DNA of 64,000 bases from Corallococcus sp. AS-1-6. Lineage in GTDB: Bacteria; Myxococcota; Myxococcia; Myxococcales; Myxococcaceae. Shown in pieces: positions 1 to 64,000 of the stretch. The stretch covers positions 186,001-250,000 of the forward strand of contig NZ_JAIQDE010000004.1 of assembly GCF_020037015.1 (NCBI RefSeq), in the 5' to 3' direction. The notes beneath the pieces were generated by a model, which saw nothing but the letters and a program-made list of their open reading frames with translations, did no database searches and was not told the origin of the DNA. A program made the translations under genes and the position numbers. Positions within the stretch are counted from its first letter, which is position 1. Each line of letters begins with the position of its first letter.

Positions 1-85
1 CTCCCTCACCTGGACCGGCATCGCCCTCGGCGGGGTGTCCCAGCCCGCGCTCGTCGCGCGTGCGCGTGGGGACGGGGAGGGCGCC

Positions 86-658
86 ATGACGGAACAGGAA
101 CTGGCGGACTGCATCCGCAGGGCGGCGCGCGGAGAGCAGGCCGCGTGCGGTCAGCTCTACCAGCGCTTCCACGGGGCGGTGCGCCGCGTGGCCCAGGGCT
201 CGGGAGTCCTGGGCACGGCGGAGGTGGAGGACGCGGTGCAGGAGACGTTCGTGCGCGCCTTCCGCGAGCTGCCCCGGCTCCAGCACCCGCGCGCGTTCAG
301 CGGCTGGCTGCTGACCATCGCGCGGCATCACGCCTACGCGCTCAGCCGGGGCGTGAAGGCCCGGGCCCGCGTGGAGGAGGACCTGGCGCGAGAGCTGGAC
401 ACCACCGCGCCCGCGCTGCCTCCGTCATTGACGCTGGAGCGCCGCGTGGCCGTGGTGCGCCAGCTCATCGAAGGGCTGCCCGAGGGCCCGGAGAAGGAGA
501 CGGCCCGCCTCTTCTATCTGGAGGGCGAGCTGAGCGCGCGGGAGATCGCCGACCGGCTGGGGCTGGGCAAGAGCGCGGTGACGATGCGGCTGGAGCGCTT
601 CCGGGCCCGCGTGAAGCGCGAGCTGCTGGCGCGGCTGCTGGCCGCGGAGGTGGGCTGA
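86..658 (+). CDS. ECF-type RNA polymerase sigma factor
   Basis: Predicted 190-residue extracytoplasmic-function sigma factor that would redirect RNA polymerase to its own promoters. Region 2 is visible at about residues 20-90, with the QETFVRAF segment and a WLLTIARHHAY stretch typical of sigma-2.3/2.4. Region 4 is at about 133-183, with the helix-turn-helix EIADRLGLGKSAVTMRL. The reading frame is open upstream to 35, but I chose the ATG at 86 because a GGGGAGGG ribosome site sits just before it and the protein then begins with the usual short leader. The stop is 3 bases from the next gene, a membrane protein with a zinc anti-sigma-like motif, so the two probably form a sigma/anti-sigma pair. 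The sigma subgroup and target promoters cannot be told from the window. Confidence 0.9.
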   Translation: MTEQELADCIRRAARGEQAACGQLYQRFHGAVRRVAQGSGVLGTAEVEDAVQETFVRAFRELPRLQHPRAFSGWLLTIARHHAYALSRGVKARARVEEDLARELDTTAPALPPSLTLERRVAVVRQLIEGLPEGPEKETARLFYLEGELSAREIADRLGLGKSAVTMRLERFRARVKRELLARLLAAEVG

Positions 659-661
659 ACC

Positions 662-1459
662 ATGGGCGCGAGCGACAGACACCTGGACGTGGAGTCCGCG
701 AAGCAGCTCGAACGGCGCGAGCCCGAAGCGGTGCGCTACTTCGCCGAGCACCTCTCGCGGCCCTGTGAGACGTGCGAGGCGTTCCTCGCCCGCGACGAAG
801 CGGAGCCTGACGGGTTCCCGGGGCTGGATGCCCTGGCGGACGAAGCGCTCGTCGCGGCCTCGGGCCGTCCCGTGCGGGAGGACGCGGTCGGTTGGGCGCG
901 GGTGCGCCGGAAGCTGGGTGCGCCCCAGCGGGTGTGGCTGACCGGAGGACTGGGCGCGGTGGCCGCGGCGGTCCTCCTGGCGCTCCTGGTGCGCCCGGGG
1001 ACCGGAGGGCCGGGCAGCGTGGAGCCTCCCTCCCAGCGCATCAAGGGCACGGCGCCGCTCGCGCTGGAGCTCACGGCGGCGGCGCAGATGCCCGGCGGTG
1101 AGGTGCGCGCCGTCTCCGAGGACGCGGTGCTCCCGCCCGAAGCCGTGGTGGTCCTGCGCTACCACGCCAGCGAATCCGCGGACGCCCTGCTGGTGCGCGA
1201 AGCCCCTGGCGTGCCGCCGCAGGTGCTGGGCCGCCATGTGCTGACGCCGGGCACGCACGACCTCCGCGACGGCGAGGACCTGGCGGGCGTGTCCCTGGAG
1301 GACGAGCGTGGACCCGTGACGCTGGTGCTGGTCGCCTGGCCGCAAGGTGAGCAGGAGAGCCCGGCGCTGGAGGCGGTGCGTGTCAGCGGACAGGTGCCAC
1401 CCGACGCGGCCCAGGCCCGCCTTCGCTTGAGGGTGGAGTCGGGGCATGCTGCTCCCTGA
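662..1459 (+). CDS. Probable membrane anti-sigma factor
   Basis: 265-residue single-pass membrane protein. The cytoplasmic N-terminus carries His30, Cys35 and Cys38 (spacing H-x4-C-x2-C), close to the H-x3-C-x2-C of zinc-binding anti-sigma domains but one residue longer. A hydrophobic segment at about 91-110 follows an Arg-rich stretch, so the N-terminus should face the cytoplasm. About 150 residues lie outside and resemble a beta-rich sensory domain I cannot name. It starts 3 bases after the sigma gene and its stop overlaps the ribosome site of the caspase gene. Position and topology argue for control of the upstream sigma factor; this is inference. The altered zinc spacing means it could also be a non-zinc anti-sigma or just a membrane sensor. 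Confidence 0.7.
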   Translation: MGASDRHLDVESAKQLERREPEAVRYFAEHLSRPCETCEAFLARDEAEPDGFPGLDALADEALVAASGRPVREDAVGWARVRRKLGAPQRVWLTGGLGAVAAAVLLALLVRPGTGGPGSVEPPSQRIKGTAPLALELTAAAQMPGGEVRAVSEDAVLPPEAVVVLRYHASESADALLVREAPGVPPQVLGRHVLTPGTHDLRDGEDLAGVSLEDERGPVTLVLVAWPQGEQESPALEAVRVSGQVPPDAAQARLRLRVESGHAAP

Positions 1460-1469
1460 GGAGCCGCGC

Positions 1470-3131
1470 GTGTCCCGCCTGCTGTTCATCCCCCTGGTGC
1501 TGGCGCTGGTGGCGCTCGGCGCGTGCCGCTCCGTGGAGCCACGGGAGAAGGGCCGCGCGGTGCGGGTGCGCCTGGAGGAGGGCGTGCTGGCGTCGGCGCA
1601 GGAGGGCGAGCGGCACGCGCTGCTCATCGGCATCTCCGCGTACACGGACCCTGCCTGGAACGCGCTGCGCTACGCGGCGAAGGACGCGGACGACCTGGGC
1701 CGCGTGCTGGCGGATCCGGTGCGCGGAGGCTTCCGCTCCGTGACGGTGCTCACGCGGCCCGAGCAGACGACGCGCACGTCGGTGCTCGCGGCGCTCCAGG
1801 CGCTGGAGGCGCGTCCGTGGCGGCCGCAGGACACGGTGGTCGTGTACGTGTCCGGGCACGGCTCGCTGGCGCGCGACGTGAGGGGCGAACTGCAGCGCTA
1901 CCTGGTGACGTCCGACACCCGCTACCGGGACGTGGCGGGCACGGGCCTGGACATGGCCACGCTGGAGCAGTCGCTGGAGCGGCTGGGGTCGCGGCGGCGC
2001 GTGCTGGTGCTGGCCACCTGTCACAGCGGCACGGGCAAGTCGCTGCTGCCGCCGGAGGTCCGCGACGAGCTCGCGCACACCAAGGCGTCCTTCCTCCCGC
2101 AGCCGCTGGAGGCCGCGAGCCGCGCCTCGCTGGTGCTGTCCGCCAGTGACTGGGGCGAGGCCGCGCGCGAGGACGACGCGCTGGCCAACGACATCTACAC
2201 GCACTTCCTCATCCAGGCGCTGGACGGAAGCGGCGACCGCAACCGGGACGGCGCGGTGAGCGCCACCGAGGCCCACGACTGGGCCCGCCGCAACACCTGG
2301 GCCTATACGGAAGGGCGGCAGCGTCCCAGCGCGCAGATATTGGAGGTGGGCGCGGATCCGGTGCTGCTCTCCGGCTCCTTGCAGCGGCCGGGGCAGCCGG
2401 AGGTCTTCTCCTACAGCGCGAGGCTGGAGGGCTTCACGCTCAAGGTGGACGGCCGCGACGCGGGCGAGCTGCCCGGAGGCGTGGTGGTGCCCGAGGGCCG
2501 GCGGAAGCTGGAGCTGCGCAAGGGAGGCCAGGTGTTGTGGGAGGACACCGTGGCGCTGCGCTCCGGCGAGCGGCGTGAGCTGGAGGCCTTCCTGCGCCCC
2601 AGGGCGGACGGGCCCAGGCGGACGGTGACGCTGGGTGGAGGCGTGCTCGGCTTCCTGGATGGACAGAGCCGCGAGCAGGTGCTGCCGGCGTCGGCGCAGG
2701 CGGGCGTGGGGCTGGGCTGGGAGGGCGTGCTCCTGGACGGGAAGCTGGACCTCTGGGTGGACGTGGCGGCGGGGCAGGGAAGTCAGTCGCTGCGGTTGGA
2801 CCCGGGCGGCGACGTGCCGGTGCGGCACCGCTCGTTGCTCGTGGGCGTGGCGGTGGGGCCCACGTGGACGTGGGGCCGGCTGGGGCTGTCCACCGGGCCG
2901 CGCGTGGCCGGATTGTGGTTGCAGCGCTCCTTCCAGTTGGAGTTGTTGGACCGGAACGAGCAGTACGTGACGGCCTGGCCGGGCTGGATGGCCGCGCTGT
3001 CGTTCCGCTTCAGCCCGGTGTGGATGGTGGAGGCGCGCGCGCAGGCGTTGTGGGCCTACGTCCCGGTGGACGGGCAGACGCGCACGGTGGGCTTTGGAGG
3101 CCTGATGCTGGCCGGAGGGTACCGCTTCTGA
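1470..3131 (+). CDS. Caspase-fold (peptidase C14) lipoprotein with beta-barrel-like C-terminus
   Basis: 553-residue exported protein. The GTG at 1470 gives a compact signal peptide ending in a lipobox (LGAC, Cys19), and an AGGAG site overlaps the preceding stop codon; an ATG at 1446 would add eight poorly fitting residues. The caspase-like domain spans about 48-300, with catalytic His130 in VSGHG and Cys184 in ATCHSG. Residues 256-267 form a canonical EF-hand loop (D, N, D, G, V, S, E at the expected positions), often seen in this family and suggesting calcium dependence. Residues 315-378 resemble a PEGA-like beta domain. Residues 385-553 are alternating amphipathic strands ending in Gly-Tyr-Arg-Phe, as outer-membrane barrels do. 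Substrate unknown. Likely tied to the sigma/anti-sigma pair upstream. Confidence 0.85.
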   Translation: MSRLLFIPLVLALVALGACRSVEPREKGRAVRVRLEEGVLASAQEGERHALLIGISAYTDPAWNALRYAAKDADDLGRVLADPVRGGFRSVTVLTRPEQTTRTSVLAALQALEARPWRPQDTVVVYVSGHGSLARDVRGELQRYLVTSDTRYRDVAGTGLDMATLEQSLERLGSRRRVLVLATCHSGTGKSLLPPEVRDELAHTKASFLPQPLEAASRASLVLSASDWGEAAREDDALANDIYTHFLIQALDGSGDRNRDGAVSATEAHDWARRNTWAYTEGRQRPSAQILEVGADPVLLSGSLQRPGQPEVFSYSARLEGFTLKVDGRDAGELPGGVVVPEGRRKLELRKGGQVLWEDTVALRSGERRELEAFLRPRADGPRRTVTLGGGVLGFLDGQSREQVLPASAQAGVGLGWEGVLLDGKLDLWVDVAAGQGSQSLRLDPGGDVPVRHRSLLVGVAVGPTWTWGRLGLSTGPRVAGLWLQRSFQLELLDRNEQYVTAWPGWMAALSFRFSPVWMVEARAQALWAYVPVDGQTRTVGFGGLMLAGGYRF

Positions 3132-3757
3132 TGCGAGCCAGGACATGCGGCGGAGCGCTGGTGCTGGCGCTCGTGGGCTGCGGCGGATTCGACAACGGGG
3201 ACCTGCGCACGGGCGTCGTGCGGGGCCGCGTGCTGGGCGCGGAGTCCGGCGTCGCGCGCGTCAACGTGATGGGCGACTCGGAGCTGCGCGCGACGGTCGG
3301 TTCGGACGGCCGCTTCGAGCTGGCTGGCGTGCCGGCGAGAGCCCTGGAGCTGTTCGTGGTCGCCTCCCGCACGCAAGCCGCGAGGACGACCGTGATGGCA
3401 CAGGGCGCCCGGGTCACCGACGTGGGGGACATCCAGGGGAAGCCCGGTGCCTTCCTGACGGTGAGGGTGCGGGACGAGCAGGGCGCCATCCCGCCGGACG
3501 TCGAGGTGGAGCTGCGAGGCACGGGAGAAGACCGCGCGAAGGTGGACACGAGCAGCGGCGAGGTGCGCCTGGGGCCGCTGCCCGCGGGCTGCTACGCGCT
3601 GGAGGTCAAGGCCGACGACCTGGAGGACGTGGAGACGGAGGTCTGCGTCCGGGAAGGCGAGGAGCGCGTGCAGCCCATCACGCTGCCCGCGGACGACGAC
3701 GGCGGCGGGGACGATGACGGCGGCAGCGACGACCACGGCGGCCGGGACGGCGGCTGA
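3131..3757 (+). CDS. Lipoprotein with carboxypeptidase-regulatory-like domain
   Basis: 208-residue lipoprotein with a lipobox ending at Cys17 (LVGC). The start codon overlaps the caspase stop by one base (TGATG), so translation is probably coupled. Residues 28-95 and 105-185 look like two beta-sandwich repeats of the carboxypeptidase regulatory/transthyretin-like type (VRGRVLGAESGVARVNV, then a matching VEVELRG segment). The last 22 residues are almost only Asp and Gly with one His and one Arg, a possible cation-binding tail. No catalytic motif is visible, so it is likely structural or a partner of the caspase protein. The first ATG in the longer open frame, at 2864, lies inside the caspase gene and is rejected. 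Confidence 0.75.
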   Translation: MRARTCGGALVLALVGCGGFDNGDLRTGVVRGRVLGAESGVARVNVMGDSELRATVGSDGRFELAGVPARALELFVVASRTQAARTTVMAQGARVTDVGDIQGKPGAFLTVRVRDEQGAIPPDVEVELRGTGEDRAKVDTSSGEVRLGPLPAGCYALEVKADDLEDVETEVCVREGEERVQPITLPADDDGGGDDDGGSDDHGGRDGG

Positions 3758-3859
3758 GCAGGGAAGGGGCCCGGGTCGCAATGTTCTGGGCCCATTCGCC
3801 CGCGTTTCCCGTAAATAGGCGGGGTCCCGACCTCCTCCTTGCCCCTCGAAGGTGACGAC

Positions 3860-4903
3860 GTGAACGACCGACTCCTGCGCACGGCGCGCCGCCAGCCCAC
3901 CGACACCACCCCCGTGTGGCTGATGCGTCAGGCGGGCCGCTACCTGCCCGAGTACCGCGCCATCCGCGGCAACATCGCGTTCCTGGACCTCTGCAAGGAC
4001 CCGGACCTGGCCGCCGAAGTCACCGTCCAGCCCATCACCCGCCTGGGCGTGGACGCGGCCATCATCTTCTCCGACATCCTCATCCCCGTGGAGGCCATGG
4101 GCATCCACCTGGAGCTGGGCGACAAGGGCCCCCACTTCCCCAACCCCCTGCGCACGCCCGCGGACATCGACAAGCTCGGCGTCCCCGACCCCGTCGAAGG
4201 CACCGGCTTCGTCGCGGAGGCCATCCGCCGCACGCGCAAGGCCCTCAATGACTCCGTGCCCGTCATCGGCTTCGCGGGCGCGCCCTTCACCCTGGCCGCG
4301 TACATGGTCGAGGGCGGCGGCTCCAAGAGCTACATCCAGATCAAGCGCCTCCTCTTCGAGCAGCCGGAGGTCGCCCACCGCCTCTTCCAGAAGCTCACCG
4401 ACACCCTCATCCCGTACCTCAAGATGCAGGTGGAGGCCGGCGCCAAGATTGTCCAGATCTTCGACTCCTGGGGCGGCGAGCTGTCCCCCTGGGACTTCGA
4501 GCGCTTCAGCCTCCCGTACCTCACCCGCATGGTCACGGAGCTCAAGGCCACCGGCGTCCCCGTCATCCTCTTCGGCGTGAACATGACCCCGCACCTGCCG
4601 CTCCTGAAGCGCACCGGCGCGGACGTCATCGGCCTGGACTGGCGCTGCCCCGTGGACGAGGGCCGCCGCATCCTCGGGCCGGACGTGGCCACCCAGGGCA
4701 ACCTGGATCCGCTCCACCTCTTCCTCCCCCGGGAAGAGCTGGACGGCCGCGTGAAGGACATCCTCCGCCGCGCCGGCCCCACCGGGCACATCTTCAACCT
4801 GGGCCACGGCATCCTCCCGCCCACCGACCCGGACGCCGCGAAGTTCCTCGTGGACGCCGTCCACAAGCACGGCGCCGCCCTCCGCCAGGGCACGCTCGAC
4901 TGA
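3860..4903 (+). CDS. hemE: Uroporphyrinogen decarboxylase
   Basis: 347-residue cytoplasmic enzyme that removes four carboxyl groups from uroporphyrinogen III to give coproporphyrinogen III in haem synthesis. The family signature PVWLMRQAGRYLPEYR is at residues 18-33 and the catalytic Asp72 sits in IIFSD. The second signature GFAGAPFTLAAYM follows near 137. I chose the GTG at 3860 because it follows a GAAGG ribosome site and gives the same N-terminus (NDR-L-LR) as known HemE proteins; a TTG at 3839 adds seven residues with no support. It stands alone between the lipoprotein gene and the fad operon, with about 100 bases on either side. Confidence 0.97.
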   Translation: MNDRLLRTARRQPTDTTPVWLMRQAGRYLPEYRAIRGNIAFLDLCKDPDLAAEVTVQPITRLGVDAAIIFSDILIPVEAMGIHLELGDKGPHFPNPLRTPADIDKLGVPDPVEGTGFVAEAIRRTRKALNDSVPVIGFAGAPFTLAAYMVEGGGSKSYIQIKRLLFEQPEVAHRLFQKLTDTLIPYLKMQVEAGAKIVQIFDSWGGELSPWDFERFSLPYLTRMVTELKATGVPVILFGVNMTPHLPLLKRTGADVIGLDWRCPVDEGRRILGPDVATQGNLDPLHLFLPREELDGRVKDILRRAGPTGHIFNLGHGILPPTDPDAAKFLVDAVHKHGAALRQGTLD

Positions 4904-4934
4904 ACAGGTCCCTGCCCGGCCATCTGGCGAGCAG

Positions 4935-4950
4935 TTGACTCAAGAATCAA
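4935..4950. promoter_or_regulatory. Near-palindrome upstream of fadI-fadJ, possible operator
   Basis: TTGACTCAAGAATCAA is a 16-base near-perfect inverted repeat (TTGAnT/AnTCAA) lying about 70 bases before the fadI start, in the only untranslated gap before the operon. Position and symmetry fit a repressor site for beta-oxidation genes. No matching site was seen elsewhere in the window, and no regulator can be named. Confidence 0.35.
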
Positions 4951-5020
4951 TCCAGCGTTGACGCGGTGCATTGCCCGCCGTTAGAAGCGCCTCACTCGGT
5001 TCACAGAGGGTGAGGCACAC

Positions 5021-6322
5021 ATGGCAAGCGAGAAGCGCAACGGCCACCGGCGGGTGGCCATCGTCCGGGGGCTGCGGACGCCGTTCGCGAAGGCGGGCAC
5101 CGTCTTCGCGAACCTGACGGCGCTGGACCTGGGCCGCATGGTGGTCCAGGAGCTGGTGCAGCGCAGCGACCTGGACCCCCACGAAATCAACCAGGTCGTC
5201 TTCGGACAGGTCATCCCCACGCTGACCGCGCCCTCCATCGCGCGTGAAGTGGTGCTGGCGGCGGGCCTGCCCAAGCGCATTGACGCCTTCACGGTGGCGC
5301 GCGCCTGCGCCACGTCCATCCAGTCCATGGTGGCGGGAGCCAACGCCATCGCGCTGGGCGACGCGGACGTCGTCATCGCCGGTGGCACGGAGTCCCTGTC
5401 GGACGCGCCCATCTTCACCAGCCGCCCGCTGGCGCACGCGCTGGCCGCGTCGTCCAAGGGCAAGAGCCTGCCGGACAAGCTCAAGCCCTTCCAGAAGCTC
5501 AAGGCCAAGGACCTCATCCCCGTGCCCCCCGCCATCGCCGAGTACTCCACCGGCGAGACCATGGGCGAGAGCGCGGAGAAGATGGCCAAGGAGAACGGCA
5601 TCACCCGCGAGGAGCAGGACCTCATCGCGTTCAACTCGCACCAGAACGCGGCCCGCGCCTGGAAGGAGGGCCTGTTCGACGGCGAGGTGATGCACGTCAC
5701 CGTGCCGCCGAAGTACGAGCAGACCGCCACGAAGGACAACATCGTGCGCGAGGACACCAGCCTGGAGGCGCTGTCCAAGCTCAAGCCGGTGTTCGACCGC
5801 CGCTATGGCAGCGTCACCGCCGGCAACGCGTCCCCGCTGACGGACGGCGCCGCGGCGCTCCTGCTCATGAGCGAGGAGAAGGCGAAGGCGCTGGGCTACG
5901 AGCCGCTGGGCTTCCTGCGCTCGCACGCCTTCGCGGCCACGGACCCCGGAGACCAGTTGCTCCAGGGCCCGGCGTACGCGGCGCCCGTGGCGCTCAAGCG
6001 CGCGGGGATGAAGCTTTCGGACATCGACCTGGTGGAGATGCACGAGGCCTTCGCCGCGCAGGTGGCGAGCAACCTCCAGGCGCTGGCGTCCAAGGAGTTC
6101 GCGAAGAAGGCGGGCTTCAACGCGCCGGTCGGCGAGGTGGACCGCTCGCGGCTGAACGTGACGGGCGGCTCCATCTCCATCGGGCACCCCTTCGGTGCCA
6201 CGGGCGCGCGCATCATCACGCAGGCCCTGAATGAGCTGAAGCGTCGGAACAAGAACACGGTGTTGTGCACCGTCTGCGCCGCGGGTGGCCTGGGCGCCGC
6301 GGTCATCCTGGAGCGTGCGTGA
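5021..6322 (+). CDS. fadI: Acetyl-CoA C-acyltransferase (3-ketoacyl-CoA thiolase, FadI-type)
   Basis: 433-residue thiolase carrying out the last step of fatty-acid beta-oxidation, cleaving 3-ketoacyl-CoA with CoA. Nucleophile Cys96 (RACATS), His341 (MHEAF), His389 (GHPFGATG) and Cys419 (CAAGGLG) are all present. Length and sequence resemble E. coli FadI (436 residues), the thiolase of the FadIJ complex, more than FadA (387). A GGTGAGG ribosome site lies just before the ATG. Its stop overlaps the start of the downstream multifunctional subunit by one base, so the two subunits are probably made in equal amounts. Confidence 0.95.
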   Translation: MASEKRNGHRRVAIVRGLRTPFAKAGTVFANLTALDLGRMVVQELVQRSDLDPHEINQVVFGQVIPTLTAPSIAREVVLAAGLPKRIDAFTVARACATSIQSMVAGANAIALGDADVVIAGGTESLSDAPIFTSRPLAHALAASSKGKSLPDKLKPFQKLKAKDLIPVPPAIAEYSTGETMGESAEKMAKENGITREEQDLIAFNSHQNAARAWKEGLFDGEVMHVTVPPKYEQTATKDNIVREDTSLEALSKLKPVFDRRYGSVTAGNASPLTDGAAALLLMSEEKAKALGYEPLGFLRSHAFAATDPGDQLLQGPAYAAPVALKRAGMKLSDIDLVEMHEAFAAQVASNLQALASKEFAKKAGFNAPVGEVDRSRLNVTGGSISIGHPFGATGARIITQALNELKRRNKNTVLCTVCAAGGLGAAVILERA

Positions 6323-8559
6323 TGGCGACCAAGCAAGAGGCAGTCGAAGCGAAGCAGGGCTTGAGCTACGACGTCACGAGCGGCGTCGCGGTCATCACCG
6401 TGGACCAGCCGGGCGCGCCGGTGAACACGCTGTCCCCGGACGTGGGCACCGCGTTCTCCGACCTGCTCCTCCAGGCGGAGCGGGACCCGGAGGTGAAGGC
6501 CGTCGTCTTCATCTCCGGCAAGAAGGACAACTTCGTCGCCGGCGCGAACATCGACTTCCTCCAGACCCTGAAGACGCCCGCGGACGTGGAGGCCATCAGC
6601 CGCGGCGCGCACGAGCAGTTCGACCGGCTGGAGGCCTTCTCCAAGCCGGTGGTCGCGGCCATCCACGGCGCGTGCCTGGGCGGCGGCCTGGAGTGGGTGC
6701 TCGCGTGCCACTACCGCATCGTCACGGACAGCCCCAAGTCGGTGGTGGGCCTGCCGGAGACGCAGTTGGGCCTCATCCCCGGCGCCGGCGGCACGCAGCG
6801 GCTGCCCGCGCTGATTGGCGCGGAGGCCGCGCTGGACCTCATCCTCACCGGCAAGAACGTCAAGCCGTCCAAGGCGAAGAAGCTGGGCATCGTGGATGAA
6901 GTCGTCCCGGTGCCCATGCTCAAGGACCTCGCGCTCAAGCGCGCGGCGGAGCTGGCGGCGGGCACGCTCAAGGTGGAGCGCTCGCACCAGGGCTTCAAGG
7001 CCGTGGCCCAGAGCGGCAAGAAGAAGGGCATCGCCGGCATCTTCCAGGGGCTCATCAACAAGGACCTGTGGAAGGAGGCGGCGCTGGAGGACAACCCGCT
7101 CGGCCGCAAGGTGATGTTCGACCAGGCCAGGAAGCAGCTCCTGAAGAAGACGCGCGGCAAGTACCCCGCGCAGGAGAAGGCGCTGCAGGTCATCCGCGTG
7201 GGCCTGGAGTCCGGCCGCAAGGCGGGCCTGGAGGCCGAAGCGAAGGCCTTCGGCGAGCTGGTGTTCACGGACGTGTCGCGGCGCCTGGTCGAAATCTTCT
7301 TCGCCACCACGGCGCTGAAGAAGGAGAACGGCACCGCCAACCCCAACCTCAAGCCGCGCGAGGTGAAGAAGGTGGGCGTGCTGGGCGGCGGCCTCATGGG
7401 CGGCGGCATCGCCTACGTGGCCGGCGTGCTCCAGGGCGTGCCGGTGCGCGTGAAGGACCGGGACGACGCGGGCGCGGGCCGCGCGCTCAAGCAGGTGCAG
7501 ACCGTTCTGGATGAGCGCGTGAAGCGCCGCTCGCTCACGCGGCTGGAGTCCAACGCGAAGCTGTCCAACATCACCGCGGGCACGGACTACAGCGGCTTCA
7601 AGTCGGTGGACCTGGTCATCGAAGCCGTGTTCGAGGACCTGAAGCTCAAGCACCAGGTCATCGCGGAGGTGGAGGCCGTCACCGGCGAGAATACCATCTT
7701 CGCGTCCAACACCTCCAGCCTGCCCATTGGCGAGCTGGCGAAGGGCAGCAAGCGCCCCTCGCAGGTGATTGGCATGCACTACTTCAGCCCGGTCCACAAG
7801 ATGCCGCTGCTGGAGATCATCACGCACCCGGGCACGGCGGAGTGGGTGACGGCCACCTGCGTGGACGTGGGCAAGAAGCAGGGCAAGACGGTCATCGTCG
7901 TCAACGACGGGCCGGGCTTCTACACGTCGCGCATCCTCGCGCCGTACATGAACGAGGCGGCGTACCTGCTGGCGGAGGGCGCGGACATCGTCCAGTTGGA
8001 CAAGGCGCTGGTGGACTTCGGCTTCCCGGTGGGGCCCATCACGCTGCTGGACGAGGTGGGCATCGACGTGGCCCAGAAGGTGGGGCCCATCATGGAGGCC
8101 GCGTTCGGCAAGCGCATGGCGGCGCCCAAGGCGCTGGAGGGCGTGGTGTCCGACGGCCGCCTGGGCCGCAAGACGAACAAGGGCTTCTACCTGTACGAGA
8201 ACGGGAAGAAGAAGGAGGTGGACCCGCAGGTCTACCTGCTCCTGCCGCACGGCAAGGACCGCAAGTCCCTGGACGCCGCGGAGATGGCCGAGCGCGTCGC
8301 GCTGCAGATGGTGAACGAGGCCATCCGCTGCCTGGGTGAAGGCATCCTGCGCAGCGCGCGCGACGGCGACGTGGGCGCCATCTTCGGCCTGGGCTTCCCG
8401 CCGTTCCTGGGCGGCCCGTTCCGGTACGCGGACGCCCTGGGCCCGGCCCACCTGCTGCGCAAGCTGGAGCACTACCAGGACAAGTACGGCGAGCGCTTCA
8501 CGCCCGCGCCGCTGCTGGTGGAGAAGGTGCGCGCCGGCAAGGGCTTCTACGAGTCCTGA
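6322..8559 (+). CDS. fadJ: Fatty-acid oxidation complex alpha subunit (enoyl-CoA hydratase / 3-hydroxyacyl-CoA dehydrogenase)
   Basis: 745-residue bifunctional enzyme for the hydration and NAD-dependent oxidation steps of beta-oxidation. The N-terminal crotonase domain (about 15-200) has the CoA oxyanion loop FVAGANID and both catalytic glutamates, Glu124 (GGLEW) and Glu146 (LPETQLG). The NAD-binding fold begins with GVLGGGLMGGG (352-362), and the dehydrogenase His is in MHYFSPVHKM. A C-terminal 3HCDH domain carries the NDGPGFYTSR and KGFY motifs. The ATG at 6322 overlaps the fadI stop (TGATG); an in-frame start at 6265 lies inside fadI and is discounted. Confidence 0.96.
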   Translation: MATKQEAVEAKQGLSYDVTSGVAVITVDQPGAPVNTLSPDVGTAFSDLLLQAERDPEVKAVVFISGKKDNFVAGANIDFLQTLKTPADVEAISRGAHEQFDRLEAFSKPVVAAIHGACLGGGLEWVLACHYRIVTDSPKSVVGLPETQLGLIPGAGGTQRLPALIGAEAALDLILTGKNVKPSKAKKLGIVDEVVPVPMLKDLALKRAAELAAGTLKVERSHQGFKAVAQSGKKKGIAGIFQGLINKDLWKEAALEDNPLGRKVMFDQARKQLLKKTRGKYPAQEKALQVIRVGLESGRKAGLEAEAKAFGELVFTDVSRRLVEIFFATTALKKENGTANPNLKPREVKKVGVLGGGLMGGGIAYVAGVLQGVPVRVKDRDDAGAGRALKQVQTVLDERVKRRSLTRLESNAKLSNITAGTDYSGFKSVDLVIEAVFEDLKLKHQVIAEVEAVTGENTIFASNTSSLPIGELAKGSKRPSQVIGMHYFSPVHKMPLLEIITHPGTAEWVTATCVDVGKKQGKTVIVVNDGPGFYTSRILAPYMNEAAYLLAEGADIVQLDKALVDFGFPVGPITLLDEVGIDVAQKVGPIMEAAFGKRMAAPKALEGVVSDGRLGRKTNKGFYLYENGKKKEVDPQVYLLLPHGKDRKSLDAAEMAERVALQMVNEAIRCLGEGILRSARDGDVGAIFGLGFPPFLGGPFRYADALGPAHLLRKLEHYQDKYGERFTPAPLLVEKVRAGKGFYES

Positions 8560-8577
8560 GCGCATGACGCACCGGGG

Positions 8578-8613
8578 CAGGGGAGATGCCGCTTCACGGC
8601 GCTCTCCCTGTTT
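8578..8613 (+). terminator. Rho-independent-like terminator after fadJ
   Basis: A stem CAGGG(g)AGA pairs with TCTCCCTG with one bulged G, followed inward by GCCG/CGGC with loop CTTCA. The hairpin is followed by TTT. It begins 18 bases after the fadJ stop, in the expected place. Confidence 0.65.
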
Positions 8614-8656
8614 CCGGGCCTGACTTGACGCGAGGGGCGGTTCTGGACCAAGGGGC

Positions 8657-9796
8657 ATGGCCCACATGGTCCGTTCCGCTCCTCGTGTTGTCCTGACCGC
8701 CGGGCTCGCCGCCCTGGCGCTGTGCACCGCGCTGGTGACGCTGTCCGCGGTGGCGTTCCCGCAGGGCTACAGCCCCGCGCGGTTGACGTGGCCGGGCGCT
8801 CCCATCCTGCTGGGCTGGACGCACTTCGACGCCGGCTGGTACGCGCACATCGCGAAGGTGGGCTACAGCTACACGCCCGGCCAGCAGAGCCCGGTGGCGT
8901 TCTTCCCGCTGTATCCCCTGGTGCTGCGAGGCCTGGGCCTCCTGCACCTGGACACGTTCCTCGCGGGCGTGCTCGTCACCATGTTGTGCGGCCTGGGCGC
9001 GCTGTACGTCTTCACGCTGTGGGCGCGCACGCGGGCGGATGAGGAGGCGGCGAGGAACGCGGGGCTCCTGCTGGCGTTCTATCCGTTCGCGTTCTTCCTC
9101 TACGGGGCGATGTATTCGGACGCGCTGTTCCTCTTGCTCATCATCGGCGCGTTCCTGCTGATGGAGCGGGGGCGGCTGGGGTGGGCGGTGCTGCTCGCGG
9201 CGGTGGCCACGGCGGCGCGGCCGGTGGCGCCCGCGCTGGTGGTGGGCCTGCTGGCGCGGCGGCTGGAGTGGAAGCACGAGCGCGGCCTGAAGTGGAGCCT
9301 GATGGACCTGCTGCCGGTGTTCGCGGCGGCGGGCTTCGTGCTGTACGTGCTCTACCAGTGGAAGGCGTTTGGCGAACCGTTCGCGTTCGTGAAGGTGCAG
9401 TCCGCGCCGGGGTGGGACCAGAAGCCGGGCTGGCGCACGTGGGCGAAGCTGCGCTGGTTCCAGGGCTTCAGCCGGGAGATGTCGCTGTCGGACGGCTTGA
9501 GGCTGGTGGGGCACGCGGCCGTCACGCTGGGGGCGCTCGCGCTGGTGTGGCCCACGGCGAAGCGGCTGGGGTGGGGCTATGGCGTGTACACGCTGGCCAT
9601 CGTGGGACTGCCCGCCCTGTCCAGCAAGGACTTCATGGGCATGGGGCGCTACCTGCTGGCCGCCTTCCCGCTGTTCCTCACCCTGGCGCTGCTGCTGCGC
9701 GAGCGTCCCCGCCTGAGGTGGGGCGTGCTCGCGACCAGCGCCTGCGTGATGCTGGCGCTGGCGGCGGCCTACGGAGCCGCGGAGTACGTGTCATGA
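8657..9796 (+). CDS. PIG-V-like (GT-C) membrane mannosyltransferase
   Basis: 379-residue integral membrane protein with about eight to ten hydrophobic segments. It carries the HFDAGWYAHIAKVGY motif near residue 56, followed by SPVAFFPLYPL, the hallmark of bacterial relatives of the eukaryotic GPI mannosyltransferase PIG-V/Gpi18. Such enzymes use lipid-linked sugar donors on the outer face of the membrane. The first ATG (8657) follows an AAGGGG site; the ATG at 8666 is an alternative. It overlaps the next methyltransferase gene by four bases. A nearby minus-strand GT2 resembles polyprenyl-phosphate mannose synthase and could supply the donor. Sugar and acceptor are unknown. Confidence 0.8.
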   Translation: MAHMVRSAPRVVLTAGLAALALCTALVTLSAVAFPQGYSPARLTWPGAPILLGWTHFDAGWYAHIAKVGYSYTPGQQSPVAFFPLYPLVLRGLGLLHLDTFLAGVLVTMLCGLGALYVFTLWARTRADEEAARNAGLLLAFYPFAFFLYGAMYSDALFLLLIIGAFLLMERGRLGWAVLLAAVATAARPVAPALVVGLLARRLEWKHERGLKWSLMDLLPVFAAAGFVLYVLYQWKAFGEPFAFVKVQSAPGWDQKPGWRTWAKLRWFQGFSREMSLSDGLRLVGHAAVTLGALALVWPTAKRLGWGYGVYTLAIVGLPALSSKDFMGMGRYLLAAFPLFLTLALLLRERPRLRWGVLATSACVMLALAAAYGAAEYVS

Positions 9797-10452
9797 GCGG
9801 GCTCATGTCCCAGGCGCTGGAGCTGTACGGGCACCTGCCCGCGAGCGAGCGCTTCCACGTGCACGCGCGGGCCTCCTCGGCCCCGCTGCTCGCGGTGGCG
9901 TCGCGCGTGCCCTCCGGGACGGTGGCGGACATCGGCTGCGGGCACGGCCTCCTGTCCGCGGTGATGGCGCTCGCGGCGCCGGAGCGACGGGTGCTCGGAG
10001 TGGACCTGGACGAGCGCAAGGTGCGCTGGGCGAAGCAGGCCCTGTCCGGGCTGCCCAACGTGACGCTCGACGTGGGCTCCGTGGAGGAGCTCGCGAGGGC
10101 GCAGCCGCACGCCCTGGACGCGGTGGTGGTCTGCGACGTGCTGTACCTGCTGCCCGAGGAGAAGTGGCCCGGCTTCCTCCAGTCCGTGCGCGGCCTGCTC
10201 AAGCCCGGAGGCCGCTTCCTCCTGAAGGAAGTGGAGGGCGACCGCTCCTGGAAGCACGCCAAGGCGCTCGCGCAGGAGTGGGTGATGGTGTCGCTGCTCG
10301 GACGCACCAAGGCCAGCGGCGGCATGGTGCTCAAACCGCGAGTCGACGGCGTGCGGCTCCTGCGCGACGCGGGCTTCGAGGTGCGCGAAGTGGTGGGCCT
10401 GGGGCAGGGCTACACCACGCCGCACCTGCTCTACGACGCCGAGGCCCGCTGA
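9793..10452 (+). CDS. Class I SAM-dependent methyltransferase
   Basis: 219-residue methyltransferase. Motif I is VADIGCGHGLLS (about 43-54), the acidic residue that binds the ribose is in LGVDLDE, and a post-II motif VVVCDVLYLLPEE is present. The ATG overlaps the stop of the PIG-V-like gene (ATGA), indicating coupling, and the 3' end overlaps the convergent YdjC-like gene by 22 bases. Context suggests it methylates a glycan or lipid carrier, but the substrate cannot be read from the sequence. Confidence 0.82.
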   Translation: MSGLMSQALELYGHLPASERFHVHARASSAPLLAVASRVPSGTVADIGCGHGLLSAVMALAAPERRVLGVDLDERKVRWAKQALSGLPNVTLDVGSVEELARAQPHALDAVVVCDVLYLLPEEKWPGFLQSVRGLLKPGGRFLLKEVEGDRSWKHAKALAQEWVMVSLLGRTKASGGMVLKPRVDGVRLLRDAGFEVREVVGLGQGYTTPHLLYDAEAR

Positions 10453-11282
10453 AGCTCGCCGTAGTTCGCGAGCGCGATGCCCCGCTCCACGAGCTTCGCC
10501 TTCACGCGGGGGCTGGTGAGCGCGGCCAGCTCCGCCTCCCAGCCATAGGTCCACGCCGGATCCTCCGGCACCCGCGGAGCCCCCTCACCCGGGTGGCACC
10601 CCAGCTCGAAGTCCCCCTCCGGCAGCGAGTCCAGCAGCGCGAGCAGCGCCGGCTCATCCAGCCGGCCCGCCTCGAACACCCCGCCCGCGCTCACCCGCCG
10701 CACGCCCGGCCGGGCCCGGGGCGCCGTGCGCGCGAGCACCGCCAGCACCGTCGTCTTCAACGCCGGCCCGGGAGCCCGCAGCCACGACGCGCGCGGCAGC
10801 GCATCCGGCCACCGCAGGGGCAGGCCCTCGCGCGCGGCGAGTCCCTCCACCACCGGCAGCACCCCCGGCAACAGGTGCAGGTGCTGGTGCCCGTCCAGGT
10901 GGTCCACCCGCGCGCCCAGCTCCCGCGCGCGGGCGAGCTGCGCGGACAGCTCCCGCTCCAGCTCCTCTCTCCGCACCCGCCCCGTCACCCACGCCTTCGC
11001 GAACTCCGCCCAGTTGCCCCGGAGCCGTCCCCCCGGCGCCACCGTCCGCACGGACTCCGCGGGGGCCGCGCAGGGCAGCCGCGTGGACAGCGCCAGGTGC
11101 ACGCCCACCGCCAGCCCCTGCGCCTTCGCCAGGCCCACGGCCTCCGCCGCGCAAGGGCCCATGGCCAGCAGCGTCGCGCTGGTCACGATGCCCTCGCGGT
11201 GCGCCTTGAGGATGCCCGCGTCCAGCGACGGATGCAGGCCCAGGTCGTCCGCGTTGACGATGAGGCGGGTGCGAAACGCCAT
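10431..11282 (-). CDS. YdjC/ChbG-family carbohydrate deacetylase
   Basis: 283-residue metal-dependent deacetylase. The metal and catalytic motifs are NADDLG (residues 10-15), GVHLALS, the DHLDGHQHLHLLP block near 126-138, and ELGCHPGE near the C-terminus. Family members remove acetyl groups from N-acetylated oligosaccharides. It follows the GT2 gene on the minus strand with a 7-base gap, so they are likely one transcript. This two-gene arrangement (prenyl-phosphate glycosyltransferase plus YdjC hydrolase) suits modification of a lipid-linked amino sugar; that is inference. Confidence 0.85.
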   Translation of the reverse strand: MAFRTRLIVNADDLGLHPSLDAGILKAHREGIVTSATLLAMGPCAAEAVGLAKAQGLAVGVHLALSTRLPCAAPAESVRTVAPGGRLRGNWAEFAKAWVTGRVRREELERELSAQLARARELGARVDHLDGHQHLHLLPGVLPVVEGLAAREGLPLRWPDALPRASWLRAPGPALKTTVLAVLARTAPRARPGVRRVSAGGVFEAGRLDEPALLALLDSLPEGDFELGCHPGEGAPRVPEDPAWTYGWEAELAALTSPRVKAKLVERGIALANYGELQRASAS

Positions 11283-11289
11283 GCCCGTC

Positions 11290-12087
11290 CTACCCGCGCC
11301 CCGCGTGGCCCGGCACCGGGCGCAACTGCTGCACCGACGGCGGCAGGCGCACCGGCTTGCCCGGCGGCGGCGGCGAGCGCGTCTCCGGGTAGAGCGCCAC
11401 CAGCTCCTTCACCATCTTCATGATGACGGACGGAGAGGCCAGCGTGGAGACGCCGCGCGTGCGCGGGAAGTAGTCCACGCCCATCTGGAACACGCGGAAG
11501 CCCTTGCGGATGGCCTTCACCACCAGCTCCGCGTCGATGAACGAGCCCTGGCTCTTGAGTTCCATGGACTCCAGCACCTGCCGGCGCATCAGCTTGAAGC
11601 TGAAGTTCACGTCCTTGATCTGGATGTCGAACAGCGCCCGGATGAGCACGTTGTAGACGAACGAGTACACGATGCGCTTGGCGCCCTCGCTCGTGCGGTC
11701 GAACCGGAAGGCGCAGATCATGTCCGCCTCCAGGTAGTCCATCAGGTGCAGCGCCCGCTCCAGCTCGCGCATGTCCCACGGCAGGTCGATGTCCGAGTAC
11801 AGCACCAGGTCCTTCGAGCTCGCCGCCAGCCCCGTGCGCATCGCCCCGCCCAGCTTCAGGTTCACCGGGTGGGTGATGACCCGTAGCTGCGGCACCTTCG
11901 CTGCCAGTGCGTCGCAGACCTCCTGGGTCCGGTCCGTGGAGGCGTCATTGACGACGATGATCTCGAAGTCGTCCGTGAGCTTCGGCAGCACCTCCAGTGC
12001 GCGGCTCACCGCGCGCTCCACGTAGTCCTCTTCGTTCCAGGCGGGGAAGAAGAGGCTGATGCTCGGGTACTTGGCCACGGTCGTCAT
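11290..12087 (-). CDS. GT2 glycosyltransferase, dolichyl/polyprenyl-phosphate mannose synthase-like
   Basis: 265-residue family 2 glycosyltransferase with PAWNEEDYV, VVNDASTDRT, and the DXD-like YSDIDLPWD motif. The later IKDVNFSFKLMRRQVL and GSFIDAELVVKA blocks are typical of DPM1-like enzymes. No strong transmembrane anchor is visible, so it is probably soluble or peripheral, making a polyprenyl-phosphate sugar on the cytoplasmic side. The C-terminal 30 residues are Pro-rich and poorly structured. An inverted repeat lies 3 bases upstream of the ATG and may affect translation. Confidence 0.85.
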   Translation of the reverse strand: MTTVAKYPSISLFFPAWNEEDYVERAVSRALEVLPKLTDDFEIIVVNDASTDRTQEVCDALAAKVPQLRVITHPVNLKLGGAMRTGLAASSKDLVLYSDIDLPWDMRELERALHLMDYLEADMICAFRFDRTSEGAKRIVYSFVYNVLIRALFDIQIKDVNFSFKLMRRQVLESMELKSQGSFIDAELVVKAIRKGFRVFQMGVDYFPRTRGVSTLASPSVIMKMVKELVALYPETRSPPPPGKPVRLPPSVQQLRPVPGHAGRG

Positions 12088-12090
12088 GTC

Positions 12091-12121
12091 GCGCGCGTTC
12101 CGTCAGGAAGGAAACGCGCGC
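12091..12121 (-). promoter_or_regulatory. Leader hairpin touching the GT2 start codon
   Basis: GCGCGCGTTCC and GGAAACGCGCGC form an 11-bp stem with one bulged A and an 8-base loop, ending 3 bases before the minus-strand ATG at 12087. In the transcript this would bury the region where a ribosome site should lie. Confidence 0.4.
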
Positions 12122-12155
12122 TCGCTAGCAGAGGGCCCCCTCGCTGGCAAACCTC

Positions 12156-12185
12156 TTGGCCCTTCTGGTGGGAAACCCTTATAGT
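12156..12185 (+). promoter_or_regulatory. Sigma-70-type promoter for the diguanylate cyclase gene
   Basis: TTGGCC (12156-12161) and TATAGT (12180-12185) are separated by 18 bases. The -10 matches five of six consensus bases and the -35 four of six. Predicted start is about 25 bases before the GTG at 12216. Confidence 0.55.
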
Positions 12186-12215
12186 ACCGCGTAGTCATTA
12201 TTTTACGGGGACACG

Positions 12216-13166
12216 GTGAAAACCCAGCCCTACACGCTTCTGGTCGTGGATGATTCGCAGGCACTGCTCCCCAAGCTGGTGCGCACGCTCGGCCCGGAGG
12301 ACTTCGCGCTGCGTGTGGCCCGGTCCGGGCCGGAGGCGCTGGGGCTGACCCAGGAGGTAGACGGCGTCCTGCTCTGCTCCGGCGGCCCAGGCGAGGCGCA
12401 GGCCCAGGCGCTCCTGGAGGCCCTCACCCCACCGCCCCCAGCCCCCCGACCCGCCATGGTGGTCCTGGCACCTCCGGAGGACCGGGCCCTGCGCCTGGCC
12501 GCGCTGCGCAGGGGGGCTGAGGTGATTTTGACCCCATGGGACGACGAAGAGCTGCGTTTGAGGCTCTACCGGAGCCTGGAGGCGCACTCCCGGTTGAAGT
12601 CTCTTCACTCCCAGGTGGAGGAGCTGCGGCGCCTGGCGGTGACGGACGGCCTGACCCAGGTGCACAACCACCGCTACTTCCAGGAGCGCCTGCGCGAGGA
12701 GTTCCGCCGCTCGCAGCGCTACGACGAGAGCCTGTCGCTCATCCTCATGGACCTGGACCACTTCAAGAACATCAACGACGCCCACGGCCACGGCGCCGGG
12801 GACCGCGTCCTGCGGGAGGTGGCCGCCTCCCTCCAGCACAGCGTGCGCGAGACGGACCTGGTGGCCCGCTACGGCGGTGAGGAGTTCGCCATCCTCCTGC
12901 CCTGCACCCACCTGCCCGGCGCCCTCACCGTGGCGGAGCGAATCCGCAAGGGAATCAACGAGTTGCACGCGGGCCCGGAGGGCGCCCTGCGCGTCACCGC
13001 CTCCCTGGGCGTCTCCAGCTTCCCCCACCGCGCCATCCTCACCCCGGAGCAGTTGCTGCTCACCGCCGACGAGGCCCTCTACCGCGCCAAGCGCGAGGGC
13101 CGCGACCGCATCTGCCTCCACCCTCCCGCCCCCCTGTTCTCCGCGCCACCCTCCCGGGCTGGGTGA
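12216..13166 (+). CDS. Diguanylate cyclase with degenerate receiver domain
   Basis: 316-residue protein. The N-terminal 120 residues have a CheY-like fold with the acidic pair Asp12-Asp13, but the phospho-acceptor position is Cys54 (VLLCSG) and the conserved Lys is replaced by Thr106 (LTPW), so it should not be phosphorylated in the usual way. A helix near 122-140 links to a complete GGDEF domain: MDLDHFKNIND, an active GGEEF at 220-224, and an intact inhibitory I-site RETD at 211-214. It should therefore make cyclic di-GMP with product inhibition, controlled by something other than phosphorylation. GTG start at 12216. Confidence 0.9.
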   Translation: MKTQPYTLLVVDDSQALLPKLVRTLGPEDFALRVARSGPEALGLTQEVDGVLLCSGGPGEAQAQALLEALTPPPPAPRPAMVVLAPPEDRALRLAALRRGAEVILTPWDDEELRLRLYRSLEAHSRLKSLHSQVEELRRLAVTDGLTQVHNHRYFQERLREEFRRSQRYDESLSLILMDLDHFKNINDAHGHGAGDRVLREVAASLQHSVRETDLVARYGGEEFAILLPCTHLPGALTVAERIRKGINELHAGPEGALRVTASLGVSSFPHRAILTPEQLLLTADEALYRAKREGRDRICLHPPAPLFSAPPSRAG

Positions 13167-13172
13167 CCCAGA

Positions 13173-13202
13173 GGGTCAAACACCCTGAGTCGTGTTTGAC
13201 CC
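13173..13202. promoter_or_regulatory. Perfect 11-bp inverted repeat between two signalling genes
   Basis: GGGTCAAACAC, an 8-base spacer CCTGAGTC, then GTGTTTGACCC, an exact reverse complement. It starts 7 bases after the cyclase stop. There is no T-run, so it could be a weak terminator, an RNA hairpin, or an operator for the kinase gene. A smaller palindrome CTGGGTGACCCAG lies just before it (13159-13171). Confidence 0.5.
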
Positions 13203-13312
13203 CATTGGTCCCCATGGGTCTATGATGACCTTGCCCCTTTTTGTCATGTCGCTGAAAAATGACGTGATTGCCGGGGTTTATCCAAATCTCCGGTTTGGCA
13301 AGGCCATTGCAA

Positions 13313-14914
13313 ATGTCGGACTCCGGAAAGTCCATGGGAACCCTGGGAGCTCAAGCGCAGGCGCAGGACCCGGTCACCCGCGGCCGGCTGCTGCTCGTGG
13401 ACGACGAGGAGAACATCCTCAAGTCCATCCGGCGGGTGCTGCGCCGGGGTGAGTGGGAGATTGAGACCGCGACGGACGCGGAGGCCGGCCTGCGCACGCT
13501 GGAGCGCTTCCAGCCGGAGGTCGTCATCTCCGACTTCCGCATGCCGGGGATGAACGGGGTGGAGTTCCTCACCCAGGTGAAGCTCCAGGCGCCGCGCGCC
13601 CAGCGCATCATGCTGACGGGGCAGGCGGATCAGCAGGCCATCGAAGAGGCCATCAACCGCTCCGAAATCTTCCGCTTCATCTCCAAGCCCTGGAACGACA
13701 GCCACCTGGTCCTCACGGTGAAGAGCGCCTTCGAGCAGTACGCGCTCCACGCGGAGAACGACCGGCTCTACCGCGTCACCCAGGAGCAGAACGCGGAGCT
13801 CAAGCACCTCAACGCGGACCTGGAGGAGCGCGTCGCGCTGCGCACGCGCCTGCTCTCCACGGCCAAGCGCGAGTGGGAGCTGTCCTTCGACTGCATGGAG
13901 ACGCCGCTCGCGGTGGTGCGCGCGCGGGACTTCGCGGTGCGCCGGGCCAACGTGGCCTACGCGCAGGTGGCCCGCCGCTCCATCGAGGAGGTCCCTTCGG
14001 ACGTCCCCTGCCACCAGTACCTCTTCGGCCGGGACACGCCGTGCCAGGGCTGCCCGCTGCCCTCCGCCATGGAGACGGGCAAGGGCGCGCGAGGAGAGGT
14101 GCAGCAGGGCGGGCGCAGCTACGTGGTGGCCGCGTACCCGTTCGCGGGGGATGACCGCGCGGTGTGCACCTACCGCGACGTCACGGAGGAGCAGGCGATG
14201 ACGCGCCGGCTCATCGAGACGGAGAAGATGGCCGCGGTGGGCCAGCTCGCGGGCGGCGTGGCGCACGAAATCAACAACCCGCTGGGCGGCATCCTCGCCT
14301 TCGCGCAGTTGATGTCCCGCGACGCGGGCCGCAGCGAGAGCGACCTGGAGTCGCTGAAGCTGATTGAAGAGAGCGCGCTGCGCTGCAAGCGCATCGTGGA
14401 GAGCCTGCTGAAGTTCAGCCGGCACAGCCGCGTGGAGGACCGCCGCCTCTTTGATTTGTCCAAGTGCGTGGAGGACGCCGCGGTGCTCTTCCGCGCGCAG
14501 CTCAAGTCCATGCCCAAGGTGGAGCTGACGCTGGGCCTCAAGGACGGGCTGCCCAAGGTGTACGGCGACCCCGGCACGCTCGCGCAGGTGGTGCTCAACC
14601 TGCTGCAGAACGGCCTCCAGGCCCTCCCCAACGCGGACGGGCGCCTGTCCCTGGAGACGGGGCGCGAGGGCGACCGGACCTTCTTCGCGGTGACGGACAC
14701 CGGCTCGGGCATCGAAGAGCGTCACCTGCCGCGCATCTTCGAGCCGTCCTTCACCACCAAGCCGCCCGGCGAGGGCACCGGCCTGGGGCTGTCCATCGCC
14801 TATCGCATCGTCCAGGACCACGGGGGCACCTTCCAGGTGGATACCCACGTGGGTCAGGGCTCCCGCTTCACCGTCTACCTGCCTATTCCCCTGCAGCTCG
14901 AGAGGTTGCCGTGA
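13313..14914 (+). CDS. Receiver-PAS-histidine kinase (hybrid sensor kinase)
   Basis: 533-residue soluble sensor kinase with an N-terminal receiver. Asp74 is the phospho-acceptor (VISDFRMPGMNG) and the Lys is in FISKPW. A coiled linker follows, then a PAS-like domain carrying C-H-Q-Y-L-F-G-R-D-T-P-C-Q-G-C, a three-cysteine pattern seen in redox- or metal-responsive PAS modules. HisKA has His318 (GGVAHEINNP) and the ATPase domain has NLLQNGLQAL, DTGSGI and GTGLGLS. No membrane segment is present. The start is uncertain: ATG 13313 has AAGG nine bases before it; ATG 13334 and TTG 13268 are alternatives. Its stop overlaps the next gene's GTG by four bases, making that NtrC-type protein the likely partner. 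Confidence 0.9.
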   Translation: MSDSGKSMGTLGAQAQAQDPVTRGRLLLVDDEENILKSIRRVLRRGEWEIETATDAEAGLRTLERFQPEVVISDFRMPGMNGVEFLTQVKLQAPRAQRIMLTGQADQQAIEEAINRSEIFRFISKPWNDSHLVLTVKSAFEQYALHAENDRLYRVTQEQNAELKHLNADLEERVALRTRLLSTAKREWELSFDCMETPLAVVRARDFAVRRANVAYAQVARRSIEEVPSDVPCHQYLFGRDTPCQGCPLPSAMETGKGARGEVQQGGRSYVVAAYPFAGDDRAVCTYRDVTEEQAMTRRLIETEKMAAVGQLAGGVAHEINNPLGGILAFAQLMSRDAGRSESDLESLKLIEESALRCKRIVESLLKFSRHSRVEDRRLFDLSKCVEDAAVLFRAQLKSMPKVELTLGLKDGLPKVYGDPGTLAQVVLNLLQNGLQALPNADGRLSLETGREGDRTFFAVTDTGSGIEERHLPRIFEPSFTTKPPGEGTGLGLSIAYRIVQDHGGTFQVDTHVGQGSRFTVYLPIPLQLERLP

Positions 14915-16383
14915 ACCAAGTCAAGCGCGCCAAGGTCCTCGTTGTGGATGACGACTCCGTCGTCCTCAAGGCCGTCACCCAGATCCTCCAGCGGGAAGGC
15001 CACCCGGTCGTCGCCATCGATGACGCGGTGGAAGGGCTCGCGGCGGCGAAGGACCCGTCCATCGACGTGGTCGTGCTCGACATCAAGATGCCGCACCTGT
15101 CCGGCATGGACCTCTTGCGCGCCATCAAGGCGGACCGCCCGGACGTGGAGGTCATCATGATGACGGCCTTCGCCACCGTGGAGACGGCGGTGGAGGCGGT
15201 GAAGGCGGGCGCGTACGACTACCTCACCAAGCCCTTCGAGAACATCGACGAGGTCAGCCTCACGGTGGCCAAGGCCGCCGAGCGCAAGGCGCTGAAGGAC
15301 CGCACCCGCGCGCTGGAGGAGGCGCTCACCGCGCGCAGCCAGTTCGAGGACCTCATCGGTCAGTCCTCGCAGATGCGCGCCGTGTTCAAGCTGGTGGAGA
15401 CCGTCAGCCACTCCACCGCCACGGTCCTCATCCAGGGTGAGAGCGGCACGGGCAAGGAGCTGGTCGCCCGCGCCATCCACTACCGCAGCGCGCGCCGCGA
15501 CAAGCCCTTCGTCGCCGTCAACTGTTCGGCCCTGACGGAGACGCTGCTGGAGAGCGAGCTCTTCGGCCACGTGAAGGGCAGCTTCACCGGCGCCACCGGC
15601 AACAAGAAGGGCCTCTTCGAGGCGGCCGACGGCGGCACCATCTTCCTGGACGAGATTGGCGACGTGCCCCCGGCCACCCAGGTGCGCCTCTTGCGCGTCC
15701 TGCAGGAGGGGGAAGTGAAGCGCGTGGGCGCCAACGAGCCCGTGAAGGTGGACGTGCGCGTCATCGCCGCCACGCACGTGGACCTGTCCCGCGCGAAGGA
15801 GCAGGGCAAGTTCCGCGAGGACCTCTTCTATCGCCTCAACGTCATCACCATCGACCTGCCGCCCCTGCGCGACCGCCCGGAGGACGTGCCGCTGCTCGCG
15901 CACCACTTCCTCAAGGTCTACGCCGCCAAGGCGGACAAGAAGGTCACCGGCATCAGCCCGCGCGCCATGGAGGCACTCACCTGCAACCGGTGGACGGGCA
16001 ACGTGCGCGAGCTGGAGAACGTCATCGAGCGCGCGGTGGTGCTGACGGCCAACGACGCCATCGACGTGGAGGACCTGCCGCCCGGCTTCCAGGCCGCGCC
16101 CCAGGCCGACTCGGCGGTGGAGGTGTTCAGCCTGGCGCACCTGCCGTACGCCCAGGCCAAGCGCCTGGCCATGCGCGCCTTCGAGCGCCGCTATCTGTCC
16201 GCGCTCCTGGAGAAGAACAACCACAACGTGTCCAGCGCGGCGCGCGCGGCCGGCGTGGACCGCTCCAACTTCCGCCGCCTGCTCAAGCAGTACGAGGTCG
16301 CCGGCCGCAGCATGAAGCCGCGCTCGCCCAAGGGCCCGGACTCGGACAGCGGCCCGGGCCCCGTCCTGGAAGCGGTGTCCTGA
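14911..16383 (+). CDS. NtrC-family sigma-54-dependent response regulator
   Basis: 490-residue three-domain regulator. The receiver (5-118) has Asp57 (VVLDIKM) and Lys in LTKPFE. The AAA+ domain has Walker A GESGTGKE (about 176-183), the sigma-54 contact loop as GSFTGA near 223 (Ser for the usual Ala), Walker B GGTIFLDEIGD and an R-finger region. A Fis-type helix-turn-helix is near the C-terminus (NVSSAARAAGVDRSNFRRLL). GTG start at 14911 overlaps the kinase stop (GTGA), so kinase and regulator are a coupled two-component pair. Target genes are unknown. Confidence 0.95.
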   Translation: MNQVKRAKVLVVDDDSVVLKAVTQILQREGHPVVAIDDAVEGLAAAKDPSIDVVVLDIKMPHLSGMDLLRAIKADRPDVEVIMMTAFATVETAVEAVKAGAYDYLTKPFENIDEVSLTVAKAAERKALKDRTRALEEALTARSQFEDLIGQSSQMRAVFKLVETVSHSTATVLIQGESGTGKELVARAIHYRSARRDKPFVAVNCSALTETLLESELFGHVKGSFTGATGNKKGLFEAADGGTIFLDEIGDVPPATQVRLLRVLQEGEVKRVGANEPVKVDVRVIAATHVDLSRAKEQGKFREDLFYRLNVITIDLPPLRDRPEDVPLLAHHFLKVYAAKADKKVTGISPRAMEALTCNRWTGNVRELENVIERAVVLTANDAIDVEDLPPGFQAAPQADSAVEVFSLAHLPYAQAKRLAMRAFERRYLSALLEKNNHNVSSAARAAGVDRSNFRRLLKQYEVAGRSMKPRSPKGPDSDSGPGPVLEAVS

Positions 16384-16394
16384 CGGGGCCCCTC

Positions 16395-16425
16395 GGGGAG
16401 TGACGGCGCTTCAGCCGTCCTCCCC
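16395..16425. terminator. Hairpin between convergent NtrC-type gene and rarA
   Basis: GGGGA-GT-GACGGC, loop GCTTCA, GCCGTC-C-TCCCC forms a 6-bp plus 5-bp stem. It sits between two convergent stops and overlaps the last codons of rarA. It lacks a T-run on either strand, so it may be a weak bidirectional terminator. Confidence 0.45.
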
Positions 16426-17748
16426 GGGCTCGCGCTCGCTCCTGCGCGCGGCGAGCTGCTGCTGGATGGCCTCGTAGCGCTCGGACAGCTCCGCCTCGAA
16501 GCCGTTGCGCGTCGGGGTGTAGAAGCAGCGGGAGCGCAGCGCCTCGGGCAGGTAGTCCTCCGGGACGTAGTTGCCCTCGAAGTTGTGCGGGTACTTGTAC
16601 CCGCCGCCGTACCCCAGCGACTTCATCAGCTTCGTGGGCGCGTTGCGCAGGTGCATGGGCACCGGCAGCGCGCCCTCCTTCGTCACGGCCTCGCGCACGG
16701 CGGCGTACGCGGCGATGACCGCGTTCGACTTGGGCGCGAGCGCCAGGTACGTCACGGCCTGGGTGAGGGGCAGGGTGCCCTCCGGCAGGCCCATGAGCTG
16801 GAAGGCCCTCAGCGCGTCCACCGCCACGCCCAGCGCCCTCGGGTCCGCGTTGCCCACGTCCTCCGACGCGAAGATGACCATGCGGCGGAAGATGAAGACG
16901 GGGTCCTCGCCCGCCTCCAGCATGCGCGTCATCCAGTACAGCGCGGCGTCCACGTCGCTGCCGCGCATGGATTTGATGAACGCGCTGACGACGTTGTAGT
17001 GCTCCTCGCCGCCCTTGTCGTAGAGCAGCATCTTCTGCTGGAGCGCCTCCTCCGCCACCTTGCGGTCCACCGCCTTGCCGCCGTACGCCGCCGCGGCCTC
17101 CAGCGCGGTGAGCGCCTTGCGCGCGTCTCCGCCCGCCGCGTCCGCGATGAACTCCAGCGCCGCGTCGTCCACGGCCACCTTGCCGCCCAGGCCCCGTGGG
17201 TCCGCGACGGCGTGGCGCATGACGGCGATGAGCTCCTCCTGCTCCAGCCCGCGCAGGGTGATGACGCGGCAGCGTGACAGGAGCGCGGCGTTCACTTCAA
17301 AGGACGGGTTCTCCGTGGTGGCGCCGATCAGCGTGACGGTGCCCTTCTCCACGTGGGGCAGGAGCGCGTCCTGCTGCGACTTGTTGAAGCGGTGGATTTC
17401 ATCGATGAAGAGCAGCGTGCGCTGGCGGTTCAGCTTCCAGCGGTCCTGCGCGCGGGCCACCGTCTCGCGGATGTCCTTCACGCCCGCGAGCACGGCGGAC
17501 ATCGTCTCAAAGGCGGCCCCGGTGGAGCGCGCGATGAGCTGGGCCAGCGTCGTCTTGCCGGTGCCCGGCGGGCCCCAGAGGATGAGGCTGGGCACCTGGT
17601 CGCTCTCCAGCGCGCGGCGCAGGAAGCGGCCCTCGCCGGTGAGGTGCTCCTGTCCCAGGTACTCGCTGAGCGAGGTGGGGCGCATGCGCTCGGCGAGCGG
17701 CGCCAGGACGGCCTGTTCCTTCTGGCTGGCGTGGTCGAAGAGGTCCAT
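16411..17748 (-). CDS. rarA: Replication-associated recombination protein A (AAA+ ATPase)
   Basis: 445-residue clamp-loader-like ATPase that acts at stalled replication forks, nearly the same length as E. coli RarA/MgsA (447). Walker A GPPGTGKT is at 59-66 and Walker B LLFIDEIHRF at 112-121. Sensor-1 ATTENPSFE and the C-terminal KYPHNFEGNYVPEDYLP block of the family are present. The ATG at 17748 follows GGAGG at four bases. The frame is open further upstream to 17823, but that stretch is not family-like. Confidence 0.95.
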   Translation of the reverse strand: MDLFDHASQKEQAVLAPLAERMRPTSLSEYLGQEHLTGEGRFLRRALESDQVPSLILWGPPGTGKTTLAQLIARSTGAAFETMSAVLAGVKDIRETVARAQDRWKLNRQRTLLFIDEIHRFNKSQQDALLPHVEKGTVTLIGATTENPSFEVNAALLSRCRVITLRGLEQEELIAVMRHAVADPRGLGGKVAVDDAALEFIADAAGGDARKALTALEAAAAYGGKAVDRKVAEEALQQKMLLYDKGGEEHYNVVSAFIKSMRGSDVDAALYWMTRMLEAGEDPVFIFRRMVIFASEDVGNADPRALGVAVDALRAFQLMGLPEGTLPLTQAVTYLALAPKSNAVIAAYAAVREAVTKEGALPVPMHLRNAPTKLMKSLGYGGGYKYPHNFEGNYVPEDYLPEALRSRCFYTPTRNGFEAELSERYEAIQQQLAARRSEREPGEDG

Positions 17749-17869
17749 GGGGCCTCCAAACCTAGCGCCCTGTCCGCCCCGTCGCGCACCCTTGTGATGT
17801 CCGGGGCCGAGCAGGTGCGTCATTTTCCTGGGGAGGACGGTTGGCCGGCTGGACTAGAACCCGGGGGGC

Positions 17870-18715
17870 GTGCAGACCCTCGTCATCGTCGCGAAGCGAG
17901 ACACCCCGCAGGCCGTCGCCCTGGCGGCGGAGATCCACCAGCGCCACCCGAACCTGACGGTGCTGGCGGACCGCGCCCTGGCGCATGCGCTGAACTGGCC
18001 GCGCATCGAGGACCGCGAGCTGGCGGCCCGCGCGGACCTGGTGGTGGTGCTGGGCGGTGACGGCACGCTCATCTACGCGGCGCGCCTGTTGGGCGGACGC
18101 AACGTGCCCATCATCGGCGTGAACCTGGGCAGCCTGGGCTTCATGACGGAGGTACCCGTGGAGGAGCTCTTCAGCCGGCTGGATGACGTGCTGGCGGGGA
18201 ACTTCCACGTGGACTCGCGCATGAAGCTCTCCTGCCGGCTCTTGAGGGGCGGCAAGGTCCTCATCGAGGACGAAATCCTCAACGACGTGGTCATCAACAA
18301 GGGCGCGCTCGCGCGCATCGCGGACCACGAGACGTCCATCGAGGGGGTGCCCATCACGACGTACAAGTCGGACGGCGTCATCCTGGCCACGCCCACGGGC
18401 TCCACGGCGTACTCGCTGTCCGCGGGCGGCCCCATCGTGCACCCGTCGGTGGACTGCACCATCCTGTCGCCCATCTGCTCGCACGCGCTGACCCAGCGGG
18501 CCATCGTGGTGCCCGCGGACCGCACCATCCGCGTCACGCTGAAGAGCGAGACCGCGGACACGTACCTCACGCTGGACGGACAGACGGGCCACTCGCTCCA
18601 GGGCGGGGACTGCATCGAAGTGGTGCGCTCGCCCAACCGCGTGGGCCTGGTGCGCAACCCGCGCGTGGCCTTCTTCACCATCCTCCGCCAGAAGCTCCAC
18701 TGGGGTGAGCGCTGA
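17870..18715 (+). CDS. nadK: NAD kinase
   Basis: 281-residue cytoplasmic enzyme phosphorylating NAD to NADP. The GGDG motif is at 62-65 (VVVLGGDGTLIYAAR), followed by GVNLGSLGFMTE, LNDVVI and the TPTGSTAYSLSAGGPI block that binds substrate. The GTG at 17870 is preceded by a run of G residues as a weak ribosome site. Divergent from rarA by about 120 bases, with no clear promoter visible. Confidence 0.95.
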   Translation: MQTLVIVAKRDTPQAVALAAEIHQRHPNLTVLADRALAHALNWPRIEDRELAARADLVVVLGGDGTLIYAARLLGGRNVPIIGVNLGSLGFMTEVPVEELFSRLDDVLAGNFHVDSRMKLSCRLLRGGKVLIEDEILNDVVINKGALARIADHETSIEGVPITTYKSDGVILATPTGSTAYSLSAGGPIVHPSVDCTILSPICSHALTQRAIVVPADRTIRVTLKSETADTYLTLDGQTGHSLQGGDCIEVVRSPNRVGLVRNPRVAFFTILRQKLHWGER

Positions 18716-18716
18716 G

Positions 18717-18750
18717 CCTCCGGAGCCGGGGGTGGGGCTCCCCTCGGAGG
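18717..18750 (+). terminator. Compound hairpin after nadK
   Basis: CCTCCG pairs with CGGAGG and, inside it, GAGCC pairs with GGCTC, with an unpaired CCCT on the right arm. It begins directly after the nadK stop. There is no T-run; it may end nadK transcripts or fold in the leader of the kinase gene that starts 25 bases later. Confidence 0.4.
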
Positions 18751-18775
18751 TGAGCGGTGGGGTAGCGTCCGGCCC

Positions 18776-20620
18776 GTGACGACGGGTGCGCACACGACGC
18801 GTTTCGGCAAGTACGAGCTGCAGGAGCGCCTGGGCGCGGGCGGCATGGCCGTGGTGCACCGCGCGCGCTACACCGTGGCGGAGGGCGTGTCCCGGTCCGT
18901 GGTCATCAAGCGCGTGAGGGACCCGTACGCGCAGGACCCCGCCTTCGTGCAGATGTTTCTCAACGAAGCGCGCATCTCCATGGGGCTGTCGCACGGCAAC
19001 ATCGTCCAGGTCTTCGACTTCGGGCAGGAGGCGGGGGAGTACTTCCTCGCCATGGAGTGGGTGGACGGGCAGCCCCTGTCCAAGGTGCTCAAGCGCCTGA
19101 AGCTGAAGGGCATGGCGCACCTGCCGGCGCCGCTGGCCGTGCAGTTGATGGCGGACGTCTGCAAGGGCCTTCACCACGCGCACACGCGCCGCGACGAGCA
19201 GGGCCGCCCGCTGGGGCTGGTGCACCGCGACGTGTCTCCGGACAACGTCCTGGTGAGCTACGAGGGCGAGGTGAAGCTCACGGACTTCGGCATCGCGAAG
19301 GCGCAGTGGGCCGGGCGGCAGGAGACGGACGCGGGCGTGGTGCGCGGCAAGTTCCTCTACCTGTCCCCGGAGCAGACGCGGGCAGAGGCGCTGGACGCGC
19401 GCTCGGACGTGTACACGGCCGGCGTGGTGCTCTTCGAACTGCTCACCGGCCGCAGGCCCGTGGAGGGGGACCAGGGCTCGGTGATGGAGCGCATCGCCAC
19501 GGGGGACGTGACGCCTCCGCAGGCGTACGTCCCGGACCTGGATCCGTCGCTGGGGGCGCTGGTGTCGCGGGCGCTGGCGCTGCGGCGGGAGGACCGCTTC
19601 ACGAGCGCGGAGGACTTCCAGCGCGCGCTGGCGGAGTGGCTCGCGTACCGGGCGCCGCTGTTCCCCGCGTCCACGCTGCGCCACCTGATGGGCTGGCTCT
19701 TCGAGGAGGAGCTGAAGCTCGCGGGCCAGCCGCCGCGGATCCCGGAGTCCTTCCTGCGCCAGGTGGCGGTGTGGACGGGGGAGGGCGGCGCGGCGGAGAC
19801 GGACGAGCCGGAGCGGGCCTCCGCGGTGCACCGCGCGCACGCCCGGGCGTTCCCGGAGGAGCACGTGCCCGGGGCGCTGGTGGGCGGTGGCCCCGCGGCG
19901 GACATGGGCGCGGGCGTGCCCGGCTGGGTCTGGGCGGCCGTCATCGCCGCGGCGGTGGTGTTCTTCGTGGGGCGGGCGGTGATGCCCGACCTGTCGGAGC
20001 CCGGCTCGCGCAAGCTCCAGGTGGTCTCCGTGCCCCCGGGCGCGGAGGTGCGCTGGGACGGCAAGCAGGTCGGGATGACGCCGGCGGTGCTGAACGTCGC
20101 CACGGGCGAGGACTCGCACCAACTGGAGCTCCGGTTCGTGGGCTACCAGGCGTGGGCGACCACCGTGTCGCAGGCCGCCGTGCCGGAGCGCGTGCAGGTG
20201 ACGCTGGAGCGGCTGCCGCCCCCGCCGCCTCCGCCAGAGCCGGTGGTGGACGCGCGTGTGAAGGACAAGGAGTCGCCGCCGGAAGGAGCGCCCCGCAGGC
20301 GGAGCATGGCGATCGCCCGGGGTGAATCGCGCGAGGCCTCGGATTGGATGGCGGGTGCTCCGGACGCGGGCGCCGCGTACACGCTGGGGCAGGAGCTGCT
20401 GGCGTCGGGCAGCGCGCTGCAGGCGGGGGAGAAGTTCTGGAAGTGCCTGGAGCTGAAGGAGACGGCCGCGGAGTGCCACCTGGGCCTGGGCCGGGTGGGC
20501 GTGCTGACGGACCGGGACTCGATGGCCCGCGAGGGATACCAGCGCTACCTGGAGCTGCGTCCCAGAGGCGTCGCGGCCACCGAGGCGCGCAAGTACCTCC
20601 ACGCGAAGACGGCGCGGTAG
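18776..20620 (+). CDS. Hanks-type Ser/Thr protein kinase with PEGA domain and TPR-like tail
   Basis: 614-residue membrane kinase. The catalytic domain (10-290) has the Gly loop RLGAGGMAVV, Lys45, catalytic HRDVSPDN (Asp152) and DFG at 170-172, so it should be active. A transmembrane helix is at about 384-403. Outside lies a PEGA domain (413-475, SVPPGAEVRWDGKQVG), a Pro-rich spacer, and a C-terminal repeat region resembling one or two TPR helices (about 530-610). The start is GTG at 18776. It is followed 16 bases later by the ElyC-like gene. Signal and substrates are unknown. A PP2C phosphatase at 31184 is a possible opposing enzyme but is not linked. Confidence 0.92.
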   Translation: MTTGAHTTRFGKYELQERLGAGGMAVVHRARYTVAEGVSRSVVIKRVRDPYAQDPAFVQMFLNEARISMGLSHGNIVQVFDFGQEAGEYFLAMEWVDGQPLSKVLKRLKLKGMAHLPAPLAVQLMADVCKGLHHAHTRRDEQGRPLGLVHRDVSPDNVLVSYEGEVKLTDFGIAKAQWAGRQETDAGVVRGKFLYLSPEQTRAEALDARSDVYTAGVVLFELLTGRRPVEGDQGSVMERIATGDVTPPQAYVPDLDPSLGALVSRALALRREDRFTSAEDFQRALAEWLAYRAPLFPASTLRHLMGWLFEEELKLAGQPPRIPESFLRQVAVWTGEGGAAETDEPERASAVHRAHARAFPEEHVPGALVGGGPAADMGAGVPGWVWAAVIAAAVVFFVGRAVMPDLSEPGSRKLQVVSVPPGAEVRWDGKQVGMTPAVLNVATGEDSHQLELRFVGYQAWATTVSQAAVPERVQVTLERLPPPPPPPEPVVDARVKDKESPPEGAPRRRSMAIARGESREASDWMAGAPDAGAAYTLGQELLASGSALQAGEKFWKCLELKETAAECHLGLGRVGVLTDRDSMAREGYQRYLELRPRGVAATEARKYLHAKTAR

Positions 20621-20636
20621 TCGAAGCGAACGGACG

Positions 20637-21416
20637 ATGTTCCTCTTCCTCTCGAAGGTGTTGGACCTGCTGCTGTCCCCGCTCACCTGGGCGCTCATCC
20701 TGGGCGTGGGGGGCGTGGTGCTGCGCCGGTGGAGGCGCCTGTCGCTGGCGTCCCAGCTCCTGGCCCTGGTCGTTCTGTACGTGTTCTCCATCGAGCCGAC
20801 GGTGGCGCTGCTGACGCGCGCGACGGAGGCGGACGCGGTGAGCACGTACCGGCCGGAGGTCGTCTACGACGCGGTCATCCTGCTGGGCGGAGGGCTGGAC
20901 GCGGCGGCCACGGAGCGCTCGGGGCAGCCGGAGTACAACGCCGCGCCGGAGCGGATGATGCGCACCTTCGAGCTGCTGCACGACGGCCTTGCGCGGCAGG
21001 TGCTCATCACCGCCGGCAACCTGGACGCGAGGCCGGAGGCGGTGGTGGAGGCGGACGTGCTGGCCGCGCAGTTGGAGCACTGGGGCATCGCGCCCGAGCG
21101 CATCGTGAAGGAGGGGCGCAGCCGCAACACCCGCGAGAACGCGCTGGAGTCGGAGCCGCTGGTGCGCGCGCACGGCTGGAAGTCACTGCTCCTGGTGACC
21201 AGCGCCGCGCACCTGCCCCGCGCGGCGGGCTGCTTCGCGGCGGTGGGGCTGAAGGCGGACACGCTCGCGGTGGACCTGCGCTCCTCGACGATTCCCCCCT
21301 CGAAGCTGAGCTGGCTGCCGCGCTCGGGGGCGCTCAACCAGAGCACGGACATGCTGCGCGAACTGGCGGGGCGGGTCGTCTACCGGGCGCGAGGCTGGAC
21401 CGCGCCCTGGCGGTAG
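20637..21416 (+). CDS. ElyC/SanA/YdcF-family membrane protein (DUF218)
   Basis: 259 residues, the same length as E. coli ElyC. Two N-terminal hydrophobic helices (about 10-30 and 36-57) precede a DUF218 domain with DAVILLGGG, the GNLDARPEAVVEADVL region, and GRSRNTRENA. ElyC affects peptidoglycan precursor lipid use in E. coli, so an envelope role is likely, but the reaction is not established here. It probably shares a transcript with the kinase gene 16 bases upstream, and ends 8 bases from the convergent nucleotidase gene. Confidence 0.85.
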   Translation: MFLFLSKVLDLLLSPLTWALILGVGGVVLRRWRRLSLASQLLALVVLYVFSIEPTVALLTRATEADAVSTYRPEVVYDAVILLGGGLDAAATERSGQPEYNAAPERMMRTFELLHDGLARQVLITAGNLDARPEAVVEADVLAAQLEHWGIAPERIVKEGRSRNTRENALESEPLVRAHGWKSLLLVTSAAHLPRAAGCFAAVGLKADTLAVDLRSSTIPPSKLSWLPRSGALNQSTDMLRELAGRVVYRARGWTAPWR

Positions 21417-21424
21417 GCCTTCCG

Positions 21425-23017
21425 CTACTTCATGGACTGGGGCGCGCGCAGGCCGCCCTGGGGCGCGCCGGTGACCGTGATGCGGCCCTGGGGCTTCGCG
21501 CGGGGCGCGGGCCTGCCGTTGCTGAAGGCCTTGCTGAGCGCGTCCCACGGCGACGGGAGCCCCTGGCTCGCGGGCAGCACGGGCACGTCCTTGAGCATCG
21601 CGTAGCCGTCGTTGCCCTGCGCCACGAAGCTGAGCGTGGCCAGCCGGTACTTCGCCGCGTCGTCCAGCGGCTTGCCCTTCACGTCCACCTTCGTCACCCG
21701 CGCGCCCGGCGCCTTGCGCAGGTCGTAGGTGAAGCGCAGGCCGGACACCTGCGGGAAGCGGCCGGGCGGCTTGCCGTCCACGCTGCTCAGGCTGACGCCG
21801 TTCTCCAGCGCCGCGCGCAGCGTCGCCCCCGTCACCTCCAGCACCACCAGCTCGTTGCGGTAGGGCATGAGCGAGTACAGCTCGCGCCGGGTCATCGTCC
21901 CCGCGGGCAGCACCCGGTCCGCGCGGATGGCGCCCCCGTTCACGAGCGCCACGTCCGCGCCCGTCGCCTCGCGGAACGCGTCCGCCAGGAACGAGCCCAG
22001 GTTCGTCTCTCCCAGCCGGCTCTGCGCGCTGCGCGCATCCAGCGCCACCGGCGAGCGGCCCACGCGCTCCGCCAGCGTGGCCAGCAGCGGCGCGTAGGGC
22101 TTCATCTGTTCGTCGAACGCCGCGTCGTCCGGCGTCTTCGCGGTGATGGGGATGACCTTCCACGCGAGCTTCTTCACCGCGCCCGTCTTCGCGTCCAGGT
22201 CCAGCGTGACGCGGCCCAGGTCGATGGCGTCCTCGTCCAGCTTGAGGATGGGCGTGCCCGCGACGGTCTCCTCCACGCGGTCGTGGTCATGCCCGCCGAT
22301 GATGAGGTCCACGCGCACGCACCTCGCAAGCTCCCGGTCCTGGGCCACCGCCAGGTGCGTGAGCCCCAGCACGAACTGCGCGCCCGCGGCCCGCAGCTCG
22401 TCCACGGCGCGCTTCGCCGCCTCGCAGAACGGCGTGATGCGCGTGTCCTTGCCCGGCTTGGAGGACGTCTGCGTCCCCGGCAGCACCACGCCGAAGATGC
22501 CCACCTTCACGCCGCCCACGTCGCGCAGGTCCCACGCCTTGAGCCCGTCGAACACCTGCCCCGACTTCACGCTCATCACGTTGGCGCCCAGCCACGGGAA
22601 GCGCGACTGCTGGAGGCGCGCGCGCAGCACGTCGTCCCCGAAGTCGAACTCGTGGTTGCCCACCGTGGCGTAGTCCAGGCCGAGCGCGTTCCACGCGTCG
22701 ATCATCTGCTTGCCCTTGAGCGCCTCGCCCGCCACCTCCGCGGACGACTCCACGGAGGGAGAGAGCGTGTCGCCCGCCAGCAGCGTGAGGACGTGCGGCG
22801 ACTCCTTCAGCGCCTGCTGCTTGAGCGTGGCCACGCGCGACAGGCCGCCCCGGTTCCGGGCGGTGGGCTGGAACTGGTAGACGTCGTTGAGGTGGAGGAC
22901 CGTGAGGCGGACGGTGTCGGCGGGAGGCGTCGGCCCGGCGGCCCCGGCGGAACGGGTGGCCAGCACCATCGCGAGCGGCAGCAGCACCGCCCAGGTGCTC
23001 ACGGTCTTCTTCATCAT
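21425..23017 (-). CDS. Exported 5'-nucleotidase / 2',3'-cyclic phosphodiesterase (UshA family)
   Basis: 530-residue secreted enzyme with a signal peptide (Lys-Lys, hydrophobic core, AGA cleavage near 26). The N-terminal metallophosphatase domain has the metal motifs LNDVYQ, AGDTLSPS, GNHEFDFG and GGHDHDRV. The C-terminal 5'-nucleotidase domain has NLGSFLADAFRE and NGGAIRADR. It should release phosphate or nucleosides outside the cytoplasm. The ATG at 23017 was chosen over longer upstream options because it gives the signal peptide; an adjacent ATG at 23014 is equally possible. A second family member is at 60760. Confidence 0.9.
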   Translation of the reverse strand: MMKKTVSTWAVLLPLAMVLATRSAGAAGPTPPADTVRLTVLHLNDVYQFQPTARNRGGLSRVATLKQQALKESPHVLTLLAGDTLSPSVESSAEVAGEALKGKQMIDAWNALGLDYATVGNHEFDFGDDVLRARLQQSRFPWLGANVMSVKSGQVFDGLKAWDLRDVGGVKVGIFGVVLPGTQTSSKPGKDTRITPFCEAAKRAVDELRAAGAQFVLGLTHLAVAQDRELARCVRVDLIIGGHDHDRVEETVAGTPILKLDEDAIDLGRVTLDLDAKTGAVKKLAWKVIPITAKTPDDAAFDEQMKPYAPLLATLAERVGRSPVALDARSAQSRLGETNLGSFLADAFREATGADVALVNGGAIRADRVLPAGTMTRRELYSLMPYRNELVVLEVTGATLRAALENGVSLSSVDGKPPGRFPQVSGLRFTYDLRKAPGARVTKVDVKGKPLDDAAKYRLATLSFVAQGNDGYAMLKDVPVLPASQGLPSPWDALSKAFSNGRPAPRAKPQGRITVTGAPQGGLRAPQSMK

Positions 23018-23180
23018 CGGGAAGTCGTTCTCTTGCGGGGGCACGGGGGGAGCGCCAACCCGTCTCGGCCTAGCGCACTCGGCGCGTGAAGGCGAGCGGG
23101 CCGGACATGGCGCAACGCGCAAGCCCCAAACCCTTCTTCCCGGAGGATGAAGGGCATCCGGCCCGCCGTGCGCTCCCACC

Positions 23181-23927
23181 TCAGACGGTGTAGCGCCGCC
23201 CCTGCGCCAGCGGCTCGATGACGCTGCCGCTCGCGTCGAACAGGTCCGGGTAGTGGATGAGGCGCATCTTCGCGCGAGTCGCCTCCGGCAGCTCCGCCAG
23301 CTTCTCGTAGGGCGTGTGCACGCCGTAGTTCGTCTCGTGGATGACCAGGTCCGCCTCGGACAGCCAGGAGATGAGCCCCTCGTCGAAGGCGGTGTCCGCG
23401 CTGTAGCCCAGGCACCGGCCCCCGGCGCGGATGCGGAACGCGGTGGTGGGCACGTGGTGGTAGGTGAAGCGGCACTCGATTTCGAACGGGCCGTGCTTCA
23501 CCGCGCGCTCCAGGTGCAGCGGCGTGTGCGTGAAGTAGTCCTCGAAGTGCTTGTGGCTGGGGCCCGCGCCCTGCTGCTCGATGAGGCACTCCATGCCCGC
23601 GGCCAGGTGGCCCTCCCAGAGCCGGCGCGTGACGCTCGGGTGCGCGAGCAGCTCCATCTTCCGCTGCAGCACGAAGAAGGAGAAGTACGCCAGGCTCTCC
23701 AGCCCGGAGGCGTGGTCCGCGTGCAGGTGCGTGAGGGCCACGGCGCTGACGCGCTCCACGTCCAGGTGCACGCCGGAGGACTCGGACGCCTCGCGCATCA
23801 TCTTGCGGATGGGGTGCGGACAGTCGATGAGCAGCACCTGGCCTTCCGCCTCCAGCGCCAGGCACGACGAGTAGTAGAGCGCGGAGAAGGCGTCACCGAC
23901 GCCCAGGGGGATGAAGGACAGGCTCAT
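23181..23927 (-). CDS. Metallo-beta-lactamase-fold hydrolase
   Basis: 248-residue hydrolase with the metal motif THLHADH (about 76-82), a downstream SADTAFDE segment that would supply the bridging Asp, and a late His in IHETNYG. The overall pattern resembles ribonuclease Z-like or phosphodiesterase-like members, not beta-lactamases. ATG at 23927 overlaps the coaD stop by four bases (ATGA) and has an upstream GGAG. Being last in the TetR-coaD operon, it may hydrolyse a thioester or phosphoester linked to CoA metabolism; that is only inference. Confidence 0.8.
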   Translation of the reverse strand: MSLSFIPLGVGDAFSALYYSSCLALEAEGQVLLIDCPHPIRKMMREASESSGVHLDVERVSAVALTHLHADHASGLESLAYFSFFVLQRKMELLAHPSVTRRLWEGHLAAGMECLIEQQGAGPSHKHFEDYFTHTPLHLERAVKHGPFEIECRFTYHHVPTTAFRIRAGGRCLGYSADTAFDEGLISWLSEADLVIHETNYGVHTPYEKLAELPEATRAKMRLIHYPDLFDASGSVIEPLAQGRRYTV

Positions 23928-24421
23928 GGGTGGCTCCGGAGGGAAGGGGACAGCCGCTCGCGCAGCTTCGCGGCGACGGCGGGAGGGCAGTAGGCGGACA
24001 CGTCCTCGCCGCGCGTGAGGCGCTCCTTCAGGGCGCTGCTGGACACCTCCGCCAGGTGCGCCTCCGCGGGCAGGAACAGGGTGGACAGCTCCGGCGCGAG
24101 CGCGCGGTTCATCTGCGCCAGCTCCGTCTCGAACTGCGCATCGGTGGCGCCGCGCACGCCGCGCAAGAGGACGCTCGCGCCAATCTCCCGCGCCAGCTCC
24201 ACGATGAGCCCTTCTGTGGAGGTGACGGAGACGTTGGGGTGCTTCGCCACGGCCTCCCGGATGAGCGCCATGCGCTCCTCCGCGGTGAGCAGCGTGCGCT
24301 TGTTCGGGTTGACCGCGACCACCACCACGACGTGGCTGAAGAGGCGCGCCGCCTGCCGCACCACCGACAGGTGTCCCGCCGTCACGGGGTCGAAGCTGCC
24401 TGCGTAGAGGGCGATGGTCAT
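23924..24421 (-). CDS. coaD: Phosphopantetheine adenylyltransferase
   Basis: 165-residue enzyme making dephospho-CoA from phosphopantetheine and ATP, the fourth step of CoA synthesis. The nucleotidyl-transferase motif is GSFDPVTAGHL near residue 8 (T-x-G-H), with LLRGVRG and the C-terminal EVSSSALKE block. I use the ATG at 24421, which overlaps the TetR stop by one base; a GTG one codon earlier would overlap by four. Co-transcription with a self-regulating TetR gene is unusual for this essential gene. Confidence 0.95.
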   Translation of the reverse strand: MTIALYAGSFDPVTAGHLSVVRQAARLFSHVVVVVAVNPNKRTLLTAEERMALIREAVAKHPNVSVTSTEGLIVELAREIGASVLLRGVRGATDAQFETELAQMNRALAPELSTLFLPAEAHLAEVSSSALKERLTRGEDVSAYCPPAVAAKLRERLSPSLRSHP

Positions 24422-25041
24422 CACGACACCTCACGGTCCGACGAGGAAGAAGCCGCCGCGTCCAGCAGGCCCGCCGCCATGCGCTTCACGGTGCCCGCCG
24501 CCGAGCCCGCGGGCACGAGCCCGGGCGCGCCCGCGGACAGCACGAAGTACCCCTGGATGGAGGCGAACAGGCCCGCGGCCAGCGGACGCGCGCGGCGCTT
24601 GCCCACCACCGCCGCGACCAGCGCCTCCAACTGCTCCAGGTCCGCGCGCACCACCTCTTCGTAGGCGGCGCGCACCTCCGGCTGCCGGATGGCCTCCGCG
24701 CTGATGGTGACCCAGCCCGCCACCGCCGCCACGTCCGCGTCCGGCCCGGTGGCGAGGAACGCGTCCACGAACGCCTCCACCCGCCCGCGCGCGTCGTCCG
24801 CCGCGAGCTTCGCAGCCCGGGTGGCGAAGCGCTGCCGGGCACGCGCCGCCAGCGAGCGCACCAGGGTCAGGAGGATCTCCTGCTTGTCCTCGAAGTGGTA
24901 GTGCACCAGACCCGCGCTCAGGCCCGCCGCCCGGGCGATCTCCGCCACGGACGCGCCCTCGTAGCCGCGCTCGGCCATGGCCTTGAGCAGCCCGGCGACA
25001 ATCTGTTCCCGGCGCGCTTCGGTGTTGGAGGGACGGGGCAT
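24421..25041 (-). CDS. TetR-family transcriptional regulator
   Basis: 206-residue repressor. The N-terminal helix-turn-helix (about 12-58) reads VAEIARAAGLSAGLVHYHFEDKQEIL. The remaining helices form a ligand and dimer domain, closest in look to BetI/AcrR-type members. It is first in a three-gene overlapping operon with coaD and a metallo-hydrolase. A near-consensus promoter and a 20-base palindrome lie immediately upstream, so it very probably represses its own operon. The ligand is unknown; a CoA thioester or fatty acid would fit the operon. Confidence 0.92.
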   Translation of the reverse strand: MPRPSNTEARREQIVAGLLKAMAERGYEGASVAEIARAAGLSAGLVHYHFEDKQEILLTLVRSLAARARQRFATRAAKLAADDARGRVEAFVDAFLATGPDADVAAVAGWVTISAEAIRQPEVRAAYEEVVRADLEQLEALVAAVVGKRRARPLAAGLFASIQGYFVLSAGAPGLVPAGSAAGTVKRMAAGLLDAAASSSSDREVS

Positions 25042-25057
25042 GGCGCGGTCTTGTTTC

Positions 25058-25077
25058 TAGGTTGTGTGACCAACTTA
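25058..25077. promoter_or_regulatory. TetR operator candidate
   Basis: TAGGTTGTGTGACCAACTTA: half-sites TA-r-GTTG and CAAC-y-TA are symmetric around a 6-base centre (6 of 10 pairs match, all in the outer arms). It overlaps the -10 box of the TetR promoter and lies 17 bases before the ATG. Confidence 0.65.
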
Positions 25078-25102
25078 TAAACAGGGCCGGCGCGGGCGTC
25101 AA
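25074..25102 (-). promoter_or_regulatory. Near-consensus promoter of the TetR-coaD operon
   Basis: On the minus strand TTGACG (25102-25097) and TATAAG (25079-25074) are 17 bases apart. Each box differs from the sigma-70 consensus at one base. It is the best promoter match in the window. Confidence 0.75.
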
Positions 25103-25136
25103 CCGGACGTGGGGGCCGGTGACGCCGGGCGGGGCG

Positions 25137-25673
25137 CTAGAAGCGGAGGAGGGACGTCACCTTGTCCGGCCCCAGCCGCTTCGCGCCCTCCAGGAAGTCG
25201 AGCGTGATGAGGAAGCTGTAGCCGACAATCTGGCCGCCCAGCCGGCTGACGAGGCGGCCCGTGGCGTCGGCGGTGCCGCCGGTGGCGAGCACGTCATCCA
25301 CCACGAGGACCCGCTCGTCCTTGAGGATGGCGTCCTCGTGCATCTCCACGCCGTCCGCCCCGTACTCCAGCGAGTAGCGCTCCACGATGCGCTTGTGGGG
25401 GAGCTTGCCGGGCTTGCGCGCCGGCACGAAGCCCGCCTCCAGGGCCAGCGCCAGGGGGGCGCCGAGCAGGAAGCCACGAGACTCCACGCCCACCACCTTG
25501 GTGATGTGCTGGCCCCGGAAGGGGGCGGCCATGGCGTTGACCACCCGGCCGAAGAGGCGCGGGTCCGCCAGCATGGGGGTGATGTCCTTGAAGACGATGC
25601 CGGGCTTGGGGAAGTCCGGCACGTCCCGCAGGACGGCCTGGAGGTCGGAGACGAGCGTGGGGTCGAGGGACAT
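25137..25673 (-). CDS. apt: Adenine phosphoribosyltransferase
   Basis: 178-residue salvage enzyme joining adenine and PRPP to give AMP (E. coli Apt has 183 residues). The PRPP-binding motif [13 protein letters not shown] is at about 121-133. The N-terminal [13 protein letters not shown] and [14 protein letters not shown] blocks are diagnostic. The ATG at 25673 follows GGAG at eight bases; upstream starts add unrelated residues. It is transcribed toward the TetR promoter and stops 35 bases from it. Confidence 0.96.
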
Positions 25674-25983
25674 GGGGGTGGAGCTCCGAGAGAGGACGGC
25701 GGCGTTCAGCCCGGGGGATGACACCCGGGGTGGAACCGGAACCCAGGGTACCCGGCCCCGGTGACAGCCGGGCTGGCGGGCCCCCGGACGCGGGGTCCCA
25801 GGGCCAACGGCCGGAGGATGGGCGGACTGGGACGGGACCGGGGCATGGCGGACGTTGATGATCTCACAGCTTCGCGCCGCTTGAGCCGCATCGGCTGGCG
25901 GACGCCGTATTTTTTCCCACGCGCGGGGATCCCCTCACTGTGTTAAGCGAGGCGGTTCCCCCCGACCAAGGAGTCTGGGGCCC
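25674..25983. other. 310-base gap between divergent apt and the SNF2 gene
   Basis: I see no credible gene here; short frames lack ribosome sites and family features. It contains several GC-rich palindromes (for example GGGTACCC at 25746-25753). At 25885-25913 a GCCG-CAT-CGGC-N8-GCCG arrangement is followed by a TATTTTTT run, which is rare in this GC-rich DNA and looks like a small terminator or attenuator ahead of the SNF2 gene. A good AAGGAG ribosome site for that gene is at 25968-25973. Confidence 0.5.
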
Positions 25984-28900
25984 TTGCAAGCCGTGCAAAC
26001 CACCGCTGACACCCGAGACCCTCTCTCCCCCCAGGACGGACTCTGGCTCCGCGCCCTCAAGGCCGAGGTCGAGCCCGCCACGTTCAAGAAAGGCCGCGAG
26101 GTGGCCGAAGGCCGCCGCGTCTTTGGCCTCACGCGTGAACCCGAACGCATCCGCGCGCAGGTCGCGGCTCCGTCCGGTGAGCGCTACGAAGTGGCCCTGG
26201 TCCCAGGAGAGGGAAAAGTCGTTTCCTCCTGCACCTGCCCGGTGTGGAACACCACGGGCCCGCATTGCGAGCACGTGGTCGCCGTGGCACTCATCTACGC
26301 AGCCCGCTTCCGGCCGCCGCCCCCGCCGCAGAAAGCCGCGGCGCCGCCGCCTCCGCCGCCCGAACCCGAGGACCTGGGACCGGACGACGAGGTGGAGGTC
26401 CCCGGAGGCGGAGCGCCGGGGATGGAAGGCGTCAGCCTGCCCGCGCTCGCCAAGGTGGAGAGCTGGCTGGGCCTGTCCTCACTGCCCGACTACGAGTTCC
26501 TCTACCGGCTTACCCCCGCGAGCTCGGGGCCGGGCGGCACCAACAACCGCCACTGGGTCGTGGACGTGCGCCGCCAGGACGCGCAGACCAAGGGCCCCGT
26601 GCACGTCAAGCGCCTGCTCCAGGCGGGCAGCCGCATCGCGCCCGCGGACGAGCGCATCTTCATGGTGCTGTCGCGCCACGAGCACCGCTACGACTCGCGC
26701 ATCGTCCTCTCCGACGAGGACCTGTGCGAGGTGCTGGAGCTCTTGCGCCAGCGCCGGGTCATCTACCGGGGCACGCCGCTCGTCTACATGGACCAGCCCG
26801 TGCGGCCGCAGATCCACCTGGAGTCGCGTCCGGACGGCGCCACCGCGCAGATTGAACTGCTGTTCCCGGACGGCGTGGGCTACCCGCTCAAGGACGTCAT
26901 CGTGCTCGCGGGCCGGCGCACGTACGTCATCCAGGCGCAGAACCTCCACGCCGTGGAGCCGGACTTCCCGCCGCGCTTGCTGCGCAAGTGGCTGCTGGAG
27001 CCGTCCATGGCCTTCCCGTCCGGGCAACTGGACCGGGTGCTGACGTTCTTCGCCGCGCACCTGCCGCGCTTCCGCATGTCGTTGAAGGCGGACGACATCG
27101 AAGTGGACGAGACGGTCGAGCCGCGCTTCGTCCTCACCCTGGAAGGCGCCGCCGAGCGCGTGAAGGTGCAGCTCGCCGCGCGGTACGGCCAGACGACGGT
27201 GGCGGTGTCCCCCACGGCCACGCACCTGGGCTATGCCAGCGGCGTGGGCGAGGACGCGCGCAAGCTCTACCGCCGCCGCGACGAGGTGGAGCGCGCCGCG
27301 GGCAAGCTGCTGCTCGACCTGGGGCTGCGCTTCGATCAGGCCGCGCAGGCGTTCGACGCGACGGGCGACGTGGCCCTGGAGTTCTGGGCGCGGGGCCTGG
27401 CGAGCCTGCCCGAGGAGTGGGAGCGCTACGGCGTGCAGGCGCCCAAGGTGCGGCTGCGCCCGAAGCTCAAGCCGCGCATCCGCGTGGGCATGAGCGGCGT
27501 GCAGTGGTTCGACCTGGACGCGGAGTTCGTCACCGACGATCAGGCCGTGGACCTGGGCGCCGTGCGCATGTGGCTGGACTCCGGCCGCAAGTTCGTGCCG
27601 CTGAAGGACGGCTCCTTCGCGGAGGCGGACGTCGCGGAGATCAAGCGCGTGGCGGACCTCCTGGAGGAGGCCGGCGCCATGCCGGGCCGCACGCGCACGC
27701 GGTTGCCGCTGCACCAGGCCGTCGCCCTGGACCTGCTCGCGGACCTGGGCGAGTTCACCGAGGTGGAGGCCAAGGCCCGTCAGGCCATGCTCGCGCTGCG
27801 CGAGTCCGCGGGCGTGCCGAAGGTGGCCGTGCCGGAAGGACTCCAGGCCACGCTGCGCCACTATCAGGAGGCGGGCCTGTCCTGGCTCTGGTTCCTCCGG
27901 CGCCACGGGCTGTCCGGCATCCTCGCGGACGACATGGGCTTGGGAAAGACCATCCAGTCCCTGAGCCTGATGCAGAAGGTGGCCAACGACGAGGGCCGCA
28001 AGCCGTCCCTGGTGGTCGCGCCCACGAGCGTGCTCGCCAACTGGGAGCGCGAGGCGGAGCGCTTCACGCCGGGCCTCAAGGCCATGGTGTGGCACGGGCA
28101 GGACCGCCGCGAGCGCGCGGAGGACCTGAAGGACATGGACCTGGTGCTCACGTCGTACGCGCTGGTGCGCCGCGACCTGGAGCAACTGTCCCAGGTGGGC
28201 TTCCGCTACGTCATCCTGGACGAGGCGCAGAACATCAAGAACGCGGACAGCGCCACCGCGCAGGCGTGCAAGTCGCTGCCCAGCGAGACGCGCCTGGCGC
28301 TCACCGGTACGCCGCTGGAGAACCGCCTGTCGGAGCTCTGGAGCATCTTCGACTTCCTGATGCCCGGCTTCCTGGGCAGCGCGGAGGGCTTCAGCGACCG
28401 CTACGAGCAGCCCATCCAGGTGGCCAACGACGCCACCGCGAAGGACCGGCTGCGCCGCCGCATCCAGCCCTTCATCATGCGCCGCCTCAAGACAGAGGTG
28501 GCCAAGGACCTGCCGCCGAAGACGGAGAGCGTCGCGTGGTGCGAGATGGAGCCCGGCCAGGCCGCGCTCTACCGCGAGGTGCTGGAGGAGAGCCGCCGCA
28601 AGGTGAACGAGTCCATCGAGAAGGTGGGCTTCAAGCGCAGCCGCGTCTCCATCCTCGCCGCGCTGATGCGCCTGCGTCAGGTGTGCTGCGACCCGCGCCT
28701 GCTCAAGATGCCGCCCGGCACGCTGCTGCCGTCCAGCGCGAAGCTCGAGCGCTTCATGCAACTGGTGGATGACCTGGTGTCCGAGGGCCACCGCGCCCTC
28801 GTCTTCAGCCAGTTCACGGAGATGCTGGAGCTGCTCAAGCAGGAGGCCGACAAACGCGGCCTGCGCTACCTCTACCTGGACGGCCGCACCAAGGACCGCA

Positions 28901-29250
28901 TGGGCAAGGTGGACGAGTACAACCGCCCTGACGGCCCGCCGCTCTTCTTCATCAGCCTCAAGGCGGGCGGCACCGGCTTGAACCTCACCGCCGCGGACTA
29001 CGTCATCCACTTCGACCCGTGGTGGAACCCCGCCGTGGAGGACCAGGCCACGGACCGTACGCACCGCATCGGCCAGACGCGCGCGGTCATCAGCTACAAG
29101 CTGATCACCCGCGGCACGGTGGAGGAGAAGATCCTCAGCCTCCAGCGCCGCAAGCGCGACCTCGCCGCCGGCGTGCTGGGCACGGACGGGGACGACATGG
29201 GCCGCACCCTCACGGAACAGGACATCCAGGAGCTGTTCACCGAAATCTGA
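25984..29250 (+). CDS. SNF2-family helicase with N-terminal SWIM zinc finger
   Basis: 1088-residue DNA translocase. A SWIM-type finger (Cys83, Cys85, Cys95, His97) is near the N-terminus, followed by a Pro-rich linker (109-127) and about 480 residues of a bacterial SNF2-associated region. The ATPase core starts near 625, with ADDMGLGKT near 648-655, VILDEAQNIKN, LTGTPLENR, and C-terminal VFSQFTEML, SLKAGGTGLNLT and ATDRTHRIGQ. All helicase motifs are intact. Start is TTG at 25984, supported by AAGGAG ten bases upstream. Such proteins remodel protein-DNA complexes or aid transcription recycling; the precise role is unknown. Confidence 0.92.
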   Translation: MQAVQTTADTRDPLSPQDGLWLRALKAEVEPATFKKGREVAEGRRVFGLTREPERIRAQVAAPSGERYEVALVPGEGKVVSSCTCPVWNTTGPHCEHVVAVALIYAARFRPPPPPQKAAAPPPPPPEPEDLGPDDEVEVPGGGAPGMEGVSLPALAKVESWLGLSSLPDYEFLYRLTPASSGPGGTNNRHWVVDVRRQDAQTKGPVHVKRLLQAGSRIAPADERIFMVLSRHEHRYDSRIVLSDEDLCEVLELLRQRRVIYRGTPLVYMDQPVRPQIHLESRPDGATAQIELLFPDGVGYPLKDVIVLAGRRTYVIQAQNLHAVEPDFPPRLLRKWLLEPSMAFPSGQLDRVLTFFAAHLPRFRMSLKADDIEVDETVEPRFVLTLEGAAERVKVQLAARYGQTTVAVSPTATHLGYASGVGEDARKLYRRRDEVERAAGKLLLDLGLRFDQAAQAFDATGDVALEFWARGLASLPEEWERYGVQAPKVRLRPKLKPRIRVGMSGVQWFDLDAEFVTDDQAVDLGAVRMWLDSGRKFVPLKDGSFAEADVAEIKRVADLLEEAGAMPGRTRTRLPLHQAVALDLLADLGEFTEVEAKARQAMLALRESAGVPKVAVPEGLQATLRHYQEAGLSWLWFLRRHGLSGILADDMGLGKTIQSLSLMQKVANDEGRKPSLVVAPTSVLANWEREAERFTPGLKAMVWHGQDRRERAEDLKDMDLVLTSYALVRRDLEQLSQVGFRYVILDEAQNIKNADSATAQACKSLPSETRLALTGTPLENRLSELWSIFDFLMPGFLGSAEGFSDRYEQPIQVANDATAKDRLRRRIQPFIMRRLKTEVAKDLPPKTESVAWCEMEPGQAALYREVLEESRRKVNESIEKVGFKRSRVSILAALMRLRQVCCDPRLLKMPPGTLLPSSAKLERFMQLVDDLVSEGHRALVFSQFTEMLELLKQEADKRGLRYLYLDGRTKDRMGKVDEYNRPDGPPLFFISLKAGGTGLNLTAADYVIHFDPWWNPAVEDQATDRTHRIGQTRAVISYKLITRGTVEEKILSLQRRKRDLAAGVLGTDGDDMGRTLTEQDIQELFTEI

Positions 29251-29264
29251 AGCCAGCGGGAAGG

Positions 29265-29305
29265 GTGGGAGATGGTTGTGGCGCCAACAGGCCACGCCCT
29301 CCCAC
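29265..29305 (+). terminator. Compound hairpin after the SNF2 gene
   Basis: GTGGGAG (29265-29271) pairs with CTCCCAC (29299-29305), enclosing GTGGC/GCCAC with loop GCCAACAG. A second CTCCCACC copy follows at 29310-29317 and could pair instead. No T-run. Confidence 0.4.
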
Positions 29306-29408
29306 TCGCCCTCCCACCGTCCGCCCGACCCGAACACCTGTGCAGTGTCGCCAAGACCTGCTAGGGTGTTCAGGTGTTGGGGCGTCGTACGGACCGCGGA
29401 GGGCGCGC

Positions 29409-31142
29409 GTGCTGCTGGGTCTTCGGATTTCGAACGTAGCGGTGATTGAGGAGGTGGAGGTCGCGTTCGGCGCGGGCCTCACCGTCCTCACGGGTGAGAC
29501 GGGGGCCGGCAAGTCCATTCTGGTGGACGCGCTGGGCCTGCTGCTCGGGGGCAGGGCGGATGCGGACGTCATCCGTGCGGGCTGCGAGGACGCGGCGGTG
29601 GAGGGCGTGTTCGCCCGGACACCGGTGCTGGCCGCGCGCCTGGAGGAACTGGGCCTCCCGGACCTGGGAGAGGAGGTGCTCGTGCGCCGCGTGCTCGGGC
29701 GCACCGGGCGCGGCAAGGTCTACGTCAACGGCGCGCTGGTGACGCTGGGCGTGCTGGGGAAGCTCACCCGGGGCGCGGTGGACATCGCCGGCCAGCATGA
29801 GCACGTGAGCCTCTTCGACTCCGGCCTGCACCGGGTGCTCCTGGACAAGTACGGCGGCCTGGAGGAGACGCTGGCCGCGTACGGCCGCGAGTGGGCGAAC
29901 CTGCGCGAGGTGGATTCGCGCATGGACGCGCTGGGCGGGGACGACGCCAAGGTGCGCGAGCGCGCGGAGTTCCTGCGCTTCCAACTGGACGAAATCACGC
30001 GCCTGGACCCGGAGTCCGGCGAGGACGTGAAGCTGGACGCGGAGCGCCGGCGGCTGGGCAGCGCGCAGAAGCTCAAGCGCCAGGGCGCGGAGGCCGAGCT
30101 GCTGGTGGCGGGCGAGGCCCCGTCCGCGGTCGAAATCGTGGGGCGCGCGCTGGGGCTCGTGCACGAGGGCGTCAAGTGCGACGCGACGCTCGCGCCGGTA
30201 GCGCAGTCGCTCTCCACGGCGCTGTCGGAGCTGGAGGAGGCCGCGCGCCGGCTCAACCGCTACGTGGAGGGGCTGGAGTCCGACCCCGGGCGGCTGGGCG
30301 AGGTGGAGGAGCGGCTGGACGCGCTCAAGCGGCTGTGCCGCAAGCACGGCACGACGCTGGACGGCGTCCTCAAGAAGCGCGGCGAGCTGGAGACGGAGCT
30401 GGGCACGCTGGAGAACCGGCGCGAAATCCTGGAGGAGCTCAACCAGGAGCGCAAACGCGTGGAGGAGCGGGCGCGCAAGGCGGCGCTGGCGCTGTCCCGC
30501 GCCCGGAAGGCCTCCGCGGGGGCCTTCTCCCAGCAGGTGCGTGACGGTCTGGGCGGGCTGGCCATGGGCAAGGCCGCCTTCGAGGTGCGCGTCACCGCCG
30601 GAGAGGCGCTGCGTCCGGACGGCCTGGATGAAGTGGAGTTCTTCTTCAGCGCCAACCCGGGTGAACCGGCGCGGCCCCTGGCCAAGGTGGCCTCGGGCGG
30701 TGAGGCGAGCCGGCTCCTGCTCGCGCTCAAACGTGCACTGGCGGACAGTGACGCGTGCGGGTGTTACATCCTGGACGAGGCCGACGCGGGCGTCAGCGGC
30801 GCCATCGCGGACGTGGTGGGCCGGATGATTCGGGAGGTCAGCACCCACCGCCAGGTGCTGTGCATCACGCACCTGCCCCAGGTGGCCGCCTACGCGGACG
30901 CGCACCTGCTCATCAGGAAGAGCGTGAAGGGCGAGCGCACCGTGTCCCAGGTGCTGCCGCTCTCGGCGGGCGCCGAGCGCACCCAGGAGCTGGCGCGCAT
31001 GATGTCCGGCGTGGAGGTCACCCGGGAGGCGCTGGGCGCGGCGGAGGCGCTGGTGCGCTCGGCCCACCGGGCCACGCCCCGGGCGCGCCGGGAGTCCGGA
31101 CCGGAGGGCAGCCCCCGGGGCCGGCTGCGCCGGACGGCCTGA
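29409..31142 (+). CDS. recN: DNA repair protein RecN
   Basis: 577-residue SMC-like ATPase of double-strand-break repair (E. coli 553). Walker A GETGAGKS is at 29-36, and the N-terminal LRISNVAVIEEVEV strand is diagnostic. A central coiled coil spans about 150-370. The C-terminal half has the ABC signature VASGGEASRL and Walker B YILDEADAGVSG, with the His-switch ITHLPQVA. The GTG at 29409 follows GGAGGG by five bases and gives the standard N-terminus. The last 40 residues are Arg/Gly/Pro-rich and look like a lineage-specific tail. Confidence 0.95.
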   Translation: MLLGLRISNVAVIEEVEVAFGAGLTVLTGETGAGKSILVDALGLLLGGRADADVIRAGCEDAAVEGVFARTPVLAARLEELGLPDLGEEVLVRRVLGRTGRGKVYVNGALVTLGVLGKLTRGAVDIAGQHEHVSLFDSGLHRVLLDKYGGLEETLAAYGREWANLREVDSRMDALGGDDAKVRERAEFLRFQLDEITRLDPESGEDVKLDAERRRLGSAQKLKRQGAEAELLVAGEAPSAVEIVGRALGLVHEGVKCDATLAPVAQSLSTALSELEEAARRLNRYVEGLESDPGRLGEVEERLDALKRLCRKHGTTLDGVLKKRGELETELGTLENRREILEELNQERKRVEERARKAALALSRARKASAGAFSQQVRDGLGGLAMGKAAFEVRVTAGEALRPDGLDEVEFFFSANPGEPARPLAKVASGGEASRLLLALKRALADSDACGCYILDEADAGVSGAIADVVGRMIREVSTHRQVLCITHLPQVAAYADAHLLIRKSVKGERTVSQVLPLSAGAERTQELARMMSGVEVTREALGAAEALVRSAHRATPRARRESGPEGSPRGRLRRTA

Positions 31143-31183
31143 AATGGGGGCCTACAAGGTAGGGGTGACCCAGGGGGAGGGGC

Positions 31184-32050
31184 ATGACGCACCGCGAGTT
31201 TTCGTGCGCGTCCTTGCCCCGACTTATGGGCTCACATAGCATCCGGCGCGTGTCCAGCACCGCAGGGCAGACCGCGGCCCCCCGCCATAAAGTCATCTCC
31301 GCTGGCCTGACGGACGTCGGGCGCAAGCGCAATCACAACGAGGACAGCTTCCTCATTGACGATGAGCTCCAGCTCTACGTCGTGGCGGACGGCATGGGTG
31401 GGCACGCGGGTGGCGGTACCGCGTCGCGCATCGCCGTCGAGACCATCGACAAGGAGCTGCGGCGCGCGCGTGAAGGGCGGGACAACCCCTTCGTCAGCGT
31501 TCCCAACCTCCAGGATTCGCCCATTCCGGAAGCGCTCCGGGGCGCGGTGGAGAAGGCCTGTCAGGCCATCTACCTCACCGCCCAGGATGACGCGCGCCTG
31601 TCCGGCATGGGCACGACGGTCATCTCCCTGGTGGTCCGCGACGAGCACGCCTTCTTCGCCCACGTGGGCGACAGTCGCGCGTACCTCATCCGCGGGGACC
31701 TCATCCAGCAGATCTCCGAGGACCACTCGCTGGTCAACGAGCAGATCAAAGCGGGGATGATCACACCGGAGGAGGCCAAGCACTCCCGGTACAAGAACAT
31801 CATCACCCGCTCCGTCGGCTTCGAGGAGGAGGTCCAGGTGGACGTCATGGGGCTCGTGTCCGAGCCCGGTGACGTGTTCCTGCTCTGCTCGGACGGCCTC
31901 GCCAACATGCTCGAGGACCGGGAGATCCACGACACCGTCGCGCGCCATGCGAGCCTGGAGGAGGTGCCCAAGCACCTCATCGACCTGGCCAATGAGCGCG
32001 GCGGCGACGACAACATCAGCGTCATCGTCGTGCGCATGCAGGGCGGGTGA
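31184..32050 (+). CDS. PP2C-family Ser/Thr protein phosphatase
   Basis: 288-residue metal-dependent phosphatase. The motifs are RNHNEDS, VADGMGGHAGG, GTTVISLVV, HVGDSRAYLIR, CSDGLANML and GGDDNISVIVV; the metal-binding aspartates are all present. No membrane segment. The ATG at 31184 follows GGGGGAGG closely; ATG 31226 or GTG 31250 would trim a poorly conserved N-terminus and remain possible. In myxobacteria such enzymes oppose the many Hanks-type kinases; the partner here is not evident. Confidence 0.93.
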   Translation: MTHREFSCASLPRLMGSHSIRRVSSTAGQTAAPRHKVISAGLTDVGRKRNHNEDSFLIDDELQLYVVADGMGGHAGGGTASRIAVETIDKELRRAREGRDNPFVSVPNLQDSPIPEALRGAVEKACQAIYLTAQDDARLSGMGTTVISLVVRDEHAFFAHVGDSRAYLIRGDLIQQISEDHSLVNEQIKAGMITPEEAKHSRYKNIITRSVGFEEEVQVDVMGLVSEPGDVFLLCSDGLANMLEDREIHDTVARHASLEEVPKHLIDLANERGGDDNISVIVVRMQGG

Positions 32051-32064
32051 AGAAGGCCCGGACT

Positions 32065-32088
32065 CGGGGCGCGATGGGGCGTGCCCCG
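32065..32088 (+). terminator. Hairpin after the PP2C gene
   Basis: CGGGGC and GCCCCG form a 6-bp stem with a 12-base loop, 15 bases after the stop. It is followed by a TTGACCTTGACA stretch that carries a perfect -35-like TTGACA (32102-32107) but no convincing -10 box. Confidence 0.35.
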
Positions 32089-32278
32089 GGGTCTGTTGAC
32101 CTTGACACTCTTCAAATGCGGATGATAGCTGCCCCAACCTTTCCATCCACTGAGAATCGCCAGTGGGTGACGGTGCGGGAGGGGCGGCGGGTGGGGGAGG
32201 TGTTGCGAGCGCGGGGAGCGACTTAGCTTCTGGCGCCGGAAGTCCCACGTTGCGAAAGAGTTTCCCCAGGAGTGGTCC

Positions 32279-33196
32279 GTGGCCAAAAAGTCCTTCACGC
32301 TGATGGTCATCCCGGACCACGACGCTCCGGTGAAGCGCTACACCATCCAGCGCTCCTGGCTCGTTCAGGTGGGCATGGGCCTGATGCTGGTGGCGGGCCT
32401 GGGCGCCGGTGCGAGCATCCACTACCTCCAGGTGGCGGCGGACGCGTCGGAGAACCGCATCCTGCGTGAGGAGAACCTCACGCTGCGCTCGCAGCTCAAG
32501 TCGGTGCGTGAGCGCATCGAGCACATCGGTTCGACGCTGGACCGCGTGGAGCGTTTCGACCAGAAGCTGCGCGCGGTGACGTTGCTGTCGGACCCGCAGC
32601 GCAACCTGGCCATGGGCCCCACGGAGCCGGAGGCCGGCACCACGGCGCCCGCGACGGACACGCAGTTCACCCAGCTCACCACCACGGACACGCCCAAGAT
32701 GATGCTGGGCCGCCTGGACCGGCTCTCCGCGGAGGCGACCCGCCAGGAGCTGAGCCTCCAGGACCTGCAGGCCTACTTCCAGGACCAGAAGTCGCTCCTG
32801 GCCTCCACGCCGTCGGTGTGGCCGGCGCGCGGCTGGGTGACCAGCGACTTCGGTCAGCGCCTGGACCCGTACACGGCGGATCGCGTGACGCACGCGGGCC
32901 TGGACATCGCGGCGCCGCACGGCAAGGAGGTCACCGCGCCGTCTGACGGCACGGTGGTGTTCGCGGGCCTGGAGGGCGGGTACGGCAACGTGCTCGTCAT
33001 CGACCACGGCTACGGCATCAAGACGCGCTACGGCCACCTGTCCAAGATCCTCGTGAAGGCCGGGGACCGGGTGAAGCGCGGTGCGACCATCGCGGCGGTG
33101 GGCAACACCGGCCGCTCCACCGGCCCGCACCTGCACTACGAGGTGCGCGTGAACGGCGTGCCGCAGAACCCGCGCAAGTTCATCCTCGAGGAGTAG
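32279..33196 (+). CDS. Membrane-anchored M23 (LytM) metallopeptidase
   Basis: 305-residue envelope protein. One transmembrane helix (about 28-48) is followed by a coiled coil (55-100), a Thr-rich linker, and a C-terminal M23 domain. The zinc site is complete: His205 and Asp209 (HAGLD), His253 (RYGHLS) and His284/His286 (GPHLHYE), so it should cleave peptidoglycan cross-links. Start is GTG at 32279 with AGGAG six bases before. Topology resembles myxobacterial and proteobacterial cell-division or shape-related LytM proteins. Confidence 0.92.
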   Translation: MAKKSFTLMVIPDHDAPVKRYTIQRSWLVQVGMGLMLVAGLGAGASIHYLQVAADASENRILREENLTLRSQLKSVRERIEHIGSTLDRVERFDQKLRAVTLLSDPQRNLAMGPTEPEAGTTAPATDTQFTQLTTTDTPKMMLGRLDRLSAEATRQELSLQDLQAYFQDQKSLLASTPSVWPARGWVTSDFGQRLDPYTADRVTHAGLDIAAPHGKEVTAPSDGTVVFAGLEGGYGNVLVIDHGYGIKTRYGHLSKILVKAGDRVKRGATIAAVGNTGRSTGPHLHYEVRVNGVPQNPRKFILEE

Positions 33197-33205
33197 GGGA
33201 CGCCG

Positions 33206-33910
33206 TCAGGTTCCTTCCGGCTCCGGGAGGAACGCGTCCAGGCGCAGGCGCCGCCGCTGCAGGCCGTGCGTCCGCCCGGTGCGCTCCATGATGTAGGCCC
33301 GCTCCACCTCCGCCCATAGGAGCGGCCCCAGCACCTGCCAGTGTGACGGCTGGTGCACCGTCAGCTCCAGCAGCGCCACGGTGAAGCCCGGCACGTCGGT
33401 GTCGGAGGCGCCCGGAGGCAGCGCGGGGCGCAGGTCCTCCGCCAGCCTGGCGCGCGTCGCCTCCGCGCTGTCCTCGCGCACGGTGAGCTGGGACGTGGGC
33501 AGCAGCAGCACCGCGAAGCCGTCCGGCTGGAAGCGCACGATGCGCGCGCCCGGGTACTGCGCGCCGAGCGACGCCACGACGCCCTGGAGCAGCGCGTCCC
33601 CGGCGGGGAAGCCGAAGCGCGCGTTGAAGTGGATCATCTCCTTCACGTCCACCATCAGCGCCCCCACGCGCCAGCCGTCGTGGTGCGCGTGCGTGGACAG
33701 GTCGAACTCCTCCTTGAGGAGCGTGCCCTGGGTGAGCGCCAGCACGTGCAGGGCCCCGGTGGCGTCCGGCTGGCCGCGCCGGCGCTGCTCGGCGGCGATG
33801 AGCTCCCGGGCGGCGGCCTGGGGCGCCTCCTGCGCGTGCCCCGGGCGCGCGGCCCGGGGGTGGAGGGCGACGAGGGCGGTGGCGGTGGCGTCGTCGAGTG
33901 TGTAGGGCAT
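33206..33910 (-). CDS. Degenerate GGDEF-domain protein
   Basis: 234 residues with the GGDEF fold but no active site. The pattern LMVDVKEMIHFNARFGFPAGDALLQGVVASL (residues 85-115) matches the start of a diguanylate cyclase domain, and IVRFQPDGFAVLLLP (124-138) aligns with the active loop. GG[D/E]EF is replaced by Gln128-Pro-Asp-Gly-Phe132, so catalysis is not expected. No I-site is evident. It could bind cyclic di-GMP or GTP, or act as a scaffold. Convergent with the M23 gene; a hairpin at 33210-33233 overlaps its 3' end. Confidence 0.75.
   Translation of the reverse strand: MPYTLDDATATALVALHPRAARPGHAQEAPQAAARELIAAEQRRRGQPDATGALHVLALTQGTLLKEEFDLSTHAHHDGWRVGALMVDVKEMIHFNARFGFPAGDALLQGVVASLGAQYPGARIVRFQPDGFAVLLLPTSQLTVREDSAEATRARLAEDLRPALPPGASDTDVPGFTVALLELTVHQPSHWQVLGPLLWAEVERAYIMERTGRTHGLQRRRLRLDAFLPEPEGT
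33210..33233. terminator. Hairpin between convergent M23 and GGDEF-like genes
   Basis: GTTCCT-T-CCGG and CCGG-G-AGGAAC fold into a stem of about ten pairs including one T-G wobble. It lies 13 bases after the M23 stop and over the last codons of the opposing gene. Confidence 0.45.
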
Positions 33911-33983
33911 CGTGTCCGCGTGTGTAGCGCGGACCGGCCCCGGGCGCAGGAAAGCTTCCTCCCCGCGCCCGCTCCGTCGCCCG

Positions 33984-35327
33984 CTAGCGCATCCGGTGGG
34001 CCGTCACGGTGACCTCGTCCCGGTCATGGTAGAGCTGGCGGACGGTGAGGCCCTCCCAGCCCCCGTCGTCCACGAGTATCTGGCGCACCCGCAGCAGCAG
34101 CGGGTTCTTGTCCTTCATGGGCAGCTTGATGTTGGCCACCAGGTTGCGCGCCCAGCGGCGCCGGCCCCACTTGGCCAGCAACTGCGCCACCTCCAGGGGG
34201 CGCCACGCCATGTCGCAGAAGAGCCAGTCCGCGGGCTCCTCGGGGGCGTAGGCGAAGGCGCTCTCCTGCACGTGCTGGACGCGCGGGTTCTTCGCCAGCT
34301 CCGGCATCAGCTTCGCGGGGTCCACCGCCACCACCCGCGCCCCGCGCGCCACCAGCCGCTGCGTCCAGCCGCCCGGCGCCGCGCCCAGGTCCACGCAGAC
34401 GTCGCCGCGCCCGGGCTCATGCGCCAGCCCGTCCAGCGCCTCCTCCAGCTTCATGGCCGCGCGGGAGGGGGACTCGCCCGCGCGCTTCATCCGCCGCCGC
34501 CCGCCCGGGGCCAGGGACAGGGCCTCACGGGCGCTCACCGCGCCCAGGCTCAGCACCCCGTCCGGCGTGACGCACAGGCCCACCAGCAGGGCCCCCGCCT
34601 CGCGCGCCCGGCCGTCGTCCTCCAGCACGCGTCCCGCGGGGAGCGCGGCGCGCACCGCCGCCTCCAGGGCCTCCGCGCGGCCCGCCTGCGTGTTGCCCTT
34701 CGCGCTGTCCGGCGTGTAGGCCCTGAGGAGCCAGGGCACGCGAGAGGGCAGCCCGGACATCGCCGCCACGATGTCCTCCACCGGCACCTGCGCCCCACCC
34801 GGGGGCGCCCAGGTGGAGACGACCTTCTCCACCGCCCGGCCAAAGGCAGGGGGGACCTCCGGCCGCTGCTCGGACTCCACCAGGGCGGGGCCCAGGAGGC
34901 GGGGACCCGCTCCCGCCCAGGTCAGCTCCTCGAACAGGTGCGACTCGAAGCCCTCCCGGCACGTCCACAGCCACCGGCCCGGTTGGGCCGCCAGCGTCTG
35001 TGCGGGCATGGACGGCACCCGCGCCCGAGGTGGGATGCGCGGCGCGGGAGAGGCGATGGGCGCTGGGGCGGAGCGTCCGGGGCCACCGGCACGGGGTGTG
35101 GGGGCGGGCTTCGCGCCTGGCTTGGAGCCGGGCTTGCCTCCTGCACGGGGGCCGGGCTTGCCGCCCGCGCGGGGGCCGGGCTTCGGGCCCCCCTTGCCAC
35201 CAGAGGGAGAACCGGCATGGCCGGGCTTGCCGGGCCGGGAGGGGGCGCCTGGCCGGCGGGGGCCCGGGGAGGAGCGACCGGAAGAAGTCTTCGCGGCGCG
35301 GGGACGGTGATTCTGCTTAGGGGACAT
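33984..35327 (-). CDS. rlmM: RlmM-like 23S rRNA 2'-O-ribose methyltransferase with basic N-terminal extension
   Basis: 447 residues, about 80 longer than E. coli RlmM (366), which methylates C2498 of 23S rRNA. The C-terminal part has the family features: [14 protein letters not shown] motif [20 protein letters not shown] and ANIKLPMK (catalytic Lys/Asp/Lys). A THUMP-like region precedes it from about residue 117. The first 116 residues are low-complexity Gly, Pro, Lys and Arg with a repeated GGKPGPRA unit, absent from ordinary RlmM, and may be an RNA-binding tail. ATG at 35327 starts the extension; a start inside it would need a non-obvious codon, so I keep the full frame. Divergent from secA. 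Confidence 0.85.
35101..35195. repeat. Short tandem repeats inside the rlmM leader region
   Basis: GC-rich units containing GGGGGCCGGGCTTG occur at least twice in tandem, with degenerate neighbours, and encode the Gly-Gly-Lys-Pro-Gly-Pro-Arg-Ala repeats of the extension. Confidence 0.6.
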
Positions 35328-35494
35328 TGCGTGGACTCGGTTCCGCTTTACTCTGGGCCACCGCGCGCCGGGCGGCCAGCCGAGAGGAAGTTTCGGGGGG
35401 CGCGCGTGGTTTTGGTCTGGTTCTCCCTTACATCTCCTGGGAATTCCCTTCACTCGCCGCGCTCCTTCGAGGATCCTCCGGCGAGAGAGCCAAC

Positions 35495-38317
<2,823 letters not shown>

Positions 38318-38664
38318 GCCGCTGAACACCTGATGGAAGCGCCCTCCGGCGCGGTCGCCCTCCCTGGAAAGGGGAGCGGGGGCCGCGCCGGTCGCCTTCC
38401 TGGCCGGCTGGAGGGGAGGGGAGCGGCCCCGGGACGGTGGGAGCCGGACGGAGGGTGTGCCGAAGCTTGCGCCCCTCTCAAGCGTTCTGCTAAGGACGCC
38501 GCGCCCCGTTATGTAGAGGGGCCGGGCTTCACCGCCCGAGGCAGTCCGCGACACCCACTACTCACACGCGTGTCACCGGTCCCCGGTGCCCCTCCACGGT
38601 GGAAGGGCCAGGACTGGCAGCTTTCTCAACGCGCGTGGCGGAACAACCGGAAGGTACACGCACC
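38318..38664. other. 347-base secA-rpsB gap: terminator plus rpsB leader
   Basis: The first part holds hairpins, described separately. The second part (about 38460-38664) should contain the rpsB promoter and 5' leader. I see candidate boxes such as TATGTA at 38510-38515 but no pair good enough to call. A GGAAGG ribosome site lies nine bases before the rpsB ATG. No additional gene is evident. Confidence 0.5.
38348..38389 (+). terminator. Hairpin after secA
   Basis: GGCGCGG (38348-38354) pairs with CCGCGCC (38383-38389) and encloses CTCCC/GGGAG with loop TGGAAAG. A smaller GCGCC-CTCC-GGCGC hairpin (38339-38352) overlaps its left arm, so the two are alternatives. Confidence 0.45.
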
Positions 38665-39645
<981 letters not shown>

Positions 39646-39827
39646 CCGCCCGCGCCTCTTCGCTTCCCCATCGCGGTATCCGGAGTTCGGCCGGGCGGCA
39701 CCTCTCAAGGCCCGCTGTCCGGCCGTCTCCGTTTTCTACGTTCCAGGCATCAGTACCCAGAGAACCCCAGTCCTCCGCCCCCGGCGCACGCCGCCAGGCT
39801 CGGAGCCGATGAAGAAAGAGATACGAC

Positions 39828-40481
39828 ATGGCTGAGATCACTGCCCAGATGGTGAAGGACCTCCGCGAGCGCACCAACGCGGGCATGATGGACTGCAAGA
39901 AGGCGCTGGCCGAGTCCGGTGGCGACTTCGAGAAGGCCGCCGAGTGGCTGCGCAAGAAGGGCATCTCCAAGGCCGAGGGCAAGGCCGGCCGCGTCGCCGC
40001 CGAAGGCATCGTGACCTCCTACATCCACGGCGGCCGCATCGGCGTCATCGTGGAGGTCAACTGCGAGACGGACTTCGTCGCGCGCAACCCGGACTTCCAG
40101 GACCTGGCGAAGGAAGTGGCGATGCAGATCGCCGCGGCCAACCCCAAGTACGTCCGCCGCGAGGAAGTCCCCTCCGACGCGATGGACAAGGAGAAGGAGA
40201 TCCAGCGCGAGCTGCTCAAGCAGCAGGGCAAGCCCGAGGCGATGCTGGAGAAGATCCTCGTGGGCAAGATGGAGAAGTACTACGAGGGCGTCTGCTTGGT
40301 GGACCAGCTCTGGGTGAAGGACGACAAGAAGAAGGTCGGCGAGATGATCAACGAGCGCGCCGCCAAGATTGGCGAGAAGGTCTCCGTGCGCCGCTTCGTC
40401 CGCTACGAGGTGGGTGAGGGCATCGAGAAGAAGAAGGACGACCTGGCCGCCGAGGTCGCCAAGACGCTGGGCCAGGCCTAA
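39828..40481 (+). CDS. tsf: Translation elongation factor Ts
   Basis: 217-residue nucleotide-exchange factor for EF-Tu. The N-terminal LRERTNAGMMDCKKAL helix and the TDFVARN motif at about 80 are diagnostic. It is shorter than E. coli EF-Ts (283), matching the compact single-core form found in some other bacteria. About 180 bases separate it from rpsB, with no internal gene; transcription may nonetheless be shared. Confidence 0.97.
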   Translation: MAEITAQMVKDLRERTNAGMMDCKKALAESGGDFEKAAEWLRKKGISKAEGKAGRVAAEGIVTSYIHGGRIGVIVEVNCETDFVARNPDFQDLAKEVAMQIAAANPKYVRREEVPSDAMDKEKEIQRELLKQQGKPEAMLEKILVGKMEKYYEGVCLVDQLWVKDDKKKVGEMINERAAKIGEKVSVRRFVRYEVGEGIEKKKDDLAAEVAKTLGQA

Positions 40482-40681
40482 AGCGCCTTCCCGCCGCGCC
40501 GCAGTGCCCTCAGGGCCGCGTGCCTGGGGCTCTTCCTCACACGGAAGGGCGCCGGGAACGCGGCCCTTGGTATTCCAGGCCCGTTCGACTCGCGTCCGTC
40601 CGCCCGGCATCGGACGGTGCGGTGCGCGTCACGACTTCCGTCGTTGCTTGGGCGCGGGGCGGGGGATAGAAGCGGACGCGT
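40482..40681. other. 200-base gap between tsf and pyrH with hairpins
   Basis: Two hairpins are visible: CTTCC-TCACAC-GGAAG (40532-40547) and a perfect CCGTCCG-CCCGGCAT-CGGACGG (40596-40617). Neither has a T-run. They could end tsf transcripts or belong to the pyrH leader. No coding sequence was found. Confidence 0.4.
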
Positions 40682-41425
40682 ATGTCCGAATCCACCTCTC
40701 CCTACAAGCGCATCCTCCTCAAACTGTCGGGCGAAGCCCTGATGGGCGAGGGGAAGTACGGCATCCACCCGCCCACCCTCACGCGCATCGCGGAGGAAGT
40801 GGCCGAGCTGTCGCGGACGGGCCTGGAGATCGCCCTCGTGATTGGCGGCGGCAACATCTTCCGCGGCGTCGCGGGCGCCACGGAGGGCATGGACCGCGCG
40901 AGCGCGGACTACATGGGCATGCTCGCCACCTGCATCAACTCCATGGCGCTGCAGGACGCGCTGGAGAAGCAGGGGCTGAAGACGCGCGTGCAGTCCGCCA
41001 TCAAGATGGAGCAGATCGCCGAGCCCTACATCCGCCGGCGCGCCGTGCGGCACCTGGAGAAGGGCCGCGTCGTCATCTTCGCCGCGGGCACGGGCAACCC
41101 CTACTTCACCACCGACACGGCCGCGTCGCTGCGCGCGATGGAAATCAACGCGCAGGTCATCCTCAAGGCCACCAAGGTGGACGGCGTCTACAACGCGGAC
41201 CCGAAGAAGGACCCGACCGCGAAGCGCTACCGGACGCTCACGTACATGGACGTCCTCAAGCAGAACCTCAACGTGATGGACTCCACGGCCATCTCGCTGT
41301 GCATGGACAACAAGCTGCCCATCATCGTGTTCGACCTGGGCACGCGCGGGAACATCCAGCGCGCCGTCACGGGCCACGGTGAGTTCGGCACCGTCGTCGG
41401 CGCGGCCGAGACGGTCTGGGCCTAG
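40682..41425 (+). CDS. pyrH: Uridylate kinase (UMP kinase)
   Basis: 247-residue amino-acid-kinase-fold enzyme converting UMP to UDP. It has KLSGEALMG near residue 14, [10 protein letters not shown], the [20 protein letters not shown] regulatory region, [15 protein letters not shown] and [10 protein letters not shown]. Located between tsf and frr as in most bacteria. Confidence 0.97.
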
Positions 41426-41476
41426 CGGCACCACGGACGGGACTCCAACAACCCCACTTCTGACAGGAGACGCACA

Positions 41477-42028
41477 ATGGCTGACGCGGCGGATCTGAAG
41501 AGCCGTATCGACAAGTCGGTGGAAGACCTCAAGCGGGAGCTGGCCAAGGCGCGCACCGGCCGCGCGAACACCAACATCCTGGACGGCATCAAGGTGAACC
41601 AGTACGGGACGCCCACGCCGCTCAATGGCGTGGCCAGCATCAGCGCCCCGGAGCCCCGCCTCATCGTCATCAAGCCCTGGGACAAGGGCGTGCTGAAGGA
41701 CATCGAGAAGGCCCTGCGTGAGGCCAACCTCGACGTCAACCCGATGAACGACGGCGAGATGATCCGCCTGCCCTTCCCGCCCCTCACCGAGGAGACGCGC
41801 AAGAAGATCGCGAAGCAGGTGAAGGAGAAGGGCGAGGAGCACAAGGTCGCCATCCGCAACATCCGCCGTGACGCGAACGAGGCCCTCAAGACTCAACTGA
41901 AGGACAAGAAGATCACCGAGGACGACCTCAAGCGCCGCACGGACGAGGTCCAGAAGGCGACCGACGCCGGCATCAAGGCGGTGGACGACCTGGTCGCCAA
42001 GAAGGAAAAGGAAGTGATGACGGTTTGA
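41477..42028 (+). CDS. frr: Ribosome recycling factor
   Basis: 183 residues, standard length. It has the KARTGRANTNILDGI motif near 25, the GTPTPLNGVASI and PRLIVIKPWDK strands of domain II, and the C-terminal helices with IRNIRRDANE. It works with EF-G to split post-termination ribosomes. AGGAGA precedes the ATG. The gene ends at a strong bidirectional hairpin. Confidence 0.97.
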   Translation: MADAADLKSRIDKSVEDLKRELAKARTGRANTNILDGIKVNQYGTPTPLNGVASISAPEPRLIVIKPWDKGVLKDIEKALREANLDVNPMNDGEMIRLPFPPLTEETRKKIAKQVKEKGEEHKVAIRNIRRDANEALKTQLKDKKITEDDLKRRTDEVQKATDAGIKAVDDLVAKKEKEVMTV

Positions 42029-42043
42029 GTCGTCACCCCGGGG

Positions 42044-42069
42044 AGCCCGTGGCCTTCAAGCCACGGGCT
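42044..42069. terminator. Perfect bidirectional hairpin between frr and cyaY
   Basis: AGCCCGTGGC, loop CTTCAA, GCCACGGGCT: a flawless 10-bp stem with a 6-base loop, placed between two convergent stop codons. T-runs are short, but position and stability make it the clearest terminator hairpin in the window. Confidence 0.75.
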
Positions 42070-42080
42070 TCAGGACGGCC

Positions 42081-42413
42081 TCAGGACGGATAGACGAGCG
42101 GCTCGCCGGTGAGGTGCCGCACCACGTCCGAGACGAAGGCGAACAGCTCCAGCCCCTTGCCCTTGTCGTCCTTCCAGGCGCGGGTGGCGTCGTCGTGGCT
42201 GAAGTGGATGCCCTGGCCCTGGCCGGCCACCCACACCTGCCAGACGGCGCGCTGGGTGTTGATGATGCACTTCTCGCCGGACGCGGCCGTGAGCGTCACC
42301 TTGTCACCGGTGGCTTCGGCTTCCAGCACGTCCGGGTCGAAGGCGTCCGCGGCCGCCAGGATGCGCTTGAACGCGGCGGCCACGAGGGAGTTGTAGCGGG
42401 CTTCGTCCATCAT
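42081..42413 (-). CDS. cyaY: Frataxin-like iron donor protein CyaY
   Basis: 110 residues, matching the usual ~106. The acidic first helix (DAFDPDVLEAE) and the strands KVTLTAASGEKCIINTQR, AVWQVWVAGQGQGIHFS fit the frataxin fold; the second helix is near the C-terminus (LELFAFVSDVVRHL). It binds iron and modulates iron-sulfur cluster assembly. ATG at 42413 with GGGAG upstream; ATG 42410 is equally good. It follows sixA on the minus strand with a 17-base gap, likely one transcript. Confidence 0.85.
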   Translation of the reverse strand: MMDEARYNSLVAAAFKRILAAADAFDPDVLEAEATGDKVTLTAASGEKCIINTQRAVWQVWVAGQGQGIHFSHDDATRAWKDDKGKGLELFAFVSDVVRHLTGEPLVYPS

Positions 42414-42430
42414 GGCCGCGCTCCCGGACG

Positions 42431-42973
42431 TCACTGGATGACGTCGAGGACCTGCTGGCCGGGGGCGGCGTAGAACAGGAACTTCAGGTGCTGCGCCGGG
42501 GGGTTCTCCCCCTTCTCGCCGGGCACCTGGTCCTCCGTGCTGGTGGGCGTGTCCGGCCACTCCATGGCGATGACCGTGCCCGGGTTCACCGGCTTGGGGA
42601 AGGACTGCATCCCCAGCAGGTGCGCCGCGAGCGCGCCCATGGAGGGCTGGTGGCCCACCAGGACGAGGTTCTCGTCGGAGTACTCCTTGAGCACGGGCTC
42701 CACCGCGCCCACCGGCATGTCCGGCAGCAGGCAGCGGTGCACGCGCAGGAGGCCTTCATGCTTCACGGAGTTGGAGAGGATCTGCGCCGTCTGCACCGTG
42801 CGCACCAGCGGGCTGGTGAGGATGAGGCTGATGGGCCCCATGCGCTCCGACAGCGACGCGAAATGCGCGGCGACATTCGTACGGGCCTTCGCGGTCAGCG
42901 CGCGCGCCTCGTCGCCGAGACCCTCGGGGATCTCCGCGTCCGCATCGCCGTGCCTTACCAGGAAAATCCTCAA
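42431..42973 (-). CDS. sixA: Phosphohistidine phosphatase SixA
   Basis: 180-residue histidine-phosphatase-superfamily protein with the RHG motif at 7-9 (FLVRHGDAD), a second Arg in TSPLVRTVQTA and the catalytic His in LVGHQPSM. SixA removes phosphate from histidines of phosphotransfer proteins. The start is TTG at 42973, five bases after GGAGGG, and gives the family N-terminus directly. A Pro/Glu-rich insertion near 138-160 is not typical. Confidence 0.88.
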   Translation of the reverse strand: MRIFLVRHGDADAEIPEGLGDEARALTAKARTNVAAHFASLSERMGPISLILTSPLVRTVQTAQILSNSVKHEGLLRVHRCLLPDMPVGAVEPVLKEYSDENLVLVGHQPSMGALAAHLLGMQSFPKPVNPGTVIAMEWPDTPTSTEDQVPGEKGENPPAQHLKFLFYAAPGQQVLDVIQ

Positions 42974-43157
42974 AGTCCCTCCACCGGTCGCGACAAGACC
43001 GCGGTTCGTACATGACCGTGGCCCGGTTGGTCAAAGGTAATGAGTCGAATGTTCAGTGCCCGGAACAGCCTGCCCAGGGCGGGCGTTCGGGAACCGCCGT
43101 TCGCGGGGGCCAGCCGGAGCATACACTGGCCACCCACTGGCGTTCACGGGAGGTGGC

Positions 43158-43838
43158 ATGCGCAAGTTGTTGGGGTGTCTGGCCGTCGTCCTGGCCCTGT
43201 CCGCCTGTCGCAAGGACGCGGCGGAAGGGGGCCCGGAGGGGGCGGGTGACGCCAGGGGGACGGCCGCCCGCCTGGAGGGTGGGGAGACCGGAGACGACGC
43301 GGCGTCCGGCCCCTACACCGTGACGAAGGAGAAGCTCGACGCGTACGTCGGCTACCAGCGCAAGATGCTGGAGGTGTACGGGTCGCTGATGCGCGGCCTG
43401 CAGGACATGGGGCCGCTGTTGGACGCGGGCACGCCCCAGGCGATGGAGAAGGCCCGGAGCGGCCTGAAGCTCATCGAGCGCAAGGCGCAGGCGGAGGCCG
43501 ACGCGCGCCATGCGGCGGGGCTGTCCACGGACGAGGTCAACCGCATCGCGGAGGTCGTCACCGCCGTCATCAGCCAGCGGCAGATGGGGCGCACGCTCCA
43601 GTACGAGGAGGAGCTCAAGAAGCTGGAGGCGCTCCAGGCCCGCATGCCGGAGGAGCAGCAGAAGGAGCTGGCGCCGCAGGTGGAGTCCATGCGGCTTCAG
43701 GTGGAGACCTTCCAGAAGCTCCCGGAGGCGCGCCGGGAGTTCGGCGACGCCAACGTGGACGTGGTGCTGACCCGCGAGGCCGACCTGACGAAGAACTACC
43801 AGGACATGCTCAAGGCCTTCGCGGGCGTGCGGCGGTAG
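43158..43838 (+). CDS. Helical lipoprotein of unknown function
   Basis: 226 residues. The signal peptide ends in a lipobox (LSAC, Cys17), followed by a Gly/Ala/Glu-rich linker and a mostly helical body from about 55, with long charged amphipathic helices (KARSGLKLIERKAQAEADARHA and a later EEELKKLEALQARMPEEQQKEL). I recognise no family. ATG at 43158 follows GGGAGG by five bases. It is convergent with the large oxidoreductase gene, with adjacent stop codons. Confidence 0.8.
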   Translation: MRKLLGCLAVVLALSACRKDAAEGGPEGAGDARGTAARLEGGETGDDAASGPYTVTKEKLDAYVGYQRKMLEVYGSLMRGLQDMGPLLDAGTPQAMEKARSGLKLIERKAQAEADARHAAGLSTDEVNRIAEVVTAVISQRQMGRTLQYEEELKKLEALQARMPEEQQKELAPQVESMRLQVETFQKLPEARREFGDANVDVVLTREADLTKNYQDMLKAFAGVRR

Positions 43839-46800
43839 CTACACCCGCTTGAGCCCGGGCGCCTTCTTCAACAACTGCGCGAGGAAGGCGTCGCCCTGCT
43901 TCTCCAGCACCGTGTTGCCGCGCAGGCGCTGGTTGAGGTTGACGAAGTCCACGTGGTCCAGGCGCTGGTCCTGGTTGTAGCAGGAGAAGACCCACGTCTC
44001 CTTGCCGGTGGCGGGGTCCACGTGCCGCTGGAGGCACTGGGCGCAGATCTCCTTCATCATGCACTGCATGGGGGAGTTGATGGACCCGATGGCCTCGTGC
44101 CCCGGCTTGAGGAACGGCTGGAGCACGCCGTGCCGCGCCTCCGCCACCGCGCGCATCATCCGGTCCGAGCCGATGGCGATGATGCGGTCCACCTCGCTCA
44201 GGGAGATGACGGGCGTGACGCCCAGCTTGCCTTCCGCGTAGGCCACCATGGCCTGCACCACGTTGCCCCGGAAGGCCGCGTCCTGGGGCCGGCGCACGTC
44301 CAGCAGGTCGCCGGAGTCCACGGACCAGATGACCTGGTCGGTGCCGGCCTCAATCTCGTCCTGCTTGAACGAGTCCGACTTCAGCCGGTAGCCCGCGAAG
44401 TACACCACGCGGCAGCCCGCCGCCTTGAGTGAGCGCGCGATGGAGAAGAGCACCGCGTTGCCCAGGCCGCCGCCCACGAGCACCACCGTCTCGTTCTGGC
44501 CAATCTCCGTGGGCGCGCCCGTGGGGCCCATCAGCACCACGGGCTCGCCGGGCTTGAGCGCCGCGCACAGGCGGGACGACGAGCCCATCTCCAGCACGAT
44601 GGTGCCCATCAGCCCCTTCTCCTTGTCCACCCACGCGCCCGTGAGGGCCAGGCCCTCCATGGTGAGGCGCACGCCGTCCACGAGCGGCGCGTTCCGCTCG
44701 TAGTTCTGGAGCCGGTAGAACTGGCCGGGGGCGAAGTGGCTGGCGGCGAAGGGCGCCTTCACCACCACCTCCACGATGGTCGGCGTGAGCCGGTTCACCC
44801 CGACGACGGTGGCGAGGAAGGCCTCGTCCAGCGTCGCGAAGTGGGCGGCGCGCTTCGACTCGCGCGCCTCCTGCGCGGCCGTGTCGTGGAAGTCCAGGCC
44901 CGCGACCTCCTTCGCGAACAGGCGCGCCACCTGCGGGTGGCCGTCCTTCGCGCTGGCCATGGCCTTCACCACGTTGCCCGCGTAGGTCGGGTGGTTGTCG
45001 CCGTAGAAGGACACGAAGCGGCCATCGCGCTGGTAGGACGTGAAGAAGCCCACCTTCGCCTCGGGGTCCTCCCGGGCCTCCACCGGCTGGAGCCTGAAGC
45101 CGGCTTCCGGGTCCTCCACCAGCTCGTGGCCCTGGAAGTACTCCTGCGCCTCGTCGAGCTGGAAGGTGCCCGGGTACTCCTTCTCGTAGGTGACGTTGGG
45201 GGACGTGCCCGCGGCCACGCAGACCGTCTTCGCGGGCAGCTCGAAGAACTGGCCGCTTCCCTTGAGCTTGCCGTCCACCGTCACCATGCGCTCGAAGCGG
45301 ATGGCGCGCACCGCGCCCGAGTCGTCCGGCAGCGCCTCCGTGGGGCTCATCCGTTCGATGAAGCGGATGCCCTCCTCCAGCGCCTTGGACACCTCTTCGT
45401 GGTTGAGGCGGTAGGCGGGGGACTCCGTGAGGCCCCGGCGGTACACCAGGCTCACGCCGCCCCACGCGCGCACCAGGTGGATGAAGTCCGGCGCGCGGCC
45501 CTCCGCGCGGGCCCTCTGGCGCTCCGCGCGGACGGCGCGGCCGTGCTCCAGGAAGGTCTGGTAGGTGGCGCGCTCCTCGGCGTCCAGGCGCGCGAGGACG
45601 GAGTCCTCACCCAGGTCCGCCACCAGCTTCTCGTGGCGCTCCAGCGTCTTCTCCACCTGCACCGGGTAGTACGCCATCAGCTCCGTGGCGGTGTCGATGC
45701 CGGTGAGGCCTCCGCCGATGACGATGGCGGGCAACTGCACCTGGAGGTTCGCCAGCGCGTCCCGCTTGAAGGCGCCGGTGAGCTGCAGCGCCATCAGGAA
45801 GTCGGACGCCTTGCGGATGCCCCGGATGAGGTTGTTCTTCATCCCGATGATGGTGGGGCGGCCCGCGCCCGCGGCGATGGCCACGTGGTCGAAGCCCAGG
45901 GCCCATGCGTCCTCCACCGTCAGCGTGCCGCCGAAGCGGATGCCGCCGTAGATGCGCATGCCCTCGCGGCGCGCGAGCGTCAGGTGGATGAGCGTGAGGA
46001 AGTTCTTGTCCCAGCGCACGGTGATTCCGTACTCGGACACGCCGCCGAAGCCCTCCAGCACGCGCTCGTCCAGCTCGCGCGTCAGCTCGCGCCAGTCGCG
46101 GATGGGCTGGAGCGCGTGGCCGTTGCGGCCCACCAGCTCATCCGGGAACGGCTCAATCTTCAGGCCGTCCACACCGGTGACGGCGAACCCTTCATTGAGC
46201 AGGTAGTGGGACAGCGTGTAGCCGGCGGGGCCCAGGCCCACCACCAGCACGTTGCGGCCCACGTAGGGCAGGGCGTACGGGCGGCGGATGTTGAGCGGGT
46301 TCCAGCGCGTGAGCAGGCCGTGGATTTCGAAGCCCCACGGCAGGTCCAGCACGTCCGTGAGCGTGGCCGTCTCCGCCAGCGGGATGTTCACCGGCTCCTG
46401 CTTCTGGAAGATGCAGGCCTTCATGCAGTCGTTGCAGATGCGGTGGCCGGTGCCCGCGCACATGGGGTTGTCCAGCGTCACCATGGCCAGCGCGGCCACG
46501 GCGTCACCCTCGCGCTTGAGCGCGTGCGCCTCGGAGATGCGCTCGTCCAGCGGACATCCGGTGAGCGGGATGCCCAGCGGGTTCTTCTTGAACGAGTGCC
46601 CCTCCGCCACCGGGTCCTTCGCGGGGAAGCCCTTGCTGCACGAGTCCTTCTGGCGCTCGTGGCAGATGACGCAGTAGTCCACCTCGTTCATCACGTCGCG
46701 CGGGGTGCCCCGGCGGTCGGTGAGCTTGAAGCCGTCGCGGTGGCGCAGGTGGTGCTCCAGCCCCTCCGTCTTCTCCTCCATCCGGGCGTCCGGGCGCTGC

Positions 46801-47621
46801 AACTGCACCAGTTGGTCGAACACCAGCGGCCTGGGCAGCCGCAGCGTGGCCCAGGTGTGGAAGAGGGCCTTGGTCTCCGGGTGCAGCGCGCGGGCGTACG
46901 TCCACCGGTCCGCCAGCGACAGCAGCGCGCGCACGGCCTGAAGCTCCGCCGCGTCGTCGCCCTTCGTCACCAGGCTGGAGCCGAACGCGTCCAGGCCCTC
47001 GGGGGTGGCGGTGAGCGCGGCGCGCAGGGCGGCCCAGCGCTCGCGCAGCGCGGGGGCGCGCTCCTGGTGCGCGGGGGGCAGGTTGCCGGCGTGGAGCCGC
47101 TCCAGGTCGAGCAGCGTGAGGATGGACTCCGCCAGGCCGCGCTCCAGGTCTCCGTGCGCGAGCGCGTCCGGGAAGCCCAGCCGCATGAGCAGGCGCATGC
47201 GCTCGTCCAGCGACGGGAACTCCGCGAGCGTCGGGCGGTCCTGCGCGCCCTTCTTGAAGACGCGGCGGGTGATGAACTCGCGCTTGAAGTCGAAGAGGGG
47301 CAGCTCGCCGCGCAGGTGGCGCGCCAGCCGCTCGGACTCCGGGGTGATGCCGAAGAGCGTGGCGACGAAGCGCGAGACGTGGCGGGCCACCTGGATGAGC
47401 AGCTCGGACTCCGCCGGACCGGAGAGGCTGGTGCCACCGGACCCGCGGTAGGCGTCGAACGCCTGGAACAGGTCGGGCGCGTCGTCCTGGAGTCGCGCGT
47501 CGAAGCGCTCCGCCAGCCGGCGCAGGCCGCTGGGCCGGTAGAGGTCTTCGAAGCAGAAGCCCGGGAGGCCCAGTTGGAGCGCCGGGGCAGGGGCGGAGGC
47601 GGGGTCGTTCAAGGCGCGCAT
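43839..47621 (-). CDS. Single-chain NfnB/GltD-like plus NfnA/PyrK-like iron-sulfur flavoprotein
   Basis: 1260 residues, about the size of two Nfn subunits plus an extra domain. Residues 1-300 are helical and unrecognised. A ferredoxin-like/GltD N-terminal region carries Cys317, 320, 328, 356 and Cys388, 396, 399, 403, enough for two 4Fe-4S clusters. An FAD site GLGPAG (462-467) and an NAD(P) site IGGGLTGIDTATEL follow, as in glutamate synthase small subunit and NfnB. From about 930 comes a ferredoxin-reductase-like domain with VVLVGGGLGNAVLF, and a terminal 2Fe-2S set Cys1187, 1193, 1196, 1214, as in PyrK/NfnA. It probably moves electrons between NADH, NADPH and ferredoxin; bifurcation is possible but unproven. 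Confidence 0.85.
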   Translation of the reverse strand: MRALNDPASAPAPALQLGLPGFCFEDLYRPSGLRRLAERFDARLQDDAPDLFQAFDAYRGSGGTSLSGPAESELLIQVARHVSRFVATLFGITPESERLARHLRGELPLFDFKREFITRRVFKKGAQDRPTLAEFPSLDERMRLLMRLGFPDALAHGDLERGLAESILTLLDLERLHAGNLPPAHQERAPALRERWAALRAALTATPEGLDAFGSSLVTKGDDAAELQAVRALLSLADRWTYARALHPETKALFHTWATLRLPRPLVFDQLVQLQRPDARMEEKTEGLEHHLRHRDGFKLTDRRGTPRDVMNEVDYCVICHERQKDSCSKGFPAKDPVAEGHSFKKNPLGIPLTGCPLDERISEAHALKREGDAVAALAMVTLDNPMCAGTGHRICNDCMKACIFQKQEPVNIPLAETATLTDVLDLPWGFEIHGLLTRWNPLNIRRPYALPYVGRNVLVVGLGPAGYTLSHYLLNEGFAVTGVDGLKIEPFPDELVGRNGHALQPIRDWRELTRELDERVLEGFGGVSEYGITVRWDKNFLTLIHLTLARREGMRIYGGIRFGGTLTVEDAWALGFDHVAIAAGAGRPTIIGMKNNLIRGIRKASDFLMALQLTGAFKRDALANLQVQLPAIVIGGGLTGIDTATELMAYYPVQVEKTLERHEKLVADLGEDSVLARLDAEERATYQTFLEHGRAVRAERQRARAEGRAPDFIHLVRAWGGVSLVYRRGLTESPAYRLNHEEVSKALEEGIRFIERMSPTEALPDDSGAVRAIRFERMVTVDGKLKGSGQFFELPAKTVCVAAGTSPNVTYEKEYPGTFQLDEAQEYFQGHELVEDPEAGFRLQPVEAREDPEAKVGFFTSYQRDGRFVSFYGDNHPTYAGNVVKAMASAKDGHPQVARLFAKEVAGLDFHDTAAQEARESKRAAHFATLDEAFLATVVGVNRLTPTIVEVVVKAPFAASHFAPGQFYRLQNYERNAPLVDGVRLTMEGLALTGAWVDKEKGLMGTIVLEMGSSSRLCAALKPGEPVVLMGPTGAPTEIGQNETVVLVGGGLGNAVLFSIARSLKAAGCRVVYFAGYRLKSDSFKQDEIEAGTDQVIWSVDSGDLLDVRRPQDAAFRGNVVQAMVAYAEGKLGVTPVISLSEVDRIIAIGSDRMMRAVAEARHGVLQPFLKPGHEAIGSINSPMQCMMKEICAQCLQRHVDPATGKETWVFSCYNQDQRLDHVDFVNLNQRLRGNTVLEKQGDAFLAQLLKKAPGLKRV

Positions 47622-47758
47622 GTCATGGGACTTCGGGGGAGGCTGGGAGGCAGGCAGCTTAGGGCCTGGAGGCTGGCGGGGGCGATGGCCGTCATGGGCC
47701 GGACTTGCCCCGCCCGACGTGTTGAGGCGGTGGGCCCCAGCGGCTACGGTGCGCCGCC

Positions 47759-48694
47759 ATGATGGACAACGCCGCCCGTCGCGCCTCCGAACCGCACCTG
47801 GCCCCCGTGCCGGATGCCTGTTACCTGTGCAAGGGAGGGCGCCTGCGGCTGCGTCACCGGGCGCGCGGCGGCGCCCAGGCCCAGGGGGCGGCGGCCTACA
47901 ACTGCACGTCCTTCGGCCACCGGAGCCACCCGCCCATCTGGGGCTGCGAGGACTGCGGGATGCTGTTCCAGTGGCCCCTCCAGTCCCCGGACACGCTGCT
48001 GCAGGCGTACCAGGACGTGGAGGATCCGCTCTACGTCGCGGAGAAGGACAACCGCTACCACACGTTCCGCCGCGTGCTGCGCGAGCTGGGCCCGGCCCGG
48101 GACCGCACGCTGCTGGATGTGGGGGCCTACTGCGGCTACTTCCTGGACGTGTCGCGCGAGGCGGGCTTCCGCCCGGAGGGGCTGGAGCTGTCGCGCTGGG
48201 CGGCCGGCAACGCGCGGAGCCTGGGCTTCACGGTGCACGGCGTCCCCTTGCGGGAGCTGGCGGCGAAGGGGCTGCAGTACGACGTGGTGACGCTGTGGGA
48301 CGTGGTGGAGCACTTCGCGGATCCGCGCGAGGAGCTGAAGGCGGCGCTCAAGCTGGTGCGCCCCGGCGGCCGCATCTACCTGTCCACCATCGACGCGGGC
48401 AGCCTGCTGGCGCGCCTCATGGGCGGGCAGTGGCCGTGGCTGATGGACATGCACCTCTTCTATTTCGGCCGCCGCACCCTGGCGATGCTGCTGGAGGAGG
48501 TGGGCTTCCGCGTCACGGACGTCCGGACGTACACGCACATCATCTCCGCGGACTACCTGCTGCGGAAGGTGGGGGCGAGCTTCACGCCCGCGGCGCCGGT
48601 GCTGGAGCTGATGCGGCGGGGTGTGCCGTCGAGCTGGTCCATCCCGTTCAACCTGGGCGACAACATGCTGATGGCCGCCGAGCGGCCCCTCTAA
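47759..48694 (+). CDS. SAM-dependent methyltransferase with N-terminal zinc ribbon
   Basis: 311 residues. The N-terminus carries Cys21-x2-Cys24 and Cys63-x2-Cys66, a probable zinc ribbon seen in methyltransferases of polysaccharide clusters. The methyltransferase core has LLDVGAYCGYFL (motif I, about 118-129), GLELS and LWDVVEHFADP. The C-terminal part matches sugar methyltransferase-like proteins. ATG at 47759 (a second ATG follows). It is 17 bases upstream of the polytopic membrane protein and divergent from the oxidoreductase. Likely methylates a glycan residue. Confidence 0.82.
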   Translation: MMDNAARRASEPHLAPVPDACYLCKGGRLRLRHRARGGAQAQGAAAYNCTSFGHRSHPPIWGCEDCGMLFQWPLQSPDTLLQAYQDVEDPLYVAEKDNRYHTFRRVLRELGPARDRTLLDVGAYCGYFLDVSREAGFRPEGLELSRWAAGNARSLGFTVHGVPLRELAAKGLQYDVVTLWDVVEHFADPREELKAALKLVRPGGRIYLSTIDAGSLLARLMGGQWPWLMDMHLFYFGRRTLAMLLEEVGFRVTDVRTYTHIISADYLLRKVGASFTPAAPVLELMRRGVPSSWSIPFNLGDNMLMAAERPL

Positions 48695-48711
48695 GGCCGT
48701 CCCTCCCGACT

Positions 48712-50604
48712 ATGTCTCCCTTGATGCGGCGGGTGCTGCACCCGCTGGTGCTGCTCGTGTTCTTCGCGCTGTCGGCGTTCCACACCTGGCCGCTCGTGTC
48801 CCAGATGAAGGGGTACGTGATGGGCGGGCGCGAAGACGTGTACATGAACATGTGGCACCTGTGGTGGATGCGGCAGGCCCTCTGGGTGCAGCCGCAGAAC
48901 CCCTTCTTCGCGCCCCTCCTGCACTGGCCCCTGGGCGCCGAGCTGTACTGGCACACGCTGGCGCCCGCGAAGACGCTGTGGGGCGTGGCGCTGTTGCCGT
49001 TCATGTCCGTGGAGACGGCGTACAACGTGGTGCTGTTCGGCTCGTTCGTGCTGACGGGCTACACGTCGTGGTTGCTGTTCCGCTACCTGCTGGAGCGCGC
49101 GGGCCATGGGCCCTGGCTCGCGGCGGCGGCGGCGCTGGCGGGCGCGTGCGTGTTCAACTTCTCGCGCTACCACCTCACCCACGGGACGGCGCACCTGAAC
49201 CTCACCGCGCTGGAGGGGCTGCCGCTCTACCTGCTCTGCTTCTTCCGCTGGCTGGACGAGGGCAAGCGCAAGTGGCTGGTGGGGCTGGCGCTGTGCGCGT
49301 TGTACGTGTTGCTGTGTGACTACTACTACCTCGTCTACATCGCGCTCTTCTCGCTGCTGTGGGTGGTGGCGGAACGGTGGAAGCGGGGGCCGCTCTTGTC
49401 CCCGGACACGTGGAGGGATCCGCTCGTGCGCCGGGCGGCGGTGGCGGGCGTGGCCGCGGGGCTCGCGTGCGTGCCGCCCATGGTTCCGCTGATGCTGCAT
49501 GCGTTCCCGGCGCCGCTGCAGATCCACCACGGCGACTCCGACTACTTCACGGACCTGTACGCGTTCTTCATCCCGGACACGCGCTCGGCGTGGATGACGG
49601 AGCTGCCCGAGCAGGCGCGTGAGTTCTCCCTGAACTTCCTGCGCATGAAGATGTCGAGCAACGTGGAGGAGACCGGCACGTTCCTGGGCTGGGTGACGCC
49701 ACTGCTGGCCGCCTTCGCGCTGTGGCGGGGCGTGCCGGAGGGGCGCCGGTGGCTGGGGCTGGGGCTGGGCTTCGCGGTGCTGTCCATGGGTACGGTGCTC
49801 AACATCGGCCTGGAGGACCGGGTGTCGCCGGTGGTGCTGCTCATCGTCACGGTGCTCGCGGTGGCGCTGGTGCCCGCGTGGCGGGAGCGGGTGTGGCGGC
49901 GGGACGTGCTGCTGCTGCTGGGGCTGGCCGTCTACCTGTCGCTGTCGGAGCCGCTGACGGCGTTCAACGTGCCGCTCAAGGTCCAGATTCCGATGCCGTA
50001 CGTGGTGTTCAAGCACGTGGTGCCGCTGTTCTCACGCGGGGGCATGCCGGTGCGCTTCATCCTGCTCACGCTCCTGTCGCTGTCGGTGCTGGTGGCGTTC
50101 GCGGCGGCGCACGCGGGCGCGTGGGCCTCACGGCGCGACGCGCGGCTGGGCGTGGCGGTGGCGCTCGCGGTGGCGCTGGTGCCGAACGTGGAGTACCGGG
50201 GCCTCCAGATGCAGATGCCCCGCATTCCCCGGTTGCCGCCGGTGTTCAACGAGATCCGCGACACCCCCATGCCCGCGGCGGTGCTGACGGACAACGTGCA
50301 GGGGCAGTGGGAGCAGATGTTCCACGGCAAGCCGGTGTCCTACGCCCGGCTGTCCCGGCTGCCGGTGCGGGAGGCGGCGATGGTGGACTCGCGGCTCATC
50401 CGCGCGGCGGAAGGGATGCGCAGCGCGTTCGGCACCGTCACGCCGGAGGAGCGCGAGGAGATGCGGCGCTACCTGAAGGAGCACCACTTCAAGTGGTACG
50501 TCACGCACTTCTTCCACCCCATCCGCCACCAGTTCATCACGGACGAACTGGGCGGCCAGATGGTGCACCAGGACGGCTACGTCACCGTGTACCGCTTCCC
50601 CTGA
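48712..50604 (+). CDS. Polytopic membrane protein, probable GT-C-type glycosyltransferase
   Basis: 630 residues with about ten to twelve transmembrane segments. A large loop after the first helix holds GREDVYMNMWHLWWMRQ, an acidic pair in the position GT-C enzymes use for metal or catalysis, followed by HWPLGAELYWHTLAP. The C-terminal ~120 residues are soluble (DNVQGQWEQMFHGKP). No family name is certain; YfhO-like or oligosaccharyltransferase-like membrane enzymes look similar. The ATG at 48712 lacks a good ribosome site; ATG 48724 is an alternative. Likely part of the surface glycan locus. Confidence 0.7.
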   Translation: MSPLMRRVLHPLVLLVFFALSAFHTWPLVSQMKGYVMGGREDVYMNMWHLWWMRQALWVQPQNPFFAPLLHWPLGAELYWHTLAPAKTLWGVALLPFMSVETAYNVVLFGSFVLTGYTSWLLFRYLLERAGHGPWLAAAAALAGACVFNFSRYHLTHGTAHLNLTALEGLPLYLLCFFRWLDEGKRKWLVGLALCALYVLLCDYYYLVYIALFSLLWVVAERWKRGPLLSPDTWRDPLVRRAAVAGVAAGLACVPPMVPLMLHAFPAPLQIHHGDSDYFTDLYAFFIPDTRSAWMTELPEQAREFSLNFLRMKMSSNVEETGTFLGWVTPLLAAFALWRGVPEGRRWLGLGLGFAVLSMGTVLNIGLEDRVSPVVLLIVTVLAVALVPAWRERVWRRDVLLLLGLAVYLSLSEPLTAFNVPLKVQIPMPYVVFKHVVPLFSRGGMPVRFILLTLLSLSVLVAFAAAHAGAWASRRDARLGVAVALAVALVPNVEYRGLQMQMPRIPRLPPVFNEIRDTPMPAAVLTDNVQGQWEQMFHGKPVSYARLSRLPVREAAMVDSRLIRAAEGMRSAFGTVTPEEREEMRRYLKEHHFKWYVTHFFHPIRHQFITDELGGQMVHQDGYVTVYRFP

Positions 50605-50613
50605 GGGCGGCGC

Positions 50614-51420
50614 TCACCCGCATTCGGCGCGCACCTCGTTCTTGCGCTCCGCTTCGCTCGTGGACACAGAGCTGTCACTCGCGGTCACGGTGATGGTTTC
50701 GTCCGCGGACACCACGGAGCCGCACTCGGCGGCCCCCGCGCCGCACCGGCGTTTGAGGACGAGCGTGCCCTTCTTCTTCGACACCTCCACGCGGGTGAGC
50801 TCGCAGCGGTAGGCGACAGGCCCGGAGGGGCCGGAGACACGCTCGACGGACTCGTCGCCCAGCGTGTCCGCTGTGTCGAGGACCTCACCGCTCTTGCTGA
50901 AGAGGATGAAGTGGAAGCGGGTCTGGAAGACGGTGTCGCCCCGGCCGTCCTCGCCGGGCAGCTCGCTTTCGTCCTGGGTGAAGACGCGCAGGGCCGCACC
51001 CGATGGGAACTTGAGGGTCTCGTCGCGGGGCTTCAGTGCGTCGCCTTCCTGCCGCGGGCAGTCGAGCTGTTCTTCCGGGACGTCCACTTCGCGGCCGTAG
51101 GTGCCCGGGGCCAGCAGCTTGAGCTGTTCGAGGCGGGACGGTGCTTCTCCGGCGGCGCAGGTTCCCAGGAGCCAGACCCAGAAGCCGGGCTTGAGGCCGG
51201 GCAGGGTCTTGCTCTCGATGAGCTGGGGGTAGCCTTCCTGCGGCGTCAGGCCCGTCCGCTCCAGCAGCTTCTCCAGGGGGCCCCAGGCGGCCTCCTGGGC
51301 CTCGGCCTCGGCCTTGTCCTTGGAGCCCTTCCAGATGAGGGCGACGGGCTTGTCTGCCGCCTCGGCCCGCGAGGCCCCGGTGAGGGTCAGCAGGCACAAG
51401 GCGAGGATGTGTGGACGCAT
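50614..51420 (-). CDS. Secreted protein of unknown function
   Basis: 268 residues with a clear signal peptide (cleavage near ASRAEA, residue 21). The mature part has six cysteines spread along the chain, suggesting disulfides, and a beta-rich C-terminal half. I recognise no family. It stops 9 bases from the convergent membrane protein gene and starts about 40 bases from the minus-strand coiled-coil gene upstream. Confidence 0.7.
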   Translation of the reverse strand: MRPHILALCLLTLTGASRAEAADKPVALIWKGSKDKAEAEAQEAAWGPLEKLLERTGLTPQEGYPQLIESKTLPGLKPGFWVWLLGTCAAGEAPSRLEQLKLLAPGTYGREVDVPEEQLDCPRQEGDALKPRDETLKFPSGAALRVFTQDESELPGEDGRGDTVFQTRFHFILFSKSGEVLDTADTLGDESVERVSGPSGPVAYRCELTRVEVSKKKGTLVLKRRCGAGAAECGSVVSADETITVTASDSSVSTSEAERKNEVRAECG

Positions 51421-51461
51421 GGCGGTTCTCCCTTCAATGGGGGAGTACGCCGCCCGCGATA

Positions 51462-52070
51462 TTAATTCTTCTTGGGGCCTCCGCGTTTCGGGCGCGCTGC
51501 CAGGTTGGGCGGACCGCCTTTCGGGGGGGGAGGCTTCGAGGCCCGTGCGTTCTTGGCCCGGGAGGGCTTCGACGGACGCCCGTACTCGATGTCCGGAAGA
51601 GGCCTCTCCCTGGGGGCTGGGGCTTCACCCTCCTCCGCGGGAGGCGGCGGTCTGGGGGCCTCCGGCGGCTGGGGCTTCGCGGCCTGGGCCCTCAGCGTGT
51701 CCACCTCCTTGCGCAGCCGGAGGACCTCCGCGGAGAGCTGGGCGTAGGAGTCCCGCACCAGCCCGTTGAACACGCGCTGCCGGCCCAGGGTCTCGTTGAT
51801 CAACACCTGGCACGTCTTGCGGAAGGCCCACTTGGCCAGCAGCACCGCCTGCCCCATGCCGGCGCGGTGCGTGTGCAGCGGCAGGGCCCGCGTCGTGTCC
51901 GCGTTCTCCTCCAACGCGTGCATGTTGAACGTCAGCGGATCCACGCGCGGCTCCACGCCGTCCTCCGGCACCTCCGCCGGCTCCGACGTGGGCAGCCCGC
52001 GCACGCGCAGCCGCTCTTCAATGCGGGCCACCAGGGCCCCCGTGGGAATGTCCCGTCCGAGCAGCTTCAT
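51462..52070 (-). CDS. Coiled-coil protein with basic Pro-rich tail
   Basis: 202 residues. A central helix pair (about 75-130, ending in AQLSAEVLRLRKEVDTLRAQ) probably forms a coiled coil. The C-terminal 70 residues are Pro, Lys and Arg-rich and look disordered. No enzyme motif. The ATG overlaps the stop of the tandem glycosyltransferase gene by four bases (ATGA), so it is translationally coupled and may scaffold or regulate glycan assembly. Confidence 0.75.
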   Translation of the reverse strand: MKLLGRDIPTGALVARIEERLRVRGLPTSEPAEVPEDGVEPRVDPLTFNMHALEENADTTRALPLHTHRAGMGQAVLLAKWAFRKTCQVLINETLGRQRVFNGLVRDSYAQLSAEVLRLRKEVDTLRAQAAKPQPPEAPRPPPPAEEGEAPAPRERPLPDIEYGRPSKPSRAKNARASKPPPPKGGPPNLAARPKRGGPKKN

Positions 52071-54304
52071 CGGTGTGTCTCCTCCACGATGCGCGCCATC
52101 TCTTCCCGGTACGCCGCGACCACCTGGGGCCACGTGTGCCGTTGCGCGTAGATGCGGGCCCGCTGGCCCATCGCGTCCCGGGCCTCGCCCACCTCGCGCA
52201 GCCCTTCGACGAACGACGCCAGCCCCCGGTACACCCGGCCCGCGCCGCTGCGCTCCACCTGTCCCACCAGGACCTCCGAGTGCCCGTTCACCAGCACCGG
52301 CGTGCCCTGCGCGAACGCCTCCAGCGTCAGCAGCGACAGGCTCTCGAACTTCGACGGCACCACCACCGCCAGCGCTCCCGCCAGCGCGTCGTGCTTGTCC
52401 TGTTCGGAGATGCGCCCCACGTGCCGCACGCCCTCGCCGCTCACGTCCATGTGCGCCTCGCCCGCGAGCACCAGCTCCGGCGCGTCCTGGTAGCTCGCCC
52501 GAAGCTGGCGGTGGAACTTCAGCAGGTCCGGCACGCCCTTGCCCGGCTCCAGCCGGCCCACGTAGAGCAGGTAGCGGCCGTGCACGCCGTACTTCGCCCG
52601 GAAGCGGTCGGGCACCGCCGGCAGCGCGTCCACGCCCACGCCCACCACGCGCGCCCGCGCATGGTTCGGGTGGAAGCGCCCGAGCATCGCGACCTCCTCC
52701 GGCGTGTTGCACATCAGCACCCGGGGACGGTTGAACACGTCCGCGTAGACGCCGAAGCGGATGGGCGGCTCGTCGTGCGCGGTGGGCACCAGCATCGCGC
52801 GGTCCGCCACCAGCGGCAGCCCCCACGCCGTGGGCGCGTAGAGGTACGTGAAGAACAGGTAGCCGTCGTACGCGCCCTGCGTGGTGCCCAGGTGCTCCAT
52901 CAGCCCGGGGCTCAGCGGGCCCTGCTCGGCCACCCACTGCTCTTCCCGCAGCCGCTCGTTGCCGTGGCCGAACACATGGCGCGACAGGTCGTTGAACGCG
53001 TGGATGTTGCGCGTGCGCGTCACCGGGAAGCGCAGCACCTTCGTGCGGCCCACGCGGTCCTCGCCGGGCGGGAAGGTGTTCTCCCACGTCAGGTGGTTCT
53101 TCGCGCAGGTCGTCACCACCGTGATGTCCCAGTGCGGCGCCAGGTGCTCCGCCACCTGCGCGGCGTGCGCCTCCGCGCCGCCCGTCACCTCGCCATAGCG
53201 CTGCACCACCAGCGCCACGCGCGGACGCTTCGCCGGGGCCTTGCGCGGACGGGGCGGCGGCGCCACCACGCCCTCCAGCGCGCGCGTCAGCGACACCTGC
53301 GCGGCGGTGGGGGAGAAGTGCTGGAGCCGGCGCGCCTGACCGTCGAGCACCGCCTTGCGCAAGGCCTTGTCCTCGCTCAGGTCCACCGCCAGCTCCGCGA
53401 GGAACGCGTAGCGCTTCTGGTCGAACGCGATGCCCGCGCCGCCCAGCGTCTCCGGCACCGCCGCCGCCGCGTACGCGAGCACCGGCACCTCGGAGGCCAT
53501 GGCTTCGATGATGGGCACGCTGAAGCCCTCGTGCTCGCTCATGGAGACGAACACGGACGCGGAGCGGTACACGGCCACCAGCTCCGGATGCGACAGGCGC
53601 CCCAGGAAGTGCACCCCGCTCAGGTCCTTCAGCTCGCGCTGGAGCATCTTGAAGTAGCGGCTGCCCGGCTCGTAGCCGCCGACCATCAGTAGGCGCGCCT
53701 GGGGACGGATGCGCAGGAGCTCCCGGTGCAGCGCGAGCAGGTCCTCGAAGCGCTTGTGCGGCATCACCCGGCTCACCGACACCAGGGTGGGGCCGGGCCC
53801 GGAGAGCTCCGCGAGCTTCGCCGCGTCCGCCACGGGCGCGGCGAAGCGCTCCTTCTCGATGAAGAGCTGCACGGTGTGCACGTTGCGGTGGCCCGCGACG
53901 CGCAGCTCCGCGCTGTTGTAGTCCGAGTCCCCGATGGACACGTCCAGGAAGGGCGCCATCGCGGCCACCTGCGCGCGGCCGGCCACCAGCGCGTGCTCCA
54001 GCGGGGTGTCCCGGTAGAAGCGCGCGGGGCTGATGTTGTGGAACACCACGCCGCGCTTGCAGTCCATGTGCATCAGCCGCCCGCTCAGCGGGGACGCGAT
54101 GCCGTGGTGGTACAGCACCAGGTCGTCCGGCTTCGGCTTCAGCGTGAAGACGTGGCGGGCCAGGCCCTGCAGCCCTCCGGCGACCTCTTCCGCGTAGATG
54201 TCCCCTACGTGCCCCATGCGGCGCAGCAGGAGTTGCAGATGGAGCGCGGCCTGACCGGAGGCGTCGCCGGGGCCGAAGCTTGGGATCAACTGGTGGACCG
54301 CCAT
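52067..54304 (-). CDS. Tandem GT4 glycosyltransferase (two catalytic domains)
   Basis: 745 residues made of two GT-B/GT4 enzymes joined by a Pro/Lys/Arg-rich linker at about 355-375. The first half has VSVSRVMPHKRFEDLL and the E-x7-E motif in SEHEGFSVPIIEAMA. The second half has QRYGEVTGGAEAHA, YVGRLEPGKGV and FESLSLLTLEAFA, also E-x7-E. Both should be active, so the protein may add two sugars in sequence. ATG at 54304 is the only reasonable start although no ribosome site is obvious. Divergent from the GT4 gene at 54348, 43 bases apart. Confidence 0.88.
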   Translation of the reverse strand: MAVHQLIPSFGPGDASGQAALHLQLLLRRMGHVGDIYAEEVAGGLQGLARHVFTLKPKPDDLVLYHHGIASPLSGRLMHMDCKRGVVFHNISPARFYRDTPLEHALVAGRAQVAAMAPFLDVSIGDSDYNSAELRVAGHRNVHTVQLFIEKERFAAPVADAAKLAELSGPGPTLVSVSRVMPHKRFEDLLALHRELLRIRPQARLLMVGGYEPGSRYFKMLQRELKDLSGVHFLGRLSHPELVAVYRSASVFVSMSEHEGFSVPIIEAMASEVPVLAYAAAAVPETLGGAGIAFDQKRYAFLAELAVDLSEDKALRKAVLDGQARRLQHFSPTAAQVSLTRALEGVVAPPPRPRKAPAKRPRVALVVQRYGEVTGGAEAHAAQVAEHLAPHWDITVVTTCAKNHLTWENTFPPGEDRVGRTKVLRFPVTRTRNIHAFNDLSRHVFGHGNERLREEQWVAEQGPLSPGLMEHLGTTQGAYDGYLFFTYLYAPTAWGLPLVADRAMLVPTAHDEPPIRFGVYADVFNRPRVLMCNTPEEVAMLGRFHPNHARARVVGVGVDALPAVPDRFRAKYGVHGRYLLYVGRLEPGKGVPDLLKFHRQLRASYQDAPELVLAGEAHMDVSGEGVRHVGRISEQDKHDALAGALAVVVPSKFESLSLLTLEAFAQGTPVLVNGHSEVLVGQVERSGAGRVYRGLASFVEGLREVGEARDAMGQRARIYAQRHTWPQVVAAYREEMARIVEETHR

Positions 54305-54347
54305 GGAGGGCCGTGTGTAGCACACGGGCATGGTATGAGGCGGCCCC

Positions 54348-55445
54348 GTGTCGACCCCTGGACCCATCGCCTTCGACGCCACCCTGTGGGACGAGCCCAC
54401 CACCGGCATCGGCCTGTACACCCGCTGCCTCGCGGAGGCGCTCCAGGCCCAGGGCGTCCGCCTGGACCGGATGGGGGCGCGCAAGTCCGGCGAGCACCCG
54501 CGCGGCGTCCAGAAGCGAACGCCGTGGACGCTGGCCACGCTGCCCCGGCTGCTCAAGGCCTCACCGCCGCCCGTCTACCACGCGCTCAGCAACTTCAACC
54601 TGCCGCTGAGGCGCACGCCGGGCACCGCGTACGTGCTCACCGTGCACGACCTGGTGCCGTTGGATCTGCCGCACACCGTCTCCGCGCCGTACCGCTGGCA
54701 GTTCCGGCTGTGGCTCGCGCGCAGCCTGATGCTCGCGGACCGGCTGGTGTGCATCAGCGAGTGCACGCGCCAGGACCTGGTGCGCCGCTTCCCCCAGGTG
54801 GAGCCGCGCACCGTGGTGGTGCCCAACGGCGTGGACCACGTGAACGCGGCCCCGCTGAGCCCGGCGGACGAGGAGTTCCTCCACGCGCTCAACCTGCCGA
54901 GGGACTACGTGCTGTACGCGGGCTCGCTCGACGTGCGCAAGAACGTGGAGCTGGTGCTGGACGCGCAGGAGCGGCTCAGGGCGCGCGGCCGGCCCTTCAC
55001 GCTCGTGCTCGCGGGGCAGGCCTGGTACGGCTCCGGCACGGTGGAGACGCGCATCGCGCGGCTGCGCTCGGAGGGCCTGGACGTGCGGCCCCTGGGCTAC
55101 CAGACGCCGGCCATCTTCTACGCGCTGATGCGCCGCGCGGCGCTGTTCGTCTTCCCCTCGCGCTACGAGGGCTTCGGCCTGCCGCCGCTGGAGGCCATGC
55201 GCCTGGGTACGCCCACGGTGGTGTCCACGGCGGGCTCGCTGCCGGAGGTGTGCGGCGGTGCCGCGCCCGCGGTGGACCCGGACGACGCGGAGGGGCTGGC
55301 CGCGGTCATCGACCGGCTGCTGCGTTCACCGGAGGAGCGCCGCGCGCTGTCGGAGGCGGGCCAGCGCCAGGCCGCGAAGTTCACCTGGGCCCGCACCGCG
55401 GAGGGGACGCGGGCCGCCTACGATGCGGCGCTGCGCCACCGGTAG
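54348..55445 (+). CDS. GT4-family glycosyltransferase
   Basis: 365 residues. Features are TTGIGLYTRCLAEAL near the N-terminus, YAGSLDVRKNVELVL, and the E-x7-E motif in PSRYEGFGLPPLEAMRLG. The closest relatives by look are rhamnosyl- or mannosyltransferases of O-antigen type loci. GTG start at 54348. With gmd and rmd nearby, GDP-D-rhamnose or GDP-mannose is a plausible donor. Confidence 0.88.
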   Translation: MSTPGPIAFDATLWDEPTTGIGLYTRCLAEALQAQGVRLDRMGARKSGEHPRGVQKRTPWTLATLPRLLKASPPPVYHALSNFNLPLRRTPGTAYVLTVHDLVPLDLPHTVSAPYRWQFRLWLARSLMLADRLVCISECTRQDLVRRFPQVEPRTVVVPNGVDHVNAAPLSPADEEFLHALNLPRDYVLYAGSLDVRKNVELVLDAQERLRARGRPFTLVLAGQAWYGSGTVETRIARLRSEGLDVRPLGYQTPAIFYALMRRAALFVFPSRYEGFGLPPLEAMRLGTPTVVSTAGSLPEVCGGAAPAVDPDDAEGLAAVIDRLLRSPEERRALSEAGQRQAAKFTWARTAEGTRAAYDAALRHR

Positions 55446-55495
55446 GCGAACGGCGCCAGAGGTCAACCGGCCCGGCAAGGGCCCCCTGGAGGAAC

Positions 55496-56056
55496 ATGCG
55501 ACTGCTCGTGTGGAGTGGAATCGTCTGCGGAATGCTGCTCGGGTGCGCGGGGTCGAACGCGGCGCGCAAGGACGAGGCCCGGGAGCCGGCACCCACCGCC
55601 CAGCAGGAGGAGGCGCCGTCCACCCCCGTGACGCCCCCGGAGAAGAAGGCCGGGTCGCCCGCGGCGGAGGCGGAGAACCCGGAGGCGGCCATCGTCATGC
55701 CCCTGGAGATCACCGAGACGCCCGCGCCCCGCGACCCGATTGGCATCGAGTCGCAGAGCGTGAAGGGCGACGTGCTCACGCTCCATGTCCGCCACGGCGG
55801 CGGCTGCAAGGAGCACCGCTACGGCCTCGCGTGGGACGGGCGCTTCACGACGACGGCGGAGGGCGAGCCTCGCGCGGAGCTCACCCTGATGCATGACTCG
55901 AACAACGACCGGTGCAAGGCGATGGTCTACAAGGAGCTGGCGTTCGACCTGTCCACGCTGAAGCAGGAGTGGAGCGAGAAGGGCCACGGCGACCACGCCA
56001 CGCTCCACCTGGACTTCAACGGCGTGCCGGACCAGTCCGCCCGCTTCAAGTTCTGA
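55496..56056 (+). CDS. Lipoprotein of unknown function
   Basis: 186 residues. The lipobox ends at Cys17 (LLGC). A Pro/Ala/Glu-rich linker runs to about 62, then a beta-rich domain of about 110 residues with Cys residues near 104 and 141 and HGGGCKEHRYGLAWDG. I recognise no family. ATG at 55496 with GGAGGA four bases before. Its end overlaps the convergent NADAR gene by 11 bases. Confidence 0.78.
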   Translation: MRLLVWSGIVCGMLLGCAGSNAARKDEAREPAPTAQQEEAPSTPVTPPEKKAGSPAAEAENPEAAIVMPLEITETPAPRDPIGIESQSVKGDVLTLHVRHGGGCKEHRYGLAWDGRFTTTAEGEPRAELTLMHDSNNDRCKAMVYKELAFDLSTLKQEWSEKGHGDHATLHLDFNGVPDQSARFKF

Positions 56057-56558
56057 CCGCTGCGTGCCCCTGCGCGAGCAGGTCCTCGCGCAGGCGCGTC
56101 AGCACCTGGCCCAGCAGGTTCAGCCCCCGCCACGTGGACGGGTCCTGGATGCGCGGGTCCTCCACGGAGAGCCCCACGCCCCAGATGCGGTCCAGGGGGC
56201 TGGCCTCCACCAGCTCCGTGCCCGCCGTGGCGAGCAGCGCCTCCAACAGGTGCCGGTGCTGGGTGAACTTCGCGTGGTTGCCCTCGTAGACGATGCGCTC
56301 GCGCTCGCGCTCCCAGCGGGCCGCGTCGAACGGGCTCACCTTGCGGCCCAGCGCCTTGTGCTGCTTGGGCGTGGCGGCCCGCAGCACCTGCTCCATCACG
56401 CGCGTGTCGCCGAACAGGCGCGCCTTGCCCGCCATCATGTACTGCTCCGCGCAGGTGTAGCGCACGCCGTCCACCGTGAAGACGGACGGGTGCCACTGCG
56501 AGAAGAAGGAGTCCTCCCTCCAGAAGAACGTGAACCGCGCTGACGTCGTCGTGCCCAT
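56046..56558 (-). CDS. NADAR-family N-glycosidase (YbiA-like)
   Basis: 170 residues. It has the family pattern F-x-SQWHPS-x-F near the start, TCAEQYMMAGKARLFGD, NHAKFTQHRHL and the C-terminal DRIWGVGLS...NLLGQVL. E. coli YbiA cleaves N-glycosidic bonds in riboflavin-pathway intermediates, and other members act on ADP-ribose adducts; the substrate here is not known. ATG at 56558 with GGGGAGG upstream. A perfect inverted repeat lies in the 49-base gap to the divergent gene. Confidence 0.88.
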   Translation of the reverse strand: MGTTTSARFTFFWREDSFFSQWHPSVFTVDGVRYTCAEQYMMAGKARLFGDTRVMEQVLRAATPKQHKALGRKVSPFDAARWERERERIVYEGNHAKFTQHRHLLEALLATAGTELVEASPLDRIWGVGLSVEDPRIQDPSTWRGLNLLGQVLTRLREDLLAQGHAAVRT

Positions 56559-56577
56559 CCCAGGCCTCCCCGAAATC

Positions 56578-56598
56578 TTCGTGTAATAATGACACGAA
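56578..56598. promoter_or_regulatory. Perfect 7-7-7 palindromic operator between divergent genes
   Basis: TTCGTGT, spacer AATAATG, ACACGAA: an exact inverted repeat in an AT-rich core inside the 49-base gap between the NADAR gene and the divergent gene at 56608. The spacer itself resembles a -10 box on both strands, so one bound repressor could block both directions. Confidence 0.65.
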
Positions 56599-56607
56599 CG
56601 TGCGGCG

Positions 56608-57387
56608 ATGGAGGAACCTGACTTGGGCGCCTACAATGCCCGCCCGCTCCCCATGCGACTTCAAGAAGCCCAGAAGCTGTTGGACCGCTGTTTCACCGGC
56701 ACGCGGGAGGGCGCGCCGCGCCTCCATGAGCCCTCGGACCCGCGCTTCGCGGAGCGGGGCGGGGCGGTGTGGCTGGAGTACCGCTGGTACGTGCGCGAGC
56801 GCGGCATGGCGGAGGTGTTCCTCAAGTGGGACCGGGTGGCGCCCGGCGACGAGAAGACGGTGGAGGCCACGGTGCTGCGCACGCACCTGCTGGGCCAGTC
56901 CCCCATGCTGTCCCAGCGCGCGCTGCGCACGGTGGAGGGCGGCACGCCCGCGCCGGAGCGGGTGCTGGACATGCTCAAGAGCGACGGCATCCGCCGCGAG
57001 TGCGTGGCCCGGGGGCGCACCACCGTGACGGTGGAGCACTGGGAGAGCCGGCGTCCCGCGGCGCTGCTGGACGAGGCGCGCTTCGCGGAGCTGGCGGCGC
57101 CGCTGGAGTCGGAGGACTCCACGCCGGACGCCCGTCACGAGGCCGTGCAGCGGCTGGCGGACGCGGAGCGGAGCCCGCGCGTGCAGGACGTGCTCTTGCG
57201 GCTCGTGGCGCGCAAGCCGTCGCTGATGGCCCTGCGCATCCTGTCGGAGTGGGGCGAGGTGAAGGCCCGCGAGTACTGCCAGCGGGACCTGGCCGCCGTG
57301 AAGCCGGGCAACGCGGCGGACCTGTGGGCCCTCACCGCGTTGGACCGGCGCCTGGAGGCGTGGCAGTCGCTGGCGCGCCCCGCGTGA
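56608..57387 (+). CDS. Hypothetical soluble protein
   Basis: 259 residues, no signal peptide or membrane segment. The first 150 residues are mixed alpha/beta with VWLEYRWYVRERGMAEVFLKWDR; the rest is helical and looks like two or three HEAT-like repeats (DARHEAVQRLADAE, VQDVLLRLVARKPSL). I do not recognise a family. ATG at 56608 or 56653. It is divergent from the NADAR gene across the palindrome at 56578, which hints at shared control. Confidence 0.7.
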   Translation: MEEPDLGAYNARPLPMRLQEAQKLLDRCFTGTREGAPRLHEPSDPRFAERGGAVWLEYRWYVRERGMAEVFLKWDRVAPGDEKTVEATVLRTHLLGQSPMLSQRALRTVEGGTPAPERVLDMLKSDGIRRECVARGRTTVTVEHWESRRPAALLDEARFAELAAPLESEDSTPDARHEAVQRLADAERSPRVQDVLLRLVARKPSLMALRILSEWGEVKAREYCQRDLAAVKPGNAADLWALTALDRRLEAWQSLARPA

Positions 57388-57406
57388 GGCGCGCGCCAGC
57401 GGTGCG

Positions 57407-58333
57407 TCAGTGCTGCGAGCCCACCCGGGGGCCCAGCACGTCGCGCAGCGCGTCCGCGACGGTGAGCCGGGGGGCCCAGCCCAGCGCGCGCAGCTTGCCG
57501 GGGTCCGCCACGAGGCTGGGGATGTCCGAGGGGCGCAGCCGCGCGGGGTCCAGCTCGATGCGCGCCTGCACGCCGGACAGGTGGAGCATCTCCTCCAGCA
57601 GGCTGCGGATGGTGCGGCCCTCGCCGCTGCCCACGTTGTAGGCCTGGCCCGCCTCGCCCTGGAGCAGCAGCAGCCGGTACGCGTCCACCACGTCCTTCAC
57701 GTGGGAGAAGTCCCGGATGGCGTCCAGGTTGCCCGTGCGCAGGACGGGGTCCACCGTGCCCAGCGCGATGGCGCGGATCTGCGCCGCGAAGGACGGCACC
57801 ACGAAGGTGGGGTCCTGCCCCGCGCCCAGGTGGTTGAAGGGCCGGGCGAGGATGACCTCCATGCCGTAGCTACGGAAGAACTGCTCGCCCGCCAGCTCCC
57901 CCGCGGACTTCGACGCCGCGTAGGGGCTGAGCGGCACGTGCCGGTGGGACTCCTCGGCGCGCGTGCCCTCCGCGACGGGGCCGTAGACCTCACCGGAGCC
58001 CACCAGCAGCACGCGCGCCTTGGGGGCGCTCTCCCGCAGGGCGGTGAGCAGGTGCACCACGCCCATGGTGTTCACGGCGAAGACGCGCGCGGGGTTCTGG
58101 TGGCTCTTGGCCACCGAGCTGAAGCCGGCCAGGTGCAGCACCGCGTCCGGCTTCACCTCGGAGACCGCCGCCTTGACCTTCGCCTCGTCGGCGATGTCGA
58201 AGTGCAACGCGGTGCTGCTGATGCCCTCGCCGCGGGGCCCGTGCACCTCCACCACCTCGTCGCCGGCCGCGCGAAGCGCGGCGCACGCGTGCCGGCCGAC
58301 GAATCCATCCGCTCCCGTGACGAGGACGCGCAT
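57407..58333 (-). CDS. rmd: GDP-6-deoxy-D-lyxo-4-hexulose reductase (GDP-4-keto-6-deoxymannose reductase)
   Basis: 308-residue short-chain dehydrogenase of the extended NDP-sugar type. It has VTGADGFVGRH at the N-terminus and the active-site SGEVYGP with YAASK (Tyr-x3-Lys), plus the ARPFNHLGAGQ and RDFSHVKDV motifs of the Rmd group. It should reduce the Gmd product to GDP-D-rhamnose; the sequence is less like the epimerase that makes GDP-L-fucose. The start lies one base after the gmd stop, so the two are coupled. Confidence 0.88.
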   Translation of the reverse strand: MRVLVTGADGFVGRHACAALRAAGDEVVEVHGPRGEGISSTALHFDIADEAKVKAAVSEVKPDAVLHLAGFSSVAKSHQNPARVFAVNTMGVVHLLTALRESAPKARVLLVGSGEVYGPVAEGTRAEESHRHVPLSPYAASKSAGELAGEQFFRSYGMEVILARPFNHLGAGQDPTFVVPSFAAQIRAIALGTVDPVLRTGNLDAIRDFSHVKDVVDAYRLLLLQGEAGQAYNVGSGEGRTIRSLLEEMLHLSGVQARIELDPARLRPSDIPSLVADPGKLRALGWAPRLTVADALRDVLGPRVGSQH

Positions 58334-58334
58334 C

Positions 58335-59381
<1,047 letters not shown>

Positions 59382-59445
59382 TCAGGGAACTTGAAGAGGA
59401 CGCCGTCCATGCCTAGGTAGGGAGCGACCTGCCCAGGAGCCGCCC

Positions 59446-60708
59446 ATGCGCAACCTCTCCCTCCCAGCGTTGACGGCCGTGCTCGTGAGCGCGGCGGCGG
59501 GGGCCCAGACGGCTCCCGTGGCGGTTCCCTACACCGTGCAGACCCAGCCCGGGGCGCGCTCCGGGGGCGGCACCGTGAACGACGTGGCGCTGTGGGTGAA
59601 CCCGGCCGACCCCGCCGCGAGCCGACTCATCACGGCGGACCAGAACAACGGCCTGTTCACCTATGCCCTGGACGGCGGGGAGCTGCAGGCCGTCACCGAG
59701 GGCACCTCCGCGAGCGTGGACGTGCTGGGCGGCTTCCCGCTGGCGGGGGGGACGTCCGCGGCGCTGGTGCTCAGCGCCAACCCCACGCTGTCGGGGCTCG
59801 TGCCCTACGTGATGGATGCCACGGCGGATGGCGGCGGGCTCACCCGCCTGTCGCCCACGGCGGCCCCGCTGGATGTGGGCGTCACCTACGGGACGGTGCG
59901 GCTGGCCCGTGGGGCGGATGGGACCATCCAGGCCTTCGGGGGCCTGGCGTCGGGCGGCCTGCGGCAGTTCCTGCTGACGCCCACCGACGGCGGCGTCACG
60001 GCGACCCCGCAGCGGGACATCCCGGCCGGCGCGGTGCTGGGGTTGGCGGTGGACCCGGCGTATCGCGCGCTCTACGTGGCGCAGCAGGGGCAGGGGCTCT
60101 ACCGCTACGGCGCGGACGCGGACGCCGGCACCCAAGGTGCGCTGGTGGTGGGCCTGGGGGACGGCGGCCTGACGTCCGTGGGGCGGCTCGCGCTGTACGA
60201 GGCGTCCGGGGTGGACGGCTACCTGGTGGCGTCGGACCCGAGCGCGAACACCTTCGTCGTCTTCGACCGCCGCACGCTGGGCCGGGTGGGCGCGTTCCAA
60301 CTGGGGCAGGACGGCGGCACGGACCCGGTGGAGCAGTCGCGCGGGCTGGTGGCGTACTCGGGCGCGCTGGGCACGGCCTTCCCGGAGGGCCTCTTCGTCG
60401 CGCATGACGGCGTCAGCAGCAGCACGTTGAGTGACAACCTGAAGCTCACCTCGTGGGGCAACGTGGCGCGGGCGTTCTCCCCGCCGCTCATCATCGCGCA
60501 GCAGCCGGCGGACGGCGGCGTGGACGGCGGCACCGGCAAGGACGGCGGTGGCGGCGTCGTCGTCAATCCGGGCAACGGCAACCCGAGCGGCGAAGGCGGC
60601 GGGACCGACGACGACAGCGGCTGCGGGTGCACCAGCACGTCGGTGCCGGCCATCGCGACGCTGGGGCTGCTGGCCCTGTCGCTGTTGGGCCGCCGGCGCC
60701 GGAGCTGA
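59446..60708 (+). CDS. Beta-propeller phytase-like protein with MYXO-CTERM surface anchor
   Basis: 420 residues. A signal peptide (AGAQT near 21) precedes a phytase-type propeller (about 25-345) with DVALWVNPADPAASRLITADQNNGL near its start, as in calcium-dependent beta-propeller phytases. A Gly/Asp-rich linker follows. The C-terminus is a MYXO-CTERM-like signal: Cys393-Gly-Cys395, a hydrophobic helix (400-415) and an Arg4 tail, expected to be processed and anchored at the cell surface. The enzyme would release phosphate from phytate. Catalytic residues were not checked one by one, so a non-phytase propeller remains possible. Confidence 0.82.
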   Translation: MRNLSLPALTAVLVSAAAGAQTAPVAVPYTVQTQPGARSGGGTVNDVALWVNPADPAASRLITADQNNGLFTYALDGGELQAVTEGTSASVDVLGGFPLAGGTSAALVLSANPTLSGLVPYVMDATADGGGLTRLSPTAAPLDVGVTYGTVRLARGADGTIQAFGGLASGGLRQFLLTPTDGGVTATPQRDIPAGAVLGLAVDPAYRALYVAQQGQGLYRYGADADAGTQGALVVGLGDGGLTSVGRLALYEASGVDGYLVASDPSANTFVVFDRRTLGRVGAFQLGQDGGTDPVEQSRGLVAYSGALGTAFPEGLFVAHDGVSSSTLSDNLKLTSWGNVARAFSPPLIIAQQPADGGVDGGTGKDGGGGVVVNPGNGNPSGEGGGTDDDSGCGCTSTSVPAIATLGLLALSLLGRRRRS

Positions 60709-60759
60709 CACTCGAAGCGTGTTGAAAGCGGCAGGGGGGCGGGATGAAGTGCGCGCCCC

Positions 60760-62547
60760 ATGCGCACCTTTCGTTCCACCGTCCTGGCGCTCGCGGTGCT
60801 CGCCTCCGCCTGCAAGGGCGGCCCGACGCCCGCCCCCACCGCCCCGCCTCCGGCCCCGGCCGCGCCCGTGCGGCTCACGCTGGTGGGCACCAACGACTTC
60901 CACGGCTGGGTGATGCCCCACCGCGCCACGCTGCCGGACGGGCAGAAGGTGGAGCAGGGGGGCGCGGCCCTCTTCGCGTCCTACGTGGCGCGGCTGCGCG
61001 AGGACAACCCGGGCGGCGTGCTGCTGGTGGACGGCGGCGACCTGTTCCAGGGGACGCTGGCGTCCAACCTGGGCGAGGGCGCCATCGTCGTCGACGTGTA
61101 CAACCTGCTCGGCTACACGGCGGTCGCCATCGGCAACCACGAGTTCGACTACGGGCCGGTGGGCCCGGGGCCCGTGGCCACGCGTCCGGACGAGGATCCG
61201 CTGGGCGCGCTCAAGGCCCGCGTGGCGCAGGCGAAGTTCCCCTTCCTGTCCGCCAACGTGCGGGAGAAGGACGGACAGCCCCCGGCGTGGCTGGGCAATG
61301 ACGGCACCACCGTCGTCACCGTGAAGGGCGTGAAGGTGGGCCTGCTGGGCCTGTCCACCCTGTCGACGCCGCAGACGACCAACCCCGCGAACGTCGCGAG
61401 CCTGAGGTTCGAGTCCCTGGCCGACGCCGCGAAGCAGGCCGCGAAGTCGCTGCGCGAGCAGGGCGCGGAGGTGGTGGTCGCCATCGCGCACGCGGGCGGC
61501 AAGTGCACGGATCTGGCGAACCCGCGCGACACGTCCGGGTGCGAGCGCGACGACGGCGAAATCTACGCGGTGCTGGAGGCGCTGCCCGGGGGCGCGGTGG
61601 ACGCGGTGGTGGCGGGCCACACGCACCAGGTCATGGGGCACTTCTTCGGGGACGTGCCGGTCATCGAGACGACGGGGCTGGCGCGCTCGTTCGGCGTGGT
61701 GGAGCTCTTCGTGGATGCCGCGACCCACCGCGTGCTGCCCGAGCGCACGCGCATCCAGGCCGCCATCCCGGTGTGCGGCGCCGTGGACGCCACGCTGAAG
61801 TCGTGTGATCCGCTGAAGCTCAAGGACGCGAAGGACGTGCGGCTGGTGCCGGCCACGTTCCTGGGCCAGCCGGTGACGCCGGACGCCCGCGTGGAGGCGC
61901 TGGTGGCCCCCGCGGAGGCGCGCGTGGAGGAGGAGCAGCGCCGCCCGGTGGGCGTGGAGGCCCAGGCCCGCATGCCCCAGGTCTACGAGGGCGAGAGCGC
62001 GCTGGGCAACCTCATCGCGGACGCGATGCGGGAGGCGGCCCGCTCCGACGCGGCGGTGATGAACGCGGGCGGCATCCGGGCGGACCTGCCGCAGGGGCCG
62101 CTCACCTTCGGGAAGCTCTACGAGATCCTCCCCTTCGACAACACGCTCGCGGTGCTGGAGCTGAGCGCGGACGAGCTGCGCCGCTTCCTGTCGCTGGCCT
62201 ATGGCGGCCGCAAGGGCGTCTTCGCGGTGTCCGGGCTGGAGGTGACGCTGGGCGCGTGCCCGGGGCCGGAGCGCTTCCAGGGCGTGACGCTGCCGGGAGG
62301 CAAGCCGCTGAAGGCGAAGGGGACCTACCGGGTCGCGGTGCCGGACTTCCTGCTGCGCGGCGGTGACGGGGTGGGGCCGCTGACCTCCACGCTGCCACGG
62401 GAGCGTATCAGCCTGTTGCAGGCGCAGGACCTGCGCGAGGTGCTCACCGCGTACGGCCACGCCCACGGCAACGCGCTGAAGCCCCCGGCGCTCGGCCGCG
62501 TGCACCGGGTCAAGGCGGCGGAGCCCTGCGCGGACGCGAAGCCCTGA
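60760..62547 (+). CDS. Lipoprotein 5'-nucleotidase (UshA family)
   Basis: 595 residues. The lipobox ends at Cys18 (ASAC), then a Pro-rich linker. The metallophosphatase domain has GTNDFHGW, DGGDLFQG, GNHEFDYG, and AGHTHQVMG. The 5'-nucleotidase C-terminal domain has ALGNLIADAMRE and NAGGIRADL. It should remove phosphate from extracellular nucleotides at the cell envelope. It lies 51 bases after the phytase-like gene, so both may serve phosphate uptake. It is a distant paralogue of the gene at 21425 and keeps the canonical NDFHG motif that one lacks. Confidence 0.92.
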   Translation: MRTFRSTVLALAVLASACKGGPTPAPTAPPPAPAAPVRLTLVGTNDFHGWVMPHRATLPDGQKVEQGGAALFASYVARLREDNPGGVLLVDGGDLFQGTLASNLGEGAIVVDVYNLLGYTAVAIGNHEFDYGPVGPGPVATRPDEDPLGALKARVAQAKFPFLSANVREKDGQPPAWLGNDGTTVVTVKGVKVGLLGLSTLSTPQTTNPANVASLRFESLADAAKQAAKSLREQGAEVVVAIAHAGGKCTDLANPRDTSGCERDDGEIYAVLEALPGGAVDAVVAGHTHQVMGHFFGDVPVIETTGLARSFGVVELFVDAATHRVLPERTRIQAAIPVCGAVDATLKSCDPLKLKDAKDVRLVPATFLGQPVTPDARVEALVAPAEARVEEEQRRPVGVEAQARMPQVYEGESALGNLIADAMREAARSDAAVMNAGGIRADLPQGPLTFGKLYEILPFDNTLAVLELSADELRRFLSLAYGGRKGVFAVSGLEVTLGACPGPERFQGVTLPGGKPLKAKGTYRVAVPDFLLRGGDGVGPLTSTLPRERISLLQAQDLREVLTAYGHAHGNALKPPALGRVHRVKAAEPCADAKP

Positions 62548-62563
62548 AAAAAGTGCGCCCGCC

Positions 62564-62686
62564 GTTGGAAATTTTCCCTCCGCGCTGATCCGCTGGGGCT
62601 GGATCGCGGCGCAACCCAGCGGAAGATCAGCGAAAGGCGCCCAGGGCCGAATTTTCGGCCTGGGATCAGTTTCCAACGGAGGGAAA
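62564..62686 (+). ncRNA. Structured leader or small RNA candidate with alternative closing stems
   Basis: Hairpin 1 (62583-62632): CGCTGATC/GATCAGCG and CGCTGGG/CCCAGCG, separated by a 3-base bulge. Hairpin 2 (62640-62664): CCCAGG-(G)-CCGAA/TTCGG-CCTGGG with a tight TT-centred loop. Around both, GTTGGAAA (62564-62571) can pair exactly with TTTCCAAC (62670-62677), or TTTCCCTCCG (62573-62582) can pair exactly with CGGAGGGAAA (62677-62686); the two cross and cannot both nest. It begins 16 bases after a stop codon and ends 93 bases before the next ATG. No known family is recognised, and expression is not shown. Confidence 0.5.
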
Positions 62687-62779
62687 CCTCCCTACTCTAG
62701 GGCACGCGAGATCCCCTTGCGGCGCGGCCGAAGGCCAGCGCGAGCAAGTGGGAGCCCGTGCGTGGGAGGGACAGAAGAG

Positions 62780-63211
62780 ATGCTCTACAAAGTGACCCCG
62801 ATGATGGTCCCCGCGGCGCCCGAGAAGAAAGAGGCGCGCGAGCCGGGCCAGCCGCGCAAGCGGCGCAAGTCCTCCGTCTACGACGCCGACGGCCACGAGG
62901 TGTTGATCTCGCTGATGTGTCTGAAGTGCAAGACGCTCAAGCCGCTGGCGCAGTTCGGGCTGCGGAAGATGGCGGACGGCGCCATCCGCAACCAGCCGTG
63001 GTGCCGGGGCTGCCGCTCAGGCGCGGGCACGAAGAAGCCGAAGAAGGAAGAGTCCCAGGCCGCCACCGTCGAGGTGCCCGCCGTCGCCGCCGCGGAGCCC
63101 GTGCTCCAGGTGGTCGCCGCCGTGCCGCTCGACGCCGCGCCCGTGGCTCCGACGCTCGTCGACGCCCCGGCGGCGCTCGCGGGCGACGCGACGGCCCCCG
63201 CCCTGGTCTGA
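62780..63211 (+). CDS. Small zinc-finger protein
   Basis: 143 residues. A basic N-terminus (RKRRK near 27-31) precedes a four-cysteine finger: Cys47-x2-Cys50 and Cys75-x2-Cys78, with the spacing and the PLAQF/DGAIRNQPWC pattern of the small CxxC...CxxC fingers found in phage and bacterial proteins, sometimes fused to HNH nucleases. Here the C-terminal 60 residues are Ala/Val/Pro-rich and carry no nuclease motif. ATG at 62780 has GGGAGGG about ten bases before; the earlier in-frame start at 62717 is not supported. Possibly a DNA- or RNA-binding regulator. The structured region at 62564-62686 lies upstream. Confidence 0.75.
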   Translation: MLYKVTPMMVPAAPEKKEAREPGQPRKRRKSSVYDADGHEVLISLMCLKCKTLKPLAQFGLRKMADGAIRNQPWCRGCRSGAGTKKPKKEESQAATVEVPAVAAAEPVLQVVAAVPLDAAPVAPTLVDAPAALAGDATAPALV

Positions 63212-63222
63212 CGCACCGCCCG

Positions 63223-63350
63223 GGATGATCCGCCCTGCTGGGGCGCGCACCGTTCGCGCCCCGCATGTGACGGATCCGCCCGGAGCTCCCGCTCGAAGCG
63301 CCCAGTCAGGTGTCTCTCCGCGGGCGGATGATCCGCCCTGGCGGGGCGGT
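63223..63350. repeat. Direct repeats with palindromic core in the gap before the DnaK-family gene
   Basis: GGATGATCCGCCCTG followed by GGGGCG-type sequence occurs at 63223 and again at 63326. A shorter GGATCCGCC relative lies at 63272. The second copy is part of an exact palindrome GGGCGGAT-G-ATCCGCCC (63322-63338). The gap is between convergent genes, so these may act as terminators or be remnants of a small dispersed repeat. Confidence 0.5.
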
Positions 63351-63364
63351 CCGCCTCCTTCTTC

Positions 63365-64000
63365 TCAGGACAGCCGCAGGCCCGCCGGCAGCGTGTCGCC
63401 GAGCGCCCGGGCTTCGTCCGCCGCCTCCAGGGCGACGACCTCGCGCACCATCCGCACCCAGGTGTCGGCGGCCTTCGCGGCCACTAGCGCCTGGGCCGTG
63501 CGCTCGCGCAGGGCCGGGTCCAGGTCGCGCGTGCGGTCGCCGGTGAGCCGCGCCAACTGGGCGGCGGCGAAGGGCGCGCCGTCCACCTTGCGCAGGTCCA
63601 GGGACAGGAGCAGCTCCAGCCACGCCTCCGCCGTCTCCACGTCCACGACCTTGTGGCTGCTGCCGTACAGCGGCACACGCGCGCCCAGCCGCCCCAGGGC
63701 CCACGCCCACGGGCCGCCGGAGCGGGACTCGGCCTTCAGGCGCGCGGCGATCCACCGGCCCACCTCCGCCTTGTCGCCCGGCGCCAGGTGCTCCAGCGAG
63801 GCGGCGGTGCGGATCATCTCGTCCAACCCCTCCGGTTGGATGCCCTTCAGCTTGCCGCCCTGCGTGGGCGCGTCCGGCGGCACGCGCCGGGCCAGGTGCG
63901 GCTGGAGGTAGCCGTACAGCTTCTGCTGCTGCGCTTCGGTGAGGCCGCCGGCGATGCGGCGCCACATCACCCAGAACTCCGTCCACACGGCCTTGTCCGT
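63365..64000 (-). CDS. DnaK-family (Hsp70-like) protein, C-terminal part
   Basis: The frame is open to the window edge, so the gene starts beyond 64000; about 212 C-terminal residues are visible. They match the extra C-terminal domain (DUF3731-type) of myxobacterial and related Hsp70-like proteins: VWTEFWVMWRRIAGGL, PEGLDEMIRTAASLE, GPWAWALGRLGARVPLYGS, and AFAAAQLARLTGDRTRDLD. The chaperone ATPase domain itself lies outside the window and was not seen. A GTG at 63988 is an internal Val codon, not a start. Confidence 0.8.
   Translation of the reverse strand, partial: TDKAVWTEFWVMWRRIAGGLTEAQQQKLYGYLQPHLARRVPPDAPTQGGKLKGIQPEGLDEMIRTAASLEHLAPGDKAEVGRWIAARLKAESRSGGPWAWALGRLGARVPLYGSSHKVVDVETAEAWLELLLSLDLRKVDGAPFAAAQLARLTGDRTRDLDPALRERTAQALVAAKAADTWVRMVREVVALEAADEARALGDTLPAGLRLS

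Follow-up and report, generated by a model that had tools for sequence, protein, structure and literature searches.

The window (the whole stretch of DNA that was analysed, 64,000 nucleotides long, at C44:186001-250000 within its own 9.5 Mb myxobacterial genome) contains a four-gene operon in which an ECF sigma factor and an anti-sigma-like membrane protein are followed by an exported caspase homologue and a second lipoprotein. We tentatively propose that these genes form a cell-surface signalling module, in which a caspase at the outer membrane would regulate the anti-sigma factor, probably through cleavage on the periplasmic side. We computed the gene order, the protein families, the catalytic and putative zinc residues, the barrel prediction, the co-inheritance of the genes, and an upstream element. 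To our knowledge, few caspase homologues in bacteria have an established role, and they are usually discussed as cell-death enzymes; for a large class of myxobacterial caspases, the four-gene unit suggests a signalling role that is concrete and can be tested.

The features are as follows:

C44:185933-185959, 42-68 bases to the left of window base 1: window-type promoter-like element (pattern match)
86..658, + strand: ECF sigma gene (190 aa; Sigma70_r2; TIGR02937 over residues 20-180)
662..1459, + strand: gene for an anti-sigma-like single-pass membrane protein (265 aa; hydropathy and invariant His/Cys)
680-682, 749-751, 764-766, and 773-775, + strand: putative zinc site, H7, H30, C35, and C38 (invariant alignment columns)
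938..994, + strand: predicted transmembrane segment, about residues 93-111 (hydropathy of orthologues, carried over by alignment)
1043..1048, + strand: Lys128-Gly129, candidate cleavage site in the linker (invariant in alignments A2 and A4)
1061..1435, + strand: predicted periplasmic β-sandwich domain, residues 134-258 (AlphaFold2 pLDDT mostly > 90)
1470..3131, + strand: gene for an exported lipoprotein with a caspase domain, a PEGA-like domain, and a predicted outer-membrane barrel (553 aa, GTG start)
1470..1526, + strand: signal peptide and lipobox LGAC, with Cys19 (sequence; lipobox in most homologues)
1611..2378, + strand: caspase (C14) domain (PF00656, dyad, Foldseek)
1857-1859 and 2019-2021, + strand: catalytic dyad, His130 and Cys184 (invariant columns)
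2235..2270, + strand: EF-hand-like loop DRNRDGAVSATE, residues 256-267, a putative calcium loop (motif match)
2427..2597, + strand: PEGA-like domain, residues 320-376 (weak PF08308 match, E 0.0045; its 17.3 bits fall below the cut-off of 20.8)
2619..3128, + strand: predicted 8-stranded outer-membrane β-barrel, ending in GYRF (AlphaFold2, Foldseek)
3131..3757, + strand: second lipoprotein gene, with two CarboxypepD_reg-like domains (208 aa, Cys17)

A sequence-only reading of the same DNA had placed four genes at 86-3757 and described them as a sigma factor, a membrane protein with an H-x4-C-x2-C motif, an exported caspase fold with intact His and Cys, and a second lipoprotein. All of this agrees with what we found. 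The junctions are a gap of 3 bases, a gap of 10 bases, and a 1-base overlap (TGA/ATG). For the caspase gene there is an alternative ATG start at 1446; we prefer the GTG at 1470 because GGAG lies just 5' of it and because the orthologues align from 1470. That reading did not include the barrel at the C-terminus, the PEGA-like domain, or the EF-hand-like loop, nor did it include the promoter-like element or the second full cassette that the same genome carries.

The product of the first gene matches Sigma70_r2 (8.5e-12) and TIGR02937 (2e-17, residues 20-180), both over cut-off, and the Pfam models for region 4 score below cut-off. With regions 2 and 4, no region 3, and about 190 amino acids, it has the make-up of an ECF sigma factor.

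The 662 product has no Pfam match at E 1, no NCBIfam match, and no match to zf-HC2. It consists of an N-terminal His/Cys cluster, one hydrophobic segment, and a C-terminal domain, and H7, H30, C35, and C38 are invariant across 21 homologues (alignment A2). Zinc anti-sigma factors (ZAS) are defined by H-x3-C-x2-C (PMC2877774). The 662 product has conserved His or Cys at all four ligand positions, which gives a predicted zinc site, but its spacing is H-x4-C-x2-C, so from its sequence we describe it as resembling a zinc anti-sigma factor and do not class it as a ZAS. It is like RsrA, ChrR, and RslA in having an N-terminal His/Cys zinc site (putative here), with His as the fourth ligand as in ChrR (PMC2877774), and unlike them in its spacing, in lacking a zf-HC2 match, and in carrying a predicted periplasmic β-sandwich. 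In the AlphaFold2 model, residues 109-128 have pLDDT < 50 and form a disordered linker that joins the membrane helix to the folded domain. Fold searches with the periplasmic domain returned generic Ig/PDE-delta-like sandwiches at low TM-scores, and a search of the PDB found no sequence relative. A paralogue on C2 matches PF14326 at 2.4e-4, which is below cut-off, so the sandwich appears to be distantly DUF4384-like through its paralogues. We did not assign the 662 product to DUF4384, as it has no direct match and the paralogue matches are weak.

The caspase protein matches Peptidase_C14 (PF00656) at 2.9e-10, and its 40.6 bits clear the cut-off of 21.4. All 34 homologues in alignment A1 share His130 and Cys184, and Foldseek searches with the caspase part returned the MALT1 paracaspase (4.4e-10) and metacaspase-1 (5.5e-9). 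By sequence and predicted structure, this is a C14 domain with a caspase fold and a His-Cys dyad. The closest named relatives, at 90-94% identity, are from Corallococcus species, which makes Corallococcus the most probable host. In metacaspases, the acidic S1 pocket includes an Asp two residues before the catalytic Cys. Here the corresponding motif is ATC, versus DSC in other paralogues, so the basic specificity of the window caspase is uncertain; D72 is retained. An EF-hand-like motif, D-x-[NDS]-x-D-G-x-[VILT]-x3-E, is found at 84 of 88 caspase loci.

The AlphaFold2 model of the caspase protein (mean pLDDT 83.7) contains, in order, the signal peptide, a disordered linker, the caspase domain, the PEGA-like domain, and a barrel. 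The barrel has exactly eight long strands, at residues 384-552, which close in the model, and the protein ends in YRF; an aromatic C-terminus is found at 58 of 88 loci. The barrel part resembles OmpX, OmpA, OmpW, NspA, and other small outer-membrane barrels (Foldseek; best E 5e-9). The lipobox and the predicted barrel together suggest that the protein sits in the outer membrane. The sequence-only reading had called it a lipid-anchored caspase, and the lipobox cysteine (Cys19) is indeed there, but the protein does not appear to be simply lipid-anchored, since its C-terminus is a predicted outer-membrane barrel. In known 8-stranded and other even-stranded outer-membrane barrels, both termini are on the periplasmic side. 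On that basis, the catalytic domain should be periplasmic, in the same compartment as the folded domain of the anti-sigma-like protein.

The product of the last gene has a lipobox (Cys17) and matches CarboxypepD_reg (PF13620) at 2.3e-13. It is encoded by the next gene at 55 of 81 caspase loci; it was not found at the other 26, where the sigma factor is usually kept.

The sequence-only reading had made its idea depend on the four genes staying together in relatives, and they do, in Myxococcaceae, Anaeromyxobacter, and related MAGs. Searches by tblastn with the four proteins found the same gene order around the homologues, as did a profile search at 79 more named loci. All four genes are present in the same order at 51 loci. 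The order persists in relatives as distant as about 26-30% identity, junctions of -4, -1, or +3 bases are frequent, and the anti-sigma-like gene adjoins the sigma gene in all full cassettes. Among the 51 full cassettes the four gene trees are congruent, with pairwise distances correlated at r of 0.92-0.97, and the window-type clade appears in all four. The bearers of the unit are soil predatory bacteria.

We also counted sigma genes at the 77 caspase loci whose upstream sequence extends for 2.2 kb or more. The sigma gene lies immediately upstream of the caspase at 74 of these. Of the exceptions, L161 has a divergent ECF-like sigma factor and a membrane protein adjoining the caspase (as judged by eye), L174 is a distant partial match, and at L160 no sigma gene was seen beside the caspase. 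The window's own genome has a second full cassette (L038, on C22), whose caspase is 52% identical to that of the window. Distant caspases on C81, C2, C20, and C65 follow a sigma gene and an anti-sigma-like gene, and their architectures differ. A short cytoplasmic caspase on C10 is the sole one found in this genome without such neighbors, so that a sigma gene adjoins 6 of the 7 caspase loci found there. (Because a PF00656 search at first missed the window caspase, family counts taken from it are minimum values.) Myxococcus xanthus AM003 has both cassette types (L104 and L137), which places them in a tractable model organism.

The sequence-only reading had offered two ideas, that the caspase feeds back on the sigma factor or that the sigma factor controls an envelope death or killing enzyme. 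Either may hold, but the near-obligate linkage to a sigma gene suggests that the caspase belongs to the switch itself. In the module that we propose, an inner-membrane, zinc-type anti-sigma factor would hold the ECF sigma factor inactive at rest. The caspase would be held at the outer membrane by its N-terminal lipid and by the 8-stranded barrel at its C-terminus; its catalytic domain would lie in the periplasm, and it would act as the transducer of an envelope signal. That signal might be calcium bound by the EF-hand-like loop; alternatively, the barrel or the partner lipoprotein might sense a ligand or a perturbation. Once signalled, the caspase would target the periplasmic part of the anti-sigma factor, with cleavage as the likeliest means. 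The sigma factor, thus freed, would transcribe the operon that encodes it and perhaps a few genes for the envelope. Here we infer the topology, the sigma binding, the cleavage, the direction of signalling, and the signal. The four-gene order in 51 cassettes, the congruent trees, the invariant dyad, the predicted barrel and caspase folds, the invariant Lys-Gly in the anti-sigma linker, and the element upstream of the sigma gene favor this switch.

A more specific version, which we consider rather unlikely as a whole, is that the barrel caspase is a site-1 protease that cuts the anti-sigma factor at the juxtamembrane Lys-Gly, possibly when triggered by calcium, and that may release itself at a Lys-Gly of its own. 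If this version is true, then a caspase serves to pass a signal through the membranes of the Gram-negative envelope. Metacaspases cleave after Lys or Arg, require calcium, and process themselves (PMC9622860). Lys128-Gly129, invariant in the disordered linker of the anti-sigma-like protein, is a lead for the cleavage site. A near-invariant Lys-Gly is also present in the disordered linker of the caspase protein, between the lipobox and the caspase domain. Among the zinc-type (zf-HC2) proteins of the same genome, only the caspase-linked protein on C2 has a Lys-Gly after its membrane helix. We rejected Lys-Gly as a caspase-specific cleavage motif, which is ruled out by five independent relatives without an adjacent caspase; the dipeptide is present in the caspase-unlinked anti-sigma relatives at L179-181, L183, L185, L186, and L193. 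It may therefore be a feature of the domain, and we keep it as a lead.

The operon can be read in other ways. An operon of sigma factor, anti-sigma factor, and exported enzyme would look just the same if a regulator were encoded beside its target, which counts against a switch, and the caspase and lipoprotein might be output: the sigma/anti-sigma pair would detect envelope stress unaided and induce an outer-membrane protease that processes envelope proteins, kills neighbors, or aids developmental lysis. We think this somewhat unlikely. Both the layout of the operon and the upstream element are consistent with a sigma factor that positively autoregulates and has effector genes downstream, the element of a paralogous sigma factor precedes other exported proteins (DUF4382-like and M4-like lipoproteins), and M. 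xanthus caspases have been tied tentatively to developmental autolysis (PMC3501461). Yet output genes usually become separated from their regulator, whereas this caspase class hardly ever occurs without a sigma gene, and the differing caspase architectures of this genome all adjoin a sigma/anti-sigma pair. A gene that looks like a secreted metalloprotease stands in the caspase's place at L183, an observation that goes against the switch.

It is less probable still that the caspase fold is a non-proteolytic sensor, with the barrel and caspase binding a ligand or the anti-sigma factor and signalling by contact, much as FecA does with FecR. An outer-membrane barrel, an inner-membrane anti-sigma factor, and a sigma factor do make up the general FecIRA plan, and the S1 pocket is changed, with ATC in place of DSC. 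But the dyad is invariant in 34 of 34 homologues, which is unexpected for a pseudo-enzyme, and the Pfam and NCBIfam matches include neither a TonB-type receptor nor a plug domain. We give the least credence to the idea that the caspase mainly matures itself or the partner lipoprotein, so that its control by the sigma factor is co-expression alone. The Lys-Gly between lipobox and caspase domain fits this idea, as metacaspases self-process (PMC9622860), but that dipeptide is kept in Anaeromyxobacter homologues that seem to have no lipobox, and many loci retain the sigma factor and have no partner lipoprotein that we could find.

The module in which the caspase controls the anti-sigma factor can be compared with known systems. 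FecI-FecR-FecA signals through an outer-membrane barrel, an inner-membrane anti-sigma factor, and an ECF sigma factor. The cassette likewise combines, in one locus, a predicted outer-membrane barrel that has a periplasmic domain with an inner-membrane anti-sigma factor and an ECF sigma factor. It differs from FecI-FecR-FecA in that its barrel is small, with eight strands, and is not a TonB-dependent receptor; a caspase takes the place of the signalling domain, and the anti-sigma factor is of zinc type rather than FecR. None of the four genes has a Pfam or NCBIfam match to a TonB-dependent receptor or to FecR. If our preferred explanation is true, the module would resemble RpoE-RseA-DegS, in that a periplasmic protease controls an inner-membrane anti-sigma factor, except that the role of DegS, an inner-membrane PDZ serine protease, would fall to an outer-membrane caspase.

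Kaur et al. described caspase/EACC2 conflict systems with an ECF sigma factor and proposed auto-proteolytic activation (PMC8195603). These also have a caspase domain and an ECF sigma factor in one neighborhood (PMC8195603); our four genes lack an EACC domain, a TRADD-N protein, and an NTPase, and the caspase is exported. The caspase scores 96.9 against NF047832 (caspase_w_EACC1), versus a cut-off of 140 bits, and there is no EACC match in the four genes. We also dropped anti-phage defence as a candidate: PADLOC matches the caspase alone (PDLC02987, residues 48-242), with 0 of 3 partner genes.

The sequence-only reading had thought that a lipid-anchored caspase in the regulated proteolysis of an anti-sigma factor would be new. 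The association of a sigma factor with a caspase is not new, as a sigma/metacaspase operon link was published for M. xanthus in 2012 (PMC3501461). In Asplund-Samuelsson 2012, 4 of the 5 metacaspases of M. xanthus are in operons with sigma-70 genes, and such operons are also given for Anaeromyxobacter, Haliangium, Sorangium, Ralstonia, and Fibrobacter (PMC3501461). Those operons share with ours a sigma factor associated with a caspase homologue; the portion of PMC3501461 consulted names the sigma factor alone and has no anti-sigma factor, barrel, lipoprotein partner, promoter element, or mechanism. In the openly available papers that we searched, we found neither a caspase-barrel fusion nor the four-gene unit described.

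Upstream of the sigma gene, most cassettes have GTGGCC-N15/16-[AG][GC]TC[CT]. GTGGCC alone is present in 46 of 50 upstream stretches, versus 29% of random stretches from the same loci. (An early candidate for the window-type promoter, GTGACTCCTTCC-N-GTACTG, was dropped for GTGGCC-N16-ACTCC, which is common to the second cassette type.) The window-type pattern has a single match in its own genome, before the operon at 86-3757, and the element is compatible with an ECF sigma factor that autoregulates its own operon. The second cassette type has more conserved element sites ahead of envelope-protein genes. Searches with its pattern gave 2-11 sites per genome, versus 0-2 for the control. Some of these sites are coding, so we name as leads only those that are conserved across species and lie before genes; they include sites ahead of genes for two exported lipoproteins, one DUF4382-like and the other an M4-like metalloprotease.

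The genome of Corallococcus sp. AS-1-6 carries a second complete cassette (L038), outside the window:

contig C22, 276557-280324: complete cassette no. 2, with the paralogous sigma factor

This cassette has its own promoter-like element, GTGGCCGATTCGCCCAACAGGAGGTCT, and the position of the element, about 36 bases upstream of the annotated sigma start, suggests a near-leaderless mRNA. Type-2 elements, the promoter-like elements of the second cassette type, also occur elsewhere in this genome:

contig C22, 280978: type-2 element
contig C47, 12761: type-2 element
contig C17, 73481: type-2 element
contig C3, 275015: type-2 element

Several of these four copies are conserved across species. The genes downstream, which we named by eye, encode two lipoproteins, one DUF4382-like and the other an M4-like metalloprotease, along with one PilZ-like and one exported protein; they are candidate members of the regulon of the paralogous sigma factor.

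Many orthologues of the last-gene lipoprotein have a C-terminal cysteine-rich tail (for example L031, 422-1498; the matches to Myxo_Cys_RPT are weak). The window's lipoprotein lacks this tail and ends in an Asp/Gly tail. The next gene downstream of the window's cassette is apparently unrelated to it:

window 3839-4903: hemE, uroporphyrinogen decarboxylase

At locus L183 (genome G047, contig C47, approximately 2909-5200), a sigma factor and a DUF4384-like anti-sigma factor are followed by an exported protein that resembles a zinc metalloprotease, in the position that the caspase holds in the caspase operons. Among the caspases found in the AS-1-6 genome, the sole one without a sigma neighbour (L061, contig C10, 5884-6747) is short, cytoplasmic, and metacaspase-like, with a DSCHS site. 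Both Myxococcus-like cassettes (L101 and L123) are present in a record named Comamonas sp. KCTC 72670, which is probably a misnamed myxobacterium.
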